Positions 1-64,000 of a stretch of 64,000 nt of DNA are shown here, piece after piece. Source of the stretch: Streptomyces sp. NRRL WC-3626. Its GTDB lineage: Bacteria; Actinomycetota; Actinomycetes; Streptomycetales; Streptomycetaceae. The DNA lies in NCBI RefSeq assembly GCF_000718785.1, contig NZ_JOCA01000007.1, positions 62,001-126,000 of the forward strand, in the 5' to 3' direction. The notes beneath the pieces were generated by a model. That model saw only the letters and a program-made list of their open reading frames with translations, had not been told where the DNA came from and made no database searches. Each line of letters starts with the position of its first letter. Positions within the stretch are counted from its first letter, which is position 1. The position numbers were made by a program, and so were the translations under genes.

Positions 1-2
1 CG

Positions 3-761
3 AGGATGCGGCGGATGCTGGGGGACGAGCTCGTCGTCCGGCACGGAACGGGCGTCACGCTCACCCCCCGCGCGCTGGAGTTGCTCGGGCCGCTGCGCAG
101 CGCCCTTCGGCAGACGGCACGCGTGGTGAACTTCCCCTCCTTCGACCCCGCCACGGACCAGCGGGTCATCACGGTCGCCATGACCAACAGCACCGCGTTC
201 GTCATCGGGCCCCGGCTGATGCGGCTGGTCGCGGAGCGCGCCCCGCACACCACCCTGCGGCTGCGCACCATCGCGGTGCCGACCGAGGCCACCTTCTCGG
301 ACCAGGGCGTCGACGTGGTGCTGATCTCCGAGGGGCACTTCTCGCCGCACCCGCGCGAGCGGCTGTACGACGACCGCTGCGTGGTGGTGGCCTCGGCGGA
401 CGCGCCGCCGGAGGCGAGCGCGCTCGACCTCCTGACCACCCGGCCGCACGTCGTCGTCGACACCGAACGGCGGGTCTTCCCCTATGCGCTGCTGGAGGAC
501 AAGGGCATCCCCTACCGGGTCGGTCAGTTCAGTTCCGACTATCTGCTGGTGCCGTTCCTGGTCGCACGCGGAGGGGGCGTCGCGCTGATGCGCCACCGGG
601 TCGCCGCCACCATGCGGACGCTCGCCGAGCTGCGGATCGAGGAGTTCCCGTTCCCGCTGCCCGGCCTCGGGATCGACATGGTGTGGAATCCCCGGCTGAG
701 CGACCAGTACTTCGTCGAGTGGCTCCGGGCGCTGCTGTTCGACGCGGCGAAGCCCGTCTGA
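3..761 (+). CDS. LysR-family transcriptional regulator, 5' end outside window
   Basis: The frame is already open at the window edge. The first residues match the end of a LysR winged HTH (an LRRML-GDELVVRHG-like stretch followed by LTPRA). The remaining ~240 residues look like the periplasmic-binding-like effector domain, with a substrate-binding subdomain that begins near FDPATDQRVITVAMTNSTA. The N-terminal DNA-binding helices are therefore missing from the window, not from the gene. It converges on the TetR gene with about 10 nt between them. LysR regulators often control aromatic catabolism, but its target cannot be told from here because its upstream neighbour is not visible. Family assignment is fairly safe; the role is unknown. 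Confidence 0.85.
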   Translation, partial: RMRRMLGDELVVRHGTGVTLTPRALELLGPLRSALRQTARVVNFPSFDPATDQRVITVAMTNSTAFVIGPRLMRLVAERAPHTTLRLRTIAVPTEATFSDQGVDVVLISEGHFSPHPRERLYDDRCVVVASADAPPEASALDLLTTRPHVVVDTERRVFPYALLEDKGIPYRVGQFSSDYLLVPFLVARGGGVALMRHRVAATMRTLAELRIEEFPFPLPGLGIDMVWNPRLSDQYFVEWLRALLFDAAKPV

Positions 762-771
762 CGCCGGCCGG

Positions 772-1380
772 TCAGGTCAGCAGCCGCACCCAGCTGGCGC
801 CGAGCTCTTCGAGCATCTGCTCGCGGTCGAGTCTCCAGTCGGCGTGGTCCCAGTGCTGGGCGACGTAGTCGAGCTGGGACATGGCGAGCACGCCCCGGAA
901 GTGGCGCTGGTGGGGTTCGAGGCGCCCGGCCGCGGTGAGCCCGTCCTCGATGTCGCTGATGGCTTCCTCGAGCCAGCGTTCGACCAGGTCGGGGAGGTCC
1001 GGGTCGATCACCGAGGCATCGCGGCCGATCCGGATGATCGGCCGGATCGCGGGCCAGTTGTCCGAGGTGCGCCGCAGCCACGCCATGATCGCCTCGGGCG
1101 TGCCCTCGGCGACGGTGGCGACGAGGTCACGTGCCGTGGATCCGTGTTCGGGCGACCGGACGCGCTGCAGCGCCTCGTTGAGCTGCTCGTCGATGAGCGC
1201 CTTCATCAGTTCGCTGCGGGAGGGGAAGTACGCGTAGAAGGTCACGCGTGTGGTGCCCGCGGCGGTCGCGATGTCGTCGACCGTGGTGGCGGCGTACCCC
1301 TTCGCCTTGAACAGTTCGAGTCCCGACTCCAGCAGCAGACGGCGGGTCATCTGCTTCTGTGCCTCACGAAGGTTCGCCAT
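772..1380 (-). CDS. TetR/AcrR-family transcriptional regulator
   Basis: About 202 residues. The N-terminal TetR HTH spans roughly residues 12-58 (TRRLLLESGLELFKAKGYAA, then TVDDIATAAGTTRVTFYAYF). The rest is the variable helical ligand domain. I chose the ATG at 1380 rather than the upstream alternative start at 1419 because family members begin just before the QKQMTRRLL helix. It lies 92 nt downstream of the pcaJ-like gene on the same strand, so it may be co-transcribed with the aromatic operon or use its own promoter in that gap, which holds inverted repeats. Ligand and targets are unknown. Confidence 0.85.
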   Translation of the reverse strand: MANLREAQKQMTRRLLLESGLELFKAKGYAATTVDDIATAAGTTRVTFYAYFPSRSELMKALIDEQLNEALQRVRSPEHGSTARDLVATVAEGTPEAIMAWLRRTSDNWPAIRPIIRIGRDASVIDPDLPDLVERWLEEAISDIEDGLTAAGRLEPHQRHFRGVLAMSQLDYVAQHWDHADWRLDREQMLEELGASWVRLLT

Positions 1381-1394
1381 GCCGGAGATCCTAA

Positions 1395-1467
1395 CGCCGT
1401 CACCGTACGGCGAACGCACCCACCGGACTTCGACTCAACGCGAAGCCCGGGATCCTTACGGCCCGTA
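1395..1467. promoter_or_regulatory. Candidate TetR operator region with two inverted repeats
   Basis: Between the TetR start and the pcaJ stop there is CGCCGT-N6-ACGGCG at 1395-1412, whose centre contains the palindrome CCGTACGG. A second repeat, TACGG-C-CCGTA, lies at 1457-1467. Both share the CGTAC/GTACG core, as expected for two sites of one dimeric repressor. Autoregulation by the adjacent TetR protein is an inference. Confidence 0.35.
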
Positions 1468-1472
1468 CAGCG

Positions 1473-2135
1473 TCATGTGAGCACCCCGACAGAGAGCCGC
1501 TCCTCCAGTTCCGCCACCGTGATGCCGTACGTCTCCAGCACCCGCACGCCGTCCGGACCGACGGCGAAGACGCCGTAATCGGTGTAGACGCGGTGCACGC
1601 AGCCGGGCCCGGTGAGCGGGTACGTGCACGCGGGGACGAGCTTGGGGGCGCCGTCCCGGGTGAACAGCTTCATCATCACCAGGACCCGGCGCGCTCCGAC
1701 GGCGAGGTCCATCGCGCCGCCCACCGCGGGGATGGCGTCGGGGTCGCCGGTGTGCCAGTTGGCGAGGTCACCGTGGTGGGAGACCTGGAACGCCCCGAGG
1801 ACGCACACGTCCAGGTGGCCGCCGCGCATCATCGCGAAGGAGTCGGCGTGGTGGAAGTACGCCGCTCCGGGCAGTTCGGTGACCGGGACCTTGCCGGCGT
1901 TGGTGAGGTCGGTGTCGACCTCGTCACCGGTCGCGGCCGGGCCCATGCCGAGCATGCCGTTCTCGGTGTGCAGCACGATCCCCGCGTCCGGCGAGAGGTG
2001 TTCGGCGATCCGGGTCGGCTGTCCGATGCCGAGGTTGACGTACGAGCCGGCCGGGATGTCGCGGGCGATGCGGGCCGCGAGTTCGTCGGTGGTGAGCGGG
2101 CCCCGGTCCGTCCGCTCCGGCACGGTCGTGGTCAT
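1473..2135 (-). CDS. pcaJ: CoA-transferase subunit B (PcaJ/ScoB-like)
   Basis: A 220-residue beta subunit of a heterodimeric family I CoA-transferase. The active-site Glu lies in the HTENGMLGMGP motif near residue 60, preceded by the typical SYVNLGIGQPTRIAEHL stretch. The enzyme moves CoA from succinyl-CoA to a 3-oxoacid; for PcaJ this acid is beta-ketoadipate. Its ATG shares one base with the stop codon of the A subunit (TGATG), so the two are translationally coupled. It is the last catabolic gene of the operon. Family is clear. The exact acid (beta-ketoadipate or another 3-oxoacid) is inferred from the thiolase next door. Confidence 0.88.
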   Translation of the reverse strand: MTTTVPERTDRGPLTTDELAARIARDIPAGSYVNLGIGQPTRIAEHLSPDAGIVLHTENGMLGMGPAATGDEVDTDLTNAGKVPVTELPGAAYFHHADSFAMMRGGHLDVCVLGAFQVSHHGDLANWHTGDPDAIPAVGGAMDLAVGARRVLVMMKLFTRDGAPKLVPACTYPLTGPGCVHRVYTDYGVFAVGPDGVRVLETYGITVAELEERLSVGVLT

Positions 2136-2827
2136 CAGCGGGCTCCTTGCACGGTGAGCCGGCGGGCCTCGGCCCGTACCAGGCGGTCGATGTGGATGCC
2201 GGGGGTGACCACGGTCTCCGGGTCGATCTTCCCGGCGGGCACGATGTCGGTGACCTGGGCCACGACGGTGGTGGCGGCGGTGGCCATGACGGGGCCGAAG
2301 TTCCGGGCGGTCTTGCGGTAGACCAGGTTGCCCATGGTGTCGGCGCGGTGGGCGGAGATCAGGGCGACGTCGCCCCTGATCGGGTACTCCAGGACGTGGA
2401 CGCGGCCGTCGATCTCCCGTGTCTCCTTGCCCTCGGCCAGCGGGGTGCCGACGCCGACGGGGCTGTAGAAGGCGCCGATGCCCGCTCCGGCGGCCCGCAT
2501 CCGCTCGGCGAGGGTGCCCTGCGGGACCACCTCGAGATCGACGCGGCCCGCTCGGTACAGGTCGTCGAAGACGTAGGAGTCGCTCTGCCGGGGGAAGGAG
2601 CAGATGACCTTGCGCACCCGGCCGGCCTTGAGCAGCGCGGCCAGGCCCACGTCTCCGTTGCCGGCGTTGTTGGACACCACGGTGAGGTCCGTGGCGCCCT
2701 GCCGGATGAGGGCGTCGACGAGGTCGAACGGCATGCCGGCCAGACCGAATCCGCCCACCAGCACCGTCGAGCCGTCCTCGATGCCCGTGACGGCCTCGTC
2801 GGTCGTGGCGGCGATGGTCGTGGTCAT
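2135..2827 (-). CDS. pcaI: CoA-transferase subunit A (PcaI/ScoA-like)
   Basis: A 230-residue alpha subunit. The nucleotide-loop region reads VLVGGFGLAGMPFDLVDALI, followed by VVSNNAGNGDVGLAALL and the conserved FYSPVGVGTPLAEGKE segment typical of 3-oxoadipate CoA-transferase A. The start is the ATG at 2827, overlapping the thiolase stop by 4 nt (ATGA); the frame stays open far upstream but that part is antisense to the thiolase. It forms a complex with the 1473-2135 product. Both couplings (ATGA upstream, TGATG downstream) argue for one polycistronic mRNA. Confidence 0.88.
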   Translation of the reverse strand: MTTTIAATTDEAVTGIEDGSTVLVGGFGLAGMPFDLVDALIRQGATDLTVVSNNAGNGDVGLAALLKAGRVRKVICSFPRQSDSYVFDDLYRAGRVDLEVVPQGTLAERMRAAGAGIGAFYSPVGVGTPLAEGKETREIDGRVHVLEYPIRGDVALISAHRADTMGNLVYRKTARNFGPVMATAATTVVAQVTDIVPAGKIDPETVVTPGIHIDRLVRAEARRLTVQGAR

Positions 2828-4017
2828 CCCCGGCTCACCTCGTCCGTCACGTTCTCCAGGACTACCGCGAGGGCCTGGCCCACGCCGATGCAGATGGCGG
2901 CGACGCCCCAGCGCTGCCGCCGCTCGCGCAGCACCTTCGCCAGGGTGCCGAGCAGCCGGCCGCCGGAGGCGCCCAGCGGGTGCCCGAGGGCGATGGCGCC
3001 GCCGCGGGTGTTGACGATCTCCTGGTCGACGCCCCAGGCGTCCACGCAGGCGAGCGACTGCACCGCGAACGCCTCGTTCAGCTCGACCGCGCCGACGTCG
3101 CCCCAGCCGATCCCGGCCCGGCGCAGCGCCTTTTCGGCCGCCTCCACGGGGGCGAAACCGAACAGCTGCGGCTCGACCGCGTGCACACCGCGCCCGGCGA
3201 TCCGGGCGACGGGCTCCAGGCCGATCCGCCCGGCCGCCGCCCCGGTGCCCAGCAGGACGGCCGACGCCCCGTCGCTCAGCGGGGAGGCGTTGCCGGCCGT
3301 GATCGTCCCGTCCGGGCGGAACGACGGTGTGAGGGCCGCCAGTTTCCCGGGGTCGGTGCCGGGGCGGATGCCCTCGTCGCGCGTAAGGCCCTCCGTGGGC
3401 AGGACCAGGTCGTCGTAGAAGCCGTCGTCCCAGGCGGCGTCGGCGAGCTTGTGGGAGCGCGCGGCGAACGCGTCCTGCCGTTCCCGGGAGATCGAGAACC
3501 TCTCCTGGAGGAGTTCGTTGCTCTCCCCCAGCGAGACCGTCCACTCCTTCGGCATGGCGGGGTTGACCAGGCGCCAGCCGAGGGTGGTGGAGACGGCCGT
3601 GACGTCGCGGGCGGGGAAGGCGCGGTCCGGCTTGGGCAGCACCCAGGGGGCTCGCGTCATGGACTCGGCGCCGCCGGCGACGACGATGTCCGCGTCGCCG
3701 GACTCCAGGGTGCGCGAGGCGATGATCGCCGCGTCCAGGCTGGAGCCGCACAGCCGGTTGACGGTGGTGGCGGGCACGCTCACCGGCAGTCCGGCCAGCA
3801 GTACGGCCATCCGGCCGACGTTGCGGTTGTCCTCGCCGGCGCCGTTGGCGTTGCCCCACACCACGTCGCCGATCGCGGCGAGGTCGAGGCCGGGCGCCTT
3901 GGCCAGCAGCCCGGTCAGCGCGGTGGCGGCGAGGTCGTCGGGGCGGACTCCGGCGAGAGCGCCGTTGAACCGGCCGAACGGGGTACGGGCCGCCGCGTAG
4001 AGGAAGGCCTCGCTCAT
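2824..4017 (-). CDS. pcaF: 3-oxoadipyl-CoA thiolase-like acetyl-CoA acyltransferase
   Basis: A 397-residue thiolase of normal length. The acyl-accepting Cys is in NRLCGSSLDA (about residue 90), the His in ALGHPLGASG near residue 350, and a second Cys in CIGVGQALAV near 382. The N-terminus (LYAAARTPFGRFNGALAGVRPDDLAA, spread over the first 30 residues) and GNANGAGEDNRNVGRMA resemble PcaF, which cleaves beta-ketoadipyl-CoA to succinyl-CoA and acetyl-CoA. It overlaps both neighbours by 4 nt. The finding is that this step sits in a gentisate operon whose products (fumarate, pyruvate) would not need it. Confidence 0.87.
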   Translation of the reverse strand: MSEAFLYAAARTPFGRFNGALAGVRPDDLAATALTGLLAKAPGLDLAAIGDVVWGNANGAGEDNRNVGRMAVLLAGLPVSVPATTVNRLCGSSLDAAIIASRTLESGDADIVVAGGAESMTRAPWVLPKPDRAFPARDVTAVSTTLGWRLVNPAMPKEWTVSLGESNELLQERFSISRERQDAFAARSHKLADAAWDDGFYDDLVLPTEGLTRDEGIRPGTDPGKLAALTPSFRPDGTITAGNASPLSDGASAVLLGTGAAAGRIGLEPVARIAGRGVHAVEPQLFGFAPVEAAEKALRRAGIGWGDVGAVELNEAFAVQSLACVDAWGVDQEIVNTRGGAIALGHPLGASGGRLLGTLAKVLRERRQRWGVAAICIGVGQALAVVLENVTDEVSRG

Positions 4018-5282
4018 GCGGCCTCACCCGCCGGCAGTGCTTCCCCGACGGGCGCCGAGTCCAGCGGGATCGGCGTGAACATCTCCGGCTCCTGGTCGGG
4101 AGTGAGGGCCGTCGGGCCGTACAGCCAGTCGGTGAAGGAGTAGTCGTAGGTGTCGCGGGCGCGCAGCAGCACGTTGCGCTGCTCGCGGGCGAGACCGTCC
4201 AGGTGCCACAGCTCGCCCCACTTGCGGGACGTGGTCAGCACGCGACGGCAGTGCTCGGGGCGGACCGCCTCGTACGCGGCGAGCGCCGCGCTCCAGTCGA
4301 CGGTGCCGTCCCCGGCACGGTTGCGGGCCACGTGCTCGCCCAGCACCCAGCCGTCCTCGAGGGCCATGATCGCGCCCTGCGCGATGTACTGGAGCGGCGG
4401 GTGCGCGGAGTCGCCGAGCAGCGCGATCCGGCCGTGCACCCACGTCATGATCGGGTCGCGGTCGAACATCCGCCACCACTTCTCCCGCCACATGAAGGGC
4501 AGCCCGTCCCGGACGAACTCGCCGGTCCGGGCGAAGGCGGCGTCGAGCTCGTCGGGTGTGCCCCAGTCGTCCTCGCCGGCCAGCGCCCTGGGCGACTCGA
4601 AGACGGCGACCTGGTTGAGCATCTCGCCGCCGCGCAGCCCGTAGTGGACGAAGTGGCAGCCGGGGCCGATGTACACGACGACCTCGCTCAGGTCGACGGA
4701 CCTCACCCGCGGCTGCTCGGCGGGGACGGTGCCGCGGTAGGCGACGTAGGCGGAGGAGACGGGCCGGTCGTCGACGAACAGCCCGCGGGCGGACGAGTGC
4801 AGGCCGTCGGCCGCGATCACCACGCCGGCCTCGTGGGTCGCGCCGGAGGCGACGGTCACGCGGGCGCCGCCGTCGGTGTTCTCGTACGACGTCACGTGCG
4901 CGTCGTTGACCAGCTCGACGCCGGCGCGCTCGCAGGCACGCAGCAGCAGGCCGTGCAGGTCGCTGCGGTGGATGACCAGGTACGGGTAGCCGTAGCGCCG
5001 CTCGAGGTCGCGCAGGTCGAGCCGGGTCAGCTCGCCGCCGTCGACGGCGTCGCGCATGACCATCGCATCCGGGACGACACCGAGGCTCTTGGCCTCCTCC
5101 AGGAGGCCGTAGTCGTCGAGGATGCGGGTGCAGTTGGGGGCGAGCTGGATGCCGGCGCCGACCTCGCCGAAGGCGGGGGCGCTCTCCAGCAGGCGGACGT
5201 TCTGGCCCCGGCGGGTCAGGGAGAACGCCACGCCCAGGCCGCCGATGCCGCCGCCGGCCACGATCACATCAGGATGGGACAC
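4014..5282 (-). CDS. FAD-dependent aromatic hydroxylase, probable 3-hydroxybenzoate 6-hydroxylase
   Basis: About 422 residues of a class A flavoprotein monooxygenase. The Rossmann FAD motif is at the N-terminus (VIVAGGGIGGLGVAFSL), the DG motif near VVIAADGLHSSAR, and the second FAD motif is GDSAHPPLQYIAQGA near residue 290. It should use NADH and O2 to para-hydroxylate a hydroxybenzoate to gentisate. I chose GTG 5282 over GTG 5291: the AGAGAGG ribosome site ends directly against the 5291 codon but lies 8 nt from 5282. Its context with gentisate dioxygenase favours 3-hydroxybenzoate; salicylate 5-type or salicylate 1-hydroxylase activity is less likely but not excluded. Confidence 0.85.
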   Translation of the reverse strand: MSHPDVIVAGGGIGGLGVAFSLTRRGQNVRLLESAPAFGEVGAGIQLAPNCTRILDDYGLLEEAKSLGVVPDAMVMRDAVDGGELTRLDLRDLERRYGYPYLVIHRSDLHGLLLRACERAGVELVNDAHVTSYENTDGGARVTVASGATHEAGVVIAADGLHSSARGLFVDDRPVSSAYVAYRGTVPAEQPRVRSVDLSEVVVYIGPGCHFVHYGLRGGEMLNQVAVFESPRALAGEDDWGTPDELDAAFARTGEFVRDGLPFMWREKWWRMFDRDPIMTWVHGRIALLGDSAHPPLQYIAQGAIMALEDGWVLGEHVARNRAGDGTVDWSAALAAYEAVRPEHCRRVLTTSRKWGELWHLDGLAREQRNVLLRARDTYDYSFTDWLYGPTALTPDQEPEMFTPIPLDSAPVGEALPAGEAA

Positions 5283-5295
5283 GGGACTCACCTCT

Positions 5296-5931
5296 CTACA
5301 GCCACGGGCCGAGCTCGGGAGCGTCGGCGAGCGAGTGGGGGCGGCCGGCCAGCCAGGCGGCGACCTCGGGCAGCGGACCGTCGGGCAGCTCGGCCAGCCC
5401 GCGCTTGGCGCTGATCTCGGCGACCAGGGCGGTCAGGAAGTCCATCGGGAGGTCGGCGAAGGTGACGACGCCGGTGCCGAGGTCGACGGCGTGGACGCAC
5501 ACCTCGCGGGCGCGCATCCACGGGAGTTCGGTGGCGGGGACGGTACGGCCCTGGGCGGTGACGACCTCGCGGTGCCACTGCTCGTCGGTGAGCCCGTCCA
5601 GTCCCGCCGCGAGCCTGTGCGCGGAGCCGGTGAGCCAGGAGCGGAGTTCGCCGGCCGAGAGGGTGGGGCCCTTGGCGATACCGGCGGCGCGTTCCTCGGC
5701 GGAGGCGTACATCGGCCGCTCCTCGCCGGTGGCCGCCCAGTGCACCAGGTTGCACAGGGCGTCGGCGTTGGCGGCGACGTGCGCCACGAGGTGTTTCCGG
5801 GTCCAGTCCGGCAGCGCGCCGGGGGCCGAGAGGCCGGACTCGTCGAGGCCGGCCACGGCGTCGAGCATCAGCTCGGTGCCGGTACGGGCCCATGCGCGTG
5901 CGTCGGAGAGGGTCCGCGTGCCGTCGGTCAT
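5296..5931 (-). CDS. Mycothiol-dependent maleylpyruvate isomerase
   Basis: About 211 residues. The N-terminal MDMPI/DinB-like four-helix domain carries the metal-ligand pattern of the family: a His in HLVAHVAANADAL (about residue 50) and the Glu/His pair in REVCVHAVDLG (about residues 138-143). It converts maleylpyruvate to fumarylpyruvate using mycothiol, the thiol of actinomycetes. The start is the ATG at 5931, which overlaps the stop of the hydrolase gene by 4 nt (ATGA). Its place between the ring-cleavage and hydroxylase genes fits the gentisate pathway. Confidence 0.88.
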   Translation of the reverse strand: MTDGTRTLSDARAWARTGTELMLDAVAGLDESGLSAPGALPDWTRKHLVAHVAANADALCNLVHWAATGEERPMYASAEERAAGIAKGPTLSAGELRSWLTGSAHRLAAGLDGLTDEQWHREVVTAQGRTVPATELPWMRAREVCVHAVDLGTGVVTFADLPMDFLTALVAEISAKRGLAELPDGPLPEVAAWLAGRPHSLADAPELGPWL

Positions 5932-6755
5932 GCCCCGACCACCTTGTTGGCGCAGGTGCCCAGGCCGGTGATCTCGGTGACCACGGACTGGCCGGGGAGC
6001 AGGAAAACCTTGGGCTCGCGGGCGTTGCCCACCCCGGCCGGGGTGCCGGTGGCGATGATGTCGCCCGGGCGCAGGGTGATGACGGTGGAGATGTACTGGA
6101 CCAGGAAGACCGGGTCGAACAGCAGTGTGCCGGTGTCGTCCCGCTGCATGACCTGCCCGTCGACGACCGTCCGCACCTCGAGGGCGGGGCGGACGCCGCC
6201 GACCTCGTCGGGGGTGACGACGTAGGGTCCGACCGGGGTGGTGGCCTCCCAGATCTTGCCCTGGGTCCACTCGATGGTGCGGAACTGCCAGTCGCGTACC
6301 GAGATGTCGTTCATGACGGTGAAGCCGGCGATGGCGTCGGCGGCCTGCTGCTCGTCGGCGCGGCGCACCTGCCTGCCGATGACGACGGCCAGTTCGACCT
6401 CCCAGTCGAGCGCGTCGGTCTCGGCAGGCTTGACGATGTCGTCGTTCGCGCCCAGCAGGGTGTCGGCGAACTTCGGGAAGAGGGTCGGGTGGGAGGGCAG
6501 GTCCCGGCCCATCTCCTTGATGTGGTTGGTGTAGTTGTGGCCGACGCAGACGACCTTGGACGGGTTCGGCACGACCGGGGCGAAGTCCGCGTCCTCGACC
6601 GGGTAGGCGGGGCCGGAGGCGGCGGCGGCCCGGTCCTGCCAGTCCGCCTCGGCGAACAGTTCGCCCAGGTCGGCGTACCCGAGGTCGACGAGGAGGCCGC
6701 CGTCGAGGCGGACCGCGCGGGTGCCGTCGGCGGTGCGGATGGTGGCGAGCTTCAT
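5928..6755 (-). CDS. Fumarylpyruvate hydrolase (FAH family)
   Basis: About 275 residues. The fumarylacetoacetate hydrolase fold is recognisable from KVVCVGHNYTNHIKEMG, the metal-binding Glu residues in DWEVELAVVIGR, FTVMNDISVRDWQ, and LRPGDIIATGTPAGVG near the C-terminus. It hydrolyses fumarylpyruvate to fumarate and pyruvate, the last gentisate step. The ATG at 6755 lies one base from the dioxygenase stop, so coupling is very tight. The frame extends upstream only as an antisense shadow of the dioxygenase. Confidence 0.88.
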   Translation of the reverse strand: MKLATIRTADGTRAVRLDGGLLVDLGYADLGELFAEADWQDRAAAASGPAYPVEDADFAPVVPNPSKVVCVGHNYTNHIKEMGRDLPSHPTLFPKFADTLLGANDDIVKPAETDALDWEVELAVVIGRQVRRADEQQAADAIAGFTVMNDISVRDWQFRTIEWTQGKIWEATTPVGPYVVTPDEVGGVRPALEVRTVVDGQVMQRDDTGTLLFDPVFLVQYISTVITLRPGDIIATGTPAGVGNAREPKVFLLPGQSVVTEITGLGTCANKVVGA

Positions 6756-6756
6756 G

Positions 6757-7917
6757 TCAGGCGTCCTTCTGGGTGCGGTCGAGCTTGAGCGCCTCGAAGA
6801 CGGGCGCGTCGGAGAAGCGGAAGAGGTCGAGCGCGCCCTCGTCGGAGTCGGTCGTACCGGCCTCGGACCGGGCGGAGAACGGCTCCCAGGAGGGGACGGC
6901 GAACAGGTCGCCACGGGTCACCGTCCAGGACGTGTCACCGACGGTCACGACGCCCGATCCGTCGAACACCTGGTAGACGGACGAGCCGGTCTCGCGCACC
7001 GGCGCGGTCTCGGCGCCCCGGGCGACCCGGTGGAACTCGGCGCGGAGGGTCGGCAGCACGTCGGAGCCGTCGTGCGGGTTGGAGTAGCGCACCGCGGCGT
7101 GGCCGGGCTCGACGGTGCCGCCGAAGCCCTCCTTCTCCAGCAGCAGCTGGTCGCGCAGGGCCGCGTCGGTGTACTCCCACTTGTACGAGAGCAGCGGGCT
7201 GCCCGGCGTGGCGGGCACGGCCGCCAGCGGGCGCAGGCCCGGGTGGCCCCACAGGCGCTCGGAGCGGGAGCGCTCCGGGGTGATGCGCTCGGCGTCGGTG
7301 ATCTCGTCGCGGCCGAACTCGAAGAACTGTGCCTCGGTGACGTACTGGAAGGGGATGTCCAGTCCGTCGATCCAGGCCATCGGCTCGGCGGTGGCGTTGT
7401 GGTGTGCGTGCCAGTTCCAGCCGGCCTGCGGGAGGAAGTCGCCGCGGTTCATCGGCACCGGGTCGCCGCCGACGACCGTCCACACGCCCGAGCCCTCGAC
7501 GACGAAGCGGAAGGCGTGCTGGGTGTGGCGGTGCTCGGGGGCGTCCTCGCCGGGCATGAGGTACTGGATGGCCGCCCACAGGGTGGGGGTGGCGAAGGGG
7601 CGGCCGCCGAGGGAGGGATTGGCCAGCGCGATGGCGCGGCGCTCGCCGCCCCGGCCGACCGGGACCAGGCCGCCGGCCCGGTCCGCCAGTTCCCGCAGCT
7701 TCTGCCAGCGCCACAGGTGCGGCACGGCGCGGGAGCGCGGACGGGCCGGCATCAGATCGCCGATCTCGGTCCACAGCGGGACCAGCAGCTCCTGCTCGAA
7801 GCCCCGGTAGAGCTCTTCGAGGGCCGGCGTGACCTCGGGTTGCCCCTCGGCGGACACGGCCCGCAAACGCACCGGGGAACCCGTCGTGGTGTCTTGGGCG
7901 ATGGACGACTGAGTCAT
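6757..7917 (-). CDS. Gentisate 1,2-dioxygenase
   Basis: About 386 residues, a bicupin. The first cupin carries the iron ligands in EHRHTQHAFRFVVEG with a later HAHHN; the second cupin lies around residues 270-360 (SSVYQVFDGSGVVTVGDTSW). LYRGFEQELLVPLWTEIGDLM and the PHLWRW segment are typical of gentisate dioxygenases. It opens gentisate between C1 and C2 with O2 to give maleylpyruvate. I start at the ATG at 7917 (MTQSSIAQD) instead of the upstream alternative at 7953. It is the first gene of the operon, divergent from the IclR gene across a short region holding a palindrome. Confidence 0.9.
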   Translation of the reverse strand: MTQSSIAQDTTTGSPVRLRAVSAEGQPEVTPALEELYRGFEQELLVPLWTEIGDLMPARPRSRAVPHLWRWQKLRELADRAGGLVPVGRGGERRAIALANPSLGGRPFATPTLWAAIQYLMPGEDAPEHRHTQHAFRFVVEGSGVWTVVGGDPVPMNRGDFLPQAGWNWHAHHNATAEPMAWIDGLDIPFQYVTEAQFFEFGRDEITDAERITPERSRSERLWGHPGLRPLAAVPATPGSPLLSYKWEYTDAALRDQLLLEKEGFGGTVEPGHAAVRYSNPHDGSDVLPTLRAEFHRVARGAETAPVRETGSSVYQVFDGSGVVTVGDTSWTVTRGDLFAVPSWEPFSARSEAGTTDSDEGALDLFRFSDAPVFEALKLDRTQKDA

Positions 7918-7956
7918 GTGGCTCAGCGTGCATGGTGTCACCCTGAAGAACATGTA

Positions 7957-7975
7957 GATTCTGGAGAGCAGAATC
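7957..7975. promoter_or_regulatory. Palindromic IclR-type operator in the gentisate divergent promoter
   Basis: A perfect inverted repeat, GATTCTG-GAGAG-CAGAATC, lies 40 nt upstream of the dioxygenase start and 14 nt upstream of the IclR start. It abuts the GGAGG ribosome site of the IclR gene (7977-7981). Position and symmetry fit control of both promoters by the adjacent IclR protein; this is an inference. Confidence 0.6.
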
Positions 7976-7988
7976 CGGAGGTCGCGTC

Positions 7989-8765
7989 ATGGACAAACAG
8001 CTCAAGACACCGCCGCCCTACCTCATCGCCAGCGTGGACCACGCGCTGCGGGCCGCAGCGATCCTGCAGATGGAGGGTGGCGCGACCGTCTCGCAGCTGG
8101 CGGAACGGCTCGGTGTCGCCCGGTCGACCGCCCACCGGATCCTGGCGATGCTCGTCTACCGCGACTTCGCCGTTCAGGGCGAGGACCGGGTCTACCGGGC
8201 GGGGCCGGTGCTGGAGCTCGCCGCGCACTCGCAGTCCCTGGTGTCGCGGCTGCGGGCGGCGGCCCTGCCCCATCTGCGCCGGGTCGTCGATCTGCTGGAC
8301 GAGACCACGAACCTGATCGTGCGCACGGGGGACACGGCCCGGTTCATCGCCAGCGTCGAGTGCCGGCGGGCGCTGCGGGTCGGTTCCCGCGAGGGCATGG
8401 TGTTCCCGGCCCACCGCGTCACGGCGGGACTGCTGCTGCTGGCCGACCTCTCCGATGAGGAACTGGACGAGGTGTACGCCCCCGAGCGCTACCGGGACCG
8501 CCCCGGCGAGCGCCCCGACCCCGCCCGGCTGCGGACCGAACTGGCGCGTCTGCGGCGCAACGGGTTCGCCGTCAACCAGGAGCGCTCCGAACGCGGCCTG
8601 GTGGCCGTCGGGGTACCGGTCCGCGACCGGGACGGCACCGCCGTGGCGGGCCTGTCGGTGTCCATGCCGGGTGTGCGCTACGACCCGCACCGTCTCCAGC
8701 CGCTGGTCTCCACGCTGGAGGCCGCGGCACGCGCCCTGGAGGCGGACCTCTCGGAGCAGCCCTGA
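7989..8765 (+). CDS. IclR-family regulator of the gentisate operon
   Basis: 258 residues. The N-terminal winged HTH covers about residues 15-75 (AAAILQMEGGATVSQLAERLGVARSTAHRILAML), followed by the IclR effector domain (RFIASVECRRALRVGSREG, then AHRVTAGLLLLADL, and SERGLVAVGVPVRDRDG near the C-terminus). The start ATG has a good GGAGG 7 nt upstream. It is transcribed away from the dioxygenase operon and is very likely its regulator, acting as activator or repressor in response to gentisate or hydroxybenzoate. The ligand is inferred only from context. Confidence 0.88.
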   Translation: MDKQLKTPPPYLIASVDHALRAAAILQMEGGATVSQLAERLGVARSTAHRILAMLVYRDFAVQGEDRVYRAGPVLELAAHSQSLVSRLRAAALPHLRRVVDLLDETTNLIVRTGDTARFIASVECRRALRVGSREGMVFPAHRVTAGLLLLADLSDEELDEVYAPERYRDRPGERPDPARLRTELARLRRNGFAVNQERSERGLVAVGVPVRDRDGTAVAGLSVSMPGVRYDPHRLQPLVSTLEAAARALEADLSEQP

Positions 8766-8985
8766 GCGGCGGCCCCGGCGGCCATTCGTCGTACATATAG
8801 ATCACTCATCTTAAGTTGTGCAGATTTCATTGACGCGACGTAAAGCGAGATGTCATTCTCCACGGCACCACGCCGGACTCGCGACGTGTCCCCTCCCCCA
8901 CCGCGTCCGCGGAGCCGAGCGCCTCGACGCTCTCAGGACGCCCGTATCCGGGCCGTCCGCTTTCCCAGCCAGGGAGAAACCACCC
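8766..8985. promoter_or_regulatory. 220-nt leader upstream of the MFS gene with a weak promoter candidate
   Basis: This gap is less GC-rich than its surroundings. It holds TTGACG at 8830-8835 and, 18 nt downstream, CATTCT at 8854-8859, a poor -10 match. It suggests the MFS gene has its own promoter and is not simply read through from the IclR gene. No clear palindrome was found. Confidence 0.3.
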
Positions 8986-10626
8986 ATGACGCTCAACAAC
9001 GGGGCCCCGACGTCCCAGGGCCCAGCCGCGGGGACCGCCCGCAAACCGGGCTACGCGGGGACACTCGCGGCCGCCTGCGGCGCGGTCTTCGTGGCCCAGG
9101 TCGCCAACGCGCTGCCGGCCTCGCTGAACGGCCTCCTCCAGCAGGACCTGAACACCCACGGCTCCCAACTCACCTGGATCACCGCCGCGTTCATGATCGC
9201 CGTGGTCTGCTTCGAGTTCACCTTCGGTGTTCTCGGGGACCTCTTCGGACGACGCAGGCTGGTCGTGGCCGGTACGGCACTGATCGCCGCGGGCAGCACC
9301 GTGGCCGCGCTCGCGCCCGATGTCAGGGTGCTGTGGGTCGGCGCCGCCCTCAACGGCCTCGGCGCCGGCGCCATGTTCCCCGGCTCGCTCACCGCGATCA
9401 GTGCCGTCACCCGCACCGTGCGGGAACGGGCCCACGCGGTGGCGCTCTGGAGCGGCTTCCTGTCCGCCGGTGCCGCCGTGTCCCCCCTGCTCGGCGGCAT
9501 GTTCGCCAAGGTCGGCTCGTGGCGCGGTTCGTTCTGGGTGCTCGTCGCACTCGCCCTGGCCAGTATGGTGCTGACCGCGTCGCTGGCCACGGAGTCGAAG
9601 GCGCCCGAGGGCCGCAGACTCGACGTGCCCGGTCAGATCACCTTCGCCATCGGCCTCGTCCTGGTCCTGTACGGCGCGGTCGAGGGCCCCGAGTCGGGCT
9701 GGACCACGCTGCCCGTGATCCTCGCCTTCGGCATCGGCGCGTGCTTCCTCGCCGCGTTCGTCCTGGTGGAACTGGGCGCCGAGTCCCCCATCTTCGACCT
9801 GAAGCTGTTCCGCAACCGGGCCTTCACCGTGTCGTCCGTCGTCGCGGTCATCGGCATGCTCGCCTTCCTGGGCGCCTGCTTCGCCACGAGCATGTGGCTG
9901 GGTCCGGTACAGCACCAGGACCCGATCCGCGTCGCGGTTCCCTTCCTGCTGCTCCAGGGGCCCGCCTTCCTGCTGATCCCGGTCGTCTCGCGCCTTTTGC
10001 ACCGGGTCGCCGCGACGTGGCTGCTGACCTCGGGATTCGTCCTGATGGCGATCGGCTGTCTGCTGTTCTCCCGGATGGACGTCACCGACACCGGACTCGG
10101 TGCCTTCATCGCGCCTTCCCTGCTGATCGGCACCGGATTCGCCCTGACCGTCAGCTCCGTGACGGCCGTGGCGCTGAACAGCGTGCCGCGGCATCTGGCG
10201 GGCATGGCGAGCGCCACCACCAACATGCTCCGCGACCTCGGTTTCGCGCTCGGTCCCGTCGTGGTCAGCGCGGTCGCCCTCAGCGGCGCCGGCTCGGCGT
10301 TCATGGCGAACCTGCCCGGCGCGGGTCTGAACGGCGGCCAGACGGCCGCGGCACGCGAGATCGCCTCCGCCGGCGGCCCGATCGCCGTGAACAGCCTGCC
10401 GCCCGGCGCCCCGGGCTCCGCCGCGCACGGCGTCGCGCTGGAGGCACTGGGCAGCGGCTTCAGCACCGCGTACCTGGTGTGCGGTGCGGCGGCCGTCGTC
10501 GCCGCCGTGCTGACGGCGTTCGGCATGATCGGTCTCCGCGGCTCGGGCACGACGGAGGACGAGGGATCGGGAGTCCTGCCGTCCTCCTCGGACGGCAGGA
10601 CTCCCGATCCGGTCACCGCCGGCTAA
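8986..10626 (+). CDS. MFS transporter, DHA2 (EmrB/QacA) type
   Basis: About 546 residues with roughly 14 hydrophobic segments. The motif A-like loop is GDLFGRRRLVVAG near residue 85 and a motif C-like GFLSAGAAVSPLLGG lies near 165. The ATG at 8986 has AGGGAG about 8 nt upstream; the frame extends back to 8818 without a better start. The substrate is unknown: DHA2 members export drugs or aromatic compounds by proton antiport. Its closeness to the gentisate regulator may mean export of an aromatic acid, but it has its own long leader. Its last 60 nt contain a very strong hairpin. Confidence 0.85.
   Translation: MTLNNGAPTSQGPAAGTARKPGYAGTLAAACGAVFVAQVANALPASLNGLLQQDLNTHGSQLTWITAAFMIAVVCFEFTFGVLGDLFGRRRLVVAGTALIAAGSTVAALAPDVRVLWVGAALNGLGAGAMFPGSLTAISAVTRTVRERAHAVALWSGFLSAGAAVSPLLGGMFAKVGSWRGSFWVLVALALASMVLTASLATESKAPEGRRLDVPGQITFAIGLVLVLYGAVEGPESGWTTLPVILAFGIGACFLAAFVLVELGAESPIFDLKLFRNRAFTVSSVVAVIGMLAFLGACFATSMWLGPVQHQDPIRVAVPFLLLQGPAFLLIPVVSRLLHRVAATWLLTSGFVLMAIGCLLFSRMDVTDTGLGAFIAPSLLIGTGFALTVSSVTAVALNSVPRHLAGMASATTNMLRDLGFALGPVVVSAVALSGAGSAFMANLPGAGLNGGQTAAAREIASAGGPIAVNSLPPGAPGSAAHGVALEALGSGFSTAYLVCGAAAVVAAVLTAFGMIGLRGSGTTEDEGSGVLPSSSDGRTPDPVTAG
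10564..10610. terminator. 21-bp perfect hairpin inside the 3' end of the MFS gene (bidirectional)
   Basis: Arms 10564-10584 and 10590-10610 are perfectly complementary over 21 bp with a 5-nt TCCTC loop. The hairpin lies wholly inside the MFS coding sequence (residues around GSGVLPSSSDGRTPDP), 16 nt before its stop. It is also 12 nt before the stop of the convergent gene, as seen on the other strand. No U-tract follows, as is common for Streptomyces terminators. Confidence 0.75.
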
Positions 10627-13600
10627 CGCAGCGGTTCGATACGGATGTTGCGGTAGCGGACCTTGTTGCCGTGGTCCTGCAGCCGGATGGCTCCGGCTGC
10701 GGGGCCCTCGGCGGCTCCGCCGCCCGTCGGGCTGTTGATGCTCACGTCGTCGTGGACCTTCTTGCCGTTCCACACCACGGTGACGCGGGCGTCGGCCGTC
10801 TTCTCGCCCTCGGCGTCGTAGCGTGCCGCGTGGAAGACGATGTCGTACGACTGCCACGTCTCGGGTGCCCTGGCGGCGTTCACGTCAGGGGCCTTCTTGA
10901 GATAGATCGCTCCCGCCTCGTTGGTGTCGGGCGTGGTGTCGCCGTACGAGTCGAGGATCTGGAGCTCGTAGCGGTCCTGGAGGTAGACGCCGCTGTTGGC
11001 GCGGTCCTGGCCGGTGACGTCCGGCGGCAGCTGGGGCAGCCAGTACTCGACGTGCAGTCTGAAGTCGTCGTAGCTGTTCTTGGTACGGATGTCCCCGCAG
11101 CAGACCTCCATGGCGCCGTCGGTGACCGGCCACTCCACCGGCCGGCCGTCGGTGTGCTGCCACCGGTCCGTACCGTCACCGTCGAACAGCTCGACCGCGC
11201 CGCCGTGCCGGTCGACGCTGAGGAGGTCGAGGTTGACGTGCCCGGTGTCGCCCTCGTCGTACCGGTAGGCGATGCTGTTGTGCCCGGCGCGCAGCCGCAG
11301 TGCCTCCGTCTGTGTCGACCACGTGTCCCAGTCGCCGGTGCTGCGGAACTCGGCCTGCTTCACCTTCTCGCCGTTGACGTAGAGGGAGAGGGACTTGGTG
11401 CCCTGGAAGGGGTTCGGGCCGTTGGAGTAGCGCAGCCCGACGTCGTACGTCCCGCTCCTGCGCACCTTGACGTCGAAGGTCGTCGTGGCGCCCCGGGTGC
11501 CGTACCGGGCGACGAAGCCGCTGCCGGAGTAGGCCCTGTGATCGGTGTTGATGCCGGCCGCACCGGTGAGGGCCGCCTCCTCGGCCTCGTACAGCGGGCC
11601 CTGTTCGGGCTGCTTGCCCGGCATGGCGTTGAGCGTGTACCAGGCTTCGGTGCTCCACAGGGTCTCGCCGGACGCCGAGCTGAACGGGCGCGGGGAACGG
11701 AGGTGGACGACACGGCCGGGCTTGAGGCCCTCGACGGCCAGGGTCACCTTCTTGCGGTCCCGCGACAGCTTGGCCGACGTCACCTTCAGGGTCTCCTCGG
11801 CGATCTTGGGGCCGCCGTAGTCCTGGGTCGGTGTGTAACGCCACTGCTGGGCCTCGTAGTGGCTGACAAGGTTGTCAGCGGTCTCCTCGGACAGCGGCTG
11901 GGTGTACTCCAGCTCGAAGCCGCCCTTCTTCACCCGCATGGCCTGGATGTCGAAGGTGTCGCCGCCGTTCGGCGTCAGCTTCTGGAGGCCGTACCGGAGC
12001 TTGCCCTCCTGGCCCCAGTTGCCGTCCGCGCCCAGACCGCCGGCGTAGATGGCGCCGTCGGGGCCCATGGTGATCCGGTTGACGCCGGCTTCGAGGCCCT
12101 GGGTGTAGCGGAAGACGGCGCCCTGGTACTGGCCCTTGACCTTCTCCAGGTAGGCGCGCTGCAGACCGCCGTAGGTGACGTCACCGAACAGCATCTGCCC
12201 CTTGAAGCGGCCCTTGGTCAGGTAGAGGGGGGTGCTGGGCGAGTTGGCGATCTCGTTCTGCGGGAGCCAGAGCACCGGCTGGGTCACCGGCTCGGAGTCG
12301 AAGGGGCCGGCGGGGTTGGTGTAGTGGTTGAAGAAGCGGTCCTGCTTGATGTGGACCAGCTTCGACGAGGGGAGCCAGCCGCCCTGGTTGTCGGTGGCGA
12401 AGATGTCACCCTCGGGGCCCCAGCCGATGCCGTTCGGGGTGCGCAGGCCGCCGGCGAGGTAACTCACCTTGCCGGTCTTCTTGTTGACCTTGATGGTCGC
12501 GCCGCGGCCGGGTGCGGGCTGCGGATCCGTGGTGGCGCCGCCGTAGTTGATGGCGACGGACAGGTTCAGATAGAAGTAGCCCTTGCTGTACAGCAGTCCG
12601 AAGGCGAACTCGTGGAAGTTGCCGCCGTACGGCCAGGTGGCGATGGTCCTGAACTCGTCCATGACGCCGTCGCCGTCGCTGTCGCCCAGCTCCGTCAGCT
12701 CGTGCTTCTGGGAGACGAAGATGGTGCCGTCGACGACCTTGAGGCCCATCGGTTCCTTGAGGCCCTCGGCGATCTTCGTGGCCCTCACCTTGTCGGGGCC
12801 CGTGCTGCCGGTGACCTCGTCCATGACGTAGACCTCGCCGGCGGTGTTGTCGGTGCCGCCCCAGGTGCTCACCACCAGCCGGCCGTCGGGCAGCCAGTCC
12901 ATGCCCGTGACCTGCGGTTCGAAGCCCTCGGGGCGCAGGTCGGTGAGCGTGAGGTCGGGGCGGACCGAGTTCAGCGGGAGGCCGTCGCCCGGCGAGTCAC
13001 GAAAACCCTCGCACTCCTTGCGGCCCGGGGCGGTGACCCGGACCACGCCGGCGTCGGTGCTCAGCGCCGAGTTCGGCACCGTCGCGAACCCCTCGGCGCC
13101 CGGGGGCCGCCAGGCGAGGTTGAGCACCTGATCGCCGCCGCGCTCGAAGTGGTCGATGCGCAACGAGTGCATGCCCTCGGTGAGTTGGACCGTGCCGTCC
13201 TTGGGCTCGGCACCGTGCAGCCCGTCGTGGTCGATGACCACCTGGCCGTCGATCAGCAGCCGTGAGCCGTCGTCGCTGGACAGCCGGAAGGTGTACGAAC
13301 CGTTCGCGGGCGCATGGACGTTGCCGGTGACCTGGGTGACGAAGTTGTCGTTGAAGCCGCCGAAGTCGTCGGTCGTGCTCCAGTCGACGGCCGGCATCAG
13401 CTTGTCGACGTTGGGGGTCTGTCCGGGCTTGAGTGTGCAGATCTTCTCGAGCGGGACCTGGACGTCGAAGACGCGCAGGGTGACACCGGGTTCCTGCGGC
13501 GGCACGTCCGCCTGGGCCGCGGAGGCCGGCCGGGCCGTGGCCAGGGGGGCTCCCCAGAGTCCGCCCGCGACGAACGCGCCGACGACCAGTCCTGTCAGAG

Positions 13601-13634
13601 ATCTTCGGGCGCGCCGGTACAGCCGTGCGTCCAT
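10623..13634 (-). CDS. Secreted multidomain protein: PA14, sorbosone-dehydrogenase-like propeller, CBM6/35-like, DUF1080
   Basis: About 1003 residues with a signal peptide (RRARRSLTGLVVGAFVAGG, cleavage near ASAAQA at ~40). PA14-like domain at about 55-190 (SYTFRLSSDDGSRLLIDGQVVIDHDG). A glucose/sorbosone-dehydrogenase-type beta-propeller spans about 230-600 (QVTGMDWLPDGRLVVSTWGG, LKEPMGLKVVDGTIFVSQ, GGLRTPNGIGWGPEGDIF). A CBM6/35-like module at about 690-815 begins with YEAEEAAL. A C-terminal DUF1080 domain at about 820-1003 has SGVYLQDRYELQILDSYG. The ATG at 13634 follows a strong AGGAGG; 13736 is only an open frame. DUF1080 is now linked to 3-keto-sugar hydrolysis/lysis, so the protein may oxidise and cleave a glycan, but no catalytic proof can be read. 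Confidence 0.82.
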   Translation of the reverse strand: MDARLYRRARRSLTGLVVGAFVAGGLWGAPLATARPASAAQADVPPQEPGVTLRVFDVQVPLEKICTLKPGQTPNVDKLMPAVDWSTTDDFGGFNDNFVTQVTGNVHAPANGSYTFRLSSDDGSRLLIDGQVVIDHDGLHGAEPKDGTVQLTEGMHSLRIDHFERGGDQVLNLAWRPPGAEGFATVPNSALSTDAGVVRVTAPGRKECEGFRDSPGDGLPLNSVRPDLTLTDLRPEGFEPQVTGMDWLPDGRLVVSTWGGTDNTAGEVYVMDEVTGSTGPDKVRATKIAEGLKEPMGLKVVDGTIFVSQKHELTELGDSDGDGVMDEFRTIATWPYGGNFHEFAFGLLYSKGYFYLNLSVAINYGGATTDPQPAPGRGATIKVNKKTGKVSYLAGGLRTPNGIGWGPEGDIFATDNQGGWLPSSKLVHIKQDRFFNHYTNPAGPFDSEPVTQPVLWLPQNEIANSPSTPLYLTKGRFKGQMLFGDVTYGGLQRAYLEKVKGQYQGAVFRYTQGLEAGVNRITMGPDGAIYAGGLGADGNWGQEGKLRYGLQKLTPNGGDTFDIQAMRVKKGGFELEYTQPLSEETADNLVSHYEAQQWRYTPTQDYGGPKIAEETLKVTSAKLSRDRKKVTLAVEGLKPGRVVHLRSPRPFSSASGETLWSTEAWYTLNAMPGKQPEQGPLYEAEEAALTGAAGINTDHRAYSGSGFVARYGTRGATTTFDVKVRRSGTYDVGLRYSNGPNPFQGTKSLSLYVNGEKVKQAEFRSTGDWDTWSTQTEALRLRAGHNSIAYRYDEGDTGHVNLDLLSVDRHGGAVELFDGDGTDRWQHTDGRPVEWPVTDGAMEVCCGDIRTKNSYDDFRLHVEYWLPQLPPDVTGQDRANSGVYLQDRYELQILDSYGDTTPDTNEAGAIYLKKAPDVNAARAPETWQSYDIVFHAARYDAEGEKTADARVTVVWNGKKVHDDVSINSPTGGGAAEGPAAGAIRLQDHGNKVRYRNIRIEPLR

Positions 13635-13741
13635 GCTTCCTCCTGCTGAGTCGACCGGAGGGCCGGATAACTCCGGTGCCGAATGGGCGAAACGCCAACG
13701 GTTGCGGCGACACGCTAGGAGACTTCTGCTCAACACGTCCA

Positions 13742-13768
13742 GACTTTGTACTCGATGAGTTCAAAGTC
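13742..13768. promoter_or_regulatory. 27-bp near-perfect palindrome upstream of the PA14/DUF1080 gene
   Basis: Arms GACTTTGTACTC and GAGTTCAAAGTC flank a GAT centre, with one mismatch in 12 bp. It lies 108 nt upstream of the start at 13634, in an intergenic region that otherwise only carries the 3' side of the methyltransferase gene. Size and symmetry suggest an operator for a dimeric or tetrameric regulator that is not encoded next to it. Confidence 0.5.
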
Positions 13769-13824
13769 CTTCCGGTGGGCAGTCTTCATCGATGTAATGA
13801 GGCGGCGTCGGGACGGCGGTGCGG

Positions 13825-14568
13825 TTACGGCGAGACCGGGAGGCGGTAGACCGAGACGTGGGAGGGCGACTCGGCGGTGAACTCCGCACCGTCCCAGTCG
13901 GCATGCCTGGATTCCAGCTCGAATCCGGCCAGTTGGGCCATGAGGTCGAGTTCGGCCGGCCAGATGTAGCGGTGCGGGGTACGGAAGAGTTCGGCCTGCT
14001 TGGTGCCGTCGAAGTAGAAGTGGTGCGAGACGACGTGCTGTTCGAGGGTGTCGTAGGTGTCGAGGAGGATGTATCCGGGCTCGGACAGGCCGACCGTGGC
14101 CGGCGCTCCCGGTGGCAGCCTGCGCAGTTCGGGCACCCACAGTTCGATCACGAACCGCCCGCCGGGGCCGAGATGACGGGCCGCGTTGCGGAAGCACGCG
14201 ACCTGCTCGGCCTGGGTGAGCAGATTGGCGATGGTGTTGAAGACGAGATAGACGAGGGTGTACTCCCCCGGTGCGGCGGTGGTCGCCATGTCACCCATGA
14301 TCACGGGGATGGTGGTCTCGTCGGCCTTGGTGCGCAGTTGCCCGACCATCGGCCGGGACAACTCGATCCCGGTGACGGGGACTCCGCGTCCGGCGAGCGG
14401 GACGGCCACTCTGCCCGTGCCGATGGCGAACTCGAGCGCCGCCCCGCCCCGGGCGAGCAGGGCGAGGCGGTCCACGGTCGGTCCCAGTACCTCGGGGGCG
14501 AACATTCCGGTGCCGGGGGTGTCATAGCTCCGTGCGGCGTCGGCGTCCCAGATCTCCTCTTGGTCCAT
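13825..14568 (-). CDS. Class I SAM-dependent methyltransferase
   Basis: About 247 residues. Motif I reads LEFAIGTGRVAVPLAGRGV (near residue 45), the acidic loop VTGIELSRPMVGQLR follows, and the motif III-like region is FRNAARHLGPGGRFVIELW. The N-terminus (DADAARSYDTPGTGMFAPEVLGPTVD) is typical of small actinomycete methyltransferases of unknown substrate. I chose ATG 14568 over the upstream alternative at 14592 by similarity of such N-termini. It lies 45 nt downstream of a DUF574 methyltransferase on the same strand and may be co-transcribed. Substrate unknown. Confidence 0.8.
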   Translation of the reverse strand: MDQEEIWDADAARSYDTPGTGMFAPEVLGPTVDRLALLARGGAALEFAIGTGRVAVPLAGRGVPVTGIELSRPMVGQLRTKADETTIPVIMGDMATTAAPGEYTLVYLVFNTIANLLTQAEQVACFRNAARHLGPGGRFVIELWVPELRRLPPGAPATVGLSEPGYILLDTYDTLEQHVVSHHFYFDGTKQAELFRTPHRYIWPAELDLMAQLAGFELESRHADWDGAEFTAESPSHVSVYRLPVSP

Positions 14569-14613
14569 TGAGCCAACGCTGGCCGCCCGCACGGGCGTTG
14601 TCCACCGAATAAC

Positions 14614-15426
14614 CTACGGCTTGCGGGCGAGTCCCCCGTGTTCGGCGATGACCTCCGGGGTGGACGTGTCACCGTCCGGGCGCCACAGCGGGACCGGGAC
14701 GACACCGGGCTCGAGCAGTTCCAGGCCCTCGAAGTACGCGGTGATCTGGTCGACGGTGCGCAGGTTGTAGGGGACGGCGCCGCTTTCGTTGTAGGCGTCC
14801 TGGGCCCGCTCGAAGACGGGGTCGACGCCACGTGAGCCGTCGTTGACGGACAGATAGCTGCCGGACGGCAGGGCGGCCATCAGCCGGGTGGCGATGGAAC
14901 GCGCCTGGTCGTAGTCGGAGATGTGTCCCAGGATGTTGCTGAGGATCAGGGCCGTGGGCCGCTTGAAGTCCAGCGTCTCCGCGGCGACCTCGAGGATGCG
15001 GTCCGGGTCGAGGATGTCGGCGTCGATGTACGCGGTCGCGCCCTCCGGGGTGGAGTAGAGCAGGGCGCGGGCGTGGGCGAGGACCATCGGGTCGTTGTCG
15101 ACGTAGACGATCCGGGAGTCGGGGGCGAGGCGCTGGGCGACCTGGTGGGTGTTGTCGGCGGTCGGCAGGCCGGTGCCGACGTCAAGGAACTGCCGTATGC
15201 CGGCCTCGCCCGCCAGGAAGGTGATGTTGCGGCGCAGGAAGGCGCGGCTGCTGCGGGCGATGGTGACGATGCCGGGGAAGACGGCGGTGTAGGCGTCGCC
15301 GGCCTCCTCGTCGACGGGGTAGTTGTCCTTCCCTCCCAGCCAGTAGTTCCAGATCCGGGCGGAGTGCGGCACCGAGGTGTCGATCTTCTGCTGCGCTGAT
15401 CCGGGCGCCGCGGCAGGGTCGGTCAT
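14614..15426 (-). CDS. DUF574-type S-adenosyl methyltransferase (Methyltransf_19)
   Basis: 270 residues. The family signature WNYWLGGKDNYPVDEEAG is near residue 26, SAM motif I is FLDVGTGLPTADNTHQVAQ near 80, and IVYVDNDPMVLAHARALL gives the acidic ribose-binding loop. Such proteins are abundant and highly duplicated in Streptomyces; substrates are unknown. A second copy lies at 62957-63748 in this window. The ATG at 15426 lies next to an A/T-rich leader. It may form a two-gene unit with the methyltransferase just downstream. Confidence 0.87.
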   Translation of the reverse strand: MTDPAAAPGSAQQKIDTSVPHSARIWNYWLGGKDNYPVDEEAGDAYTAVFPGIVTIARSSRAFLRRNITFLAGEAGIRQFLDVGTGLPTADNTHQVAQRLAPDSRIVYVDNDPMVLAHARALLYSTPEGATAYIDADILDPDRILEVAAETLDFKRPTALILSNILGHISDYDQARSIATRLMAALPSGSYLSVNDGSRGVDPVFERAQDAYNESGAVPYNLRTVDQITAYFEGLELLEPGVVPVPLWRPDGDTSTPEVIAEHGGLARKP

Positions 15427-15530
15427 TTTTACCGTCCGTAGTCAATCGTGGGCTGTTCTGGCCAACGCATAATCTACGGTCCCACAGGTCGTCGGCGCAG
15501 GCTTGTTCTGGGGACAGGTGTCCGCCCCCG

Positions 15531-15657
15531 CCGCCCCTTCCCTTCCCGTCCACAAGGGGCGCTGCCCCTTCGACCCCGGACCCGCGGGCCGGTGGGGGTT
15601 GTTCGCGCAGTTCCCCGCGCCCCTTCGGAGCGCCCAGGGACGGGAAGGGAGGGGCGG
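15531..15657. repeat. Structured intergenic repeat element (Streptomyces type)
   Basis: Arms 15531-15551 and 15638-15657 pair over 20 bp with one bulged T (CCTTCCCGTCC end). Inside are AAGGGGC-GCT-GCCCCTT (15554-15570) and the GCGCAGTTCCCCGCGCCCCTT sequence, split here as GCGCAGTTCC and CCGCGCCCCTT, which I recognise as common in Streptomyces intergenic DNA. It fills the gap between pyruvate carboxylase and the DUF574 gene, both on the minus strand, and may act as terminator of the former. Confidence 0.6.
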
Positions 15658-15686
15658 TGGGGCGGGAAACGCTCCGGTCGGAACTC

Positions 15687-18600
15687 TCAGGCGAGTTCCA
15701 CCAGCAGGTCGCCGCCCTCCACCTGCTGGATCCTGTTGATCGCGAGTCGCGCGACCGTGCCGGACTTCGGCGCCGTGATCGCCGCCTCCATCTTCATCGC
15801 CTCGATCGTCGCCACCGTCGCCCCCGCCGCCACCTCGTCCCCCTCGGCGACAGCGAGCGTCACCACGCCCGCGAAAGGCGCCGCGACATGCCCGGCGTTC
15901 CCGCGGTCCGCCTTCTCCGTGACCGGCACGTCCGACGCCGCCGACCGGTCACGGACCTGGATCGGCCGCAGCTGACCGTTCAGCGAGGACATCACCGTCC
16001 GCATGCCCCGCTCGTCCGCCTCCCCCACCGCCTGCAGCTCGATGAGCAGCCGCACACCGGGGTCGAGGTCGACGCCGTACTCGGTGCCCGGCCGCAGCCC
16101 GTAGAAGAAGTCCTTGCTGTCCAGGACGCTGGTGTCACCGAAGGACTGGCGGTGTGTGTCGAACTCCCTTGTGGGACCGGGGAAGAGCAGCCGGTTGAGC
16201 GTCGGCCGGCGGTCCTTCGCCAGTCCGGCCCGGTCCTCGGCGCTCAGCTCCTGCACGGGCTTGGGCTCGGCGCGCCCCCGCAGGGCCTTGCCGCGGAAGG
16301 GCTCGGGCCAGCCCCCGGGGGGTGTGCCCAGCTCGCCGCGCAGGAAGCCGATCACGGAGTCGGGGATGTCGAACCGGTCCGGCTCCCGCTCGAAGTCCTC
16401 CGGGGCCACGCCCGCGCCCACCAGGTGCAGCGCGAGGTCGCCGACCACCTTCGACGAGGGGGTCACCTTCACCAGATGCCCGAGCATCCGGTCGGCGGCG
16501 GCGTACATCGCCTCGATGTCCTCGAAGCGGTCGCCGAGACCGAGGGCGATGGCCTGGGTCCGCAGGTTGGAGAGCTGTCCGCCGGGGATCTCGTGGTGGT
16601 AGACGCGTCCGGTCGGCGAGGCGAGGCCCGCCTCGAAGGGGGCGTAGACCTTGCGGACGCTCTCCCAGTACGGCTCCAGGTCGCCGACGGCCTGGAGGTC
16701 GAGGCCGGTGGGGCGCTCGGAGTGGTCGGTCGCGGCGACGATCGCCGACAGGGACGGCTGTGAGGTGGTGCCCGCCATGGAGGCGACGGCCCCGTCGACC
16801 GCGTCAGCGCCGGCCTGGACCGCGGCGAGGTAGGTGGCCAGCTGGCCGCCCGCGGTGTCGTGGGTGTGCAGGTGGACCGGCAGGTCGAACTCCCGGCGCA
16901 GCGCCGACACCAGCGTCGCCGCCGCGGGCGCCCGCAGCAGGCCCGCCATGTCCTTGACGGCCAGGACGTGGGCGCCGGCCTCGACGATCTGCTCGGCCAG
17001 GCGCAGGTAGTAGTCCAGGGTGTAGAGCCGCTCGGCCGGGTCGGACAGGTCGGCGGTGTAGCACAGGGCCACCTCGGCGACGGCGGTACCGGTCTCGCGT
17101 ACGGCGTCGATGGCGGGCCGCATCTGGGAGACGTCGTTGAGGGCGTCGAAGATGCGGAAGATGTCGATCCCGGTCGCCGCCGCCTCCTGGACGAAGGCGT
17201 CGGTCACCTCGGTGGGGTACGGGGTGTAGCCGACGGTGTTGCGGCCGCGCAGCAGCATCTGGAGGCAGATGTTGGGCACGGCCTCCCTCAGGGCCGCCAG
17301 GCGCTCCCACGGGTCCTCGGCGAGGAAGCGCAGCGCGACGTCGTACGTGGCGCCGCCCCAGCACTCCAGGGAGAGCAGCTCGGGCAGCGTGCGCGCCACG
17401 ACCGGGGCGACGGCGAGGAGGTCCTTGGTGCGGACCCGGGTGGCGAGCAGCGACTGGTGCGCGTCGCGGAACGTGGTGTCGGTGACGCCGATGGTCGGCG
17501 AGGCGCGCAGCCAGTCGGCGAAGCCGGCCGGACCGAGCTCGGCGAGCCGCTGCCGGGAACCGGCCGGCGGTTCCCCGTCGGGCGGTGCGGGCAGCTTGGT
17601 CAACGGGTCGATCAGCTGGGGCCGTTCGCCGTGCGGCTTGTTCACCGTGACGTCGGCGAGGTAGGTGAGCAGCTTGGTGCCGCGGTCGGCGGAGTGCCGG
17701 GCGGTGAGCAGTTCCGGGCGCCGCTCGATGAACGAGGTGGTGACGTGTCCGGCCTGGAAGTCCGGGTCGTCCAGGACCGCTTGCAGGAAGGGGATGTTGG
17801 TGGCGACGCCGCGGATGCGGAACTCGGCCACCGCGCGCCGGGCCCGGCCGACCGCGGCGCCGAAGTCCCGGCCCCGGCAGGTGAGTTTCACCAGCATGGA
17901 GTCGAAGTGGGCGCTGATCTCCGTACCGGCGTGGGTGGTTCCGCCGTCGAGGCGGATGCCGGAGCCGCCGGGCGAGCGGTAGGCGCTGATCCGGCCGGTG
18001 TCCGGGCGGAAGCCGTTGGCGGGGTCCTCGGTGGTGATACGGCACTGGAGCGCGGCGCCGCGCAGGGTGATCGTCTCCTGGGAGAGGCCGAGGTCGGCAA
18101 GGGTCTCGCCGGACGCGATGCGCAGCTGTGCCTGCACCAGGTCGACGTCGGTGACCTCCTCGGTGACCGTGTGCTCGACCTGGATGCGCGGGTTCATCTC
18201 GATGAAGACGTGGTTGCCGTCCCGGTCGAGGAGGAACTCCACCGTGCCGGCGTTGCGGTAGCCGATCCGGCGGGCGAAGTTCACGGCGTCGGCGCAGATG
18301 CGGTCGCGCAGTCCGGGGTCGAGGTTGGGTGCGGGCGCGAGTTCGATCACCTTCTGGTGGCGGCGCTGCACCGAGCAGTCCCGCTCGAACAGGTGAATGA
18401 CGTCGCCCTGTCCGTCGGCGAGGATCTGCACCTCGATGTGGCGGGGTTCGACGACGGCCTTCTCGAGGAACACGGTGGGGTCACCGAACGCGGAGGCCGC
18501 CTCCCGGGACGCCGCCTCGATGGCCTCCCTGAGCTGGGCGGGCTCCTCGACGCGGCGCATGCCGCGCCCGCCGCCGCCCGCGACGGCCTTGACGAACACG

Positions 18601-19061
18601 GGGAAGCCGACGCCGTCGGCGGCTGCCACGAGTTCGTCGACGTCCGTGGAGGGCGCCGAGGAGCCGAGCACCGGTACGCCCGCCTCGCGGGCGGCGGCCA
18701 CGGCGCGCGCCTTGTTGCCGGTCAGCTCCAGGATGTCGGCGCCGGGTCCGACGAAGGTGATGCCGGCCTCCTCGCACGCCCGGGCCAGCTCGGGGTTCTC
18801 GGACAGGAATCCGTAGCCCGGGTAGACGGCGTCGGCACCGGCGCGGCGGGCGGCGCGGACGATCTCCTCGACGGAGAGGTAGGCCCGCACCGGATGTCCC
18901 GCCTCGCCGATCTCGTACGCCTCGTCGGCCTTCAGGCGGTGGAGGGAGTTGCGGTCCTCGTGCGGGAAGACGGCGACGGTTCGGGCGCCCAGTTCGTAGC
19001 CCGCGCGGAACGCCCTGATCGCGATCTCGCCGCGGTTGGCGACCAGCACCTTGCGGAACAT
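15687..19061 (-). CDS. pyc: Pyruvate carboxylase
   Basis: 1124 residues, the usual length of single-chain pyruvate carboxylase. Domains in order: biotin carboxylase about 1-450 (VANRGEIAIRAFRA, ATP-grasp region with GGGGRGMR near 165, and EMNPRIQVEHTVTEE near 290), carboxyltransferase about 520-800 (TFRDAHQSLLATRVRT), PYC/OADA region about 820-1030, and a biotinyl domain whose lysine lies in EAMKMEA near 1090. It makes oxaloacetate from pyruvate, bicarbonate and ATP. The ATG at 19061 has AAGGG 9 nt upstream. It is monocistronic by appearance: hairpins lie on both sides. Confidence 0.96.
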   Translation of the reverse strand: MFRKVLVANRGEIAIRAFRAGYELGARTVAVFPHEDRNSLHRLKADEAYEIGEAGHPVRAYLSVEEIVRAARRAGADAVYPGYGFLSENPELARACEEAGITFVGPGADILELTGNKARAVAAAREAGVPVLGSSAPSTDVDELVAAADGVGFPVFVKAVAGGGGRGMRRVEEPAQLREAIEAASREAASAFGDPTVFLEKAVVEPRHIEVQILADGQGDVIHLFERDCSVQRRHQKVIELAPAPNLDPGLRDRICADAVNFARRIGYRNAGTVEFLLDRDGNHVFIEMNPRIQVEHTVTEEVTDVDLVQAQLRIASGETLADLGLSQETITLRGAALQCRITTEDPANGFRPDTGRISAYRSPGGSGIRLDGGTTHAGTEISAHFDSMLVKLTCRGRDFGAAVGRARRAVAEFRIRGVATNIPFLQAVLDDPDFQAGHVTTSFIERRPELLTARHSADRGTKLLTYLADVTVNKPHGERPQLIDPLTKLPAPPDGEPPAGSRQRLAELGPAGFADWLRASPTIGVTDTTFRDAHQSLLATRVRTKDLLAVAPVVARTLPELLSLECWGGATYDVALRFLAEDPWERLAALREAVPNICLQMLLRGRNTVGYTPYPTEVTDAFVQEAAATGIDIFRIFDALNDVSQMRPAIDAVRETGTAVAEVALCYTADLSDPAERLYTLDYYLRLAEQIVEAGAHVLAVKDMAGLLRAPAAATLVSALRREFDLPVHLHTHDTAGGQLATYLAAVQAGADAVDGAVASMAGTTSQPSLSAIVAATDHSERPTGLDLQAVGDLEPYWESVRKVYAPFEAGLASPTGRVYHHEIPGGQLSNLRTQAIALGLGDRFEDIEAMYAAADRMLGHLVKVTPSSKVVGDLALHLVGAGVAPEDFEREPDRFDIPDSVIGFLRGELGTPPGGWPEPFRGKALRGRAEPKPVQELSAEDRAGLAKDRRPTLNRLLFPGPTREFDTHRQSFGDTSVLDSKDFFYGLRPGTEYGVDLDPGVRLLIELQAVGEADERGMRTVMSSLNGQLRPIQVRDRSAASDVPVTEKADRGNAGHVAAPFAGVVTLAVAEGDEVAAGATVATIEAMKMEAAITAPKSGTVARLAINRIQQVEGGDLLVELA

Positions 19062-19163
19062 TCTCGATCCCTTCAGCCTGCCGGTGACGAAAGACCATCG
19101 TGTCGGTGGCAGGTCCGGTACGCCATGTGAGCCGGGCCACTCACCGTCGGCCCGGCCATGTGG

Positions 19164-19205
19164 TGAGGGGCCACAGGAGGAACGTTTCCTCTCTGTGGCC
19201 CCTCA
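19164..19205 (-). terminator. Strong hairpin downstream of the subtilisin gene
   Basis: Arms of about 19 bp (TGAGGGGCCACAG then GAGGAA, pairing with TTCCTC and CTGTGGCCCCTCA) with a CGT loop and one bulged T. It starts 18 nt beyond the stop codon of the minus-strand protease gene and precedes the pyruvate carboxylase start, isolating the two transcription units. Confidence 0.75.
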
Positions 19206-19222
19206 TGCGTGCCGGCCGCGTC

Positions 19223-20425
19223 CTACTCGGTGACCCTCAGCAGCTTGTTCGGGGTGCCGCTGCCCGGGTTGCCGATCCTGTCGGCGGTGGCCGCGCCGGT
19301 CAGTGCCGTCGCCACGGCCGCCGGACCGGCATCGGGGTGGCCGGCCAGGTACACGGCGGCCGCGCCGGCCACGTGGGGGGAGGCCATGGAGGTGCCGGAT
19401 ATGGTCCTGGTGCCCGTGTCGCTGTCGTTCCAGGCCGAGGTGATGTCGGAGCCGGGCGCGTACAGGTCCACGGCCGTGCCGAAGTTGGAGAAGTCGGACT
19501 GGGCGTCGTCCTTGGTGCTGGAGGCGACGGTGATGGCCTCCGGTACGCGGGCCGGTGAGCCCTGTCCGGCGTCGGCGGACTCGTTGCCGGCCGCGACGGC
19601 GAAGGTGACCCCGGAGGCGATGGCCTTCTGGACCGCCGCGTCGAGGGCCGGGTCGGCGCCGCCGCCCAGGCTCATGTTGGCGACGGAGGGTCCCTTGTGG
19701 TTCTCGGTGACCCAGTCGATGCCGGCGATGACCTGCTCGGTGGTGCCGGAGCCGTTGTCGTCCAGGACTCTGACGGCCACGACATCGGCCTTCTTGGCGA
19801 TGCCGTGCGCCGCGCCGGCGATGGTGGCGGCGACGTGCGTGCCGTGGCCGTTGCCGTCGTCCGCGGTGTCGTCGTCGTCGACGGCGTCGTAGCCGTGGCT
19901 CGCCCGGCCCTCGAAGTCCTGGTGCGTGACGCGTACGCCGGTGTCGATGACGTAGGCGGTGACGCCCTCGCCGGCCTGGTCCGGGTAGGTGTACTTGCCG
20001 TCGCCGGCGGTGTCCTCCTGGTCGACGCGGTCGAGGCCCCAGGACGGGGGGTCGTCCTGGGTGGCGGTGGTGTGGAAGGTGCGGTTGGCGACGACGGCGC
20101 CGACGGCCGGGTCCGCGGCGAGGCGCTTCGCCTCGGCCGCGGAGAGGCCGGTGGCGGCGAAGCCGTCGAGGGCCGCGTCGTAGGAACGGCTGAGTGTGCC
20201 GCCGTACTCCTCGGCCAGGTCCTTCTTGTCGGCGGACGCCGTCCGCGTCTTCTCGTCGAGCAGGACGATGTAGCTGCCGGCGACGGCGCCTTCGGCGTTC
20301 AGGCCGAGGACGGTGCCTTGTGCGGGCTCGGCGGCGTGGGCGGACGACGCTCCGAGCATGGCGGCCGAGACCGCGCACGCGGCGGCGGTGACCTTCAGTG
20401 CGACGGTACGCATCTGATGTGTCAT
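19223..20425 (-). CDS. Secreted subtilisin-family (S8) serine protease
   Basis: About 400 residues. Signal peptide at about 1-31 (LKVTAAACAVSAAMLGASSAHA), inhibitor I9 propeptide at about 48-120 (SYIVLLDEKTRTA through GAVVANRTFH), then the S8 domain. The catalytic triad is visible: Asp in AYVIDTGVRVTHQDF, His in DGNGHGTHVAATIAG, Ser in SGTSMASPHVAGAAA, with oxyanion Asn in AVAAGNESADA. This proteinase-K-like layout is common in Streptomyces exoproteases. The ATG at 20425 follows AGGAGA; the frame to 20581 is only an open extension. It lacks any C-terminal domain. Confidence 0.93.
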   Translation of the reverse strand: MTHQMRTVALKVTAAACAVSAAMLGASSAHAAEPAQGTVLGLNAEGAVAGSYIVLLDEKTRTASADKKDLAEEYGGTLSRSYDAALDGFAATGLSAAEAKRLAADPAVGAVVANRTFHTTATQDDPPSWGLDRVDQEDTAGDGKYTYPDQAGEGVTAYVIDTGVRVTHQDFEGRASHGYDAVDDDDTADDGNGHGTHVAATIAGAAHGIAKKADVVAVRVLDDNGSGTTEQVIAGIDWVTENHKGPSVANMSLGGGADPALDAAVQKAIASGVTFAVAAGNESADAGQGSPARVPEAITVASSTKDDAQSDFSNFGTAVDLYAPGSDITSAWNDSDTGTRTISGTSMASPHVAGAAAVYLAGHPDAGPAAVATALTGAATADRIGNPGSGTPNKLLRVTE

Positions 20426-20719
20426 GAAGAGGGATCTCCTCGTCAGGTGTGGGGGGTTGACCTCCGGCGCGGGGTCGCGGGGAGGCTGACGAGAAGAGTG
20501 GCCACTTGTCGCGGTCAGATCAATGGGTGGTGCACCGGGTCCGGTCCGCAGCGGCGGCGGATCTCCACAACGTCCGCCCATGCCGGAGCCAACCGACGGG
20601 CAAAAGCCGAGCTGAACGGGGTGCTTGAAGCGCCAACCGCCGGCTGGGCGGGATTGGTGACCATCCCCTCACCCGACCCTCACCGGGGAGGGAGTTTGCC
20701 GCCCCTCGCCCCCCGGGCC

Positions 20720-21565
20720 CTAGCGGAAGAGGGCGGCGTGGCGCCGCGCCCAGTCCGCGAAGGTGCGCGGCGGCCGGCCGGTGATGTCCTCGACGGCGAG
20801 GCCGGCCCGGAGTTCCTCCGGGGTGGGCGCTCCCAGGATGTCGAGCGTGGTGTCGACCACCTCCTCCGGCATGAACTGCCGCATCTGCGCACGGGCTTCG
20901 TCGCGGGTCTGCTCCATGAAGCGGACGGGTTCACCCAGCGCCTGGCCGATGGCCTCGGCCCGCTGCCGGGGCGTGGTGCGGGCCGGGCCGGTCAACTCAT
21001 ACGCGTGGCCGCCGTGCTCGGCGCCGCGCAGGGTGACGGCGGCGACGGCGGCGATGTCGGCCGGGTCGATCGTGGGCAGGCCCACGTCGCCGAACGGTGC
21101 GACGACCGTCCGCCGGGTGCGCACCGGCTCGGCCCAGGCGAGGGCGTTGGAGTGGAAGCCGCCGGGGCGCAGGATCGTCCAGTCCAGGCCCGACTGCCGT
21201 ACGGCGTCCTCGATGGTCCGTGCCACCTGGCCGTGCGAGGCCGATCGCGGCCGGGTGACGACTCCCTGGGAGGACAGCAGGACGACGCGTGCGATACCGG
21301 CGGCCTTGGCGGCATCGAGGACGCCGTGCGGCTCGAGCAGATGCGCACTGGCTCCCCCGTTCTGCAGGAAGAGCGCGCCGGCGCCGTCGAAGACCGCGCG
21401 CAGACTGTCGGTGTCGGTGAGGTCCGCACGCCGGTGGCGCACCCCCTCCGGCACGTCGGCGGCCGAGATCGACCTGGAGGTGGCGGTCACCCGCTCACCG
21501 TCCGCCGCGAGGATACGGACGAGTTCCCGGCCTGCGTTCCCGGTTGCTCCGGTCACCACGAACAT
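20720..21565 (-). CDS. NmrA-like NAD(P)-binding oxidoreductase (QOR2/YtfG type)
   Basis: About 281 residues. The Rossmann motif VTGATGNAGRELVRIL is at the N-terminus, TSRS at position ~31 is typical of NADP-binding members, and LRPGGFHSNALAW lies in the middle. The family includes quinone reductase 2 (E. coli QorB/YtfG) and regulators that sense NADP. ATG 21565 is used because GGGGAG lies just upstream; the frame begins at a TTG 6 nt earlier. It is divergent from an HxlR gene, the same layout as ytfG-ytfH (qorB-qorR), so the two probably form a redox-stress module. Confidence 0.83.
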   Translation of the reverse strand: MFVVTGATGNAGRELVRILAADGERVTATSRSISAADVPEGVRHRRADLTDTDSLRAVFDGAGALFLQNGGASAHLLEPHGVLDAAKAAGIARVVLLSSQGVVTRPRSASHGQVARTIEDAVRQSGLDWTILRPGGFHSNALAWAEPVRTRRTVVAPFGDVGLPTIDPADIAAVAAVTLRGAEHGGHAYELTGPARTTPRQRAEAIGQALGEPVRFMEQTRDEARAQMRQFMPEEVVDTTLDILGAPTPEELRAGLAVEDITGRPPRTFADWARRHAALFR

Positions 21566-21613
21566 GAACAACTCCCCTGTTGATTCGGTGTGGTGGGGAC
21601 GCTAACAGCCTGG

Positions 21614-21645
21614 ATATAGTAGGTACCTAGGAGATAGTGGCTATC
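21614..21645. promoter_or_regulatory. Divergent promoter/operator of the HxlR-oxidoreductase pair
   Basis: Holds the palindrome TAGGTACCTA (21620-21629) followed by GATAG-TGG-CTATC (21633-21645). AT-rich steps of this kind are rare in the window, and the site sits between the two divergent starts, as expected for an HxlR dimer site. Confidence 0.5.
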
Positions 21646-21659
21646 CCGGAGGGGTGCGT

Positions 21660-22052
21660 ATGGCAGGGAACGGGACACGGACGGCGGGCGCCGGGACCCA
21701 CCCCGAAGCGGCGTGCCCCATCAGCCCAGTCGTGGACATCGTGTTCAGCCGGTGGACCACCCCGATCCTGTGGTCGCTGCACACCTACGGCCGGCAGCGT
21801 TTCGTCGAGCTGCAGCGGCGAATCGGCGGGGTCACCCCGAAGGTGCTGACGCAGCGGCTGCGGCAGTTGGAGCGCGACGGCCTGGTCGTGCGCACCTACC
21901 ACCCGGAGGTACCGCCCCGGGTGGAGTACGAGATCAGCGAGCTGGGCCTCAGCCTCGCGCCGCTCTTCGCGCACCTCTCCGAGTGGGCGACGGACAACCT
22001 GGGCAAGGTCGAGCGGGCCCGGCACGTCTACGACACGGACCCCGCCCGCTAG
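21660..22052 (+). CDS. HxlR-family transcriptional regulator
   Basis: About 130 residues. HxlR winged helix: CPISPVVDIVFSRWTTPIL, FVELQRRIGGVTPKVLTQRLRQLERDGLVVR, YEISELGLSLAPLF. A single Cys near residue 15 is at the position often used for redox or electrophile sensing in this family. I chose the ATG at 21660 because CGGAGGGG lies 5-6 nt upstream; the GTG at 21654 falls inside that site. It probably represses the divergent oxidoreductase gene. Confidence 0.87.
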   Translation: MAGNGTRTAGAGTHPEAACPISPVVDIVFSRWTTPILWSLHTYGRQRFVELQRRIGGVTPKVLTQRLRQLERDGLVVRTYHPEVPPRVEYEISELGLSLAPLFAHLSEWATDNLGKVERARHVYDTDPAR

Positions 22053-22214
22053 GCGTACGGACGCGCAGGGTTGTTCACGCGGCCATCACGGTGGGACAGG
22101 AGGACCTCCGCGCGGTGAAGACTCGGCACCTCCACCACACCGGAGGCCTTTGTCTGATCAAGCCCCACCGGCGTTGCCAACGCTCGCGATCACTACACCT
22201 GAGGGGCGGCCGGC

Positions 22215-22541
22215 TCAGGCCTGGCCCGTTTCGAAGTGGGAGATGCGGCCGTCGTCGTCGACGGTGAAATTCCAGCGGGTGCGCATCTCGCCCCAGGTGT
22301 CGTTGGAGTAGCGGGCGAGGAGGCGGCGGCCGGCGGCGGACTCGTTGTCGACCTCCATATGGCCGTGGGAGGAGAAGATCTCCCGGTCGATCCAGTCGGC
22401 GAGGTCACGCTCGGAGCCGTCGTCCGCCATGGTGGCGTCCGGCGTGAGAAGCGCCAGGAAGCCCTCCCGGTCGTGGTTGTTCACGGCCAGGACGAAGGCG
22501 CGGACGGCGGGGTCGCTGAGGCGGGTGCTCTGAATCGTCAT
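22215..22541 (-). CDS. SnoaL-like (NTF2-fold) small protein
   Basis: About 108 residues. AVRAFVLAVNNHDREGFLALLTPDA-type start and the RWNFTVDDDGRISHFETGQA end are typical of SnoaL/ketosteroid-isomerase-like cone folds. Many are of unknown function or are polyketide cyclase relatives; nothing here points to polyketide synthesis. Start ATG 22541; no strong ribosome site is visible. Divergent from the DoxX-like gene with 123 nt between. Confidence 0.72.
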   Translation of the reverse strand: MTIQSTRLSDPAVRAFVLAVNNHDREGFLALLTPDATMADDGSERDLADWIDREIFSSHGHMEVDNESAAGRRLLARYSNDTWGEMRTRWNFTVDDDGRISHFETGQA

Positions 22542-22664
22542 GTCTGCAGCGTCGTACCGGCCGCCGGGCCGCGCCACCCGCGTCACCCGAACGGCAACCG
22601 GTGGCGCGCCGGGCCCGTGCCGGGGGTGGGACGGTGGGGCGAAGCCATCGCTCCGGGAGACGAC

Positions 22665-23210
22665 GTGACCTGTGACGACCGACGTGATCTGGGACTGCTG
22701 CTGCTCCGCCTGGGGACGGGCGGGGTGCTCGCGGCGCACGGTGCGCAGAAGCTGTTCGGCTGGTTCGGCGGTGGCGGCATCGAGGGCACGGGCCAGTTCA
22801 TGGAGTCCCTCGGCTATGTGCCCGGCCGGGCCAGTGCCACGGCGGCGGGCCTCGCCGAGGCCGGCGGGGGTGTGCTGCTCGCGCTCGGTCTCGCCACCCC
22901 GGCGGCGGGCGCGGCGGCGGCCGGTGCGATGGCGGGCGCGTCCGCCGTGCACGCGCCCAACGGCTTCTTCAACCAGGAGGGCGGCTTCGAGTACGCCGCG
23001 TCTCTCGGCCTGACGGCCGCCGGGCTCGCCGTCACCGGTCCCGGCCGGCTCTCCCTGGACCACGCCTTCGGCCACGCGGTCAACCGGAGCTGGATGGTCC
23101 CGGTGGCCTTCGCGGCGGCCGCGGCGGCCACGACCATGGCGGTCGGCGAGCGGGTCAGGCGGCTGCGGAAGGCCAGGGAGGGCGAGCAGGAGGCGTTGTT
23201 CGAGGAGTAG
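22665..23210 (+). CDS. DoxX-family membrane protein
   Basis: About 181 residues. The DoxX pattern LLLRLGTGGVLAAHGAQKLFGWFGGGG is at the N-terminus and three further hydrophobic segments follow, ending in a basic tail (ERVRRLRKAREGEQ). I chose GTG 22665 because GGGAG lies about 7 nt upstream and DoxX proteins start just before LLLLR. DoxX relatives take part in thiol/redox or quinone-linked functions, which fits the neighbouring HxlR-controlled reductases, but no specific role can be assigned. Confidence 0.8.
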   Translation: MTCDDRRDLGLLLLRLGTGGVLAAHGAQKLFGWFGGGGIEGTGQFMESLGYVPGRASATAAGLAEAGGGVLLALGLATPAAGAAAAGAMAGASAVHAPNGFFNQEGGFEYAASLGLTAAGLAVTGPGRLSLDHAFGHAVNRSWMVPVAFAAAAAATTMAVGERVRRLRKAREGEQEALFEE

Positions 23211-23228
23211 CGCGGCGCGCCGTCGGGC

Positions 23229-23600
23229 TCAGCAGCCCGTCTGGCCCTTGCAGGCCTCGCCGTCGGGCAGGTGTGTCTCGGCCCACCTGCCGAGTTCCTG
23301 GAGTGCCGGTCCCAGCGCCGCGCCCGACTCGGTCAGCCGGTAGGAGACGCGCAGCGGCGGTCCCTCGTCGACCTCACGGACCAGGAGCCCGGCGGCGCCC
23401 AGTTCGGTGAGCCGGTCGGAGAGCATGCGCTCACTGATGCCCGGGACGGCCCGGCGCAGATCGGCGAAGTACGCCGGCTGCTCCACCAGCACGGCCACGA
23501 TCGGCCCCGTCCAGCGCTTTCCCAGCAGCTGGAAGACACGCGTGATGCCACCGTCCACGCGCTTGCATGCCTCTGCCTCGTGCACCTGCTCGACCGCCAT
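23229..23600 (-). CDS. HxlR-family transcriptional regulator (redox type)
   Basis: 123 residues. CKRVDGGITRVFQLLGKRWTGPIVAVL and FADLRRAVPGISERMLSDRL are the HxlR winged helix. Cys residues lie near position 12 and at the C-terminus (GEACKGQTGC). The N-terminal Cys is placed like the sensing Cys of YodB/HypR. Divergent from the azoreductase gene, which in Bacillus is a known target class of YodB, so repression relieved by quinones or diamide is a reasonable inference. Confidence 0.86.
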   Translation of the reverse strand: MAVEQVHEAEACKRVDGGITRVFQLLGKRWTGPIVAVLVEQPAYFADLRRAVPGISERMLSDRLTELGAAGLLVREVDEGPPLRVSYRLTESGAALGPALQELGRWAETHLPDGEACKGQTGC

Positions 23601-23731
23601 GCCCTCAGGGTACTACCCCCGTGCAAGGGGATGAAAAAAAGTAAGCACCTGTGTTATTCATAGTCGAGTACGAATTCTTAGCGGCGGCGCGATGGCGTCT
23701 CCGCCCCTTCACCCATGGGAGAAAGCCCCAG
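23601..23731. promoter_or_regulatory. Divergent promoter region, HxlR gene / azoreductase gene
   Basis: 131 nt, unusually A/T-rich (GGATGAAAAAAAGTAAG, GTACGAATTCTTAG). It has GTACTAC and AGTAAGC elements reminiscent of TACT/AGTA half sites of YodB-type operators. No single clear palindrome can be fixed by eye. Confidence 0.4.
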
Positions 23732-24382
23732 ATGGCCACCCTTCTGCACATCGACTCCTCCGTCTTCCCGGCGGCCGGTTCCGCGTCCCGCGCCGTGGCG
23801 GAGACCTTCCGCAAGGCCTGGGAGGAGCAGCACCCCGAGGGCACGGTGATCTACCGCGACCTCGCCACGGACCCCGTTCCGCACCTCACCGCCGACGCCC
23901 ACACGGCGGGCTTCGCGGACCCTTCCGCCCACACTCCCGAACAGGCCGCGGTCTTCGCCGAGCGCCTGAAGCTGATCGAGGAGCTGGAGGCGGCGGACGC
24001 CGTGCTGATCGGCGCCCCGATGTACAACTTCACGATCCCCTCGACGCTCAAGGCGTGGCTGGACAACGTGATCCTGGTGGGCCGCACCGCGGGTGACAGC
24101 CCCTCCGTCAAGGGCACCCCGGTCACCGTGGTCGCCAGCCGGGGCGGCTCCTACGCGCCCGGCACCCCGCGCGAGGGCTACGAGTACGTGCAGAACTATC
24201 TGAGCGCGGTGCTGGGGGACATGCTCGGTCTCGAGGCCGACTTCATCGTCCCGGAGCTGACCATGGCCCCGCAGGTTCCGGCGATGGCCGAGCTGGTCCC
24301 GCTCTTCGAGAGCTCCCGCGAGCGCGCGCACCAGGACGCGACCGTCAAGGCCAAGACCCTCGCCGAGCGGCTGGCGGCGTAA
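23732..24382 (+). CDS. azoR: FMN-dependent NADH azoreductase / quinone reductase
   Basis: About 216 residues of flavodoxin-like fold. SSVFPAAGSASRAVAETF binds the FMN phosphate; GAPMYNFTIPSTLKAWLDNVI is the AzoR signature near residue 95, and SRGGSYAPGTPREGYEYVQNYL follows. It reduces azo bonds and quinones by two electrons using NADH. The ATG at 23732 has GGGAGAAAG upstream; the open frame from 23651 is the promoter region. Its HxlR partner gene is divergent, so induction by quinones or electrophiles is likely. Confidence 0.9.
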   Translation: MATLLHIDSSVFPAAGSASRAVAETFRKAWEEQHPEGTVIYRDLATDPVPHLTADAHTAGFADPSAHTPEQAAVFAERLKLIEELEAADAVLIGAPMYNFTIPSTLKAWLDNVILVGRTAGDSPSVKGTPVTVVASRGGSYAPGTPREGYEYVQNYLSAVLGDMLGLEADFIVPELTMAPQVPAMAELVPLFESSRERAHQDATVKAKTLAERLAA

Positions 24383-24417
24383 CCCGGCCGCGCCCGGCCG
24401 CGCCCGGCCGCGCCCGG
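24383..24417. repeat. 3.5 copies of a 10-bp tandem repeat (CCCGGCCGCG)
   Basis: Identical decamers at 24383, 24393 and 24403 plus a half copy, filling the 42-nt gap between convergent genes. The repeat can fold into alternative GC hairpins, so it may serve as a terminator. Copy number is likely variable between strains. Confidence 0.7.
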
Positions 24418-24424
24418 GGCCGGG

Positions 24425-25084
24425 TCAGGCACGGTGCCGGGCGTCCTCCAGGTAGTGCAGCACCGCGGCGACCCGGCGGTCGGTGCGGTCGGTGGGCGCC
24501 AGGTCGAGCTTGGCGAAGATGCTGCGGATGTGCTTGTGGACGGCACCGTCGCTGACGACGAGCCGTTCGGCGATGGCCCCGTTTCCCAGCCCCTCGGCCA
24601 TCAGCGCCAGCACGTCCCGTTCGCGCGGGCTGAGCCGTCCCAGCCGGGCGTCCGGTCGGCTGCGGGTGAGCAGCTGGGCGACGACCTCGGGATCGATGGC
24701 GGTACCGCCCCGCGCCACCCGGTGCAGGGCGTCGAGGAACTCCTCGACCCGGCCGACCCGTTCCTTCAGCAGATAGCCGAGCCGGGCGCTGCCCTGGGCG
24801 AGCAACTCGGTGGCGAACGCCTGCTCCACGTAGGCGGACAGGACCAGGACGGCGAGGCCGGGCCGGCGCCGGCGGGCCTCCACGGCGGCGGTGATCCCCT
24901 CGTCGGTGTGGGTGGGCGGCATCCGGACGTCGACGATGGCGACGTCCGGATCTTCCGCGTCCACGGCGTCCAGGAAGGCGTCGGCGTCCTCGGCCGTGGC
25001 CACCACGTCCAGGGACTCGGCGCGCAGCAGCAGGGCGAGCCCCTCGCGCAGCAGGGCGTCGTCCTCGGCGATCACGATCCGCAT
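24425..25084 (-). CDS. NarL/LuxR-family response regulator
   Basis: About 219 residues. Receiver domain at 1-120 with the phospho-acceptor Asp near 52 (VAIVDVRMPP), acidic pocket EDD at 7-9 and the Lys in LGYLLKERVG. LuxR HTH at about 150-210 (LSPRERDVLALMAEGLGNGAIAERL). It overlaps the kinase gene by 13 nt, so both are translated together. Likely target: the FtsX/ABC genes directly upstream on the same strand. Confidence 0.92.
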   Translation of the reverse strand: MRIVIAEDDALLREGLALLLRAESLDVVATAEDADAFLDAVDAEDPDVAIVDVRMPPTHTDEGITAAVEARRRRPGLAVLVLSAYVEQAFATELLAQGSARLGYLLKERVGRVEEFLDALHRVARGGTAIDPEVVAQLLTRSRPDARLGRLSPRERDVLALMAEGLGNGAIAERLVVSDGAVHKHIRSIFAKLDLAPTDRTDRRVAAVLHYLEDARHRA

Positions 25085-26331
25085 GGCAGGGTCACCTTCA
25101 GGGTGGTGGGGCCGCCGGGCGGGCTGGCCAGTTCCAGTGTTCCGTCGTGCGCCTCGGTGCGGCGGCGGATGCCGGTGAGCCCGGATCCGTTCCGTTCGTC
25201 GGCTCCGCCGTGGCCGTCGTCGTGGATCTCCACGTACAGCCGGTCGTCGAGGCGGCGTACGACGACACCGGCCTCCCGGGCGCCGCTGTGCTTGGCGATG
25301 TTGCTGAGGGCCTCGGCGACCACGAAGTACGCCGTCGCCTCCACCGACGCCGGGCAGCGGCCGGGCACGTCGGTGTCGATGCCGCAGGGCACCGGACAGT
25401 CGGCGGCCAGGGCGGTGAGGGCGTCGGGCAGGCTGCGGTCGGCGAGGACCGGCGGAAGGATGCTGCGGACGACCGCCCGCAGTTCGGCCAGGGCCTGTTC
25501 GGCGGCCTCCTGGGCACGCTCGAGTACGGCGTCCGCCTCGCCGGGATTCCGGGTGAGGGCGCGCCGGGCGGCGCCGAGCAGCACGGTGACGGCGACGATC
25601 CGGTTCTGTGTGCCGTCGTGCAGCGCGCGTTCGACGCGACGGAGTTCGGTGGCGTGGGCGTCGAGCGCGGCGGCGCGGGTGGCGGTGAGTTCGGCGACCC
25701 GCAGGACGAGGTCGGTTCCCGGGTCGGCGGCGAGCAGACGTCGTCCGGGCCATGCCTGGAGCCGCGCGAGGGCGGGGGCGCAGAACACGATGGCGGCGAC
25801 GGTGAGCACGCCGAACAGGGTGACGGCGAGGGCGCCGGGCCAGTCGCGTACGGTCCACCAGCCCAGGGCGGCGGTGGCCTCGCTCTCCGGGAGGAAACGC
25901 CAGTACAGGGGGAAGGTGATGTCGTGTGCCGCGTTGAGGGGGAGGGTGGCGCCGATCAGGCCCAGGAGGAGACCGAGCAGGGCGTGGGCCCAGACCCAGC
26001 GGATCTCGCGGCGTACGGCGCGGTCGGTGAGGGCGGCGCGCAGTCCGGGCGGGGGATCCGGGGGGCTGATGAGTTGCGGGCCCCAGCGGGAGAGACGGGT
26101 TCGCTCGCGGTCGGCGACGGCTCTGGTCGCGTGCAGGGCGGAGGGAAGCAGCAAGAGGCCTACGCCGGCCAGGCAGGCGACGGTGGTCAGGGCCAGCCAC
26201 AGTGCGGCGAGCAGGGCGAGCAGGGCGGTGCCCATGCCGGCGAGGAGGTGTTCCAGGGCGTCCAGGGCGGCTCGGGCCCGAGCGGAAACGGTGCCCGCGC
26301 GACTGCCGGACGTCTCGTCTTGGGTCATCAT
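25072..26331 (-). CDS. Sensor histidine kinase, HisKA_3 type
   Basis: About 419 residues. Four or so N-terminal membrane segments in a sensor domain (LLALLAALWLALTTVACLAGV, then LLGLLLGLIGATL and LFGVLTVAAIVFCA). HisKA_3 phospho-His in ERALHDGTQNRIVAV near residue 220, and a HATPase domain at the end (EALSNIAKHSG N-box, HDDGHGGADERNGSGLTGIRRR). I chose the ATG at 26331 because GGGAGGAGG lies 8 nt upstream; the next codon is also ATG. Pairs with the overlapping response regulator. Confidence 0.92.
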   Translation of the reverse strand: MMTQDETSGSRAGTVSARARAALDALEHLLAGMGTALLALLAALWLALTTVACLAGVGLLLLPSALHATRAVADRERTRLSRWGPQLISPPDPPPGLRAALTDRAVRREIRWVWAHALLGLLLGLIGATLPLNAAHDITFPLYWRFLPESEATAALGWWTVRDWPGALAVTLFGVLTVAAIVFCAPALARLQAWPGRRLLAADPGTDLVLRVAELTATRAAALDAHATELRRVERALHDGTQNRIVAVTVLLGAARRALTRNPGEADAVLERAQEAAEQALAELRAVVRSILPPVLADRSLPDALTALAADCPVPCGIDTDVPGRCPASVEATAYFVVAEALSNIAKHSGAREAGVVVRRLDDRLYVEIHDDGHGGADERNGSGLTGIRRRTEAHDGTLELASPPGGPTTLKVTLPCGS

Positions 26332-26500
26332 CGTCCGTACCTCCTCCCAGGCGGGGAGAATAGGCCACCCGGGCCCGCGCCCGCGTCCACCCGGGCCGCC
26401 CCAGCGGCACGACTGCCCGCGGATCGCGGAGGGCCATGGGCGCTGCCCGAGCCCCCACCGGACGGACAGTGGCGCCGCAGGCATCGGAGCCGGCGCGCGT

Positions 26501-29023
26501 TCACTCGCGGATCGACATGTCCTTGACCGGCGGGGTGCGCAGGAGGTGGTTCGTGGGGAGGATCGTGGCGGTCAGCGACAGGGCCGCCGTGGCGGCGATG
26601 ATCGTCGCCCAGCCCGCGGCCGGGACGTACGGGACGCGTGCGCCCGAGACGGCGTTGACGATCGTCGTCAGGGTGACCGCCGCGATCGCGGTGCCGATCG
26701 CCAGGGACACCCCCAGCAGACCGGCCTGTTCCGCGTGCACCATGCGTCTCACCTGACGGCGGGTGACACCGGCCAGCCGCAGCAGGGACAGCTCCCGCCG
26801 CCGCGCCAGGGCCGCCATCACGAGCGTGTTCGCGGCGGCCAGGACCGCGTACCCGGCCAGGACGGCGACGAGCAGCCTGTTGAGCCAGCCGCTGACGGCC
26901 AGATCCCGCGCGATGTCACCGGTGAGCGTCTCGGTGTCCACCACGGCGGCGGCCGGATACCGCCGCGCGAGATCCGCGAGGGCTCCGTCCGCGCCCGGCG
27001 CGGTACGGATCAGCACCTGATCGTCGAGTCCGGTGACCGTGTGACCGGCCAACGTCCCGGTGTGCAGGGTGACATCCCCGAAACCCCACCCGCGTGAATA
27101 CAGCGCGACCACCCGCAGAGTGACAGGCGTGCCGTCGCCGAGCCACAGCTCTGCCTCGTCCCCGAGCCGCCACCCGGCGGCGTCCGCCTGCGCGGTGGAC
27201 ACGGCCACCGTGTCCGGCCGCAGTGCGACGAGGCTGCCCGACCGGACCCCGAGGTCCATCGTCCGCTCCACCCCCACAGGGTCGATGCCCTGCGCGACCA
27301 CGGCCTGCGCCTCGAGTTCGCCCGGTACGACGACGGAGGTACGGCGCACCCCGGTCGCGGCGAGCACGCCGGGGATGCGGCGGGCCTCGGCCGTGGCGGA
27401 GGCGGGCAGCCCCGCGGCGCCGGTCAGGGCGTGCTGGGCGAGGATGCCGTCACGGCTCTGGACGACGGTCTGCCGCTGGAGGTTGTCCTGGAGGAACCAG
27501 ACGGTGCCGCCGAAACCGACGGAAAGGACCAGCGCGGTGAGGACGGCGACCATGCCGCGTGCGTTGGCCCGCAGATTCGCGGCGGCGAGGTACCCGCTGT
27601 CGCCCCAGACCCCCCGCAGCACGGGCGCGAGCAGCCGGGCCGCGCCCTGGTTGATCCACGGCGCCAGCAGCGCGATCCCGAGCACGAAGAGGTAGAGCAT
27701 GCCGACGGCGGCGCCCATCGCGGTCTGGCCGTCGGTGGCCCCGGTGAGGCCGATGAGGGACACGGCCGAGGCGAGGCACACCAGACCCGTGACGGCACGC
27801 GCCCTGCTGCCGAGCCCGGGCTCGACGGCGGCCTCCCCGAGCGCCTCGGTGGGCCGGATCCGGGTGACGCGCAGGGAGGCGATCCACACGGAGAGGAGAG
27901 CGACGACGGCGACGGCGCCCAGCACGGCCGCCGCGGACAACACCCCTCCCCGGACGACGAACCCGTCGGGCACGAACTCCCGGGACACCAGCTCGTCGCG
28001 GATGTGTCCCGTGGCGAACAGCCCCACCGGAACGCCCACCGCGGCGGCGGCCGACGCGAGCAGGCCCACTTCCGCGAGGAGCATCCCCCGCAGCTGGCCC
28101 GGAGTGGCCGCGACGGCCCGCAGCAGGGCGAGGTCGCGCCGCCGGTGCCGTACGGACAGACCGACGGTCCCGGCGACGACGAAGACGACGATCATCGCCG
28201 CGTACCCGGCGAACGCGCCGCCGGCCTGGAGGGTGAACGCCCGTGCGGCGGCGGCCTCGGGCTGTGCGGCCAGCCCGCGCTCGTCACCGGTGTACGTGGT
28301 GGAGTCCGCACCGTCCGCCATCCGGCGTACCGCGTCGACGACGGCGGAGCGGTCGGCATCCGGTTCGGTGAGGACGCCGATGGCGTCGAAGCGGCCGGCG
28401 TGGGGGTCGAGCCGGGCCGCTCGCGCGTCGGTGAAGAACACCTCGGCCCGCTCCCCCGTCGCGCCGTCCGCCTCGACGACACCGCACACCCGGTACGGCC
28501 GGCTCTCGCCTCCGGTGATGAGGTCCGTGCGGTCGCCGGGCGCGAGCCCCATGTGGTCGGCGAACCGGGCGTCGACGGCGATCTCCCCATCCGCGCGCGG
28601 GGGTTCGCCCGACACGAGCCGGTAGGGGGCGAGAGCGGCGCTCGCCCAGCCATGCCCCGCGGCGGGCAGGTCCGGGGCGCTCGTCGGGGTGACCGCAATC
28701 AGGCGGTCCCCCACCGCCCGTTCCACACCCGGCACTTCGGCGAGCTTCGAAGCCAACGCGGCGTCGACGGCTCCGCGTTCGGGAAGCGTCACGGTGGTGT
28801 ACTCGGTCTCACCGAACACCGTCGGTCCGGCCACCCGCAGTTCGCGATCGGCGACAACGGCGGCCGTGGCACCGAAGCGTCCCGGCTCGCCGTGGTAGTG
28901 CCGGCCGGACTCCACGAGGAGGGCGCAGGTCATCAGAACGGCGACACCGGCGGCGAGCGCGACGAACGTGGCGGCGAAGCCGGCCTTGCGGAAGCGCACC
29001 ATCTGCGCGGCCAGTCGGAGCAC
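26501..29023 (-). CDS. FtsX-family ABC transporter permease
   Basis: 840 residues, two FtsX units. An N-terminal membrane segment and a large extracellular MacB_PCD-like domain (about 50-250) are followed by three helices (about 270-400), then a hydrophobic middle, a second extracellular domain (about 530-720) and three final helices. Ten membrane spans in total is the usual layout for Streptomyces efflux permeases of this kind. The start is a GTG 3 nt after the ATPase stop. It probably exports or removes a lipid-active compound such as a peptide antibiotic; the substrate is unknown. Confidence 0.88.
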   Translation of the reverse strand: MLRLAAQMVRFRKAGFAATFVALAAGVAVLMTCALLVESGRHYHGEPGRFGATAAVVADRELRVAGPTVFGETEYTTVTLPERGAVDAALASKLAEVPGVERAVGDRLIAVTPTSAPDLPAAGHGWASAALAPYRLVSGEPPRADGEIAVDARFADHMGLAPGDRTDLITGGESRPYRVCGVVEADGATGERAEVFFTDARAARLDPHAGRFDAIGVLTEPDADRSAVVDAVRRMADGADSTTYTGDERGLAAQPEAAAARAFTLQAGGAFAGYAAMIVVFVVAGTVGLSVRHRRRDLALLRAVAATPGQLRGMLLAEVGLLASAAAAVGVPVGLFATGHIRDELVSREFVPDGFVVRGGVLSAAAVLGAVAVVALLSVWIASLRVTRIRPTEALGEAAVEPGLGSRARAVTGLVCLASAVSLIGLTGATDGQTAMGAAVGMLYLFVLGIALLAPWINQGAARLLAPVLRGVWGDSGYLAAANLRANARGMVAVLTALVLSVGFGGTVWFLQDNLQRQTVVQSRDGILAQHALTGAAGLPASATAEARRIPGVLAATGVRRTSVVVPGELEAQAVVAQGIDPVGVERTMDLGVRSGSLVALRPDTVAVSTAQADAAGWRLGDEAELWLGDGTPVTLRVVALYSRGWGFGDVTLHTGTLAGHTVTGLDDQVLIRTAPGADGALADLARRYPAAAVVDTETLTGDIARDLAVSGWLNRLLVAVLAGYAVLAAANTLVMAALARRRELSLLRLAGVTRRQVRRMVHAEQAGLLGVSLAIGTAIAAVTLTTIVNAVSGARVPYVPAAGWATIIAATAALSLTATILPTNHLLRTPPVKDMSIRE

Positions 29024-29026
29024 GGT

Positions 29027-29791
29027 TCAGCCCTCCCGGCTCGCGACGGGATGCCGGCGGCCCAGCAGTGCCAGGTGCTCGGCGATCCGCTCGGCGCCGG
29101 GCTGTGCCATGTCCCGTACGATCCGCCCGTCGGCGAGGACCAGCACACGGTCGGCGTACGACGCGGCGACGGGGTCGTGGGTCACCATGACGACGGTCTG
29201 CCCGAACTGGTCGACCGCGGACCGCAGCAGGGCGAGGACGTCGGCGGCGGTCCGGGTGTCCAGGGCCCCGGTGGGTTCGTCGCAGAAGATCACCTCGGGC
29301 CGGGTGACGAGTGCCCGGGCGATGGCGACGCGCTGCTGCTGGCCGCCGGAGAGCTGGGCGGGCCGGTGCCGGAGCCGGTCGCCGAGTCCGACCCGTGCGA
29401 TCACCTCGGCCACCCAGTCCGGTTCCGGCCGACGGCCGGACAGCCGGGAGGGCAGCAGGATGTTCTGCTCCACGTTGAGCGCGCCCACCAGGTTGAACGC
29501 CTGGAAGACGAACCCGACGCGGCTGCGCCGCAGTTCGGTCAGCCGCTTCTCCGGCATCGACGACAGATCGGTGCCTCCGAGCCGTATCGTCCCCGAGTCC
29601 GGCCGGTCCAGTCCGGCCGCACAGTGCAGCAGGGTGCTCTTGCCGGAACCGGAGGGCCCCATCACGGCGGTCGCCGTGCCGCGCATGAACACGGCGCTCA
29701 CATCGTCCAGCGCCACGACCGGCGGGTCACCGCCGTAGGTCCTGTGTACATGGTCGAGGCCGACGGCGACGTCGGCCGGGGTCAGTGACAT
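29027..29791 (-). CDS. ABC transporter ATP-binding protein (LolD/MacB type)
   Basis: About 254 residues. Walker A GPSGSGKST near 45, Q-loop FVFQAFNLVGALNVEQN, signature LSGGQQQRVAIARAL, Walker B VIFCDEPTGALD, H-loop VTHDP. All motifs are intact. The ATG at 29791 is supported by the usual distance to VGLDHVHRTYGG. It is the first gene of a likely ATPase-permease-kinase-regulator run on the minus strand, although 169 nt separate the permease and kinase genes. Confidence 0.93.
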   Translation of the reverse strand: MSLTPADVAVGLDHVHRTYGGDPPVVALDDVSAVFMRGTATAVMGPSGSGKSTLLHCAAGLDRPDSGTIRLGGTDLSSMPEKRLTELRRSRVGFVFQAFNLVGALNVEQNILLPSRLSGRRPEPDWVAEVIARVGLGDRLRHRPAQLSGGQQQRVAIARALVTRPEVIFCDEPTGALDTRTAADVLALLRSAVDQFGQTVVMVTHDPVAASYADRVLVLADGRIVRDMAQPGAERIAEHLALLGRRHPVASREG

Positions 29792-30135
29792 GGTGGGGCG
29801 CCTTCCGGGCGGATCTCGTTGCTGTTCCACCCCGACGGTACGAAGGGCGCGGCCCGCGGCCCATCCAGCCAGGGCCCCGATCATGGTGGTGCAGGCACTA
29901 CCCGCGCCGGTGGCGGTACATCACGGCCGGCCACGCGCCGTTCGCCCTGGTCCCGCACGGGTTCGCCGGCGGACGCGCGCGGCCGCAGGTCAACGGAAGA
30001 TCACCTACCGGTCTCGGCGGGCCCTTCCCGTGCCCTCTTCGAGACTCACCCGCAACGCTTCGTACCGCACGTTCCCGCCCCCCGCTCCGTCACAGTCACT
30101 GAGGTCGGCGTCGACCAGGCGAGGGGACACGGACG
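29792..30135. other. 344-nt divergent intergenic region, no gene seen
   Basis: Lies between the ABC ATPase (minus) and the VWA lipoprotein (plus) and must hold both promoters. Open frames here lack a ribosome site and protein-like composition. I see no clear -35/-10 pair or palindrome. Confidence 0.5.
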
Positions 30136-31704
30136 ATGAAGCGGTACGGGACACGACGGCTGGGCGGAGCGGTGCTCGCCCTCACGGCGGCGAGCGGTCT
30201 GCTGCTCACCGGATGCGGCGGGGGCGTCGACGGCGACTCCAAGGTGAGCGACTCCTCCTACGACCGGGGGGCGGACGGTGCGCCGCCCGCCCCCGACCGC
30301 GGCTCGGGAGGGCGGTACGAGGGTGATCGGCGCGAGGGCGAGCAGGAATCCCGTGAGGTCGCCCCCGAACCCGACCATCTGTCGACGTTCGCGCTGGACG
30401 TCGACACCGCCTCGTACGGCTATGCCCGCCGCACCCTCTCCGAGGGCCGGCTGCCCGCCCCGTCGACCGTGCGTCCCGAGGAGTTCGTCAACAGCTTCCG
30501 GCAGGACTACGAGCGTCCCGGCGGCGACGGTTTCACGGTCACCGTGGACGGCGCCCGCACCGAGGACGAGGACTGGTCGCTGGTCCGGGTGGGTCTGGCG
30601 ACCCGGGCCGCCGAACCGGACGGTGAACGCCCGCCCGCCGCCCTGACGTTCGTCGTCGACATCTCGGGCTCGATGGCGGAACCGGGCCGTCTCGACCTCG
30701 CGCGGGACTCCCTCGCCACCATGACGGACCGACTGCGCGACGACGACTCGGTGGCCATCGTCACCTTCAGCGACGAGGCCGAGACCGTCCTGCCGATGAC
30801 CCGGCTGGACGGCGGCCGCGGCGAGATCCACGACGCCATCGACAGCCTGGAGCCGACGGACTCCACCAACCTCGAGGCCGGTGTGGACACCGGGTACGAG
30901 ACCGCCGTCGAGGGACTGCGCGAGGGCGCCACCAACCGGGTCGTGCTGGTCTCGGACGCGCTCGCCAACACCGGTGCGACGGAGGCCGACACGATTCTCG
31001 AACGGATCGCACAGGCCCGCCGCGAGCACGGTGTGACCCTGTTCGGGGTCGGTGTCGGCAGTGACTACGGCGACGCGCTCATGGAGCAGCTCGCCGACCG
31101 GGGCGACGGCCACACGGTGTACGTGTCCGACGAGGAGGACGCCCGTGAGGTGTTCTGCGAACAGCTGCCGCGCAACATCGAGCTGACGGCCCGTGACGCC
31201 AAGGCGCAGGTGGCCTTCGATCCGGAGACGGTGGCCGAGTTCCGGCTCGTCGGCTACGACAACCGGCGGGTGGCCGACGAGGACTTCAGGGACGACCGGG
31301 TCGACGGCGGCGAGGTCGGCCCCGGCCACACCGTGACCGCCCTGTACGCGGTGCGCACCCGCTCCGGTGCCGGAGGTCATCTGGCGACGGCCACCGTGCG
31401 CTGGCTGGACCCCGACAGCCGCGCTCCGCACGAGGAGACGGGCGACCTGGAGACGGGCGGCCTGGCCGACTCCGTGTGGAGCGCGCCGCGCGGTCTGACG
31501 GTGACCGCGACCGCCGCCTACTTCGCCGACGCCCTGCGCTCGTACGACCACCGTCACAGCGCGCTGCCGGGCGCCCCCGCGCTCGGTGAACTCTCCGCAC
31601 GGGCTGACGACTTGGCGGACCGGACGGAGGACGAGGACATCCGTGGGCTGGCCGGGGCGATCCGCGAGGCGGACCGTCTGGACCGGTCGCGGACCATTGA
31701 CTGA
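30136..31704 (+). CDS. VWA-domain lipoprotein (YfbK-like)
   Basis: 522 residues. Lipoprotein signal with lipobox LLTGC at Cys 27, then a charged, disordered stretch (about 28-75). A YfbK N-terminal domain (TFALDVDTASYGYARRTL, then VRPEEFVNSFRQDY) is followed by a von Willebrand A domain at about 170-340 with an intact MIDAS (FVVDISGSMAEPGRL; DSTNLEAG; VLVSDALANTGATEAD), and a C-terminal DUF3520-like part. Exported and lipid-anchored; it likely binds a protein partner through the metal site. The function is unknown in Streptomyces. Confidence 0.85.
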   Translation: MKRYGTRRLGGAVLALTAASGLLLTGCGGGVDGDSKVSDSSYDRGADGAPPAPDRGSGGRYEGDRREGEQESREVAPEPDHLSTFALDVDTASYGYARRTLSEGRLPAPSTVRPEEFVNSFRQDYERPGGDGFTVTVDGARTEDEDWSLVRVGLATRAAEPDGERPPAALTFVVDISGSMAEPGRLDLARDSLATMTDRLRDDDSVAIVTFSDEAETVLPMTRLDGGRGEIHDAIDSLEPTDSTNLEAGVDTGYETAVEGLREGATNRVVLVSDALANTGATEADTILERIAQARREHGVTLFGVGVGSDYGDALMEQLADRGDGHTVYVSDEEDAREVFCEQLPRNIELTARDAKAQVAFDPETVAEFRLVGYDNRRVADEDFRDDRVDGGEVGPGHTVTALYAVRTRSGAGGHLATATVRWLDPDSRAPHEETGDLETGGLADSVWSAPRGLTVTATAAYFADALRSYDHRHSALPGAPALGELSARADDLADRTEDEDIRGLAGAIREADRLDRSRTID

Positions 31705-31778
31705 TTCCTACGCACGGGTAAGTTGACTCCCGAGTAAGTAAGTGGGTACGACAGCATCAGTCGCGACCGGGAGCCGTC

Positions 31779-33695
31779 ATGGGCGTACACAGGGATCTGA
31801 AACGGGCGAGGCGACGCGCGGATCCGGCGGGCCGGACCCGGGTCGGGACGGTCCTGGACGAACACGGCGTCGTGCGTGAGGCCCGTACGGCGGCTCTCGC
31901 CGCGCGGACGGTCACCGGCAGTACCGCCGACATCCCGTTCACCAACGCGGCCGAGGCCCCGGACGCGGTGGTGCTGCGGCGCGAGGAGGGCGGCGTCTGG
32001 CGTCCGGTGACGGCGGCGGCCTTCGCCCGGGAGGTCACCGCCGTGGCCAAGGGGCTGATCGCCGCCGGCCTCGAGCCGGGCGACCGGGTCGCCGTGATGT
32101 CCCGTACGCGCTACGAGTGGACGGTGCTGGACTTCGCGATCTGGTCGGCCGGCGGCGTCACCGTGCCGGTCTACGCCACCTCTTCGGCGGAACAGGTGGA
32201 GTGGATCGTCCGTGACTCCGGCGCCCGGTACATCGTCACGGAGACCGCGCAGAACACCGCCACCGTCACCACCGGCACCGCAGCCCACCCCCGGCCGCCG
32301 CGCGTGTGGGAACTGGACGCGGACGCCCTCTTCGAACTCACCGCGCTCGGCCGGGACGTACCCGACGAGGAGGTCACCGCGCGCCGTACGGCACTGACCC
32401 CGAAGACCGTGGCGACCCTCTGCTACACCTCCGGCACCACCGGGCGCCCCAAGGGCTGCGTCCTCACCCACGCCAACCTGCACGCCGAGGCCGCGAACAC
32501 GGTCGAACTGCTGCACCCGGTCTTCGAGGAGGTCACCGACCAGGTCGCCTCGACCCTGCTCTTCCTCCCGCTCGCCCACATTCTCGGCCGCACCATCCAG
32601 ATCGCCTGTCTGCTCGCCCGTATCGAGATCGGCCACTGCCCGAGCATCAAGCCCGCCGAACTGCGGCCCGCGCTCAAGGCGTTCCGCCCCACCTTCCTCG
32701 TCGGCGTCCCCTATCTCTTCGAGAAGATCCACGACACCGGCCGGGCCACCGCCGAGAAGATCGGCCGGGGCGCCTCCTTCGAGCGGGCCCACCGCGTCGC
32801 GGTCCGCTTCGGCGAGGCGCACCTCGACAGGTCCCTGGGCCGCGGCAAGGGCCCGGGCCCCGGTCTGTACGCGGCCTGGGCGCTGTACGACCTGCTGGTG
32901 TACCGGCGGGTACGCAAGGAACTCGGCGGGCGGGCGCGGTACGCCATCAGCGGCGGCTCCCCGCTGGAGCGCGACCTCAACCTCTTCTTCTACGCGGCCG
33001 GGATCATGATCTACGAGGGGTACGGCCTGACCGAGACCACCGCCGCCGCGACCCTCGTCCCGCCGCTGAGCCCCCGCCCGGGGACGGTCGGTCTCCCGGT
33101 CCCCGGTACGGCGGTCCGGATCGCCGGCGACGGCGAGGTGCGGATCAGCGGCGGCATCGTCTTCGGCTCCTACTGGAACGACCCGGACGCCACCGGCGAG
33201 GTGCTCGACGACGGCTGGTTCGCCACCGGTGACCTCGGATCCCTCGACGAGGACGGCTATCTGACCATCACCGGCCGCAAGAAGGACATCCTCGTCACCT
33301 CCGGCGGCAAGAACGTCTCCCCCGCCGTCCTGGAGGACCGGCTGCGCAGCCGCCCGCCGGTGGGGCAGTGCCTGGTCGTCGGCGACAACCGGCCGTTCGT
33401 GGCCGCGCTGATCACCCTCGATCCGGAGACGGTCGCCCACTGGCTGGCGGTGCGCAAGATGCCCGCCGGCACGCCGGTGTCCGAGATCGTGCGCGACCCC
33501 CGGATGCGCGCCGATGTCCAGAGGGCCGTCGACTACGCCAACGAGGCCGTGTCCCGCGCGGAGTCCATCCGTGCCTTCACCCTGATCGAGGGCGAGTTCA
33601 CCGAGGAGAACGGCCTGCTGACACCGTCGCTCAAGGTCAAACGGCGGGCGGCGCAGGAGGCGTACGCGAAGGAGATCGAGGCGCTGTACTCCTGA
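31779..33695 (+). CDS. Long-chain fatty-acid-CoA ligase (AMP-forming)
   Basis: 638 residues. AMP-binding P-loop YTSGTTGRPKGCVLTH near 215, GYGLTETTAAAT near 410, the ATP/ribose motif GWFATGDLGSLDEDGYLTITGRKKD (spread over about 480-505) and the catalytic Lys region near the C-terminus (LTPSLKVKRR). It resembles FadD15-type synthetases that activate C14-C18 fatty acids. The start is ATG 31779. Its 3' end overlaps the convergent DUF1990 gene by 59 nt. Confidence 0.9.
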   Translation: MGVHRDLKRARRRADPAGRTRVGTVLDEHGVVREARTAALAARTVTGSTADIPFTNAAEAPDAVVLRREEGGVWRPVTAAAFAREVTAVAKGLIAAGLEPGDRVAVMSRTRYEWTVLDFAIWSAGGVTVPVYATSSAEQVEWIVRDSGARYIVTETAQNTATVTTGTAAHPRPPRVWELDADALFELTALGRDVPDEEVTARRTALTPKTVATLCYTSGTTGRPKGCVLTHANLHAEAANTVELLHPVFEEVTDQVASTLLFLPLAHILGRTIQIACLLARIEIGHCPSIKPAELRPALKAFRPTFLVGVPYLFEKIHDTGRATAEKIGRGASFERAHRVAVRFGEAHLDRSLGRGKGPGPGLYAAWALYDLLVYRRVRKELGGRARYAISGGSPLERDLNLFFYAAGIMIYEGYGLTETTAAATLVPPLSPRPGTVGLPVPGTAVRIAGDGEVRISGGIVFGSYWNDPDATGEVLDDGWFATGDLGSLDEDGYLTITGRKKDILVTSGGKNVSPAVLEDRLRSRPPVGQCLVVGDNRPFVAALITLDPETVAHWLAVRKMPAGTPVSEIVRDPRMRADVQRAVDYANEAVSRAESIRAFTLIEGEFTEENGLLTPSLKVKRRAAQEAYAKEIEALYS

Positions 33696-34230
33696 CCCCG
33701 GGGTTCCGCAGGGCACGGAGGTAGCGGCGGCGGACGTGGAGCTGGGCCAGCAGGAGAACGGGGAAGAGCGGGCGCCAGGGGCCGGCCGGCGCCGCCCGGG
33801 TCAGGGAGCGCAGGGTGAGCAGGACCCGGCCGTCGTCCTCCCGGTGCACGATGAAGGCCTCCTCCCCGCTGACGGGGTGGCCCCGGCGGGTGCCGTAGGC
33901 GAAACCGCACCGGTTCCCGGTCTCGACCACGGCGACGACCTCGACCGGTTCACGGACGACGCACCGGCCTCGGCCCGCCGTGACCGTGTAGCGCCCGCGC
34001 TCGCGGGCGTCGATCACGCCTCCGTCGGCCGGGGCGACGGTGAAGCCGCTGCGGCGTTTGACCTCCCACCGCAGCACCGCCTTCCTGGCGGAGTTCCAGG
34101 CGTCCTCTCCCCGTCCGATCGTCACGCTTGTCTCGAACCGGCGGAAGCCCTGCGGGGACGCGGTCCAGTCCGGGTTCTGCGGGGCGGTGGCGCCGCGGGG
34201 GGCGTAGGTGAGGCCGGCGTTCTCATCCAT
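33637..34230 (-). CDS. DUF1990-family protein
   Basis: 197 residues. The DUF1990 pattern is readable: LTYAPRGATA at the N-terminus, QGFRRFETSVTIGRGEDAWNSARKAVL, FAYGTRRGHPVSGEEAFIVHREDDGRVLLTLRSLTRA and the terminal LHVRRRYLRALR. The last ~20 residues (GVRSTAPRSPSRTPPAPPAV) run antisense into the acyl-CoA ligase gene and look like a fortuitous extension caused by loss of an earlier stop. Its start overlaps the stop of the aminotransferase gene by 8 nt, so they are probably co-transcribed. Function unknown. Confidence 0.82.
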   Translation of the reverse strand: MDENAGLTYAPRGATAPQNPDWTASPQGFRRFETSVTIGRGEDAWNSARKAVLRWEVKRRSGFTVAPADGGVIDARERGRYTVTAGRGRCVVREPVEVVAVVETGNRCGFAYGTRRGHPVSGEEAFIVHREDDGRVLLTLRSLTRAAPAGPWRPLFPVLLLAQLHVRRRYLRALRNPGVRSTAPRSPSRTPPAPPAV

Positions 34231-35512
34231 GCGCGTGCGGTCTCCGCTTCAGGAAGTCGGACAGCCCTGTGAGGAGGCGGTCCACGTCCTCGTCGTCGGT
34301 GTAGGGGGCGAGGCCGATGCGGAGGCCGCCGGTGTCGCCGAGGCCGAGGTGACGGGAGGCCTCCAGCGCGTAGAAGCTGCCGCTGGGGGCGTGGATGTTG
34401 CGGTCGGCCAGGTGGCGGTAGGCGTCCGTGGTGCTGTGGCCGTCGAGGGTGAGAAGGAGGGTGGGGGTGCGGTGGAGGGCTCGGGAGTGGAGGGTGACGC
34501 CGGGGAGGGCCGTCAGCTCTGTCTCGAGGCGGGTGCGGAGGGTGGACTCGTGTCGGTCGATCGCCTCGAATGCCGCGACGAGTTGTTCGCGGCGGTTTTC
34601 TCGCCCTCGCCGCCCCTCCCCGTTCCCGTCCCCCGGGGGCTCCGCCCCCGGACCCCCGCTCCGCGAACGCCGGAGGGGCTGAATCGTCGCCAGGAAGTTC
34701 ACTGCTGCCGTCGCGCCTGCCAGGAACTCGTAGGGGAGCGTGCCCAGTTCGAAGCGTTCCGGGGTTTGGTCCGTGGACGGGAGGAGTTTGTCCGGGTGGA
34801 GGGTGGCCAGGAGGTCGGGGGCTGCGGCCAGGACGCCGAGGTGGGGGCCGAGGAACTTGTACGGGGAGCAGACGAAGAAGTCCGCGCCGAGCGCGCCGAT
34901 GTCGACCGAGGCGTGTGCCGCGTAGTGCACGCCGTCGACGTGGAGGAGCGCGCCCGCCTCGTGGGTGAGGCGGGCGATCTCCTCGATCGGGGGGATCGTG
35001 CCGAGCAGGTTGGAGGCCGCGGTGACGGCCACCAGCCGGGTCCGGTCGGAGAGCACGGCGCGGATGTGGTCGGCGGTCAGCTCACCGGTGGCCGGGTCGA
35101 AGTCGGCCCGGCGGACGGTGCAGCCGGCCCGCTCGGCCGCCTGCACCCAGGGACGGATGTTGGCGTCGTGGTCGAGCCGGGTGACCACCACCTCGTCGCC
35201 GGGTGACCAGGTCGCGGCGAGGGTGCGGGAGAGGTCGTAGGTGAGCTGGGTGGCGCTGCGGCCGAAGACGACGCCGGCCGGGTCGGCGGCCAGCAGGTCC
35301 GCCATGGCCTGCCGGGCCCCGACGACGAGGGCCTCGGCGTTGCGCTCGCCGGGCAGTCCGTCGCCCCGGATGGAGAGCGGCCGGGAGAGTGCGGCGGCGA
35401 TCGCCTCGATGACGGGCAGCGGCATCTGGGTGCCGCCGGGGCCGTCGAAGTGCGCGGTGCCCGCGGACAGCGCGGGAATCCGGGCGCGCAGTGCGGTGAC
35501 GTCGTACGTCAT
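34223..35512 (-). CDS. Class V aminotransferase, cysteine desulfurase-like, with repeat-derived insert
   Basis: About 429 residues, PLP fold type I. HFDGPGGTQMPLPVIEA near 22, HLDHDANIRPW-like cofactor region (TRLDHDANIRPW) near 140, DGVHYAAHASVDIGALGADFFVCSPYKFLGPHLG with the PLP Lys in SPYKFLGP near 225. This matches the cysteine desulfurase-like family (TIGR01976). ATG 35512 follows GAGGAGG. Odd: about 28 residues at ~277-305 are Gly/Arg/Pro-rich and are encoded by what looks like a Streptomyces intergenic repeat (34596-34684), in frame. This may be a harmless surface loop or may have damaged the enzyme. Confidence 0.85.
   Translation of the reverse strand: MTYDVTALRARIPALSAGTAHFDGPGGTQMPLPVIEAIAAALSRPLSIRGDGLPGERNAEALVVGARQAMADLLAADPAGVVFGRSATQLTYDLSRTLAATWSPGDEVVVTRLDHDANIRPWVQAAERAGCTVRRADFDPATGELTADHIRAVLSDRTRLVAVTAASNLLGTIPPIEEIARLTHEAGALLHVDGVHYAAHASVDIGALGADFFVCSPYKFLGPHLGVLAAAPDLLATLHPDKLLPSTDQTPERFELGTLPYEFLAGATAAVNFLATIQPLRRSRSGGPGAEPPGDGNGEGRRGRENRREQLVAAFEAIDRHESTLRTRLETELTALPGVTLHSRALHRTPTLLLTLDGHSTTDAYRHLADRNIHAPSGSFYALEASRHLGLGDTGGLRIGLAPYTDDEDVDRLLTGLSDFLKRRPHAHG
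34596..34684. repeat. Intergenic-type repeat lying inside the aminotransferase reading frame
   Basis: Contains CGCCCCTCCCCGTTCCCGTC followed by hairpin CCGGGGGC-TCC-GCCCCCGG (34633-34651) and CTCCG-N7-CGGAG (34659-34675) ending in GGGGCTGAA. I recognise this arrangement as a very common Streptomyces intergenic sequence. Here it is inside a gene, with a length near a multiple of three, so the frame is kept. Confidence 0.6.
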
Positions 35513-35550
35513 GAGGGCCTCCTCGTGGGTGCGGTGGGCGGGCGTACCGG

Positions 35551-36648
35551 TCAGGCGGGTGTGGCCTCGGGGCGCGGTTCGCCCGGCGGGTCGGTGAGCT
35601 GCTCGCGCAGGTAGTTCCAGACGACCGCGATCAGGGCGGCGACCGGTACGGCGAGCAGGCTGCCGACGATGCCGGACAGGCTGCCGCCGAGGGTCACCGC
35701 CAGCAGGACGACCGCCGCGTGGAGTCCGAGCCCCCGGCTCTGGATCATGGGCTGGAAGACATTGCCCTCGAGCTGCTGCACCGCGACGATGATGGCGAGC
35801 ACGATCAGCGCGTCCGTCAGGCCGTTGGACACCAGCGCGATCAGCACCGCGACGAAGCCGGCGAACAGGGCGCCCACGATGGGCACGAACGCGGACACGA
35901 AGGTGAGGACCGCGAGCGGCAGCACCAGGGGTACGTCGAGGAGCCACAGCCCCAGTCCGATGAACACGGCGTCGAGGAGACCGACGAGGGCCTGCGAGCG
36001 TACGAAGGCGCCGAGCACGTTCCAGCAGCGCGCGGCCACGGCCGGCACGTCGGTGGCCAGCCGGCCGGGGAGCTGGCGGCCGAGCCAGGGCAGGAAGCGC
36101 GGGCCGTCCTTGAGGAAGAAGAACATCAGGAACAGTGCCAGTACGGCCGTGACGATCCCGCTGACCACGGTGCTCACACCGGTGACGGCGGTGGAGGCGA
36201 TGGCGCCGGCGCTGTCCTGGATGCGGGCGGTCGCGCTGTCGAAGGCGCCGGCGATCTGGGCGTCGTCGATGTTCAGGGGCGGCCCGGCGGCCCATTCGCG
36301 CAGCCTGTCGACGCCCTCGACCACGCCGTCGGCCAGTTCGCCCGACTCCGACGCCACCGGCACCGCGATCAGCGCCACGGTGCCCGCTGCCAACAGCAGG
36401 AACAGTACGGTCACCAGGGCCGCGGCGAGCGCGGGCGGCAGACCGCGCCGGCGCAGATAGCGGGTGGGCGGCCAGGTGAGCGTGGTGAGGAGCAGGCCGA
36501 CTATCAGCGGCCAGACCACCGACCACATACGGCCGAGGGCCCACAGCACCACCGCCGCGGCCACCAGGACCAGCAGCAGCTCACCGGAGACGCGCGCCGA
36601 CGTGCGCAGCGCGGCGCGGGTTCTCCCCGCGTTCAACGTGGCAGACAT
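35551..36648 (-). CDS. AI-2E family (PerM/YdiK) membrane transporter
   Basis: 365 residues. About eight hydrophobic segments arranged as in the family, with TAVLALFLMFFFLKDGPRFLPWL in the middle and the diagnostic C-terminal LGGSLSGIVGSLLAVPVAALIAVVWNYLREQ. The family includes TqsA (AI-2 export) and Na+/H+ antiporters, so a substrate cannot be named. It lies 38 nt upstream of the aminotransferase gene on the same strand. The 3' tail is short and hydrophilic. Confidence 0.87.
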   Translation of the reverse strand: MSATLNAGRTRAALRTSARVSGELLLVLVAAAVVLWALGRMWSVVWPLIVGLLLTTLTWPPTRYLRRRGLPPALAAALVTVLFLLLAAGTVALIAVPVASESGELADGVVEGVDRLREWAAGPPLNIDDAQIAGAFDSATARIQDSAGAIASTAVTGVSTVVSGIVTAVLALFLMFFFLKDGPRFLPWLGRQLPGRLATDVPAVAARCWNVLGAFVRSQALVGLLDAVFIGLGLWLLDVPLVLPLAVLTFVSAFVPIVGALFAGFVAVLIALVSNGLTDALIVLAIIVAVQQLEGNVFQPMIQSRGLGLHAAVVLLAVTLGGSLSGIVGSLLAVPVAALIAVVWNYLREQLTDPPGEPRPEATPA

Positions 36649-36769
36649 GGAGGCACCTTATGGGGCCCGCCGGTTCCGGTGATCGTCCGGGACCGGGTCG
36701 GTGCGATGTCCTGTCCGGCGCGACCGTGTCGGCCGGGCCGTCCGGGCCCGGTGAGGGCAGACTGAGGTC

Positions 36770-39385
36770 ATGGGCGATCTCGATGCCCGCGGGGCATCCT
36801 CGCGTCGGTTCCCTCGGGCTCCGGAGAGTGCGGCGCAGGCCCGGCGGTTCGTGCGGGCCGCCCTCGGTGATGCCGCGCCGGACCTGATCGACACGGCTCA
36901 GCTGCTGGTCAGTGAGCTGGTGACCAATGGGGTGCTGCACGCCCGTACCGAGGTCGAGGTGGCGGCCCGGGTCGACGACGGCACGGTCCATGTGCGGGTG
37001 AGCGACCGCCGTCCGGAGCGCGGACTCGTGCCGCACGCCTACCCGCCGTACGCCGGTACGGGACAGGGCCTGTCACTGGTCGCGAAGCTGTCGTCCCGGC
37101 GGGGCGTCGAGACCGGGGACGCGGACAAGACGGTGTGGTTCGAGCTGGCGCCCGGAGGGCCGCCCCGCCGCCCGGCCGACTGGGACCCCGTAGTGGCTCC
37201 CGACGGGGCGACGGTGACACTGCTCGACGTGCCGGCGGCCCTGTACGCGGCGGCTCAGCAGCACCGGCACACCCTGCTGCACGAGCTGGCTCTCGCGGTC
37301 GGCGCCGGCCATGTTCCCGGGGTCGGCCCGGAGGACCTCGCCGTGGCCCTGGACATGAGTCATCTGCTGACCGCCTCGGTGACGGCGGCGCTGCGGCTGT
37401 GCCCCTCCGAGCAGGCCCTGCGCTCGCTGCCGCTGTCGCTGCCGCCGGACTCCGGGCCGGCCGTGCGGACGCTGCGCACGGTGCTCGACCGGGCGGAGGA
37501 GGGCGCCCGTGAGGAGCTGCTGCTGACCCTGCCGGCCCTGCCCCGGCAGCGCCTCTTCCACCAGTGGCTCTTCGACCAGATCGTGGGGCAGTTCGCCGGT
37601 TCGCCCCCGACGGCGTGGACGGTGGTCCCCGGGGACCAGGGGACCAGCCCGTCGGAACTGGTGGCGTGGGACGCCGGGCAGGTGCTGGCGAGCCGGGTCC
37701 CGACGATCGCCGCCGACGAGCGGAACCGGATCATCGCGGCGAACGGGCCGGCCGCGGACATGCTCGGCTGGCACGTGGACGACCTCGTCGGACGGCCCCT
37801 CACCACACTGGTTCCGGACCATCTGCGCAGACGTCATGTCATCGCGTTCACATCGCTGCTGCTCAGTGGGCAGCCCCGGATCCTGGGCCGGTCGGTGCCG
37901 CTGCCCGCGCTGCATCACGACGGCCGGCTCATTCCGGTCCGGCTGTTCATCCAGCAGCAGGAGACGGCCGACGGCCGCACCGTCTTCGTCGCCCAGCTCT
38001 CCCCCCGCGCCTCGGTGCACGGCTCGGCCACGCTCCCGTCCGGCCGCCCCCGGTCCCTGCGACAGCGGGAACCGCAGCGGCCGCCCGCGCGGGCCACGGG
38101 TGACCCGGAACGGGACGCGGACCGGTCCGCGCTGGAGCGGCTCTCGCTGCTGGCCGACACCGCGGCCGCGCTGAGCAACGCCCCCGGTCTGCGCGAGGGT
38201 CTGGAGCAGGTGGGCCGGATCCTCACCGAACGGCTCGCGGACTGGTGCGCGGTGGACCTGTTCACGGAGAACGCGCAGGTGGAGCGGGTGTCCATCACCC
38301 ATCGCCCCTCCCAGGGCCGCCGGCCCGAGGAGTACGAGGGCCGGCTTCCGCCGGTGTCCGACGCCGCCCGTGGCCCGCTGGCCCGCGCGCTGCGCGGGGC
38401 GGGTCCCCTGCTGCTCGCCGAGCCGCCGTCGGCCGGCCCGCTCGCCAGCGCCCTGGACGCCCACTACCTGGGGCTGTTGCGGACGATGGGCGCGGACAGC
38501 GCGGTCGTCGCCCCGCTGCGGGCCCGCCGGCAGATCATCGGTGCCCTGACGGTGGCGCGCCGCGGACGGGGCACGCCGTTCGGAGAAGGGGATCTGCCAC
38601 TGGTCCACGATCTGGTGAGCAGCCTCGCGCTGGGCGTGGACAACCTCCGCCTCCACCAGGAGACCCGCAACATCGCCGAACGTCTGCAGCGTTCGCTGCT
38701 GCCCAGGCTGCCCGAGATCGGGCATCTGCGGCTGGCCGCCCGGTACGCGGCGTCCTCGGCGACCGCGCAGGTCGGCGGCGACTGGTACGACGCCTTCGTC
38801 CTGCCCGACGGGGACACCGCACTGGTCATCGGTGACGTCAGCGGGCACAACCTGGACGCGGCCATCGCCATGAGCCAGCTGCGCAGCATGCTGCGGGGCA
38901 TCGCCGTGGACCGCCAGGAGCCGCCCGAGACGGTACTGCGCCGACTGGACCTGGCGAACCACAGTCTGTACCGCGAGTCCACCGCGACCTGTGTCTACGC
39001 ACTGCTGAAGGGCCCCGAGGACGGCCCCTGGGAGCTGGTGCACTCGTCGGCCGGACATCCGCCGCCGCTGCTCATCGGGGCGGACGGCGACACCCGCTAT
39101 CTGGAGGGCGGCGCGGGGCTGATGCTGGGAGTGGACCCCGCCCCCACCCGTCCGCGGGGCCGGGACGCGGTCCCGGCACACTCGACGGTGCTGCTGTACA
39201 CGGACGGGCTGATCGAGCGCCGGGGAGAGCATCTGGACGTCGCCCTGGAGCGGCTGCGCCGGCATGCCGGCGCGCTGGCCCGGGAGCCGCTCGACACGCT
39301 CTGCGACGAGCTGCTCATCGGGCTGGGCGCCGACGGCGACGACGACATCGCCGTACTGGCGCTGCGGCCGGTGCCGCGGCGCTGA
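36770..39385 (+). CDS. HATPase-PAS-GAF-SpoIIE protein phosphatase
   Basis: 871 residues. Domains: RsbW-like HATPase at about 15-125 (LLVSELVTNGVLHA, SDRRPERGLVPH, TGQGLSLVAKLSSRRG), a helical segment about 140-270, PAS about 310-415 (IIAANGPAADMLGWHVDDLVGRPL), GAF about 460-625, and SpoIIE PP2C about 640-870 (QVGGDWYDAFVLPDGDTALVIGDVSGHN; YTDGLIERR; DDDIAVLALR). The metal-binding acidic residues are present. Typical of Streptomyces anti-anti-sigma control networks: the same chain could phosphorylate and dephosphorylate an anti-sigma-factor antagonist. Partner proteins are not encoded nearby. Confidence 0.9.
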   Translation: MGDLDARGASSRRFPRAPESAAQARRFVRAALGDAAPDLIDTAQLLVSELVTNGVLHARTEVEVAARVDDGTVHVRVSDRRPERGLVPHAYPPYAGTGQGLSLVAKLSSRRGVETGDADKTVWFELAPGGPPRRPADWDPVVAPDGATVTLLDVPAALYAAAQQHRHTLLHELALAVGAGHVPGVGPEDLAVALDMSHLLTASVTAALRLCPSEQALRSLPLSLPPDSGPAVRTLRTVLDRAEEGAREELLLTLPALPRQRLFHQWLFDQIVGQFAGSPPTAWTVVPGDQGTSPSELVAWDAGQVLASRVPTIAADERNRIIAANGPAADMLGWHVDDLVGRPLTTLVPDHLRRRHVIAFTSLLLSGQPRILGRSVPLPALHHDGRLIPVRLFIQQQETADGRTVFVAQLSPRASVHGSATLPSGRPRSLRQREPQRPPARATGDPERDADRSALERLSLLADTAAALSNAPGLREGLEQVGRILTERLADWCAVDLFTENAQVERVSITHRPSQGRRPEEYEGRLPPVSDAARGPLARALRGAGPLLLAEPPSAGPLASALDAHYLGLLRTMGADSAVVAPLRARRQIIGALTVARRGRGTPFGEGDLPLVHDLVSSLALGVDNLRLHQETRNIAERLQRSLLPRLPEIGHLRLAARYAASSATAQVGGDWYDAFVLPDGDTALVIGDVSGHNLDAAIAMSQLRSMLRGIAVDRQEPPETVLRRLDLANHSLYRESTATCVYALLKGPEDGPWELVHSSAGHPPPLLIGADGDTRYLEGGAGLMLGVDPAPTRPRGRDAVPAHSTVLLYTDGLIERRGEHLDVALERLRRHAGALAREPLDTLCDELLIGLGADGDDDIAVLALRPVPRR

Positions 39386-39404
39386 CCGGCGTCCGCGGGT
39401 GGTG

Positions 39405-39440
39405 CGGTGGCGGCGCGTACGGTTCCGCGCGCCGCCACCG
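39405..39440. terminator. Bidirectional hairpin between SpoIIE and GH64 genes
   Basis: Perfect 13-bp arms CGGTGGCGGCGCG (39405-39417) and its complement (39428-39440) with a 10-nt loop, between convergent stops at 39385 and 39446. Confidence 0.72.
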
Positions 39441-39445
39441 TGCGC

Positions 39446-40651
39446 TCAGTTGAAGGAGTCGAGGGTCAGGGACGCCTCGCTCGGGTTGCCGTCGTGGACG
39501 AGCGACTCGTGGTTGCCGACGTCGTCGAAGGCGAAGGCGTACGCCTTGCCGTCGGCCATCTGCGCGTGGATGGCGCGCGCGTAGTGGTTGGTGACGGAGT
39601 CCTGGTAGAAGCCGCCGGAGCCGGAGTCCGGCTGGTTGGGGTTGGTCAGGAGCGTGGAGCGGTTGAAGCCCGCGCACAGGGTGCGTGAGATGGGGCCGCG
39701 CACCTGGTCGTTCGGGGCGTCGAGCTTTCGGTGGCAGCCGAAGACGGAGGAGGCGTCCGGCTTCTGGAAGCTGGTGACGACGGCGCCGGAGCCGTTGGTG
39801 AAGTTCATGACGTCACCCGAGACCCGGCCGAAGTACTTGACGCCCGGCTGGTCGGTGAAGGGCGTGACCGTGAGGGTGGAACCGGAGTACTTCTGCCAGA
39901 CCCGGTTGATGTAGTCGTCCATGACCGACGCCGGCAGGGCACCCGTCTCCAGTCCGTACAACGGGGACAGCGCGCGGAGCACGGTGCCGTCGGAGCGGGT
40001 CTGGATCAGGTTGCCCCAGCCCCCGGACCGTCCCCTGAGCGTGTTGAGGACGGCGTTGTAGCCGCCCGCCTTGAGCCTGCCGGTGCTCGTGGTGCCGCCG
40101 TCGGCTCGCCGCACGCCCACGGAGTAGGGCGCGGAGAACATGTCGACCTGGGTGCTGTTGAGCCACAGGCCGGAGTCGTTGAGCGTGTACTCGGACCAGT
40201 TGAAGAGGATGTTCCGGTTGGGGTCCGAGGGGTTCTGCACGGCGGGCTGCACCAGTCCGCCGGTGGTCAGCTTGAACACCAGTTTCTGGCCGTAGGAGAA
40301 GTAGATGCGGCCGGAGAACTTGGGGACGCGGATGGTCGTGGACTGTCCGGCGGCCGGGCCCGTGATCGAGGCGTCGGGTGCGGGGGTGGGCGGGTTGCCG
40401 CCGGCGGGCCAGGGGTGGAAGGTGCCGCTCGCGTCGGCCCAGCCCTGTCTGCCGGTCGACAGCTGGGTGCCGAGGTTGTAGACGTACACCTGCTCGCCGC
40501 GGCCCGAGTTGTTGGTGATCTTGAGGGGGATGGTGTCCGGGACCGCCGCGTGAGCGGTGGACGGCACTCCGGCGGCGAGCAGTGAGCCGCCGAGGACCGT
40601 GGCGATGCTCAACCCGGCCGCCGTGAACCGGCGTTTGAGTGTGCGCAGCAT
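39446..40651 (-). CDS. Secreted GH64 beta-1,3-glucanase (laminaripentaose-producing type)
   Basis: 401 residues. Signal peptide about 1-35 (RRFTAAGLSIATVLGGSLLAAGV ending STAHA). The thaumatin-like GH64 core reads IPLKITNNSGRGEQVYVYNLG, GRIYFSYGQKLVFKLT, FNWSEYTLNDSGLWLNSTQVDMFSAPYSVGV (catalytic acidic residues lie in this stretch in the family), and YHARAIHAQMADGKAYAFAFDDVGNHES-like end. It attacks fungal or algal beta-1,3-glucan outside the cell. A 20-bp palindrome sits 33 nt upstream of the start, so sugar-responsive repression is likely. Confidence 0.92.
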   Translation of the reverse strand: MLRTLKRRFTAAGLSIATVLGGSLLAAGVPSTAHAAVPDTIPLKITNNSGRGEQVYVYNLGTQLSTGRQGWADASGTFHPWPAGGNPPTPAPDASITGPAAGQSTTIRVPKFSGRIYFSYGQKLVFKLTTGGLVQPAVQNPSDPNRNILFNWSEYTLNDSGLWLNSTQVDMFSAPYSVGVRRADGGTTSTGRLKAGGYNAVLNTLRGRSGGWGNLIQTRSDGTVLRALSPLYGLETGALPASVMDDYINRVWQKYSGSTLTVTPFTDQPGVKYFGRVSGDVMNFTNGSGAVVTSFQKPDASSVFGCHRKLDAPNDQVRGPISRTLCAGFNRSTLLTNPNQPDSGSGGFYQDSVTNHYARAIHAQMADGKAYAFAFDDVGNHESLVHDGNPSEASLTLDSFN

Positions 40652-40683
40652 GCTCCCTCTCCGTTCGACTGTGGGGGGAATCG

Positions 40684-40703
40684 TTCTGAGAGCGCTCTCA
40701 GAA
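40684..40703. promoter_or_regulatory. Perfect 20-bp palindromic operator upstream of GH64
   Basis: TTCTGAGAGC joined to its reverse complement GCTCTCAGAA. The core GAGAGCGCTCTC has the CG-centred symmetry of LacI-family sites and resembles the CebR box of cellulolytic Streptomyces (GGGAGCGCTCCC). The gene for the cognate LacI protein is not adjacent. Confidence 0.75.
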
Positions 40704-40759
40704 TCTCGCCCTGGTCTGGACCTGTCAACGGTTGGGAGTCCCCGGTTCCGGTACGGCCG

Positions 40760-41605
40760 TCAGCCTCCGTTCTGTACGACACCCCGGGTGGAGAAGGTGA
40801 CGGGGGCACCGGAGGTGAGGTCGCCCGGCGGAATGCCCGGGTGATGGCCTTCGGGCGGTTTCGGCCGTACCGGGGCCGGGCCGAGCGCGAGCCGGGAGAC
40901 GATGCGGTAGCGGTCGCCCCGGTAGAGGGAGCGGACGTACTCGACGGGCCGGTCGCCGGTGTCGGTGGTGAGGCGCTCGAACAGCAGGGCCGGGGACAGT
41001 TCGGGCACGTCGAGCAGCTCCGCCTCCGCGCGGGTCACGACGGTGGGCTCGATGGACTGCACCGCCTCACTGACCCGCACTCCGTGCCGGTCGCGGAAGT
41101 GCTCGTACAGATCGCCCTGTTCGAGTTCGGCGCCGGTCAGGTCCGGTACCAGGCCGGCGGGGATGTGCAGATGCTCGATCGCCATGGGCGAGCCGTCGAC
41201 CAGCCGGAGGCGGGCCACGTAGCGGATGCGCGCGGCCGGTGACACGCGCAGCCTGCGGCCGACCCGGGCGCCGGCCGGCAGGGTCCGGGACTCCAGGACC
41301 CTGCTGGTCCAGACACCGGCGGCCGGGGGCACGGCGAAGGAGCTCCGTTCGGAGACCAGTTCCTGGGTGATCTTCTCGGCGGCGACGAACATACCGCGCC
41401 CGTGCTCGCGCACCAGCAGTCCCGCGAGCACGAGTTCGTCCACCGCGGCGCGCAAGGTGGGCCGGGACACGTGGAGCCGGGCGCACAGACTGCGTTCCGA
41501 GGGGATGGCGTCGCCCGGGCGCCGCTCCTCGATGAGTTCGAGGATCGCGTCACGGACCCGTTCACGTTTGAGCACGGCACCCGAGGCCGCGCGATCGATC
41601 TCCAT
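40760..41605 (-). CDS. GntR/HutC-family transcriptional regulator
   Basis: 281 residues. GntR winged helix at about 12-75 (RERVRDAILELIEERRPGDAIPSERSLCARLHVSRPTLRAAVDEL spread over residues 14-58), then a UTRA effector domain at about 90-240 (RYVARLRLVDGSPMAIEHLHIPAGL, LLFERLTTDTGDRPVEYVRSLYRGDRYRI). DasR and Agl3R are relatives in Streptomyces that sense amino sugars or glucosides. Divergent from the GH16 gene; the space between holds several ACTGGT half sites. It lies between two glucanase genes and is a good candidate to control one or both. Confidence 0.87.
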   Translation of the reverse strand: MEIDRAASGAVLKRERVRDAILELIEERRPGDAIPSERSLCARLHVSRPTLRAAVDELVLAGLLVREHGRGMFVAAEKITQELVSERSSFAVPPAAGVWTSRVLESRTLPAGARVGRRLRVSPAARIRYVARLRLVDGSPMAIEHLHIPAGLVPDLTGAELEQGDLYEHFRDRHGVRVSEAVQSIEPTVVTRAEAELLDVPELSPALLFERLTTDTGDRPVEYVRSLYRGDRYRIVSRLALGPAPVRPKPPEGHHPGIPPGDLTSGAPVTFSTRGVVQNGG

Positions 41606-41652
41606 ACGGACTCCCGTTCGTGGTCGGGGACGATGCGGCGGGCCGTCGGATC

Positions 41653-41790
41653 ACTGGTATGCCCCAGACCCTAACTGGTTCACCGCACACGGGAGTTCAT
41701 CGCGGAACATCCGCGAGGAGGGTTGACGCCCACATTGGTCTATGCCACCTTCTCCCCACGTCGACTGGTAAGGCCCCGGCGGCAACTGGT
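41653..41790. promoter_or_regulatory. Divergent GntR/GH16 control region with repeated ACTGGT half sites
   Basis: ACTGGT occurs at 41653, 41674, 41764 and 41785, with ATTGGT at 41734. The last belongs to TGGTCTATGCCA (41736-41747), which matches the DasR-type core TGGTCTAGACCA in 10 of 12 bases and lies just after TTGACG (41723-41728), a good -35. This places a GntR site inside the probable GH16 promoter. Confidence 0.6.
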
Positions 41791-41884
41791 CAACCCGACG
41801 ACGGGCCCGGCCGCCACCCCGAGCCCTCGCGGCTCACCGCACCGACGATCCACCGTGCGCCACCCCCACCGCGAAAGGACACGG

Positions 41885-43309
41885 ATGCGTACTCGTCCTC
41901 CCACCGGCCGCCGCACTCGCGCGGCACTCGCGCTGACCGCCCTGCTGGGCAGCGCCGCCCTGGCCGGCCTCCCCGCCACCGCCGTCGCCGCCGACGGCGA
42001 TGTCAGCGTGCAGTACCGCACCAGCGCGAGCGGTGCCACCGCCGACCAGAGCGAGCCCTGGCTCAAGGTCCGCAACACCGGTTCCACGTCGGTGCAGTTG
42101 AGCCAGGTGAAGGTCCGCTACTACTTCAAGGCGGACGCCCCGAACGCCACGTACCGCTTCGCCTGTTCCTGGGCGGTCAGGGGCTGTTCCGCCATCACCG
42201 GCACGTTCGGCACGCTCGCGCACCCCACCGCGACCGCCGACCGCTATCTGGAGATCGGGTTCACCGCGTCCGCCGGTTCGCTGGCACCCGGCGCCGACAC
42301 CGGGGACATGCAGCTGCGCTTCCATCAGTCCAGCTGGCAGACGCTCAAACAGAGCGACGACTACTCCTTCGACGGCACCCGCACCTCGTACGCCGACTGG
42401 AACAAGGTCACCGCCCGGCTCGCCGGTGCCACGGTGTGGGGCACGGCGCCGGAGGGTGACGACCCCACCGATCCCACGGACCCGACCGACCCGCCGGGCG
42501 GCGGTCAGACCCTGTTCGACGACTTCGCCTACACCTCGCACACCGACCCGGCGATCTCCGCGCACGGCTGGAACGTGCGGTCCAACTCCGGCGGCCCCGG
42601 TGTGCCGGGCGCGGCCTGGGACCCGTCCAAGGTGACGTTCAGCTCCTCGGGCGGCAACTCGGTGATGAATCTGGAGACCTCCACCGCCGGCACCGGCGCC
42701 TCCACCACCCACACCGAAGTCCTCACCAAGTCCATGAAGTTCAGGAACGGCACCTACGCCGCCCGGGTGCGGTTCTCCGACGCCCCGAAGTACGGTCCCG
42801 ACGGCGACCGCGTCGTCCAGACCTTCTTCACCATCAACGACCTCAAGGCCCCGATGGCCGACGACTACGCCGAGTACGACTTCGAGTACCTGCCCAACGG
42901 GGGCTGGGGCGAGCCCGCCAACATCCTGTACACGACCTCCTGGGAGACCTACAACCCCGATCCCTGGCAGGCCGTCAACCAGCACAGCGAGAGCCGGCAG
43001 AGCTTCGCCGGCTGGCACGACCTGGTGGTGACGATCGACGACAGCGCCATCACCTACTACGTCGACGGCCGGCACTTCGGCACGCACGACGCCGCGTATC
43101 TGCCGGAGCGTCCGATGTCGATCAACTTCAACCAGTGGCTGATCGACCTCGACGGCCTGACGTCGACCACACCCCGCGCCTACGACCAGCAGGTCGACTA
43201 CGTGCTGCACGTCAAGGACCAGGTGCTCACCCCGGCCCAGGTGACCGCGAGGATCAACGGCTACAGGTCGGCCGGCACGTCCTTCGTGGACGAGGTGCCC
43301 GCGTCCTGA
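41885..43309 (+). CDS. Secreted GH16-like glucanase with N-terminal CBM3-like module
   Basis: 474 residues. Signal peptide about 1-36. A CBM3-like domain at about 38-190 (VSVQYRTSASGATADQSEPWLKV, RYYFKADAPNATY, WAVRGCSAITGTFG). Linker of Pro-Thr-Asp repeats at 195-207. GH16 domain at about 210-455 with the catalytic motif E-Y-D-F-E at residues 330-334 (both Glu present). GH16 enzymes cut beta-1,3(4)-glucans or related glycans; the subgroup cannot be fixed by eye. The ATG at 41885 has AAAGGA 6 nt upstream. Next to a GntR gene and divergent from it. Confidence 0.85.
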   Translation: MRTRPPTGRRTRAALALTALLGSAALAGLPATAVAADGDVSVQYRTSASGATADQSEPWLKVRNTGSTSVQLSQVKVRYYFKADAPNATYRFACSWAVRGCSAITGTFGTLAHPTATADRYLEIGFTASAGSLAPGADTGDMQLRFHQSSWQTLKQSDDYSFDGTRTSYADWNKVTARLAGATVWGTAPEGDDPTDPTDPTDPPGGGQTLFDDFAYTSHTDPAISAHGWNVRSNSGGPGVPGAAWDPSKVTFSSSGGNSVMNLETSTAGTGASTTHTEVLTKSMKFRNGTYAARVRFSDAPKYGPDGDRVVQTFFTINDLKAPMADDYAEYDFEYLPNGGWGEPANILYTTSWETYNPDPWQAVNQHSESRQSFAGWHDLVVTIDDSAITYYVDGRHFGTHDAAYLPERPMSINFNQWLIDLDGLTSTTPRAYDQQVDYVLHVKDQVLTPAQVTARINGYRSAGTSFVDEVPAS

Positions 43310-43315
43310 TCCACT

Positions 43316-43348
43316 GCCGCCGGGGCCCTGTCACGGGGCTCCGGCGGC
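43316..43348 (+). terminator. Hairpin after the GH16 gene
   Basis: 15-nt arms (GCCGCCGGGGCCCTG with CGGGGCTCCGGCGGC, two mismatches) and a 3-nt loop, starting 7 nt after the stop codon. Confidence 0.65.
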
Positions 43349-43448
43349 CGGACTTCTCCCCGCGTTCACGCGATCTTTCCCGGGGTCTTCCGCCGGCGAG
43401 CCCGAGGGGCTGAACTGTAGGGCGCGGCCCGCACACGGGCCATGTCCG

Positions 43449-43460
43449 GACAACGTTGTC
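43449..43460. promoter_or_regulatory. LacI-type palindrome GACAACGTTGTC upstream of GH92
   Basis: A perfect 12-bp palindrome with a CG centre, 31 nt upstream of the GH92 start. Position and form fit a LacI-family repressor site; the regulator is not identified. The C-terminal part of a LacI gene lies at 63846, too far away to assume a link. Confidence 0.6.
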
Positions 43461-43490
43461 ACGCCCATCGGAAGCAGGGATGCCCCCGAC

Positions 43491-46400
43491 ATGCGCAACG
43501 CCACCACCCCCCGTCCGCCGACGCCTCCGCCGGGCCGGCGCAGACTGCTCACCGCCGCGCTGATCCTCGGCACCCTGGTCGCCGGACTCACGCCCGTGAC
43601 GAGCGCCGCCGCGAAGGGCCGCGACATCGCCGCCTTCGACGCCGTGGACCCGTTCATCGGCACCCGCCTCGACACGTCCCAGAACAAGGGGAACAGCGCG
43701 TACGGCAACACCTATCCGGGCGCCACGGTGCCCTTCGGCATGGTGCAGTCCTCCCCCACCACGTACCGCTCCTCGGACGGGGACCAGAAGGGCGGGTACG
43801 AGTACACGGCGGACAGGATCCGGGGCTTCGGCATGACCCGGCTCTCCGGGACCGGCTGCGAGGGCCGGTTCAGCGGCTTCGACTTCCCCGTCCTGCCCTA
43901 CACCGGCGAACTCAGCGGCGGCGCCCTGCCGTCCAGCCCGGCGGAGAAGGTCACCGACTACCACGTCGGCTTCGACCACGCCGACGAGAAGGCCGACCCC
44001 GGCTACTACTCGGTGGACCTCGCAAACGGCGTGGAGACGGAGCTGACCGCCACCACCCGCACCGCCGTGAGCCGCTTCGACTTCCCCTCGGACGGCGGCT
44101 CGACGCTGCTGTTCGATGTGGCCGGTTCGAACAACCGGGTCTTCGGCAGCGAGGTGGAGGTCGACGGCGACACGGTCAGCGGCTGGGTGGAGACGGCCTC
44201 GGTGTGCGACGAGGGCGGGCGCTACCGCGCCTACTTCTCGACCACGTTCGACCGGCCGGTGAAGGCTCACGGCACCTGGCAGGGCTCCGACGTACGGCCG
44301 GGTTCGGCCGGGGCGTCCGGTGGCGGCACCAAGCACGGGGCGGGCGCCTACCTCGTCTTCGAACGGGGCGCCGAGGTCACCGCGAAGACCGGCCTCAGCT
44401 ATGTGAGCGTCGCGGGCGCGGCACGCAACGCGGCGACCGAGACCCGCGGCCAGAGCTTCGACGATGTCCGCGCGCAGGCGGCCCGCGTATGGCGCAACGC
44501 GCTCGGCACGGTGGACGCGGACGGCGGCAGCCGGGACGAACGGGTGAAGTTCTACACCGCGCTCTACCACGCGCTGCTGCACCCGAACGTCTTCGACGAC
44601 GTGAGCGGCGAGTACCGGGGCTACGACGGTGAGGTCCGCCGGGTCGCCAAGGGCCGCCACCATTACGTCACCTACGCGGGCTGGGACACGTACCGCAGTC
44701 AGGCGCAGCTGGTGGCGCTGCTGTTCCCGGAGGTCGGCAGCGACATCAACCAGTCGATCACCGACATGGTGCGGCAGACCGGCAGCTGGCCCAACTGGCC
44801 GCATCTGAACCAGACGCAGCAGAAGATGAGCGGTGACTCGCTGCAGTCCGTGGTCGCCTCCATCGACGCGTTCGGCGGCACGGACTACGACCGCCGGGCC
44901 GCACTGGAGTCGATGAAGTCGACGCAGGACCTGCCCGCCGACTCCACACTGAGGCGGCACGCCTACCAGTACGCCACGGTGGGCTTCATCGAGAACCGCA
45001 AGGGGGACTCGGCGACGTCGAAGACGCTCGAGTACGCCGTGGACGACTTCGGTATCGCGCAGCTCGCCCGGCGTCTCGGTGACGAGGAGACGTACGACCG
45101 CTACATGGTGCGGGCGCAGAACTGGCAGAACGTGTTCGACGACGCCGGTGACCACATCCGCCCGCGGGACCGTACGGGCTTCGACCGGGGCTTCGATCTC
45201 GGGCAACGGGGTGACCAGTTCGAGCAGGCCACCGGCTACCAGTACGGCTGGATGGTCCCGCACAACGTGGGCGCGCTCATCGAGAAGCGGGGCGGTACCG
45301 AGGCCACCACCAGGGCCCTCGACGACCACACCCGTGAACTCGACGCCGGGGTGTACAACACCTCGGGCGCGTATCTGAGCAACCAGCCCAGCTTCACCAT
45401 GCCGTTCGTCTACAACTGGCTGCGGCAGCCGCACCGTACGGCGGACGTGCTGCGCCGTGCCGTGGACGAGATGTACGACACCACGCCCTCGGGGCTGCCC
45501 GGAAACGACGACCTCGGTTCGCTGAGCAGCTGGTACGTGTGGGCGAACATCGGACTGTTCCCCGCCGTTCCGGGCACCGCCGATCTCGTCGTGAGCGGCC
45601 CGATGTTCGACCGGGTCGTGGTGGACAGCGCCGACAGCCGGCGGCGGATCGTCCTCGACGCGCCGCGGGCCGGCGAGGCGCCGTACGTGAGCTCGCTGAA
45701 GGTGAACGGCCGTACCACCACGCGCTCCTGGCTCCCCGCCGACTTCACCCGCACGGGCGGCAAGCTGAGTTTCCGTATGTCGGCGAGGCCCGGCACATGG
45801 GGCACGCGGGCGGGCGACGTGCCGCCGTCGCACACGGACGGCACGGACGCCCGGAACAGCATCGGCAGCACCCCCGACGGCCGGGGGAACCTCGGCTCCC
45901 TCGACCTCAGTGACAACTCCCTGTCCCGGGAGCGGCTGGCCGAGGCCGGGGCGGCGCCGGGCGCGAGGCTCGAACTGGGCGACACCGGAATCGAGTTCAC
46001 CTGGCCGGACACCGGGCCGGGTCAGCCCGACAACTGGATTCCGCACGGCCAGCGCATCCGAATGGACGGGAAGCCCGCGACCGGGATCTCCTTCCTGGGC
46101 CTGGCCACCAACGGCCCCTCGCAGGGCACGGCGGTGGTGGAGTACACCGACGGATCGACGCAGTCGGTGCCGGTGCGGTTCACCGACTGGACCCCGGGGA
46201 CGAACTACCAGTTCGGTAACGAGCCGTTGGTGACCACCACGGGACGCAACCGGGCGGCGGGCGGCAACGACACCGTGCAGACCAAGGTGTTCGCCACGCG
46301 TCCGCAACTGCTGGACCCGGCGAAGCGGGTGGCCGCCGTCGTCCTGCCGCAGGGCACCGACCGGGGCGTCATGCATGTCTTCGACGTGGCGCTCACCGAC

Positions 46401-47795
46401 AACCCGGAACTGGAGGTGCCCGGTTCGGCCCCGGAGCGGATCGTCCTGACGCCGACGGAGAAGCCCGGGACGTCCCAGGCGGTCACCTGGCGTACGGCGG
46501 CGGCGTTCACCTCCGGCGAGGTGCGGGTCCGCGAGTCCGGCACCGGGCAGTGGCGGACCGTGGCCGCACGCGCCAACGAGGAGCTGACCTCGGACGGTGA
46601 GCGGACACGCACGCACTCCGCGGTCGTCGACCGCCTCTCCCCCGGCACCGAGTACGAGTACCGGGTGGGCACCGGTGACCGGTTCAGTCCCGTGTACCGG
46701 TTCACCACCGCCCGGCCCGCCGGTGAGGAGTTCACCTTCCTCTACTTCGGCGACGCGCAGAACGACCTGTCGGCGAAGTGGGCCCCGGTGGTGAAGCAGG
46801 CGTACGCGCGCTATCCCGACGCCGTAGGCAGCGTCAACGCCGGTGACCTGGTCAACTCCTCGGGCAACGACAGCGAGTGGCGCGACTGGTTCGGGGCGAT
46901 GGACGGCTTCAGCCAGACGACCAACGTCATCGCCGCGCCCGGCAACCACGAGTACTCCGGGGACACCTTCCTCAAGACGTGGAAGTCGACCTTCGAGTAC
47001 CCGGACAACGGTCCGAGCGCCGCCCCGGCCGCCGGGGACACCCCCGCCGAGCGACAACGTGCCGCGTACGAGGCGCACATGGCGAGGGCGCTCGCCGAGA
47101 CGGCGTACTACACCGACTACCAGGGCGTACGGTTCATCTCCCTCAACGCGAGCACGGGTGACGCCCGTTCGCTGATGACACCGGACGACCTCCCGGAGTG
47201 CGGCGAGAACTGCCCGGACCCGGAGAAGCTCTGGCTCGGCATGCAGGGCCGCTGGCTGGACCACGTCCTCGAAAGCAATCCCGGCGGATGGGCGGTCGCG
47301 GTGTTCCACCAGCCGGTGTTCTCCGGGGCCGAGGGGCGCGACGAGAAGGCGGTGCGTGACGCCTGGCTGCCGGTGTTCCAGCGCGGCGACATCGACCTGG
47401 TGCTGATGGGCCACGACCATGTGTACGCCCGCGGATACGTCGACTCCGACGCCACCGCCACGCCCGGCGTGACCACCGGCCCGGTGTACACGGTCGCCGT
47501 GTCGGGGCCGAAGTACTACGAGGAGGCTCCCGGGGACGACAACGTGTGGACCCGCAACGGGGCGACCCAGGTGGTGCGCGCGGGACACACCTCCACGTTC
47601 CAGGGGATCAGGGTCACCGGGGACACGATCCGCTACGAGTCGGTGGTCGCCGCCAAGTGGGACGACCGGTCCACCACGGACAAGGAGCCCGGCGACGTAC
47701 TGGACTCCTTCACCATCACCAAGTACGACGACGGCACGAAGTACGTGACCGAGGACGGGGTGCCCGTGCCGCCGGCCCCGGCCGCCCGTCGCTGA
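43491..47795 (+). CDS. Secreted GH92 alpha-mannosidase-like / purple acid phosphatase-like fusion
   Basis: 1434 residues. Twin-Arg-like signal (PGRRRLLTAALILGTLVAG). GH92 domain at about 48-790: DPFIGT, SGTGCEGRFSGFDFP, YAGWDTYRSQAQLVALLFPE and GNDDLGSLSSWYVW with Asp673/674, the expected base region. At the place where GH92 glycosidases have the acid Glu (EGNAWQY-type) the sequence reads EQATGYQY, putting Gln579 at that position. About 800-970 is a beta-sandwich-like region (WPDTGPGQPDNWIPHGQ). About 975-1080 is an FN3-like PAP N-domain. A metallophosphoesterase at 1084-1340 has all metal motifs: GD at 1087-1088, GDL, GNHE 1151-1154, VFHQP, GHDH 1307-1310. Likely role: removal of capping mannose and then phosphate from phosphomannans. 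No frameshift was seen across the junction. Confidence 0.88.
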   Translation: MRNATTPRPPTPPPGRRRLLTAALILGTLVAGLTPVTSAAAKGRDIAAFDAVDPFIGTRLDTSQNKGNSAYGNTYPGATVPFGMVQSSPTTYRSSDGDQKGGYEYTADRIRGFGMTRLSGTGCEGRFSGFDFPVLPYTGELSGGALPSSPAEKVTDYHVGFDHADEKADPGYYSVDLANGVETELTATTRTAVSRFDFPSDGGSTLLFDVAGSNNRVFGSEVEVDGDTVSGWVETASVCDEGGRYRAYFSTTFDRPVKAHGTWQGSDVRPGSAGASGGGTKHGAGAYLVFERGAEVTAKTGLSYVSVAGAARNAATETRGQSFDDVRAQAARVWRNALGTVDADGGSRDERVKFYTALYHALLHPNVFDDVSGEYRGYDGEVRRVAKGRHHYVTYAGWDTYRSQAQLVALLFPEVGSDINQSITDMVRQTGSWPNWPHLNQTQQKMSGDSLQSVVASIDAFGGTDYDRRAALESMKSTQDLPADSTLRRHAYQYATVGFIENRKGDSATSKTLEYAVDDFGIAQLARRLGDEETYDRYMVRAQNWQNVFDDAGDHIRPRDRTGFDRGFDLGQRGDQFEQATGYQYGWMVPHNVGALIEKRGGTEATTRALDDHTRELDAGVYNTSGAYLSNQPSFTMPFVYNWLRQPHRTADVLRRAVDEMYDTTPSGLPGNDDLGSLSSWYVWANIGLFPAVPGTADLVVSGPMFDRVVVDSADSRRRIVLDAPRAGEAPYVSSLKVNGRTTTRSWLPADFTRTGGKLSFRMSARPGTWGTRAGDVPPSHTDGTDARNSIGSTPDGRGNLGSLDLSDNSLSRERLAEAGAAPGARLELGDTGIEFTWPDTGPGQPDNWIPHGQRIRMDGKPATGISFLGLATNGPSQGTAVVEYTDGSTQSVPVRFTDWTPGTNYQFGNEPLVTTTGRNRAAGGNDTVQTKVFATRPQLLDPAKRVAAVVLPQGTDRGVMHVFDVALTDNPELEVPGSAPERIVLTPTEKPGTSQAVTWRTAAAFTSGEVRVRESGTGQWRTVAARANEELTSDGERTRTHSAVVDRLSPGTEYEYRVGTGDRFSPVYRFTTARPAGEEFTFLYFGDAQNDLSAKWAPVVKQAYARYPDAVGSVNAGDLVNSSGNDSEWRDWFGAMDGFSQTTNVIAAPGNHEYSGDTFLKTWKSTFEYPDNGPSAAPAAGDTPAERQRAAYEAHMARALAETAYYTDYQGVRFISLNASTGDARSLMTPDDLPECGENCPDPEKLWLGMQGRWLDHVLESNPGGWAVAVFHQPVFSGAEGRDEKAVRDAWLPVFQRGDIDLVLMGHDHVYARGYVDSDATATPGVTTGPVYTVAVSGPKYYEEAPGDDNVWTRNGATQVVRAGHTSTFQGIRVTGDTIRYESVVAAKWDDRSTTDKEPGDVLDSFTITKYDDGTKYVTEDGVPVPPAPAARR

Positions 47796-47814
47796 CCGCC
47801 GCCCGCACGGCGGG

Positions 47815-47842
47815 CCCCCGTTCCGCCCGCGCGGGACGGGGG
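47815..47842 (+). terminator. Hairpin after the GH92-phosphatase gene
   Basis: 12-bp stem (CCCCCGTTCCGC with GCGGGACGGGGG, one G-T wobble), loop CCGC, followed by TCTCGCTT. It begins 20 nt after the stop codon. Confidence 0.72.
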
Positions 47843-47883
47843 TCTCGCTTGCCTGTGGCGGGCGGGCGGCGCAGGCTGGTCCC

Positions 47884-48636
47884 ATGGGTGCGAGCCCGAC
47901 GCTCATCACCTCGGTGCAGCGGGCCTTCCGGCTGCTGGAGGCGGCGAGCGCCCATCGCAACGGCGCGCCGGCGAAACAGCTGGCACGGGAGACGGGTCTG
48001 CCCCTGGCCACGGCCTACCATCTGCTGCGCACGCTGGTGCACGACGGCTATCTGCGCAAGCTGGACGACGGCGGCTTCGTCCTGGGCGAGCGGGTCCAGG
48101 GCCTGCACACCGCGGGCAGCGGGCAGGCGCTGCTCAGCAGGGTCCGGCCGGCTCTCGCCGCGCTGCGGGACGAACTGTCCAGCGCCGCCTACCTCACCTT
48201 CTACGAGGACGGCGAGATCCGTGTCGCCGAGATCGTGGACGGCCCCCGCAGCCCGCGCGCCGAGCTGTGGGTGGGGTTCGAGGACGCCGGGCACGCCACC
48301 GCGCTCGGCAAGTCGGTGCTCCGGGAGCTCGACGAGGAGGCCCGCAGGGAGTACCTCTCCCGGCACCCGCTCCACGATCTCACCCCGCGGACGATCACCA
48401 CGGCCCCGGAGCTGATCCGCCGGCTGGAGACCGGCACGCTGGCCCCGGCCGTCACGGACGTGGAGGAGTACGCCCTGGGCATCGTCTGTGTCGCGGTGCC
48501 GGTGTACAGCGGGGACACCCTGGGCTCGCTCGGCGTCTCCATGCCGAAGGACCGGTCGCACCGGCTCGACGAGGTGCGGGAGCGCCTGCTGCCGGCGGCC
48601 GGGCGGGTGACCCGGGGGCTGTCGCTCACTATCTGA
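47884..48636 (+). CDS. IclR-family transcriptional regulator
   Basis: 250 residues. HTH at about 8-65 (SVQRAFRLLEAASAHRNGAPAKQLARETGLPLATAYHLL), IclR effector domain at about 80-250 (AELWVGFEDAGHATALGKSVLRELDEEARREYL, EYALGIVCVAVPVYSGDTLGSLGVSMP). The start ATG is 42 nt after the GH92 terminator. Unlike the 7989 regulator it is not divergent from a metabolic gene, so its target is unclear; such orphans are common in Streptomyces. Confidence 0.88.
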   Translation: MGASPTLITSVQRAFRLLEAASAHRNGAPAKQLARETGLPLATAYHLLRTLVHDGYLRKLDDGGFVLGERVQGLHTAGSGQALLSRVRPALAALRDELSSAAYLTFYEDGEIRVAEIVDGPRSPRAELWVGFEDAGHATALGKSVLRELDEEARREYLSRHPLHDLTPRTITTAPELIRRLETGTLAPAVTDVEEYALGIVCVAVPVYSGDTLGSLGVSMPKDRSHRLDEVRERLLPAAGRVTRGLSLTI

Positions 48637-48737
48637 AAAGCACGGCCTTGTGACGTCCACGACGATCATCTTTGCTGAATAAGTCAGACATTACGGACGC
48701 GCATATGCCGCGCAAAGGTGAGGACCCCGGACGACAC

Positions 48738-49882
48738 ATGAGTCACGCCCGACAGCAAGGACGCGACCACTGGCCGGTACGGCAGTACAGGCGGGGGGTC
48801 CGCCGCGCCTGGTCGCCCCGGGCACGGGCCGTCGCCCACTGGGCCGCCGGCACCCCCGCCCTCTCCGTACTGGTCGTCTGCGTCGTCGTGTTCGTCGACC
48901 TCGTCCGCGGGACGGGCGAGGTGTGGCTGCCGCTGCTCGCCGCCGGGCCGGCGCTGGCGGCGGCCACCAGCCGCCCGTCCGGTGTCCTGGGGGTCGGGCT
49001 CGTCGCCGCGCTGCTCGGCGCGGGTATCGGCGTCCGCCACGAGATGGCGGCGTCGGCACTGTTCGTCGTCCTCGCCGCGCTGGTGACCGTCGCCCTGGCC
49101 GGCGCGCTCGCCAGCGCCCTGCGCGGACACCGGGAGCGGGTGCTCGCCGCCGTACGCTCGGTCGCGGAGACCGCGCAGCACGCGCTGCTCACGCCGGTAC
49201 CGGACACCGTCGGGCCGTTCCAGGCGGCCGTCCACTACAGCGCCGCCGCCGCGGAGGCCCGGATCGGCGGCGACCTCTACGCCCTCATCCCCACGCCGTA
49301 CGGGGTCCGGGTGATCGTCGGCGATGTACGCGGCAAGGGGCTGCCGGCGGTGGGGACGGCCGCCCTGGTGCTCGGTGTCTTCCGTGAGGCCGCGTACGAC
49401 GAGCCGGATCTGCTGGACGTGGTCCGCCGTATCGAGCGGAGCCTGGCCCGCAACCTCGGCGACGACGACTTCGTCACCGCCGTGGTCGCCGGCTGCCCGG
49501 AGCCGGGCCGGCTGGAACTGGTCAACTGCGGCCACGCGCCCCCGCTGCTGATCCGCGGCACCGACGTGACGGCCGTGGACCCCGTCCGCCCGGCGCCGCC
49601 GCTGGGGCTGGGGGACCTGTCGGGCGAGGCCCCCGGCCTCCAGGTGGTGTCCTTCACCGAGGGGGACCAGCTGCTGTTCTACACCGACGGGGTCACGGAG
49701 GCCCGCGACGCCGGCCGTGCCTTCTATCCGCTGGCCGACGGCCTGGCCCGGCACCTGAGCGACGAGCCGGCCCGCACGCTCGCCGCCCTGCACCAGGACC
49801 TGCTCGACCACGTGGGCGGCCGCCTGCACGACGACGCGGCCCTCCTCCTGCTGCGCAATCCGGTCCCCGCCCCGCATGCCGC

Positions 49883-49886
<4 letters not shown>
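48738..49886 (+). CDS. Membrane-anchored SpoIIE/PP2C phosphatase
   Basis: About 382 residues. Three or four N-terminal hydrophobic segments (ALSVLVVCVVVFVDLV, VWLPLLAAGPALAAA, ALFVVLAALVTVALAGALASAL) precede a SpoIIE domain at about 150-375 (ARIGGDLYALIPTPYGVRVIVGDVRGKGL, LVNCGHAPPLLI, LLFYTDGVTEARD, LHDDAALLLLR). Alternative ATGs at 48705 and 48738 exist; neither has a strong ribosome site and I chose 48738 (GGA 6 nt upstream). It likely dephosphorylates an anti-sigma antagonist. The stop overlaps the convergent GH1 stop by 4 nt. Confidence 0.85.
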
Positions 49887-51262
<1,376 letters not shown>

Positions 51263-51293
51263 GCGTATCGGTCCATATCGAGACGTGCGGTGT

Positions 51294-52121
51294 TCACTTG
51301 ACGGAGCCGCCGGAGATGCCGGCGGCGATGTACTTCTGGGCGAGGACGAGCAGGATCGCGGCCGGGACGGCGGAGAGCACGGACGCGGCCATCACGGAGC
51401 CCCAGTCGCCGACGTGGGCGCCGATGTACTGGTAGATGCCCAGCGTGATCGGCTTGACGTCGTCGGTGGTGTTCAGGGTGAGCGCGAACATGAAGTCGCT
51501 CCACGAGAACAGGAACGCGAACAGGCCGGAGGTGATCAGCGAGTTGCGGCTCATCGGCAGCACCACCCGCAGGAACACCCGTACCGGACCGGCCCCGTCG
51601 ATCTCGGCGGCCTCGATGACCTCGCCCGGGATGGACACCATGAAGGAGCGCATCAGGACGATGGAGAACGGGATGCCGAGGGAGGCGTCCGCGAGCATCA
51701 GGCCGAAGTAGGAGTTCACCAGGCCGAGGTCGACGTACGAGTTGTAGAGCGCGTTGGCGATGACGATGCCCGGCACCATCTGGGTGATCAGGGTGCCGAA
51801 CACGATGGTGCGGGAGCCGCGCAGCCCGAACCGGGCCAGTCCGTAGGCCGCCGGTGCGGAGATCGCCAGGCAGACGGCGACGGCCCCGAACGAGACCAGC
51901 AGCGAGGTCAGCAGATGACCGCCCTGGTCGCTGAGGGCCTTGGAGAACCCGGACAGGTCCACCCCGGAGGGCACCGGGTCGACCTGGAGCAGGCCCGACT
52001 CGGGCTGGAGCGCGGTGTTGAGCATCCAGTACAGCGGGAACAGCATCACGCCCAGGATCAGCACACCGGCGACGGTGGAGCCCCAGCGGCGCCGGGACGC
52101 GGTGGGAGTGTGAGCGGCCAT
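51294..52121 (-). CDS. Sugar ABC transporter permease (MalG type)
   Basis: About 275 residues, six membrane segments. The EAA loop is VIEAAEIDGAGPVRVFLRVVLP near residue 185, the C-terminus AQKYIAAGISGGSVK is typical of CebG/MalG-like permeases. ATG 52121 lies 5 nt after the stop of the companion permease. It belongs to a carbohydrate uptake 1 family importer. No ATPase gene is in the cluster; Streptomyces importers of this kind share the MsiK ATPase encoded elsewhere. Confidence 0.92.
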   Translation of the reverse strand: MAAHTPTASRRRWGSTVAGVLILGVMLFPLYWMLNTALQPESGLLQVDPVPSGVDLSGFSKALSDQGGHLLTSLLVSFGAVAVCLAISAPAAYGLARFGLRGSRTIVFGTLITQMVPGIVIANALYNSYVDLGLVNSYFGLMLADASLGIPFSIVLMRSFMVSIPGEVIEAAEIDGAGPVRVFLRVVLPMSRNSLITSGLFAFLFSWSDFMFALTLNTTDDVKPITLGIYQYIGAHVGDWGSVMAASVLSAVPAAILLVLAQKYIAAGISGGSVK

Positions 52122-52126
52122 CTCGG

Positions 52127-53080
52127 TCACTTCCCCTCGGTGCGGTTGGCCCGCAGGTAGAACACCGCGAACACCGCGGAGATGAGAATGAGGACGTTGC
52201 CGACGACCGCGCCGGCGCCGAAGTCCAGTTCCACGAAGGAGTTCTGGTAGGTGAGGGTGCCCAGGGTCTGGGTGGCGTCGGCGGGCCCGCCGTCGGTGAG
52301 GGCGAGGATCAGGTCGAGGATCTTGACCGTCGACATGAAGCCCAGCACCAGGACGACCGTGATCACGGGCTTGAGCATCGGCAGGGTGATGGACCGGAAG
52401 GTCCGCCAGGCGGAGGCGCCGTCCAGGGAGGCGGCCTCGTACAGCTCCCTGGGGATCTCCTGGAGGCCGCCGTACAGGATGACCATGTTGAACGGGATGC
52501 CGATCCAGATGTTGACCAGGATCACCGAGAGCAGTGCCATGTCGGGGCTGGTCAGCCAGGGGGTGTGACCGCCGAGGCCGAGGGTGTCGAGGAAGGTGTT
52601 GAGTACGCCGGTGTCCTGGTCGAGGATGCGGCGCCACACGATGCCGGACACCACCATGGGCACCAGCCAGGGCAGCAGGATCAGTGACCTGAGGACGCCG
52701 CCGAGGGGGAACCTGCGGTTGAAGAAGACGGCGAGGGCGAGGCCGACGCAGAACTGGCCGAGCAGGGAGCCGGCGGTGAAGACGAGGGTGTGCCACAGCG
52801 CCTGGCCGAAGAGGACGTCCTGGAAGACGGACGACCAGTTGTCGGCACCGTTGAAGGGGGCCTCGCCGGTGAAGAACGTCTTCGGCGTGTAGTGCTGGAA
52901 GCTCATCACGATGTTGCGGACGAGCGGGTAGCCGAAGAACAGCAGCATGAAGACGACGGCGGGGGCGACGAAGCCCCACTGCGCCAGTCTGCGGCGCAGG
53001 CGCTGCCGGGCCGGGTCCGGTCCGGCGGACTTCCCGGAGGTCTTCGCGGGCACCGGGGCGGTGACGGTGGACGTGGTCAT
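52127..53080 (-). CDS. Sugar ABC transporter permease (MalF type)
   Basis: About 317 residues, six membrane segments (WGFVAPAVVFMLLFFGYPLV at the start). EAA loop ELYEAASLDGASAWRTFRSITLP near 220. A cytoplasmic N-terminal tail of about 35 residues precedes the first helix. ATG 53080 is used; the further upstream frame is antisense noise over the binding-protein 3' end. Partner of the MalG-type permease. Confidence 0.92.
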   Translation of the reverse strand: MTTSTVTAPVPAKTSGKSAGPDPARQRLRRRLAQWGFVAPAVVFMLLFFGYPLVRNIVMSFQHYTPKTFFTGEAPFNGADNWSSVFQDVLFGQALWHTLVFTAGSLLGQFCVGLALAVFFNRRFPLGGVLRSLILLPWLVPMVVSGIVWRRILDQDTGVLNTFLDTLGLGGHTPWLTSPDMALLSVILVNIWIGIPFNMVILYGGLQEIPRELYEAASLDGASAWRTFRSITLPMLKPVITVVLVLGFMSTVKILDLILALTDGGPADATQTLGTLTYQNSFVELDFGAGAVVGNVLILISAVFAVFYLRANRTEGK

Positions 53081-53090
53081 GGCGCGTACC

Positions 53091-54350
53091 TCAGTTTCCG
53101 CTCGTGGCGCGCTGCTGGGCGCGTTGCAGGGCGGTTTCGCTGGACTGGCCGGTGAGGGCGGACTGGAAGGCGCTCTGCAGGGCGAGGGAGACGCCCGACC
53201 AGCCAGCACCGAGCTTCGCGGTGCGGGACCGGGCGGCGGCGACCTGGTCGGCCAGCGCGTCGAGTTCGGGCACCTTCGCGCGCCACTTCGCGGCGGCCTT
53301 CTCGTTGGCGGGGACCATCCAGCTGTTCAGGGCGTAGGTGAGCTGTTCCTTCTCGCTCGCCAGACAGTCGACGATCCGTCCCGCCGTCCTCTCGCGCCCG
53401 GTGTCGCCGGTGTTGGGCACGGTGAGGACGGCGCCGCCCAGCGGGCCCACCGAGTCGGCGCCCGCCTCGGGGACGGGGATCTGCGCGATCTCCCAGTGCA
53501 GGGACTTGTCCGTGTTGAGGGTCTCGACCTGCCACGGGCCGTTGATCATCATCGCGGCGTTCCCGGCCATGAACTGGTCGTTCACATCGGCCTGGGTCCA
53601 GTTGACCGTGGACTTGGACAGCGACCCGTCCTGCAGCAGCGCCTTCCAGTAGTCGAGCGCCTCCACGACCTGGGGGCCGTCGAGGTCCGACTCGTCGCCG
53701 CCGTTGGACCACATGAACGGAGTGAACTGGAAGACGCCGTCCTCGGCTCCGCCCGCGCTGAGCGCCAGGCCGTACCGCTTGCCCTCGGTGAGCTTCTTCG
53801 CCGCCGCGCGCATCTCGTCCCAGGTGGTGGGCACCGGTACGCCCGCCTCGTCGAGGATGTCCTTGTTGTAGAAGAGCGCGAGCGTGTTCACGGAGCGGGC
53901 CGCGCCGTAGTACGTGCCCCGGTAGGAGCCGAAGTCGACGATGCCCTGGGGGATGTCGTCGGTGGCGAGCCCCAGGGCGCGCAGGTCGACGAGCCCTCCG
54001 GCGTCGGCGAAGGTCGGCATCTCGGAGGCGTCGAACTGCACGATGTCCGGCAGCGACTTCGACGACGCCATGCGCAGCGCCTTCGTCATGACCTGTGAGG
54101 CGGGGACGCTCTGCTGCTCGATGGTGACGCCCAGCCGCTCGCCGCAGCGGGCCATCGCCTCGGCGTCCCAGCGGTGGTAGGTCTCGTCGGTCGAGGAGTT
54201 CATCACGGTGTACACGTCGCTGTCGCGCTGCTCCGCGCAGCCGGTCAGCGCCGCTCCGGCGATGAGGACGGAGACGGCGGCGAACGACGTGACGGCTCCG
54301 CGCGAGCGTCCGAGCGCGCGGTGTGCGGCAGCCGGAGGATGTGCTGTCAC
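53091..54350 (-). CDS. Sugar ABC transporter solute-binding lipoprotein
   Basis: 419 residues. Lipoprotein signal with LTGC (Cys 38), then a SBP_bac_1 type two-lobed binding protein (SSKSLPDIVQFDASEMPTFADAG, LALFYNKDILDEAGVPVPTTWDEMRAAAKKL, AAMMINGPWQVETL). The start is a GTG without a strong ribosome site. Ends 10 nt before the MalF-type gene. By context with GH31 alpha-xylosidase and GH1 beta-glucosidase, the ligand may be a xyloglucan or related gluco-oligosaccharide. Confidence 0.9.
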   Translation of the reverse strand: MTAHPPAAAHRALGRSRGAVTSFAAVSVLIAGAALTGCAEQRDSDVYTVMNSSTDETYHRWDAEAMARCGERLGVTIEQQSVPASQVMTKALRMASSKSLPDIVQFDASEMPTFADAGGLVDLRALGLATDDIPQGIVDFGSYRGTYYGAARSVNTLALFYNKDILDEAGVPVPTTWDEMRAAAKKLTEGKRYGLALSAGGAEDGVFQFTPFMWSNGGDESDLDGPQVVEALDYWKALLQDGSLSKSTVNWTQADVNDQFMAGNAAMMINGPWQVETLNTDKSLHWEIAQIPVPEAGADSVGPLGGAVLTVPNTGDTGRERTAGRIVDCLASEKEQLTYALNSWMVPANEKAAAKWRAKVPELDALADQVAAARSRTAKLGAGWSGVSLALQSAFQSALTGQSSETALQRAQQRATSGN

Positions 54351-54374
54351 GGTGGGTGCCCTTGCGTGGGACCG

Positions 54375-54427
54375 GCTCAGCGGGGCGCTGAGCTGGTGAC
54401 TCTGTGGGGAGGGTGGTGAAGCGCTTC
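54375..54427. promoter_or_regulatory. Operator candidates in the ABC/GH31 divergent region
   Basis: GCTCAGCG-GGG-CGCTGAGC (54375-54393) and GAAGCGCTTC (54418-54427). Both have CGC-centred symmetry like LacI/ROK sites and are 25 and 68 nt upstream of the binding-protein start. The rest of the 294-nt gap includes a strikingly A/T-rich stretch at about 54476-54505 that likely holds the GH31 promoter. Confidence 0.5.
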
Positions 54428-54644
54428 GACTTGTGGCGGCTCTCGCCGAGGTGTTGCCTGGCGCTGCACCGGGTGTAATTTGTTTTGCCTGATTACTAAT
54501 ACGTCAGCGAGAGCCGGTCGCGCTAGCCCCCCGACGGTACGATCTGCTTGCGCCAAGGCGTGACAGGTTCCGCGTCTCCTGCCATAGTTCCTGGTCAGAG
54601 GAGTCCTCCCGTACCTCTGCCGCCCTCCCCCTCCGAGGAAGATC

Positions 54645-56915
54645 ATGAAATTCACTGACGGTTTCTGGCGCATCCGCGAGGGCGTCCAGATCTCGTACGC
54701 GACCGAAGTGCGTGATGTACGCCCGGAATCGAAGCGCTTCACCGGGTATGCCGCGGTGAAGAAAGTGACCCGCAGGGGCGACACCCTCAACGCGCCGCTG
54801 ATCACGGTCGAGTGCTTCTCCCCCGCCGAGGGTGTGATCGGCGTCCGGGTCACCCATCACGCGGGCAAGTACCGGCCGGGTCCCGACTTCGTCCTCACCG
54901 GGGACGAGGGCGGCGCGGGCGCGGTGAGCGCGGACGGTTCCGTCACCGGGCTGACCAGCGGTCCCCTGACCGTGCGGCTGGACGGGTCCGGTCCCTTCGG
55001 GCTCTCCTTCCATGACGCGGACGGGCGGGAACTGACCCGCGCCGGCGCCAAGAGCACCGCCTTCGCCACCACCGACGGGGGCGCCCACCATGTGCTGAGC
55101 CGGCTGTCGCTGGGTGTCGGTGAGCAGATCTACGGTCTGGGCGAGCGGTTCACGCCGTTCGTCAAGAACGGCCAGACCGTCGACGTGTGGCAGGCGGACG
55201 GCGGCACGAGCAGCGAACAGGCGTACAAGAACGTCCCGTTCTATCTCTCCTCGCGCGGCTACGGCGTCTTCGTCAACCACCCGGGCGCCGTCTCCTTCGA
55301 GGTCGGCTCCGAGTCCGTCGGGCAGGTGCAGTTCAGCGTCGAGGACCAGGCGCTCGAGTACTACGTCATCGCCGGGCCGACTCCGAAGGAGGTCCTCGGC
55401 CGCTACACGGCCCTGACCGGCCGTCCGGCCCTGCCGCCGGCCTGGTCGTTCGGCCTGTGGCTCAGTACCTCTTTCACCACGTCGTACGACGAGGCGACGG
55501 TGACGTCGTTCGTCGACGGCATGGCCGAGCGGGGCATCCCGCTGTCGGTGTTCCACTTCGACTGCTTCTGGATGCGCGAGTACCAGTGGTGCGACTTCCA
55601 GTGGGACCCGGACGTCTTCCCCGATCCGGAGGGCATGCTGGCCCGCCTCAAGGAGAAGGGGCTGCGGATCAGCGTCTGGATCAACCCGTACATCGCGCAG
55701 AAGTCCCCGCTCTTCGACGAGGCAGCGGCCCTCGGCCACCTGGTGCGCCGGGCGAACGGCGATGTGTGGCAGTGGGACCTGTGGCAGGCGGGCATGGGGC
55801 TGGTCGACTTCACCAGCCCGGACGCGCGCGCGTGGTTCCAGTCGAAGCTCAAGCCGCTGCTCGACCAGGGCGTCGACACCTTCAAGACGGACTTCGGCGA
55901 GCGCATCCCCACCGATGTCGTCTGGCACGACGGCTCCGACCCGGAGCGGATGCACAACTACTACACCCACCTCTACAACCGGACCGTGTTCGAGCTTCTG
56001 GAGAAGGAGCGCGGGCAGGGTGAGGCGGTGCTGTTCGCCCGGTCCGCGACCGCGGGCGGTCAGCAGTACCCGGTGCACTGGGGCGGCGACTGCTGGTCGT
56101 CCTTCGAGGCGATGGCCGAGTCGCTGCGCGGCGGTCTGTCGCTGTCGCTGAGCGGGTTCGGCTTCTGGAGCCACGACATCGGCGGCTTCGAGGGCACGCC
56201 CGACCCGGCGGTCTTCAAGCGCTGGCTGGCCTTCGGCCTGCTGTCCTCGCACAGCAGGCTGCACGGCTCGACGTCGTACCGGGTGCCGTGGGAGTTCGGC
56301 GACGAGGCGGTGGACGTCGCCCGTCGGTTCACCCTGCTCAAGCACCGCCTGATGCCGTACCTGTACGGCGCCGCCGCCGAGGCCCGGCGCACCGGCGTGC
56401 CGATGATGCGGCCGATGGTGCTGGAGTTCCCCGGGGACCCGGCGTGCCGCCCGCTCGACCGCCAGTACATGCTGGGCGGGGATCTGCTGGTCGCGCCGGT
56501 CTTCGACGAGGACGGCGAGGTGGAGGTGTACCTCCCGGAGGGCACCTGGACGCATCTGCTGAGCGGCGAGCGCGTCACCGGCCCGTGCTGGCGCACCGAA
56601 CGGCACGGCTACGACAGTCTTCCGCTGTACATCCGTGAGGGCGCCGTACTCGCCCTGTCCGCCGACGACTCCCGCCCCGACGCCGACTGGCTCGCCGCTC
56701 CGGTCCTGCTGGTCCACCCCCCGGCCGCGTCCGACTACGCGGCCGAGGTCACGATCCCGGACATGACAGGCCTGCCGGCCGCGACGTTCCGGGTCCGCCG
56801 GGACGGCGACAGCCTGCGCGTCACGGCGTCGGACACCGACCGCCCGTTCACGGTGCGGCTCCCCGGCGGGACGGAGGCCCGGGGCACGGGCGAGGTGACC
56901 TTGCGGATGGGGTGA
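54645..56915 (+). CDS. GH31 alpha-xylosidase (YicI-like)
   Basis: 756 residues, no signal peptide, same length range as E. coli YicI (772). Nucleophile Asp416 in FKTDFGER and acid/base Asp482 in HWGGDCWSS fall at exactly the numbering of YicI's Asp416 and Asp482. FHFDCFWMREYQWCDFQWDPDVFPDPEGM is the YicI-type substrate loop, and SHDIGGFEGTPD follows. It should release alpha-xylose from isoprimeverose or xyloglucan oligosaccharides in the cytoplasm. ATG 54645 follows GAGGAAG. Divergent from the ABC importer. Confidence 0.92.
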   Translation: MKFTDGFWRIREGVQISYATEVRDVRPESKRFTGYAAVKKVTRRGDTLNAPLITVECFSPAEGVIGVRVTHHAGKYRPGPDFVLTGDEGGAGAVSADGSVTGLTSGPLTVRLDGSGPFGLSFHDADGRELTRAGAKSTAFATTDGGAHHVLSRLSLGVGEQIYGLGERFTPFVKNGQTVDVWQADGGTSSEQAYKNVPFYLSSRGYGVFVNHPGAVSFEVGSESVGQVQFSVEDQALEYYVIAGPTPKEVLGRYTALTGRPALPPAWSFGLWLSTSFTTSYDEATVTSFVDGMAERGIPLSVFHFDCFWMREYQWCDFQWDPDVFPDPEGMLARLKEKGLRISVWINPYIAQKSPLFDEAAALGHLVRRANGDVWQWDLWQAGMGLVDFTSPDARAWFQSKLKPLLDQGVDTFKTDFGERIPTDVVWHDGSDPERMHNYYTHLYNRTVFELLEKERGQGEAVLFARSATAGGQQYPVHWGGDCWSSFEAMAESLRGGLSLSLSGFGFWSHDIGGFEGTPDPAVFKRWLAFGLLSSHSRLHGSTSYRVPWEFGDEAVDVARRFTLLKHRLMPYLYGAAAEARRTGVPMMRPMVLEFPGDPACRPLDRQYMLGGDLLVAPVFDEDGEVEVYLPEGTWTHLLSGERVTGPCWRTERHGYDSLPLYIREGAVLALSADDSRPDADWLAAPVLLVHPPAASDYAAEVTIPDMTGLPAATFRVRRDGDSLRVTASDTDRPFTVRLPGGTEARGTGEVTLRMG

Positions 56916-56934
56916 GCGGCGGGGCCCGCCGCGG

Positions 56935-56962
56935 GGGTGGGCACGGCACGCCGTGCCCACCC
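56935..56962 (+). terminator. Hairpin after GH31
   Basis: Perfect 13-bp stem (GGGTGGGCACGGC and its complement) with an AC loop, 20 nt after the stop codon. Confidence 0.72.
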
Positions 56963-57176
56963 GGCGGGCGAAGGAGGGCGCGGGGGCCGGCCCCGGCAGA
57001 GACACGAGTGACGGTCTCGACACCGCGGGTGCCAGGGAGTGCCCTTCGGCTCTCCGGGCGCGTACTCGGCCTCACCCGTCCGGTCCGTCATCGTGAGCGT
57101 GGCGAGGCGGCGGCCGTCACCCGGGAACCGGCGGTCGTGACCGTGAGCACGGGGCGGGCTTCGGCGTCGGCGGGTG

Positions 57177-57210
57177 CGGGCGCGGTGGGCGGCGCCGCCC
57201 ACCGCGCCCG
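57177..57210. terminator. 34-bp perfect palindrome between GH31 and PPK2
   Basis: CGGGCGCGGTGGGCGGC directly followed by its reverse complement, 17 bp per arm without spacer (the central GGCGCC must form the loop). It lies 117 nt beyond the PPK2 stop as read on the minus strand and 261 nt beyond the GH31 stop. Confidence 0.6.
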
Positions 57211-57327
57211 GCCACAGGACCGGAGTCGCCGCCGGCAGGGGACGTTGCCGCGATGCCCCTGTGCATGGCGCCCGCTCGTTCGCGGCAGGGTGCTGGGCAA
57301 GGTGGGCCGGGGACCGTGGGGGGGCGG

Positions 57328-58293
57328 TCAGGTGCCCGGGTGGCTGCCCGGACCGTGGCCCGGGCCGGCCAGGGGGGTCGGGGAGAGGACCGCGGCCTCT
57401 TCGCCTGCCTCCAGGAGGGTGTCCGCCGAGCCGACGATCAGTGGGTCCGGTGTGCCCAGGGCCTCACGGTCCTTCGCCGCGTAGTCGCAGCGGTCGAGGA
57501 GGCTGCGCATCGCTTCCAGTCGGCCCCGGCGTTTGTCGTTGTTCTTCACCACCGTCCAGGGCGCGTGGGGGGTGTCCGTGGCGCGGAACATCTCGATCTT
57601 GGCCTCGGTGTAGTCGTCCCAGCGGTCGAGCGAGGCGAGGTCCATCCCCGACAGCTTCCAGCGGCGCACCGGATCGACCTGGCGGATCGCGAACCGGGTC
57701 CGCTGCTCGGCCCGGGACACCGAGAACCAGAACTTCACCAGCAGGATGCCGTCGTCGGTGAGCAGCCGCTCGAACATGGGCGCCTGCTCGAGGAACTGGC
57801 GGTACTCGGCCTCCGTACAGAAGCCCATGACCCGTTCCACGCCCGCGCGGTTGTACCAGGAGCGGTCGAAGAAGACGATCTCGCCGCGGGACGGCAGATG
57901 GGCCACATAGCGCTGGAAGTACCACTGCCCCGCCTCCCGCTCGGTCGGCTTCTCCAGCGCGACCACGCGGGCGCCACGGGGGTTGAGGCGTTCCATGAAC
58001 CGCTGGATGGTGCCGCCCTTGCCGGCCGCGTCCCGGCCCTCGCAGAGCACCACGATCCGCTGGCCGGTGTCCTTCACCCACCGCTGCATCTTCAGCAGTT
58101 CGATCTGCAGGATGCGTTTCGTCCGGTCGTACTCACCCCTGCGGATCCGGCGGTCGTAGGGATGGTTCTCGCGCCAGGTCTCGATCGGGGTGCCGTCGGC
58201 GTCGAGGAGCACCGGCCGCTCCGGGCGCCGGTCGTCCACCTCGAGACCGTCGAGAAGACCGTCGCCGGTCCCGCCGTCCGCGTGTTCGGCCAT
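57328..58293 (-). CDS. ppk2: Polyphosphate kinase 2 (PPK2 family)
   Basis: About 321 residues. Walker A-like CEGRDAAGKGGTI near residue 85, Walker B/lid FFDRSWYNRAGVERVMGFC near 145, and KFWFSVSRAEQRTRF and DYTEAKIEMFRATDTPHAPW follow. Transfers phosphate between polyphosphate and nucleotides; one-domain length and motifs fit class I PPK2. I chose ATG 58293; the GTG just before is possible too. The C-terminal 30 residues (AAVLSPTPLAGPGHGPGSH) are a disordered tail. Divergent from the SDR gene. Confidence 0.92.
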   Translation of the reverse strand: MAEHADGGTGDGLLDGLEVDDRRPERPVLLDADGTPIETWRENHPYDRRIRRGEYDRTKRILQIELLKMQRWVKDTGQRIVVLCEGRDAAGKGGTIQRFMERLNPRGARVVALEKPTEREAGQWYFQRYVAHLPSRGEIVFFDRSWYNRAGVERVMGFCTEAEYRQFLEQAPMFERLLTDDGILLVKFWFSVSRAEQRTRFAIRQVDPVRRWKLSGMDLASLDRWDDYTEAKIEMFRATDTPHAPWTVVKNNDKRRGRLEAMRSLLDRCDYAAKDREALGTPDPLIVGSADTLLEAGEEAAVLSPTPLAGPGHGPGSHPGT

Positions 58294-58425
58294 CACGTCG
58301 TCTCCCGCCGCTTTCGAGTGCGCTACGCGAAGCGTATGCCCGCGGGGCGTTATGCGGTGATTCGGCCGCGGTCCGGGGAACAGGAAGGGGCAGGACGGCA
58401 GGACTCACGCGGAGGGACGCACGAC

Positions 58426-59220
58426 GTGCAGATCGATCTGAAGGGCCGTACGGCACTGGTCACCGGCTCCACCCAGGGCATCGGTGCGGCGATCGCCACC
58501 GGGCTGGCGCGGGCGGGCGCCCGGGTCGGGGTCAACGGGCGCTCCGCCGAGCGGGTACGGGACAGCGCCGCCGCGCTGGAGCGGGACGTGCCCGGCGCCG
58601 ACGTCGTACCGGTCGCGGCGGACGTGACCACCGAGGCGGGCGCCGCGCAGGTCGCCGAGGCCCTGCCGGGGGTGGACATCCTCGTCAACAACCTCGGCAT
58701 CTTCGGCTCGGCGAACCCGCTGGAGATCACCGACGACGAGTGGCGGCGCTACTTCGAGGTGAACGTCCTGGCCGCCGTACGGCTGACCCGGCTCCTGCTG
58801 CCGGGCATGGCCGAACGCGGCTGGGGGCGGATCCAGTACATCGCCAGCGACTCGGCGATCGTCACGCCCGCCGAGATGATCCACTACGGCATGTCCAAGA
58901 CGGCGCTGCTCGCCGTGGGCCGCGGCTTCGCCAAGCAGGCCGCGGGCACGGGTGTCACGGTGAACTCGGTCATCGCCGGGCCCACCCACACGGGCGGTGT
59001 GGAGGACTTCGTGTACGAGTTGGTGGACCGCGAGCTGCCGTGGGACGAGGCGCAGCGGGCCTTCATGCGCGCGCACCGGCCGCACTCGCTGCTGCAGCGG
59101 CTGATCGAGCCGGAGGAGATCGCCAACATGGTCGTCTACCTCAGCTCGGAGCAGGCCTCCGCCACGACGGGCGGGGCGCTGCGGGTCGACGGCGGTTACG
59201 TGGACGCGATCCTGCCCTGA
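58426..59220 (+). CDS. Short-chain dehydrogenase/reductase
   Basis: About 264 residues. Cofactor motif TGSTQGIGAAIATGLA, NNLGIFG in place of NNAG, catalytic Ser in YIASDSAIV, and YGMSK with the Tyr and Lys. VNGRSAERV suggests NADP preference. I chose GTG 58426 because GGAGGG lies 9 nt upstream and SDRs begin just before the LKGRTALVTG segment; the frame is open much further upstream only as an antisense of PPK2. Substrate unknown. Confidence 0.87.
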   Translation: MQIDLKGRTALVTGSTQGIGAAIATGLARAGARVGVNGRSAERVRDSAAALERDVPGADVVPVAADVTTEAGAAQVAEALPGVDILVNNLGIFGSANPLEITDDEWRRYFEVNVLAAVRLTRLLLPGMAERGWGRIQYIASDSAIVTPAEMIHYGMSKTALLAVGRGFAKQAAGTGVTVNSVIAGPTHTGGVEDFVYELVDRELPWDEAQRAFMRAHRPHSLLQRLIEPEEIANMVVYLSSEQASATTGGALRVDGGYVDAILP

Positions 59221-59248
59221 GCCGCCCCGCACGAAGGCGGCTCAGGGC
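59214..59248. terminator. Bidirectional hairpin overlapping the SDR stop codon
   Basis: Perfect 13-bp arms GCCCTGAGCCGCC (59214-59226, containing the TGA stop) and its complement (59236-59248), 9-nt loop. It lies 9 nt before the stop of the convergent GH5 gene. Confidence 0.75.
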
Positions 59249-59256
59249 CGCGCGGG

Positions 59257-60288
59257 TCAGCCGGCCCGGATGCGGTCGCGGATCCAGACACCTGAGGGCT
59301 TCAGCGACGACGTGCCCGCCCAGGGGCCGTCGTCGTCGCAGGTGCCCGGCTCGAAGACGGCGCCGGACCGGTGATCGTCGGAGTAGTTCCAGTTGACCCA
59401 GCTGATCTTCCTGTCCGCCATCAGGTCCAGATAGCGCTGGGACATGGCGAAGTCGTCGGCGCCCTCGCCGGCGTAGTTCTGGGTGCCGAACTCGGTGACG
59501 AACACCGGGATCCGGTCGGCCGCGCGGGACAGCGCCGCCAGATACTCGTCCCGGTGCGAAGCAGCGTAGAAGTGGAACGTGTACATGATGTTGGAGGCGT
59601 CGACCGGATCGTCGACGACCTCCGACTCGTCGGCGCCCTCCGAGACGCCGAACGACGACCAGGCACGGGTGCCGACGAGCACGGGCGCGTCGGGGTCGAT
59701 GGCGCGGACGACCGGGATGATGTGCTCCGCGTACTCCTTGATCCGCGGCCAGCTCACGCCGCTGGGCTCGTTGGCGATCTCGTAGAGGATGTTGTCGCGG
59801 CCCTGGTGGCGCCGCGCGATGTCGGTGAAGAACCTCCGCGCGTTGTCGAGGTTCGCCATGGGGTCGCCGGGGTCGAGCATGTGCCAGTCGACGATCACGT
59901 ACAGGCCGCGCTCGCTCGCCTCCCGGATCAGGGAATCGGCGAGGCCGGTGAAGTGCTCCGGGTCGGTCTCGTAGCCGCCTTCCTGGACGTAGGTGGAGAC
60001 GCGGAGCACGTCGGCGCGCCAGTCGCCAGCGAGGGCGTCGAGCGAGCCGTCGGTGAGGCACTGGGCGTACCACTGGGTGCCGTGCGTGCTCATGCCGCGC
60101 AGCTGGACCGGGCTGCCGTGCTCGTCGCAGAGGCGGGTGCCGCAGACCGTGAGCTGTCCGTGGGCGGAGACCGGCGTGGGGGCCGGCGCGGCGGACGACG
60201 AGGGTGCGGCGGTCAGGGCGAGGAGAAGGGAGGCGGCGAGGGCCGTCGCGCTCGCGGCGGGACGTGGCTGGAGTCGTGCCGTTCTCAT
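59257..60288 (-). CDS. Secreted GH5 endoglucanase (cellulase)
   Basis: 343 residues. Signal peptide about 1-35 (TALAASLLLALTAAPSSSAA). TIM-barrel GH5 with acid/base Glu174 in EIANEPSG and nucleophile Glu266 in VFVTEFGTQ; VIVDWHMLDPGDP and RGMSTHGTQWY are typical of GH5_2 endoglucanases. No CBM is attached, unlike many Streptomyces cellulases. It cuts beta-1,4-glucan (or mixed-linkage/xyloglucan) outside the cell and would feed the GH1/GH31 system upstream. Confidence 0.93.
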   Translation of the reverse strand: MRTARLQPRPAASATALAASLLLALTAAPSSSAAPAPTPVSAHGQLTVCGTRLCDEHGSPVQLRGMSTHGTQWYAQCLTDGSLDALAGDWRADVLRVSTYVQEGGYETDPEHFTGLADSLIREASERGLYVIVDWHMLDPGDPMANLDNARRFFTDIARRHQGRDNILYEIANEPSGVSWPRIKEYAEHIIPVVRAIDPDAPVLVGTRAWSSFGVSEGADESEVVDDPVDASNIMYTFHFYAASHRDEYLAALSRAADRIPVFVTEFGTQNYAGEGADDFAMSQRYLDLMADRKISWVNWNYSDDHRSGAVFEPGTCDDDGPWAGTSSLKPSGVWIRDRIRAG

Positions 60289-60317
60289 GTGGGGGGCTCC
60301 CGTCCGTCGGGATGGTT

Positions 60318-60330
60318 AGGAAGGTTTCCT
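60318..60330. promoter_or_regulatory. Inverted repeat upstream of GH5
   Basis: AGGAA-GGT-TTCCT, 30 nt upstream of the start of the GH5 gene. No CebR-type GGGAGCGCTCCC box is seen here, so this repeat may be the control element; identity of the regulator is unknown. Confidence 0.4.
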
Positions 60331-60391
60331 GTCACCGATGGAACTGCAGCCGGCCCCGCTTGGCAAGGTGCACGACAAGACTGGCCCGGGG

Positions 60392-61153
60392 TCAGCCGAT
60401 CAGCTGGACGAGGGCGAGGGTGCCGATGACGACGATGAGGCCGCGCAGCACGGCGGGGCTGAACTTGCGCCCGGTCCTGGCGCCGAGCTGGCCGCCGAGG
60501 GCGGACCCGGCCGCGATGAGCGCGACGGCGGTCCAGTCGAAGTCCGCGACGAACAGGAAGAAGGCGGCGGCGACGGTGTTGACGATGGCCGCCAGCACGT
60601 TCTTGACCGCGTTGAGGCGCTGCAGCGGTTCGTCGAGGAACAGCCCCATCAGGGATATGTAGATGATGCCCTGCGCGGCGGAGAAGTAGCCGCCGTAGAC
60701 GCTGGCCAGGGCGAGTCCGGCGGACAGCGGCCGGCCGCCGTCGGGGCGGGCCGAGTGGCCCTCGGCCCGGCGGTCGCGCACCTTCTTGGCGATCAGCGGC
60801 TGCAGGGCCACGAGGAGGAGGGCGAGCCCCACCAGGGTGGGCACGATGGCCTCGAACGCCGCGGCGGGCAGCGCGAGGAGGAGCACCGCGCCGCAGAACC
60901 CGCCGAGCACGGCGCCGACGGCGAACTTGCGGACGCGCCGGCCCTGCCCCGCGAGTTCCCTGCGGTAGCCGATGGCGCCGCTGATGGACCCGGGGATCAG
61001 TCCGAGGGCGTTGGAGACCGTGGCGGTGACGGGGGACAGCCCGGTGGCGAGCAGCACGGGGAAGGTGACCAGCGTGCCCGAGCCGACGACGGCGTTCATG
61101 GCGCCGGCTCCGACGCCCGCCGCGAACACGCCGAGCATCTCCAGGGGCGTCAC
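60392..61153 (-). CDS. TauE/SafE-family membrane permease
   Basis: About 253 residues, 7-8 membrane segments. GVGAGAMNAVVGSGTLVTFPVLLATGLSP at the start is the typical TauE/SafE hairpin, and the mirrored second half repeats it at about 150 (ASVYGGYFSAAQGIIYISLMGLF). I chose GTG 61153 because family members begin just before PLEMLGVFAAGVGAG; an earlier GTG (61204) has no ribosome site. Transports sulfite, sulfoacetate or another small anion; substrate not determined. Confidence 0.83.
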   Translation of the reverse strand: MTPLEMLGVFAAGVGAGAMNAVVGSGTLVTFPVLLATGLSPVTATVSNALGLIPGSISGAIGYRRELAGQGRRVRKFAVGAVLGGFCGAVLLLALPAAAFEAIVPTLVGLALLLVALQPLIAKKVRDRRAEGHSARPDGGRPLSAGLALASVYGGYFSAAQGIIYISLMGLFLDEPLQRLNAVKNVLAAIVNTVAAAFFLFVADFDWTAVALIAAGSALGGQLGARTGRKFSPAVLRGLIVVIGTLALVQLIG

Positions 61154-61292
61154 GCCGCGGCTCCGGCCGTGCCGTCTGCGTCCGTTGTCGCCCGGTGCCG
61201 GCACCGCTCGGAGGAAACGTTCATGTGAGGACGCTAGCCTGCGGCCGTTTCGGCGATCGCCGAAGGGTCCTCGTCGGCGGTCGCCGGGGGCG

Positions 61293-62888
61293 TCAGGGCG
61301 CCGTGGACGGGGTGCGCCCCGTCTCGTCCGGCGGGGACTCCGTCACGCGGCCGCCCGGGTGGCGCAGGGCGCACAGGTAGGCGATGCCCAGGGCGATGGC
61401 CATGCCGTAGAACACCCACTGATTCGCCTCGGCGTAGTCCATCCGTACCGCCGCCATCGCGTCCCGCATGGCGGTGGCTCCCGCGCCGCCGCCTTCGGGG
61501 ACACGGGTGTCGCCGCTTCCCGTGACGGCCTCGGTGACCTGGCGTGCGACGTCCCGGGCCTCGTCCGACGGCACACCGCGCGACCGGAGCGTGTGCACCA
61601 CCTTGTCGGTCGTGACATGCGTGAGGACGGTGCCGAACACGGCCAGGCCGACGCTCGCCGCGTAGTTGCGGACGGTCTGGGTGACGCCGGTGACCTCGCC
61701 GTAGGAGGCGCCGATGGCACGGTTGACGGCGTCCGTGGAGGCCGGGGCGAGGATGAGGCCGATGCCCGCGCCCGCCATGGCGGCGTACGGCCACTGGTCG
61801 TGCATCGAGAGGTCGGTCAACTCGCCCGCCCACAGGGCGAAGCCGACGGCGCCGAGCACGGAGCCGAGTTTCAGCGCGGGACGGGCCCCGCGCCGGTCCA
61901 GGATCCGGCCGCCCCACTGGGAGGCGAGGGCGAAACCGGCGAAGAAGTACAGCAGGAACAGGGCGGCCTGGTTGGGCGAGGCGCTCAGTGACACCTGGGC
62001 GTAGACGGAGGCGAAGAAGAACAGCGGGACGAACGCGAGCATCGCGAAGAACAGCACCAGCGCGTCCACCGTGAACGCCCGGTCCCGGAAGACCCGGATG
62101 TCGACCAGCGGATGACGGGCGCGCCGTTCGTACCGTACGAACACCACGAGCACGGCGAGTCCGCCCGCCACGCAGATCCAGGTCGCCGCGCTGTCCCAGC
62201 CCCAGGACCAGGCCTGCTGGAAGCCCAGCACGCTCAGCCCCATGCCGGCCGCGATCAGTACGGCGCCCCGGACGTCCAGGGACTCCTGGCGTCGCCGGTC
62301 CGCGATGTGCGCGAGTGCGGTGAGCACCAGCGCGGCGATCGCGACGGGGACGTTCACCCAGAAGATGGCGCGCCAGGTCCACGCCGTGAGCCAGCCGCCC
62401 AGCAGCGGCCCCAGCGCGGTGAGGGCGCCGGACAGCCCGAAGAAGAGGGCCAGGGCCCGGCCGCGCCGCTCGACCGGGAACACGGCGACGACGACGGCCA
62501 GGGCGGCGGGGAAGAGCAGGGCCGCTCCGAGTCCCTGGGTCGCTCGGAAGACGATCAGCCAGGTCTGGGCGAAGTCCCCGCGCGGGACGCAGCCGCACAG
62601 CACGGACGAGATCACGAAGACCAGCGTTCCGGCGATCACCACACGGCGGGGGCCCAGCAGGTCCGCGAGCCGGCCGCCGAGGGCGAAGAAGGCGGCCAGT
62701 GCGAGCAGATAGGCGTTGACCACCCACTGCATGCCCGAGGACGACAGACCCAGCTCGTGGACGATGTCCGGCGCGGCGATGGCGACGATCGTCTGGTCGA
62801 TGAACGTCATCGCCACCGCGAACAGCATCGCGGCCAGCGCCAGGGTCTGCCGCGGCGCCGCCTCGCGCCCTGGGGTCCGGTCGCTCAT
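61293..62888 (-). CDS. MFS transporter, DHA2 drug exporter type
   Basis: 531 residues, about 14 membrane segments. DQTIVAIAAPDIVHELG in the first loop, motif A GGRLADLLGPRRVVIAG near 75, and motif C-like GLSGALTALGPLLGGWLT near 155. A short soluble loop at ~455-485 precedes the last helix. Similar to QacA/LfrA-type multidrug exporters. No regulator lies next to it. Substrate unknown. Confidence 0.88.
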   Translation of the reverse strand: MSDRTPGREAAPRQTLALAAMLFAVAMTFIDQTIVAIAAPDIVHELGLSSSGMQWVVNAYLLALAAFFALGGRLADLLGPRRVVIAGTLVFVISSVLCGCVPRGDFAQTWLIVFRATQGLGAALLFPAALAVVVAVFPVERRGRALALFFGLSGALTALGPLLGGWLTAWTWRAIFWVNVPVAIAALVLTALAHIADRRRQESLDVRGAVLIAAGMGLSVLGFQQAWSWGWDSAATWICVAGGLAVLVVFVRYERRARHPLVDIRVFRDRAFTVDALVLFFAMLAFVPLFFFASVYAQVSLSASPNQAALFLLYFFAGFALASQWGGRILDRRGARPALKLGSVLGAVGFALWAGELTDLSMHDQWPYAAMAGAGIGLILAPASTDAVNRAIGASYGEVTGVTQTVRNYAASVGLAVFGTVLTHVTTDKVVHTLRSRGVPSDEARDVARQVTEAVTGSGDTRVPEGGGAGATAMRDAMAAVRMDYAEANQWVFYGMAIALGIAYLCALRHPGGRVTESPPDETGRTPSTAP

Positions 62889-62956
62889 CCGCCCAGTCTG
62901 TGATCCGCCGCGGGGGCCCGCATCCCGGGTTCACGGACGGAGTACGTCCGTACCGC

Positions 62957-63748
62957 TCAGGGCAGCCGGGCGACGCCCGCGTAGATGCCGCTGCTCTCGG
63001 GCTCGGGAGCGGGTGTCGTCCGGAACCACTCCGGCGCGGTCACCAGACCGGGCTCGACGAGGTCCAGGCCGCCGAAGAAGCGGGCGACCTCGTCGCGGGT
63101 GCGGAAGCCGAGGCGGATGCCGGCCCGGGCGTACTCGGCGGTGACCTGCGCGGCCAGCTCGGAGTGGAGGTCGGAGGCGGCGTGCGACAGCACCAGGTAG
63201 CTGCCACTCGGCAGCGCGGACCGCAGCTCGCCGACGATGCCGAGCGGGTCCTGGTCCTCGGGGAGGAAGTGCAGCAGGGCGATCAGGGACAGCGCGATCG
63301 GGCGCTCGAAGTCGAGCACACCGCGGGCGTGCCGGATGATCTCGCCGGGGTCGCGCACATCGCCCTGGATGTAGTCCGTGGCGCCTTCCCTGCTGCTGAT
63401 CAGCAGGGCCTCGGCGTGCCGCAGCACGATCGGGTCGTTGTCCGTGTAGACGACCTTCGCGGTGGGGACGACGGCCTGCGCTATCTGGTGCAGGTTCGGC
63501 TCGGTGGGGATGCCCGTGCCGATGTCGAGGAACTGGTCGATGCCCTGTCCGGCCAGCCAGGCGGCCGCCCGCTGCATGAACTGGCGGTTCTGCCGGGCGG
63601 CGTCCCGCGCCTCGGGCGGCAGTTTCTCCCCCACGGCCTCGTCGACCGGGTAGTTGTCCTTGCCGCCGAGGAGCCAGTCGTAGACCCGCGCCGGATGCGC
63701 CTTGCTGGTGTCTATGTGCGGAGGGTCGGTGGGTGTGCCGGTCGGCAT
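62957..63748 (-). CDS. DUF574-type S-adenosyl methyltransferase (second copy)
   Basis: 263 residues. Same signatures as the 14614-15426 protein: VYDWLLGGKDNYPVDEAVGE near 22, FLDIGTGIPTEPNLHQIAQ near 73, VVYTDNDPIVLRHAEALL near 97. It differs at the C-terminus (ARFFGGLDLVEPGLV then WFRTTPAPEPES). Clearly a paralogue, not a recent duplicate. Substrate unknown. Confidence 0.87.
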   Translation of the reverse strand: MPTGTPTDPPHIDTSKAHPARVYDWLLGGKDNYPVDEAVGEKLPPEARDAARQNRQFMQRAAAWLAGQGIDQFLDIGTGIPTEPNLHQIAQAVVPTAKVVYTDNDPIVLRHAEALLISSREGATDYIQGDVRDPGEIIRHARGVLDFERPIALSLIALLHFLPEDQDPLGIVGELRSALPSGSYLVLSHAASDLHSELAAQVTAEYARAGIRLGFRTRDEVARFFGGLDLVEPGLVTAPEWFRTTPAPEPESSGIYAGVARLP

Positions 63749-63845
63749 GGCGAAGTCCGTCCCAGAGTGGATCGAGGGTGCCTGACGATCATCAAGTCTG
63801 GCACAGCAACGGGTGTACGGAGGACAGGAGTTCGACCCGGGCGGG

Positions 63846-64000
63846 TCACGGCGGCGGTGCCGTGCTGGCGCGCACCACCAGCCGGGTCGGCACGAGCGTG
63901 GTACCCGGCTCGGGACCGTCCTGGCGCACCTTGCTCAGCACCGCCTGCACACAGAGCCGCCCCACCTCGGCGAAGTCCTGGTGGAGGGTGGTCAGCGGGG
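63846..64000 (-). CDS. LacI-family regulator, C-terminal end only
   Basis: The last 51 codons of a minus-strand gene that continues past the window: PLTTLHQDFAEVGRLCVQAV, then LVPTRLVVRASTAPPP and a stop at 63846. This is the typical LacI C-terminal end (ttv...lVvRaSt). The HTH and most of the ligand domain are outside, so no target can be named. Confidence 0.85.
   Translation of the reverse strand, partial: PLTTLHQDFAEVGRLCVQAVLSKVRQDGPEPGTTLVPTRLVVRASTAPPP

Follow-up and report, generated by a model that had tools for sequence, protein, structure and literature searches.

A gene in Streptomyces sp. NRRL WC-3626 joins a GH92 domain, in which glutamine stands at the position of the general acid, to a metallophosphatase, and the question is what such a protein would do. 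The gene lies in a stretch of 64,000 nucleotides, called the window here. Its frame is open throughout, from the ATG at 43491 to a stop codon ending at 47795, and the N-terminus of the product, judged by eye, resembles a secretion signal. All four domain matches in a Pfam search exceed the curated cut-offs, and the protein has the fold and domains of GH92.

Domain layout and the phosphatase half

The features of the chain are as follows.

43491..47795, + strand: whole coding region (1434 aa), in which a GH92 enzyme, a beta-sandwich and a PAP-like phosphatase are fused
43644..44399, + strand: GH92 N-terminal beta-sandwich domain, residues 52-303 (GH92N, PF17678, E 5.7e-60, 203.5 bits)
44415..45782, + strand: GH92 catalytic domain, residues 309-764 (PF07971, E 2.4e-129, 432.8 bits)
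45219..45245, + strand: motif FEQATGYQY, residues 577-585; Gln579 (codon 45225-45227) replaces the general acid Glu
45501..45518, + strand: motif GNDDLG, residues 671-676; Asp674 is the counterpart of the base Asp644 in BT3990
45858..46415 (approximate), + strand: beta-sandwich separating the two enzyme domains, residues about 790-975
46431..46709, + strand: phosphatase N-terminal (FN3-like) domain, residues 981-1073 (Pur_ac_phosph_N, PF16656, E 9.8e-19)
46749..47426, + strand: metallophosphoesterase domain (Metallophos 1115-1312, E 3.4e-12; ligands D1088, D1119, N1152, H1273, H1308, H1310)

A sequence-only reading had placed a beta-sandwich and a separate FN3-like domain between the enzymes. 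The beta-sandwich stands (Foldseek match to 7wuw, AziU3/U2, E 6.5e-11, for a predicted model of residues 780-1425), whereas the FN3-like part belongs to the phosphatase as its N-terminal domain; it is the sole PF16656 match in the source genome at E<=0.001. The five phosphatase motifs noted in that reading are all present (GDAQ 1087, GDLV 1118, GNHE 1151, FHQP 1272, GHDH 1307), the ligand set of a dinuclear metal site (GD, GD, GNH, H, GHxH) is complete, and none of its six residues varies among 41 aligned proteins, that of the window counted. Together with the PAP N-terminal and metallophosphoesterase domains, a predicted model (pLDDT 92.2) gives the PAP fold, with purple acid phosphatases as the best structural matches. 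A single-sequence search of the PDB with this half gave no match at E 0.001; PDB matches were obtained by profile and by fold. The purple acid phosphatase motif GDxxY includes a tyrosine. Since the window protein reads GDLVN, with Asn1122 in its place, we class the phosphatase, on its motifs and modelled fold, as PAP-like. The fold and metal-ligand motifs are shared with purple acid phosphatases of plants (kidney bean, wheat phytase), from which the window protein differs in lacking this tyrosine and in being joined to GH92. Stand-alone actinobacterial PAP-like proteins likewise have the same fold and motifs but no GH92 on the chain, the nearest being 62-71% identical (among the 120 listed of 214 matches). 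The phosphatase half could also act on other phosphate esters.

The acid position and its parallel change

Gln579 had been claimed to stand in place of the general acid. Indeed, it pairs with the catalytic Glu (Glu533 in BT3990) in HMMER alignments to BT3130, BT3990, BT2199 and 7zgm, and MAFFT alignments likewise set Gln579, not Glu578, on this residue, the numbering of both being as claimed. All 121 sequences compared (the window protein and the 120 relatives listed of 887 matches) have Gln579, and position 578 varies among them (N 60, E 49, D 10, H 2), which rules out Glu578 as the acid. Glu occupies the acid position in all 120 Glu-type GH92 relatives listed (of 1705), and in a locus scan in 88 of the 104 distinct GH92 sequences with a letter at that position; the remaining 16, which include fragments of a single gene, belong to the window protein's clade or are CcMan5-type. 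The exo-alpha-mannosidases BT3990, BT3130, BT3965 and NnGH92 share the fold and base Asp with the window protein but have Glu as general acid where it has Gln579.

The claim of an intact base motif at Asp673/674 was right in part. Asp674 corresponds to the base Asp644 of BT3990, an assignment taken from PMC12858847 and PMC10167667, but Asp642 of BT3990 is replaced by Asn672, and in the HMMER alignments BT3130 and BT3965 likewise have Asn at this position. GNDD (671-674) is invariant in 121/121 (120 relatives listed of 887). Because the acid and not the base is altered, phosphorylase-like chemistry was set aside. In BT3990, changing the acid to Gln strongly lowers efficiency on alpha-1,2-mannobiose and leaves slight activity (PMC10167667).

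A Gln at this position had also been suggested for a Cellulosimicrobium enzyme, and alignment bears this out for CcMan5 (CcGH92_5, C. cellulans, PDB 2xsg/4aq0) and for 8 of 8 CcMan5-type enzymes. CcMan5 is reported to be active on Man-PO4-Man diesters (PMC5930347) and has been used for uncapping (PMC9246025). Unlike the window protein, it belongs to a GH92 lineage of its own, carries CBM6 domains and has no phosphatase. Descent of the shared Gln from one ancestor was ruled out, since an AU test on a tree built without the acid-position column rejects a single origin (p=0.00086); by this sequence-based test, the Glu-to-Gln change arose in parallel in the two lineages. We sought phosphate ligands among the residues that both lineages share. 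Only Q579 and T581 are common to both yet rare in the Glu sample compared, and because T581 recurs in many Glu-type 'EGT' sequences, no phosphate-binding residue was assigned. Most lineage-specific residues of the window protein's clade differ from CcMan5.

Phosphatases across GH92 lineages and a candidate PHO box

The GH92-phosphatase architecture recurs in many actinobacteria. A metallophosphatase (types A/B and C) is carried by 63 of the 121 Gln-type GH92s (120 listed of 887) and by none of the 120 Glu-type proteins listed (of 1705), which agrees with the expected co-occurrence; the other 58 Gln-type members, however, have no phosphatase on the chain. Since all 58 keep the Gln, it does not depend on the phosphatase, and these members, together with three relatives that lack the phosphatase at the same syntenic locus, make coupling unnecessary. 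On these sequence counts, behind which there also stand a selection of 80 of 574 matches and a shortened list of PF16656 matches, the link is a loose one. Presence or absence of the phosphatase changes 14 times on the GH92 tree, toggling among close relatives.

By sequence, the metallophosphatases of the Gln clade are of two or three distant types. Stand-alone proteins fall between the A and B modules on the tree, and the stand-alone group is united in 0% of 200 bootstrap trees, but an AU test does not reject a single origin of A and B (p 0.271), so these two modules may be one acquisition. Type C, at 25-29% identity to the window protein's module, is very probably a separate acquisition, judged on a sample with few type-C proteins outside GH92 chains (L101, L102).

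In the CcMan5 lineage, 2 of 8 proteins (L104 and L105, Streptomyces) have a PAP2 phosphatase fused to GH92; like the window protein they carry a Gln-type GH92 and a phosphatase on one chain, but the phosphatase is of the unrelated PAP2 fold and the GH92 of the CcMan5 lineage. A third CcMan5-type gene is adjoined by a type-C phosphatase gene. The L101 CcMan5-type gene has its frame broken near 9246-9255; its GH92 residues become recognisable, in a different frame, from 8992 onward, about 230 bp past the phosphatase stop. Near 4 of the 8 genes, the 19 kb examined held no type A-C phosphatase; CcMan5-type surroundings were probed for types A-C plus the Pfam domains of chosen neighbours, and Glu-type loci for types A-C with one PAP2 probe. 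At each of the two Cellulosimicrobium loci, PAP2 genes also adjoin two paired GH92s of the Glu type, which tells against a strict link. A further fusion candidate, the 2029-codon frame of L111, proved to have no phosphatase, its Glu-type GH92 being accompanied by CBM and PKD-like domains.

The surroundings of the gene in the window are as follows, the genes being assigned by Pfam and synteny unless noted.

39446..40651, - strand: GH64 beta-1,3-glucanase (PF16483, E 1.3e-109), at the same position in L137, L143, L144 and L007
40760..41605, - strand: GntR/UTRA regulator
41723..43309, + strand: CBM3 protein, next gene upstream, start uncertain (PF00942, E 1.1e-22)
43353..43385, + strand: candidate PHO box (PhoP site) of three imperfect 11-nt units, CTTCTCCCCGC GTTCACGCGAT CTTTCCCGGGG
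47884..48636, + strand: IclR-type regulator, next gene downstream
49883..51262, - strand: GH1 beta-glucosidase
51294-54350, - strand: sugar ABC transporter genes beside GH1
54645-56915, + strand: GH31

The C-terminal half of the CBM3 protein, which we take to be GH16-like, has an EYDFE motif, seen by eye, and no GH16 Pfam match. Elsewhere the source genome has two GH76 matches, one GH38 and two Glu-type GH92s.

The candidate PHO box ends 105 bp 5' of the ATG, its units having 2, 1 and 3 mismatches, and when the upstream region was shuffled 500 times, 0.4% of the shuffles reached its 3-unit score; the PHO-box core in S. coelicolor is GTTCACC (PMC4415409). A 2-unit site with <=3 mismatches (background rate 2.6% of 310-bp windows) precedes 9 of the 12 Streptomyces genes that bear a phosphatase, the window's counted, and is absent from the other 3, against 1 of 6 genes without phosphatase, and a stricter 3-unit shuffle test (<=1% of shuffles) is passed by 6/12 against 1/6; these numbers are small, and the p-values take no account of the relatedness of the genes. 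This comparison leaves out L011 (same contig and upstream sequence as L127), and its six phosphatase-less genes include L129, whose match contains an internal stop. On these sequences, the PHO-box-like site tends to go with the phosphatase.

Proposed function and its alternatives

We consider it probable (about 0.68), on sequence and modelling grounds, that the protein is secreted and processes phosphomannan on a single chain. Its GH92 domain would take the capping alpha-mannose off mannose-alpha-1-phosphate-6-mannose diesters of fungal (yeast-type) mannan. Here the leaving group would be a phosphate monoester, a good one that needs no proton donor, and for this reason the general acid Glu could have become Gln, with Asp674 still activating water. 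The PAP-like domain would then cleave the exposed 6-phosphate from the mannan. Free mannose and inorganic phosphate would thus be released from fungal walls by the fusion protein, presumably with transfer between the domains and under phosphate control.

The phosphatase might instead be a general secreted phosphate scavenger, fused to an uncapping GH92 for co-secretion and retention near fungal debris. Its toggling among close relatives (14 changes), its absence in place at three syntenic loci and the PAP-like proteins of 62-71% identity without GH92 (among 120 listed of 214) would all fit, and a PHO-box-like site would suit any phosphatase; however, unrelated phosphatase folds are joined to both Gln lineages and no metallophosphatase sits on the 120 Glu-type GH92s listed (of 1705), and we hold this alternative unlikely. 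Loss of the acid indicates merely a good leaving group, so another activated alpha-mannosyl bond could be the target, such as mannosyl-1-phosphate in bacterial wall polymers or in fungal glycans other than yeast N-mannan, with the phosphatase removing the resulting phosphate ends. The spread of the Gln clade in actinobacteria and its differences from CcMan5 at most lineage-specific residues would allow this, but the syntenic beta-glucanase neighbours and GH76 genes point to fungal walls, which makes it quite improbable.

Least credible to us, and very improbable, is an alpha-mannosidase, whether ordinary or impaired, or a mannan-binding module anchoring the phosphatase to the wall. The slight activity of the BT3990 Gln variants (PMC10167667) is in keeping with it, as is the inactivity, on the mannan tested, of a purified mannosidase, perhaps not Gln-type, of the yeast-preying S. 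lavendulae (PMC13170338). Against it, GNDD and Gln are both invariant in 121/121 and 58/121 (120 listed of 887) have no phosphatase to anchor, and the Gln-bearing CcMan5 is reported active (PMC5930347).

The two steps of the proposed phosphomannan processor have a counterpart in the yeast-mannan system of the gut bacterium Bacteroides thetaiotaomicron, where phosphate-linked mannose is removed by a GH38 enzyme and the phosphate then by separate phosphatases (PMC10154615). That system differs in using separate proteins and another glycosidase family, and works after import into the cell; the fusion probably joins on one secreted chain what is there split between enzymes. More broadly, we would give even odds that fungus-eating actinobacteria evolved one-chain phosphomannan phosphate miners more than once from unrelated parts: two GH92 lineages that turned into mannosyl-phosphodiester uncappers as Glu changed to Gln, distant metallophosphatases then joined to one and PAP2 to the other, and a Streptomyces phosphatase form induced by phosphate starvation via a PHO box, which decays in genes that lack the phosphatase.

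Gln at one position might serve as a sequence rule for picking mannosyl-phosphodiester hydrolases out of the large GH92 family; in the open-licence literature searched, none other than CcMan5 was found named. When lysosomal enzymes are made in yeast, uncapping of Man-P-Man is one of the steps that provide their mannose-6-phosphate glycans (PMC5992200, PMC9246025). The 58 of 121 phosphatase-less members (120 listed of 887) would be candidate uncapping tools, and the phosphatase-bearing ones would remove phosphate too. The reading also suggests that fungal walls supply soil bacteria with phosphate besides sugar, an idea that can be tested directly on relatives which, at one and the same locus, naturally carry or lack the phosphatase. 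No GH92-phosphatase fusion was found described among the open-licence matches listed. Among these matches, 'GH92' and 'purple acid phosphatase' are mentioned together only in a Metarhizium genome paper.

Gln at the acid position of the GH92 domain

The protein under study (1434 aa, window 43491-47795, forward strand) had been read from its sequence as a GH92-phosphatase fusion with Gln in place of the general acid. The Gln was confirmed by HMMER alignments to the reference enzymes BT3130, BT3990, BT2199 and 7zgm, in which Gln579 falls on the general acid Glu, with the GH92 acid and base residues as given in sections of PMC10167667, PMC5930347 and PMC12858847. Gln was found at 579 in all 121 sequences of the Gln clade (the query and 120 listed of 887 matches); the GNDD motif was kept in 121/121 of the same set, and residue 578 varied between N, E, D and H. 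As Gln579 was never swapped across this set, mere decay of the acid site is disfavoured. The GH92s of our locus scan had Glu in 88, Gln in 16 and a gap in 2 of 106 distinct sequences (109 in total), and the 16 Gln sequences, some of which are fragments of one gene, belong either to this clade or to the CcMan5-type, a separate Gln lineage. A separate search with Glu-type queries, i.e. GH92s keeping the acid residue, gave Glu in 120/120 proteins among the matches listed, and the two other GH92s of the query's own genome both have Glu.

The sequence-only reading named a Gln at the same place in a Cellulosimicrobium enzyme, and it was found there. A GH92 of C. cellulans NBRC 15516 that scores 1669 bits against 4aq0 carries Gln in place of the acid, and so do all eight CcMan5-type proteins (this one and seven from other genomes). 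The substrate of CcMan5 is stated in part of PMC5930347 as Man-PO4-Man diesters. In a tree of 56 rows from which the acid column was left out, each Gln group formed its own clade and the two were not joined; forcing them together was rejected (AU p 0.00086), so the Glu-to-Gln change happened twice in GH92.

Phosphatases joined to GH92

Whether the Gln goes together with the phosphatase was a further point of the sequence-only reading, and the two go together by lineage rather than one to one. A PAP-like metallophosphatase is present on 63 and absent from 58 of the 121 Gln-clade proteins (the query and 120 listed of 887 matches). These modules sort into three groups, A (which includes the query), B and C, and none was seen on Glu-type GH92 proteins (0/120 among the matches listed) or as genes at Glu-type loci (0/71, 1.42 Mb). 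The type A module of the query has 62-71% identity to its nearest modules without GH92 among the matches listed. Type B modules have 43-49% identity to A, and one shared origin of A and B is compatible with the data (AU p 0.271); type C modules have 25-29% identity to A and very probably represent an acquisition of their own. Fused and unfused states require 14 changes on a GH92 tree of 65 Gln-clade rows.

Such a GH92 (E<=1e-250; 62-100% identity) occurs in 15 of 392 sampled Streptomyces species, with Gln in 15/15 and the phosphatase in 11/15. In our class survey, GH92 was present in 80/296 genomes; among the matches listed, PF16656 matched in the same frame as GH92 in at least three (this genome, G215 and G181) and in an adjoining frame in at least one (G190), and the GH92s of G215, G181 and G190, checked separately, have Gln at 579 like our protein. 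The gene lies among those for a GH64 beta-1,3-glucanase, a GntR regulator, a CBM3/GH16-like protein, an IclR regulator, a GH1, a sugar ABC transporter and a GH31. Nearby gene order is kept at L137, a locus of another genome where the phosphatase is present. It is also kept at L143, L144 and L007, with GH92 domains 85% identical, but the frames there (1007, 1038 and 1016 codons) gave no phosphatase match. The window and L137 versus these three form a natural pair with and without the phosphatase, the whole domain having been gained or lost in place.

Phosphatases of an unrelated fold, the PAP2 superfamily, are also found with GH92.

Phosphatases with GH92 at loci of other genomes
L104:8481-15506, Streptomyces: CcMan5-type GH92, CBM6, FN3 and C-terminal PAP2, one chain of >2200 codons
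L105:7988-14641, Streptomyces: CcMan5-type GH92, CBM6, FN3 and C-terminal PAP2, one chain of >2200 codons
L101:5114-14183, same strand: type-C metallophosphatase gene with its own CBM6, adjoining a CcMan5-type GH92 gene
L015:13433-19337, Cellulosimicrobium cellulans: two Glu-type GH92 genes, then a PAP2 phosphatase gene

The PAP2 domain fused to GH92 in the two Streptomyces proteins of the CcMan5 lineage has PSGH and HYPLD motifs, and its fold is unrelated to that of the PAP-like metallophosphatase. At L101 the type-C gene lies directly upstream, ~230 bp before the first recognisable residues of the GH92, whose gene is frame-broken near 9246-9255 in this assembly; at L102 a type-C gene lies ~4.7 kb upstream of the CcMan5-type gene, with opposite-strand genes in between. 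Types A to C were sought over 19 kb near the other 4/8 CcMan5-type genes, C. cellulans included, and none was seen. PAP2 matches beside paired Glu-type GH92s occurred at 2/71 Glu-type loci, both Cellulosimicrobium: at L015 the PAP2 frame starts ~28 bp past the second GH92 and has 60% identity to the fused domain of L104, and at L073 a tblastn match alone marks the corresponding place.

Some side observations concern the phosphatases themselves. At L012 and L108 (Phytoactinopolyspora endophytica) the GH92 part and the phosphatase part are read from two frames that overlap, owing to a frame break or an error in the sequencing. The closest kin of the query phosphatase among the matches listed (P0122-P0158, among them P0140 and P0142) are PAP-like phosphatases without GH92 from Microbacteriaceae and others, some named LPXTG-anchored and some >1900 aa with Ig-like domains. 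Paired PAP N-terminal domain matches, ~2 kb apart on one strand and with differing open-frame lengths, are probably tandem phosphatase genes (G268:C2:1411-3743, G139:C8:1861-4310, G220:C1:153437-155613).

A proposed phosphomannan reaction and its possible regulation

A one-chain phosphomannan processor, as the sequence-only reading proposed, is supported as the best reading of the protein, with the Gln-phosphatase tie being one of lineage. Asp674, as base, would activate a water molecule for attack on the capping mannose at its anomeric carbon, and the mannan phosphomonoester would depart without proton help; because such a group needs no proton to leave, Gln could take the place of Glu. The PAP-like domain would next hydrolyse the exposed mannose-6-phosphate. 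Substrate, order of steps and regulation are set out here as we infer them. According to a section of PMC10167667, an acid-to-Gln variant of BT3990 had strongly reduced efficiency on alpha-1,2-mannobiose, as expected if Gln fits leaving groups that need no proton. In Bacteroides thetaiotaomicron the two steps are done by a GH38 and phosphatases, as described in part of PMC10154615. Secreted GH92 transcripts rose ~16-fold in Streptomyces lavendulae preying on yeast (in a portion of PMC13170338), making the proposed setting plausible. Our genome also has two matches to GH76, a family of endo-alpha-1,6-mannanases, and one GH38.

A candidate regulatory site precedes the gene.

Upstream feature in the window
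43353-43385: PHO-box-like site of three 11-nt repeats, which differ from GTTCACC at 2, 1 and 3 positions, respectively

GTTCACC is the S. coelicolor PHO-box core, as given in part of PMC4415409. With a site defined as two units of <=3 mismatches and phosphatase presence checked per gene, 9/12 phosphatase-bearing genes had one upstream versus 1/6 phosphatase-less genes, and such a site turned up by chance in 2.6% of random 310-bp windows. Comparison of the two gene sets gave a one-sided Mann-Whitney p of 0.004 and a Fisher p of 0.043, neither of which takes kinship into account. A stricter 3-unit shuffle test was passed by 6/12 and 1/6, respectively. These data are suggestive of PhoP control through the predicted site. 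The syntenic phosphatase-less genes have degenerate versions of the repeats at the aligned place. Repeats of this kind before phosphatase-bearing genes were seen at window 43353-43385 and in the upstream regions of L150, L120, L123, L128 and L005.
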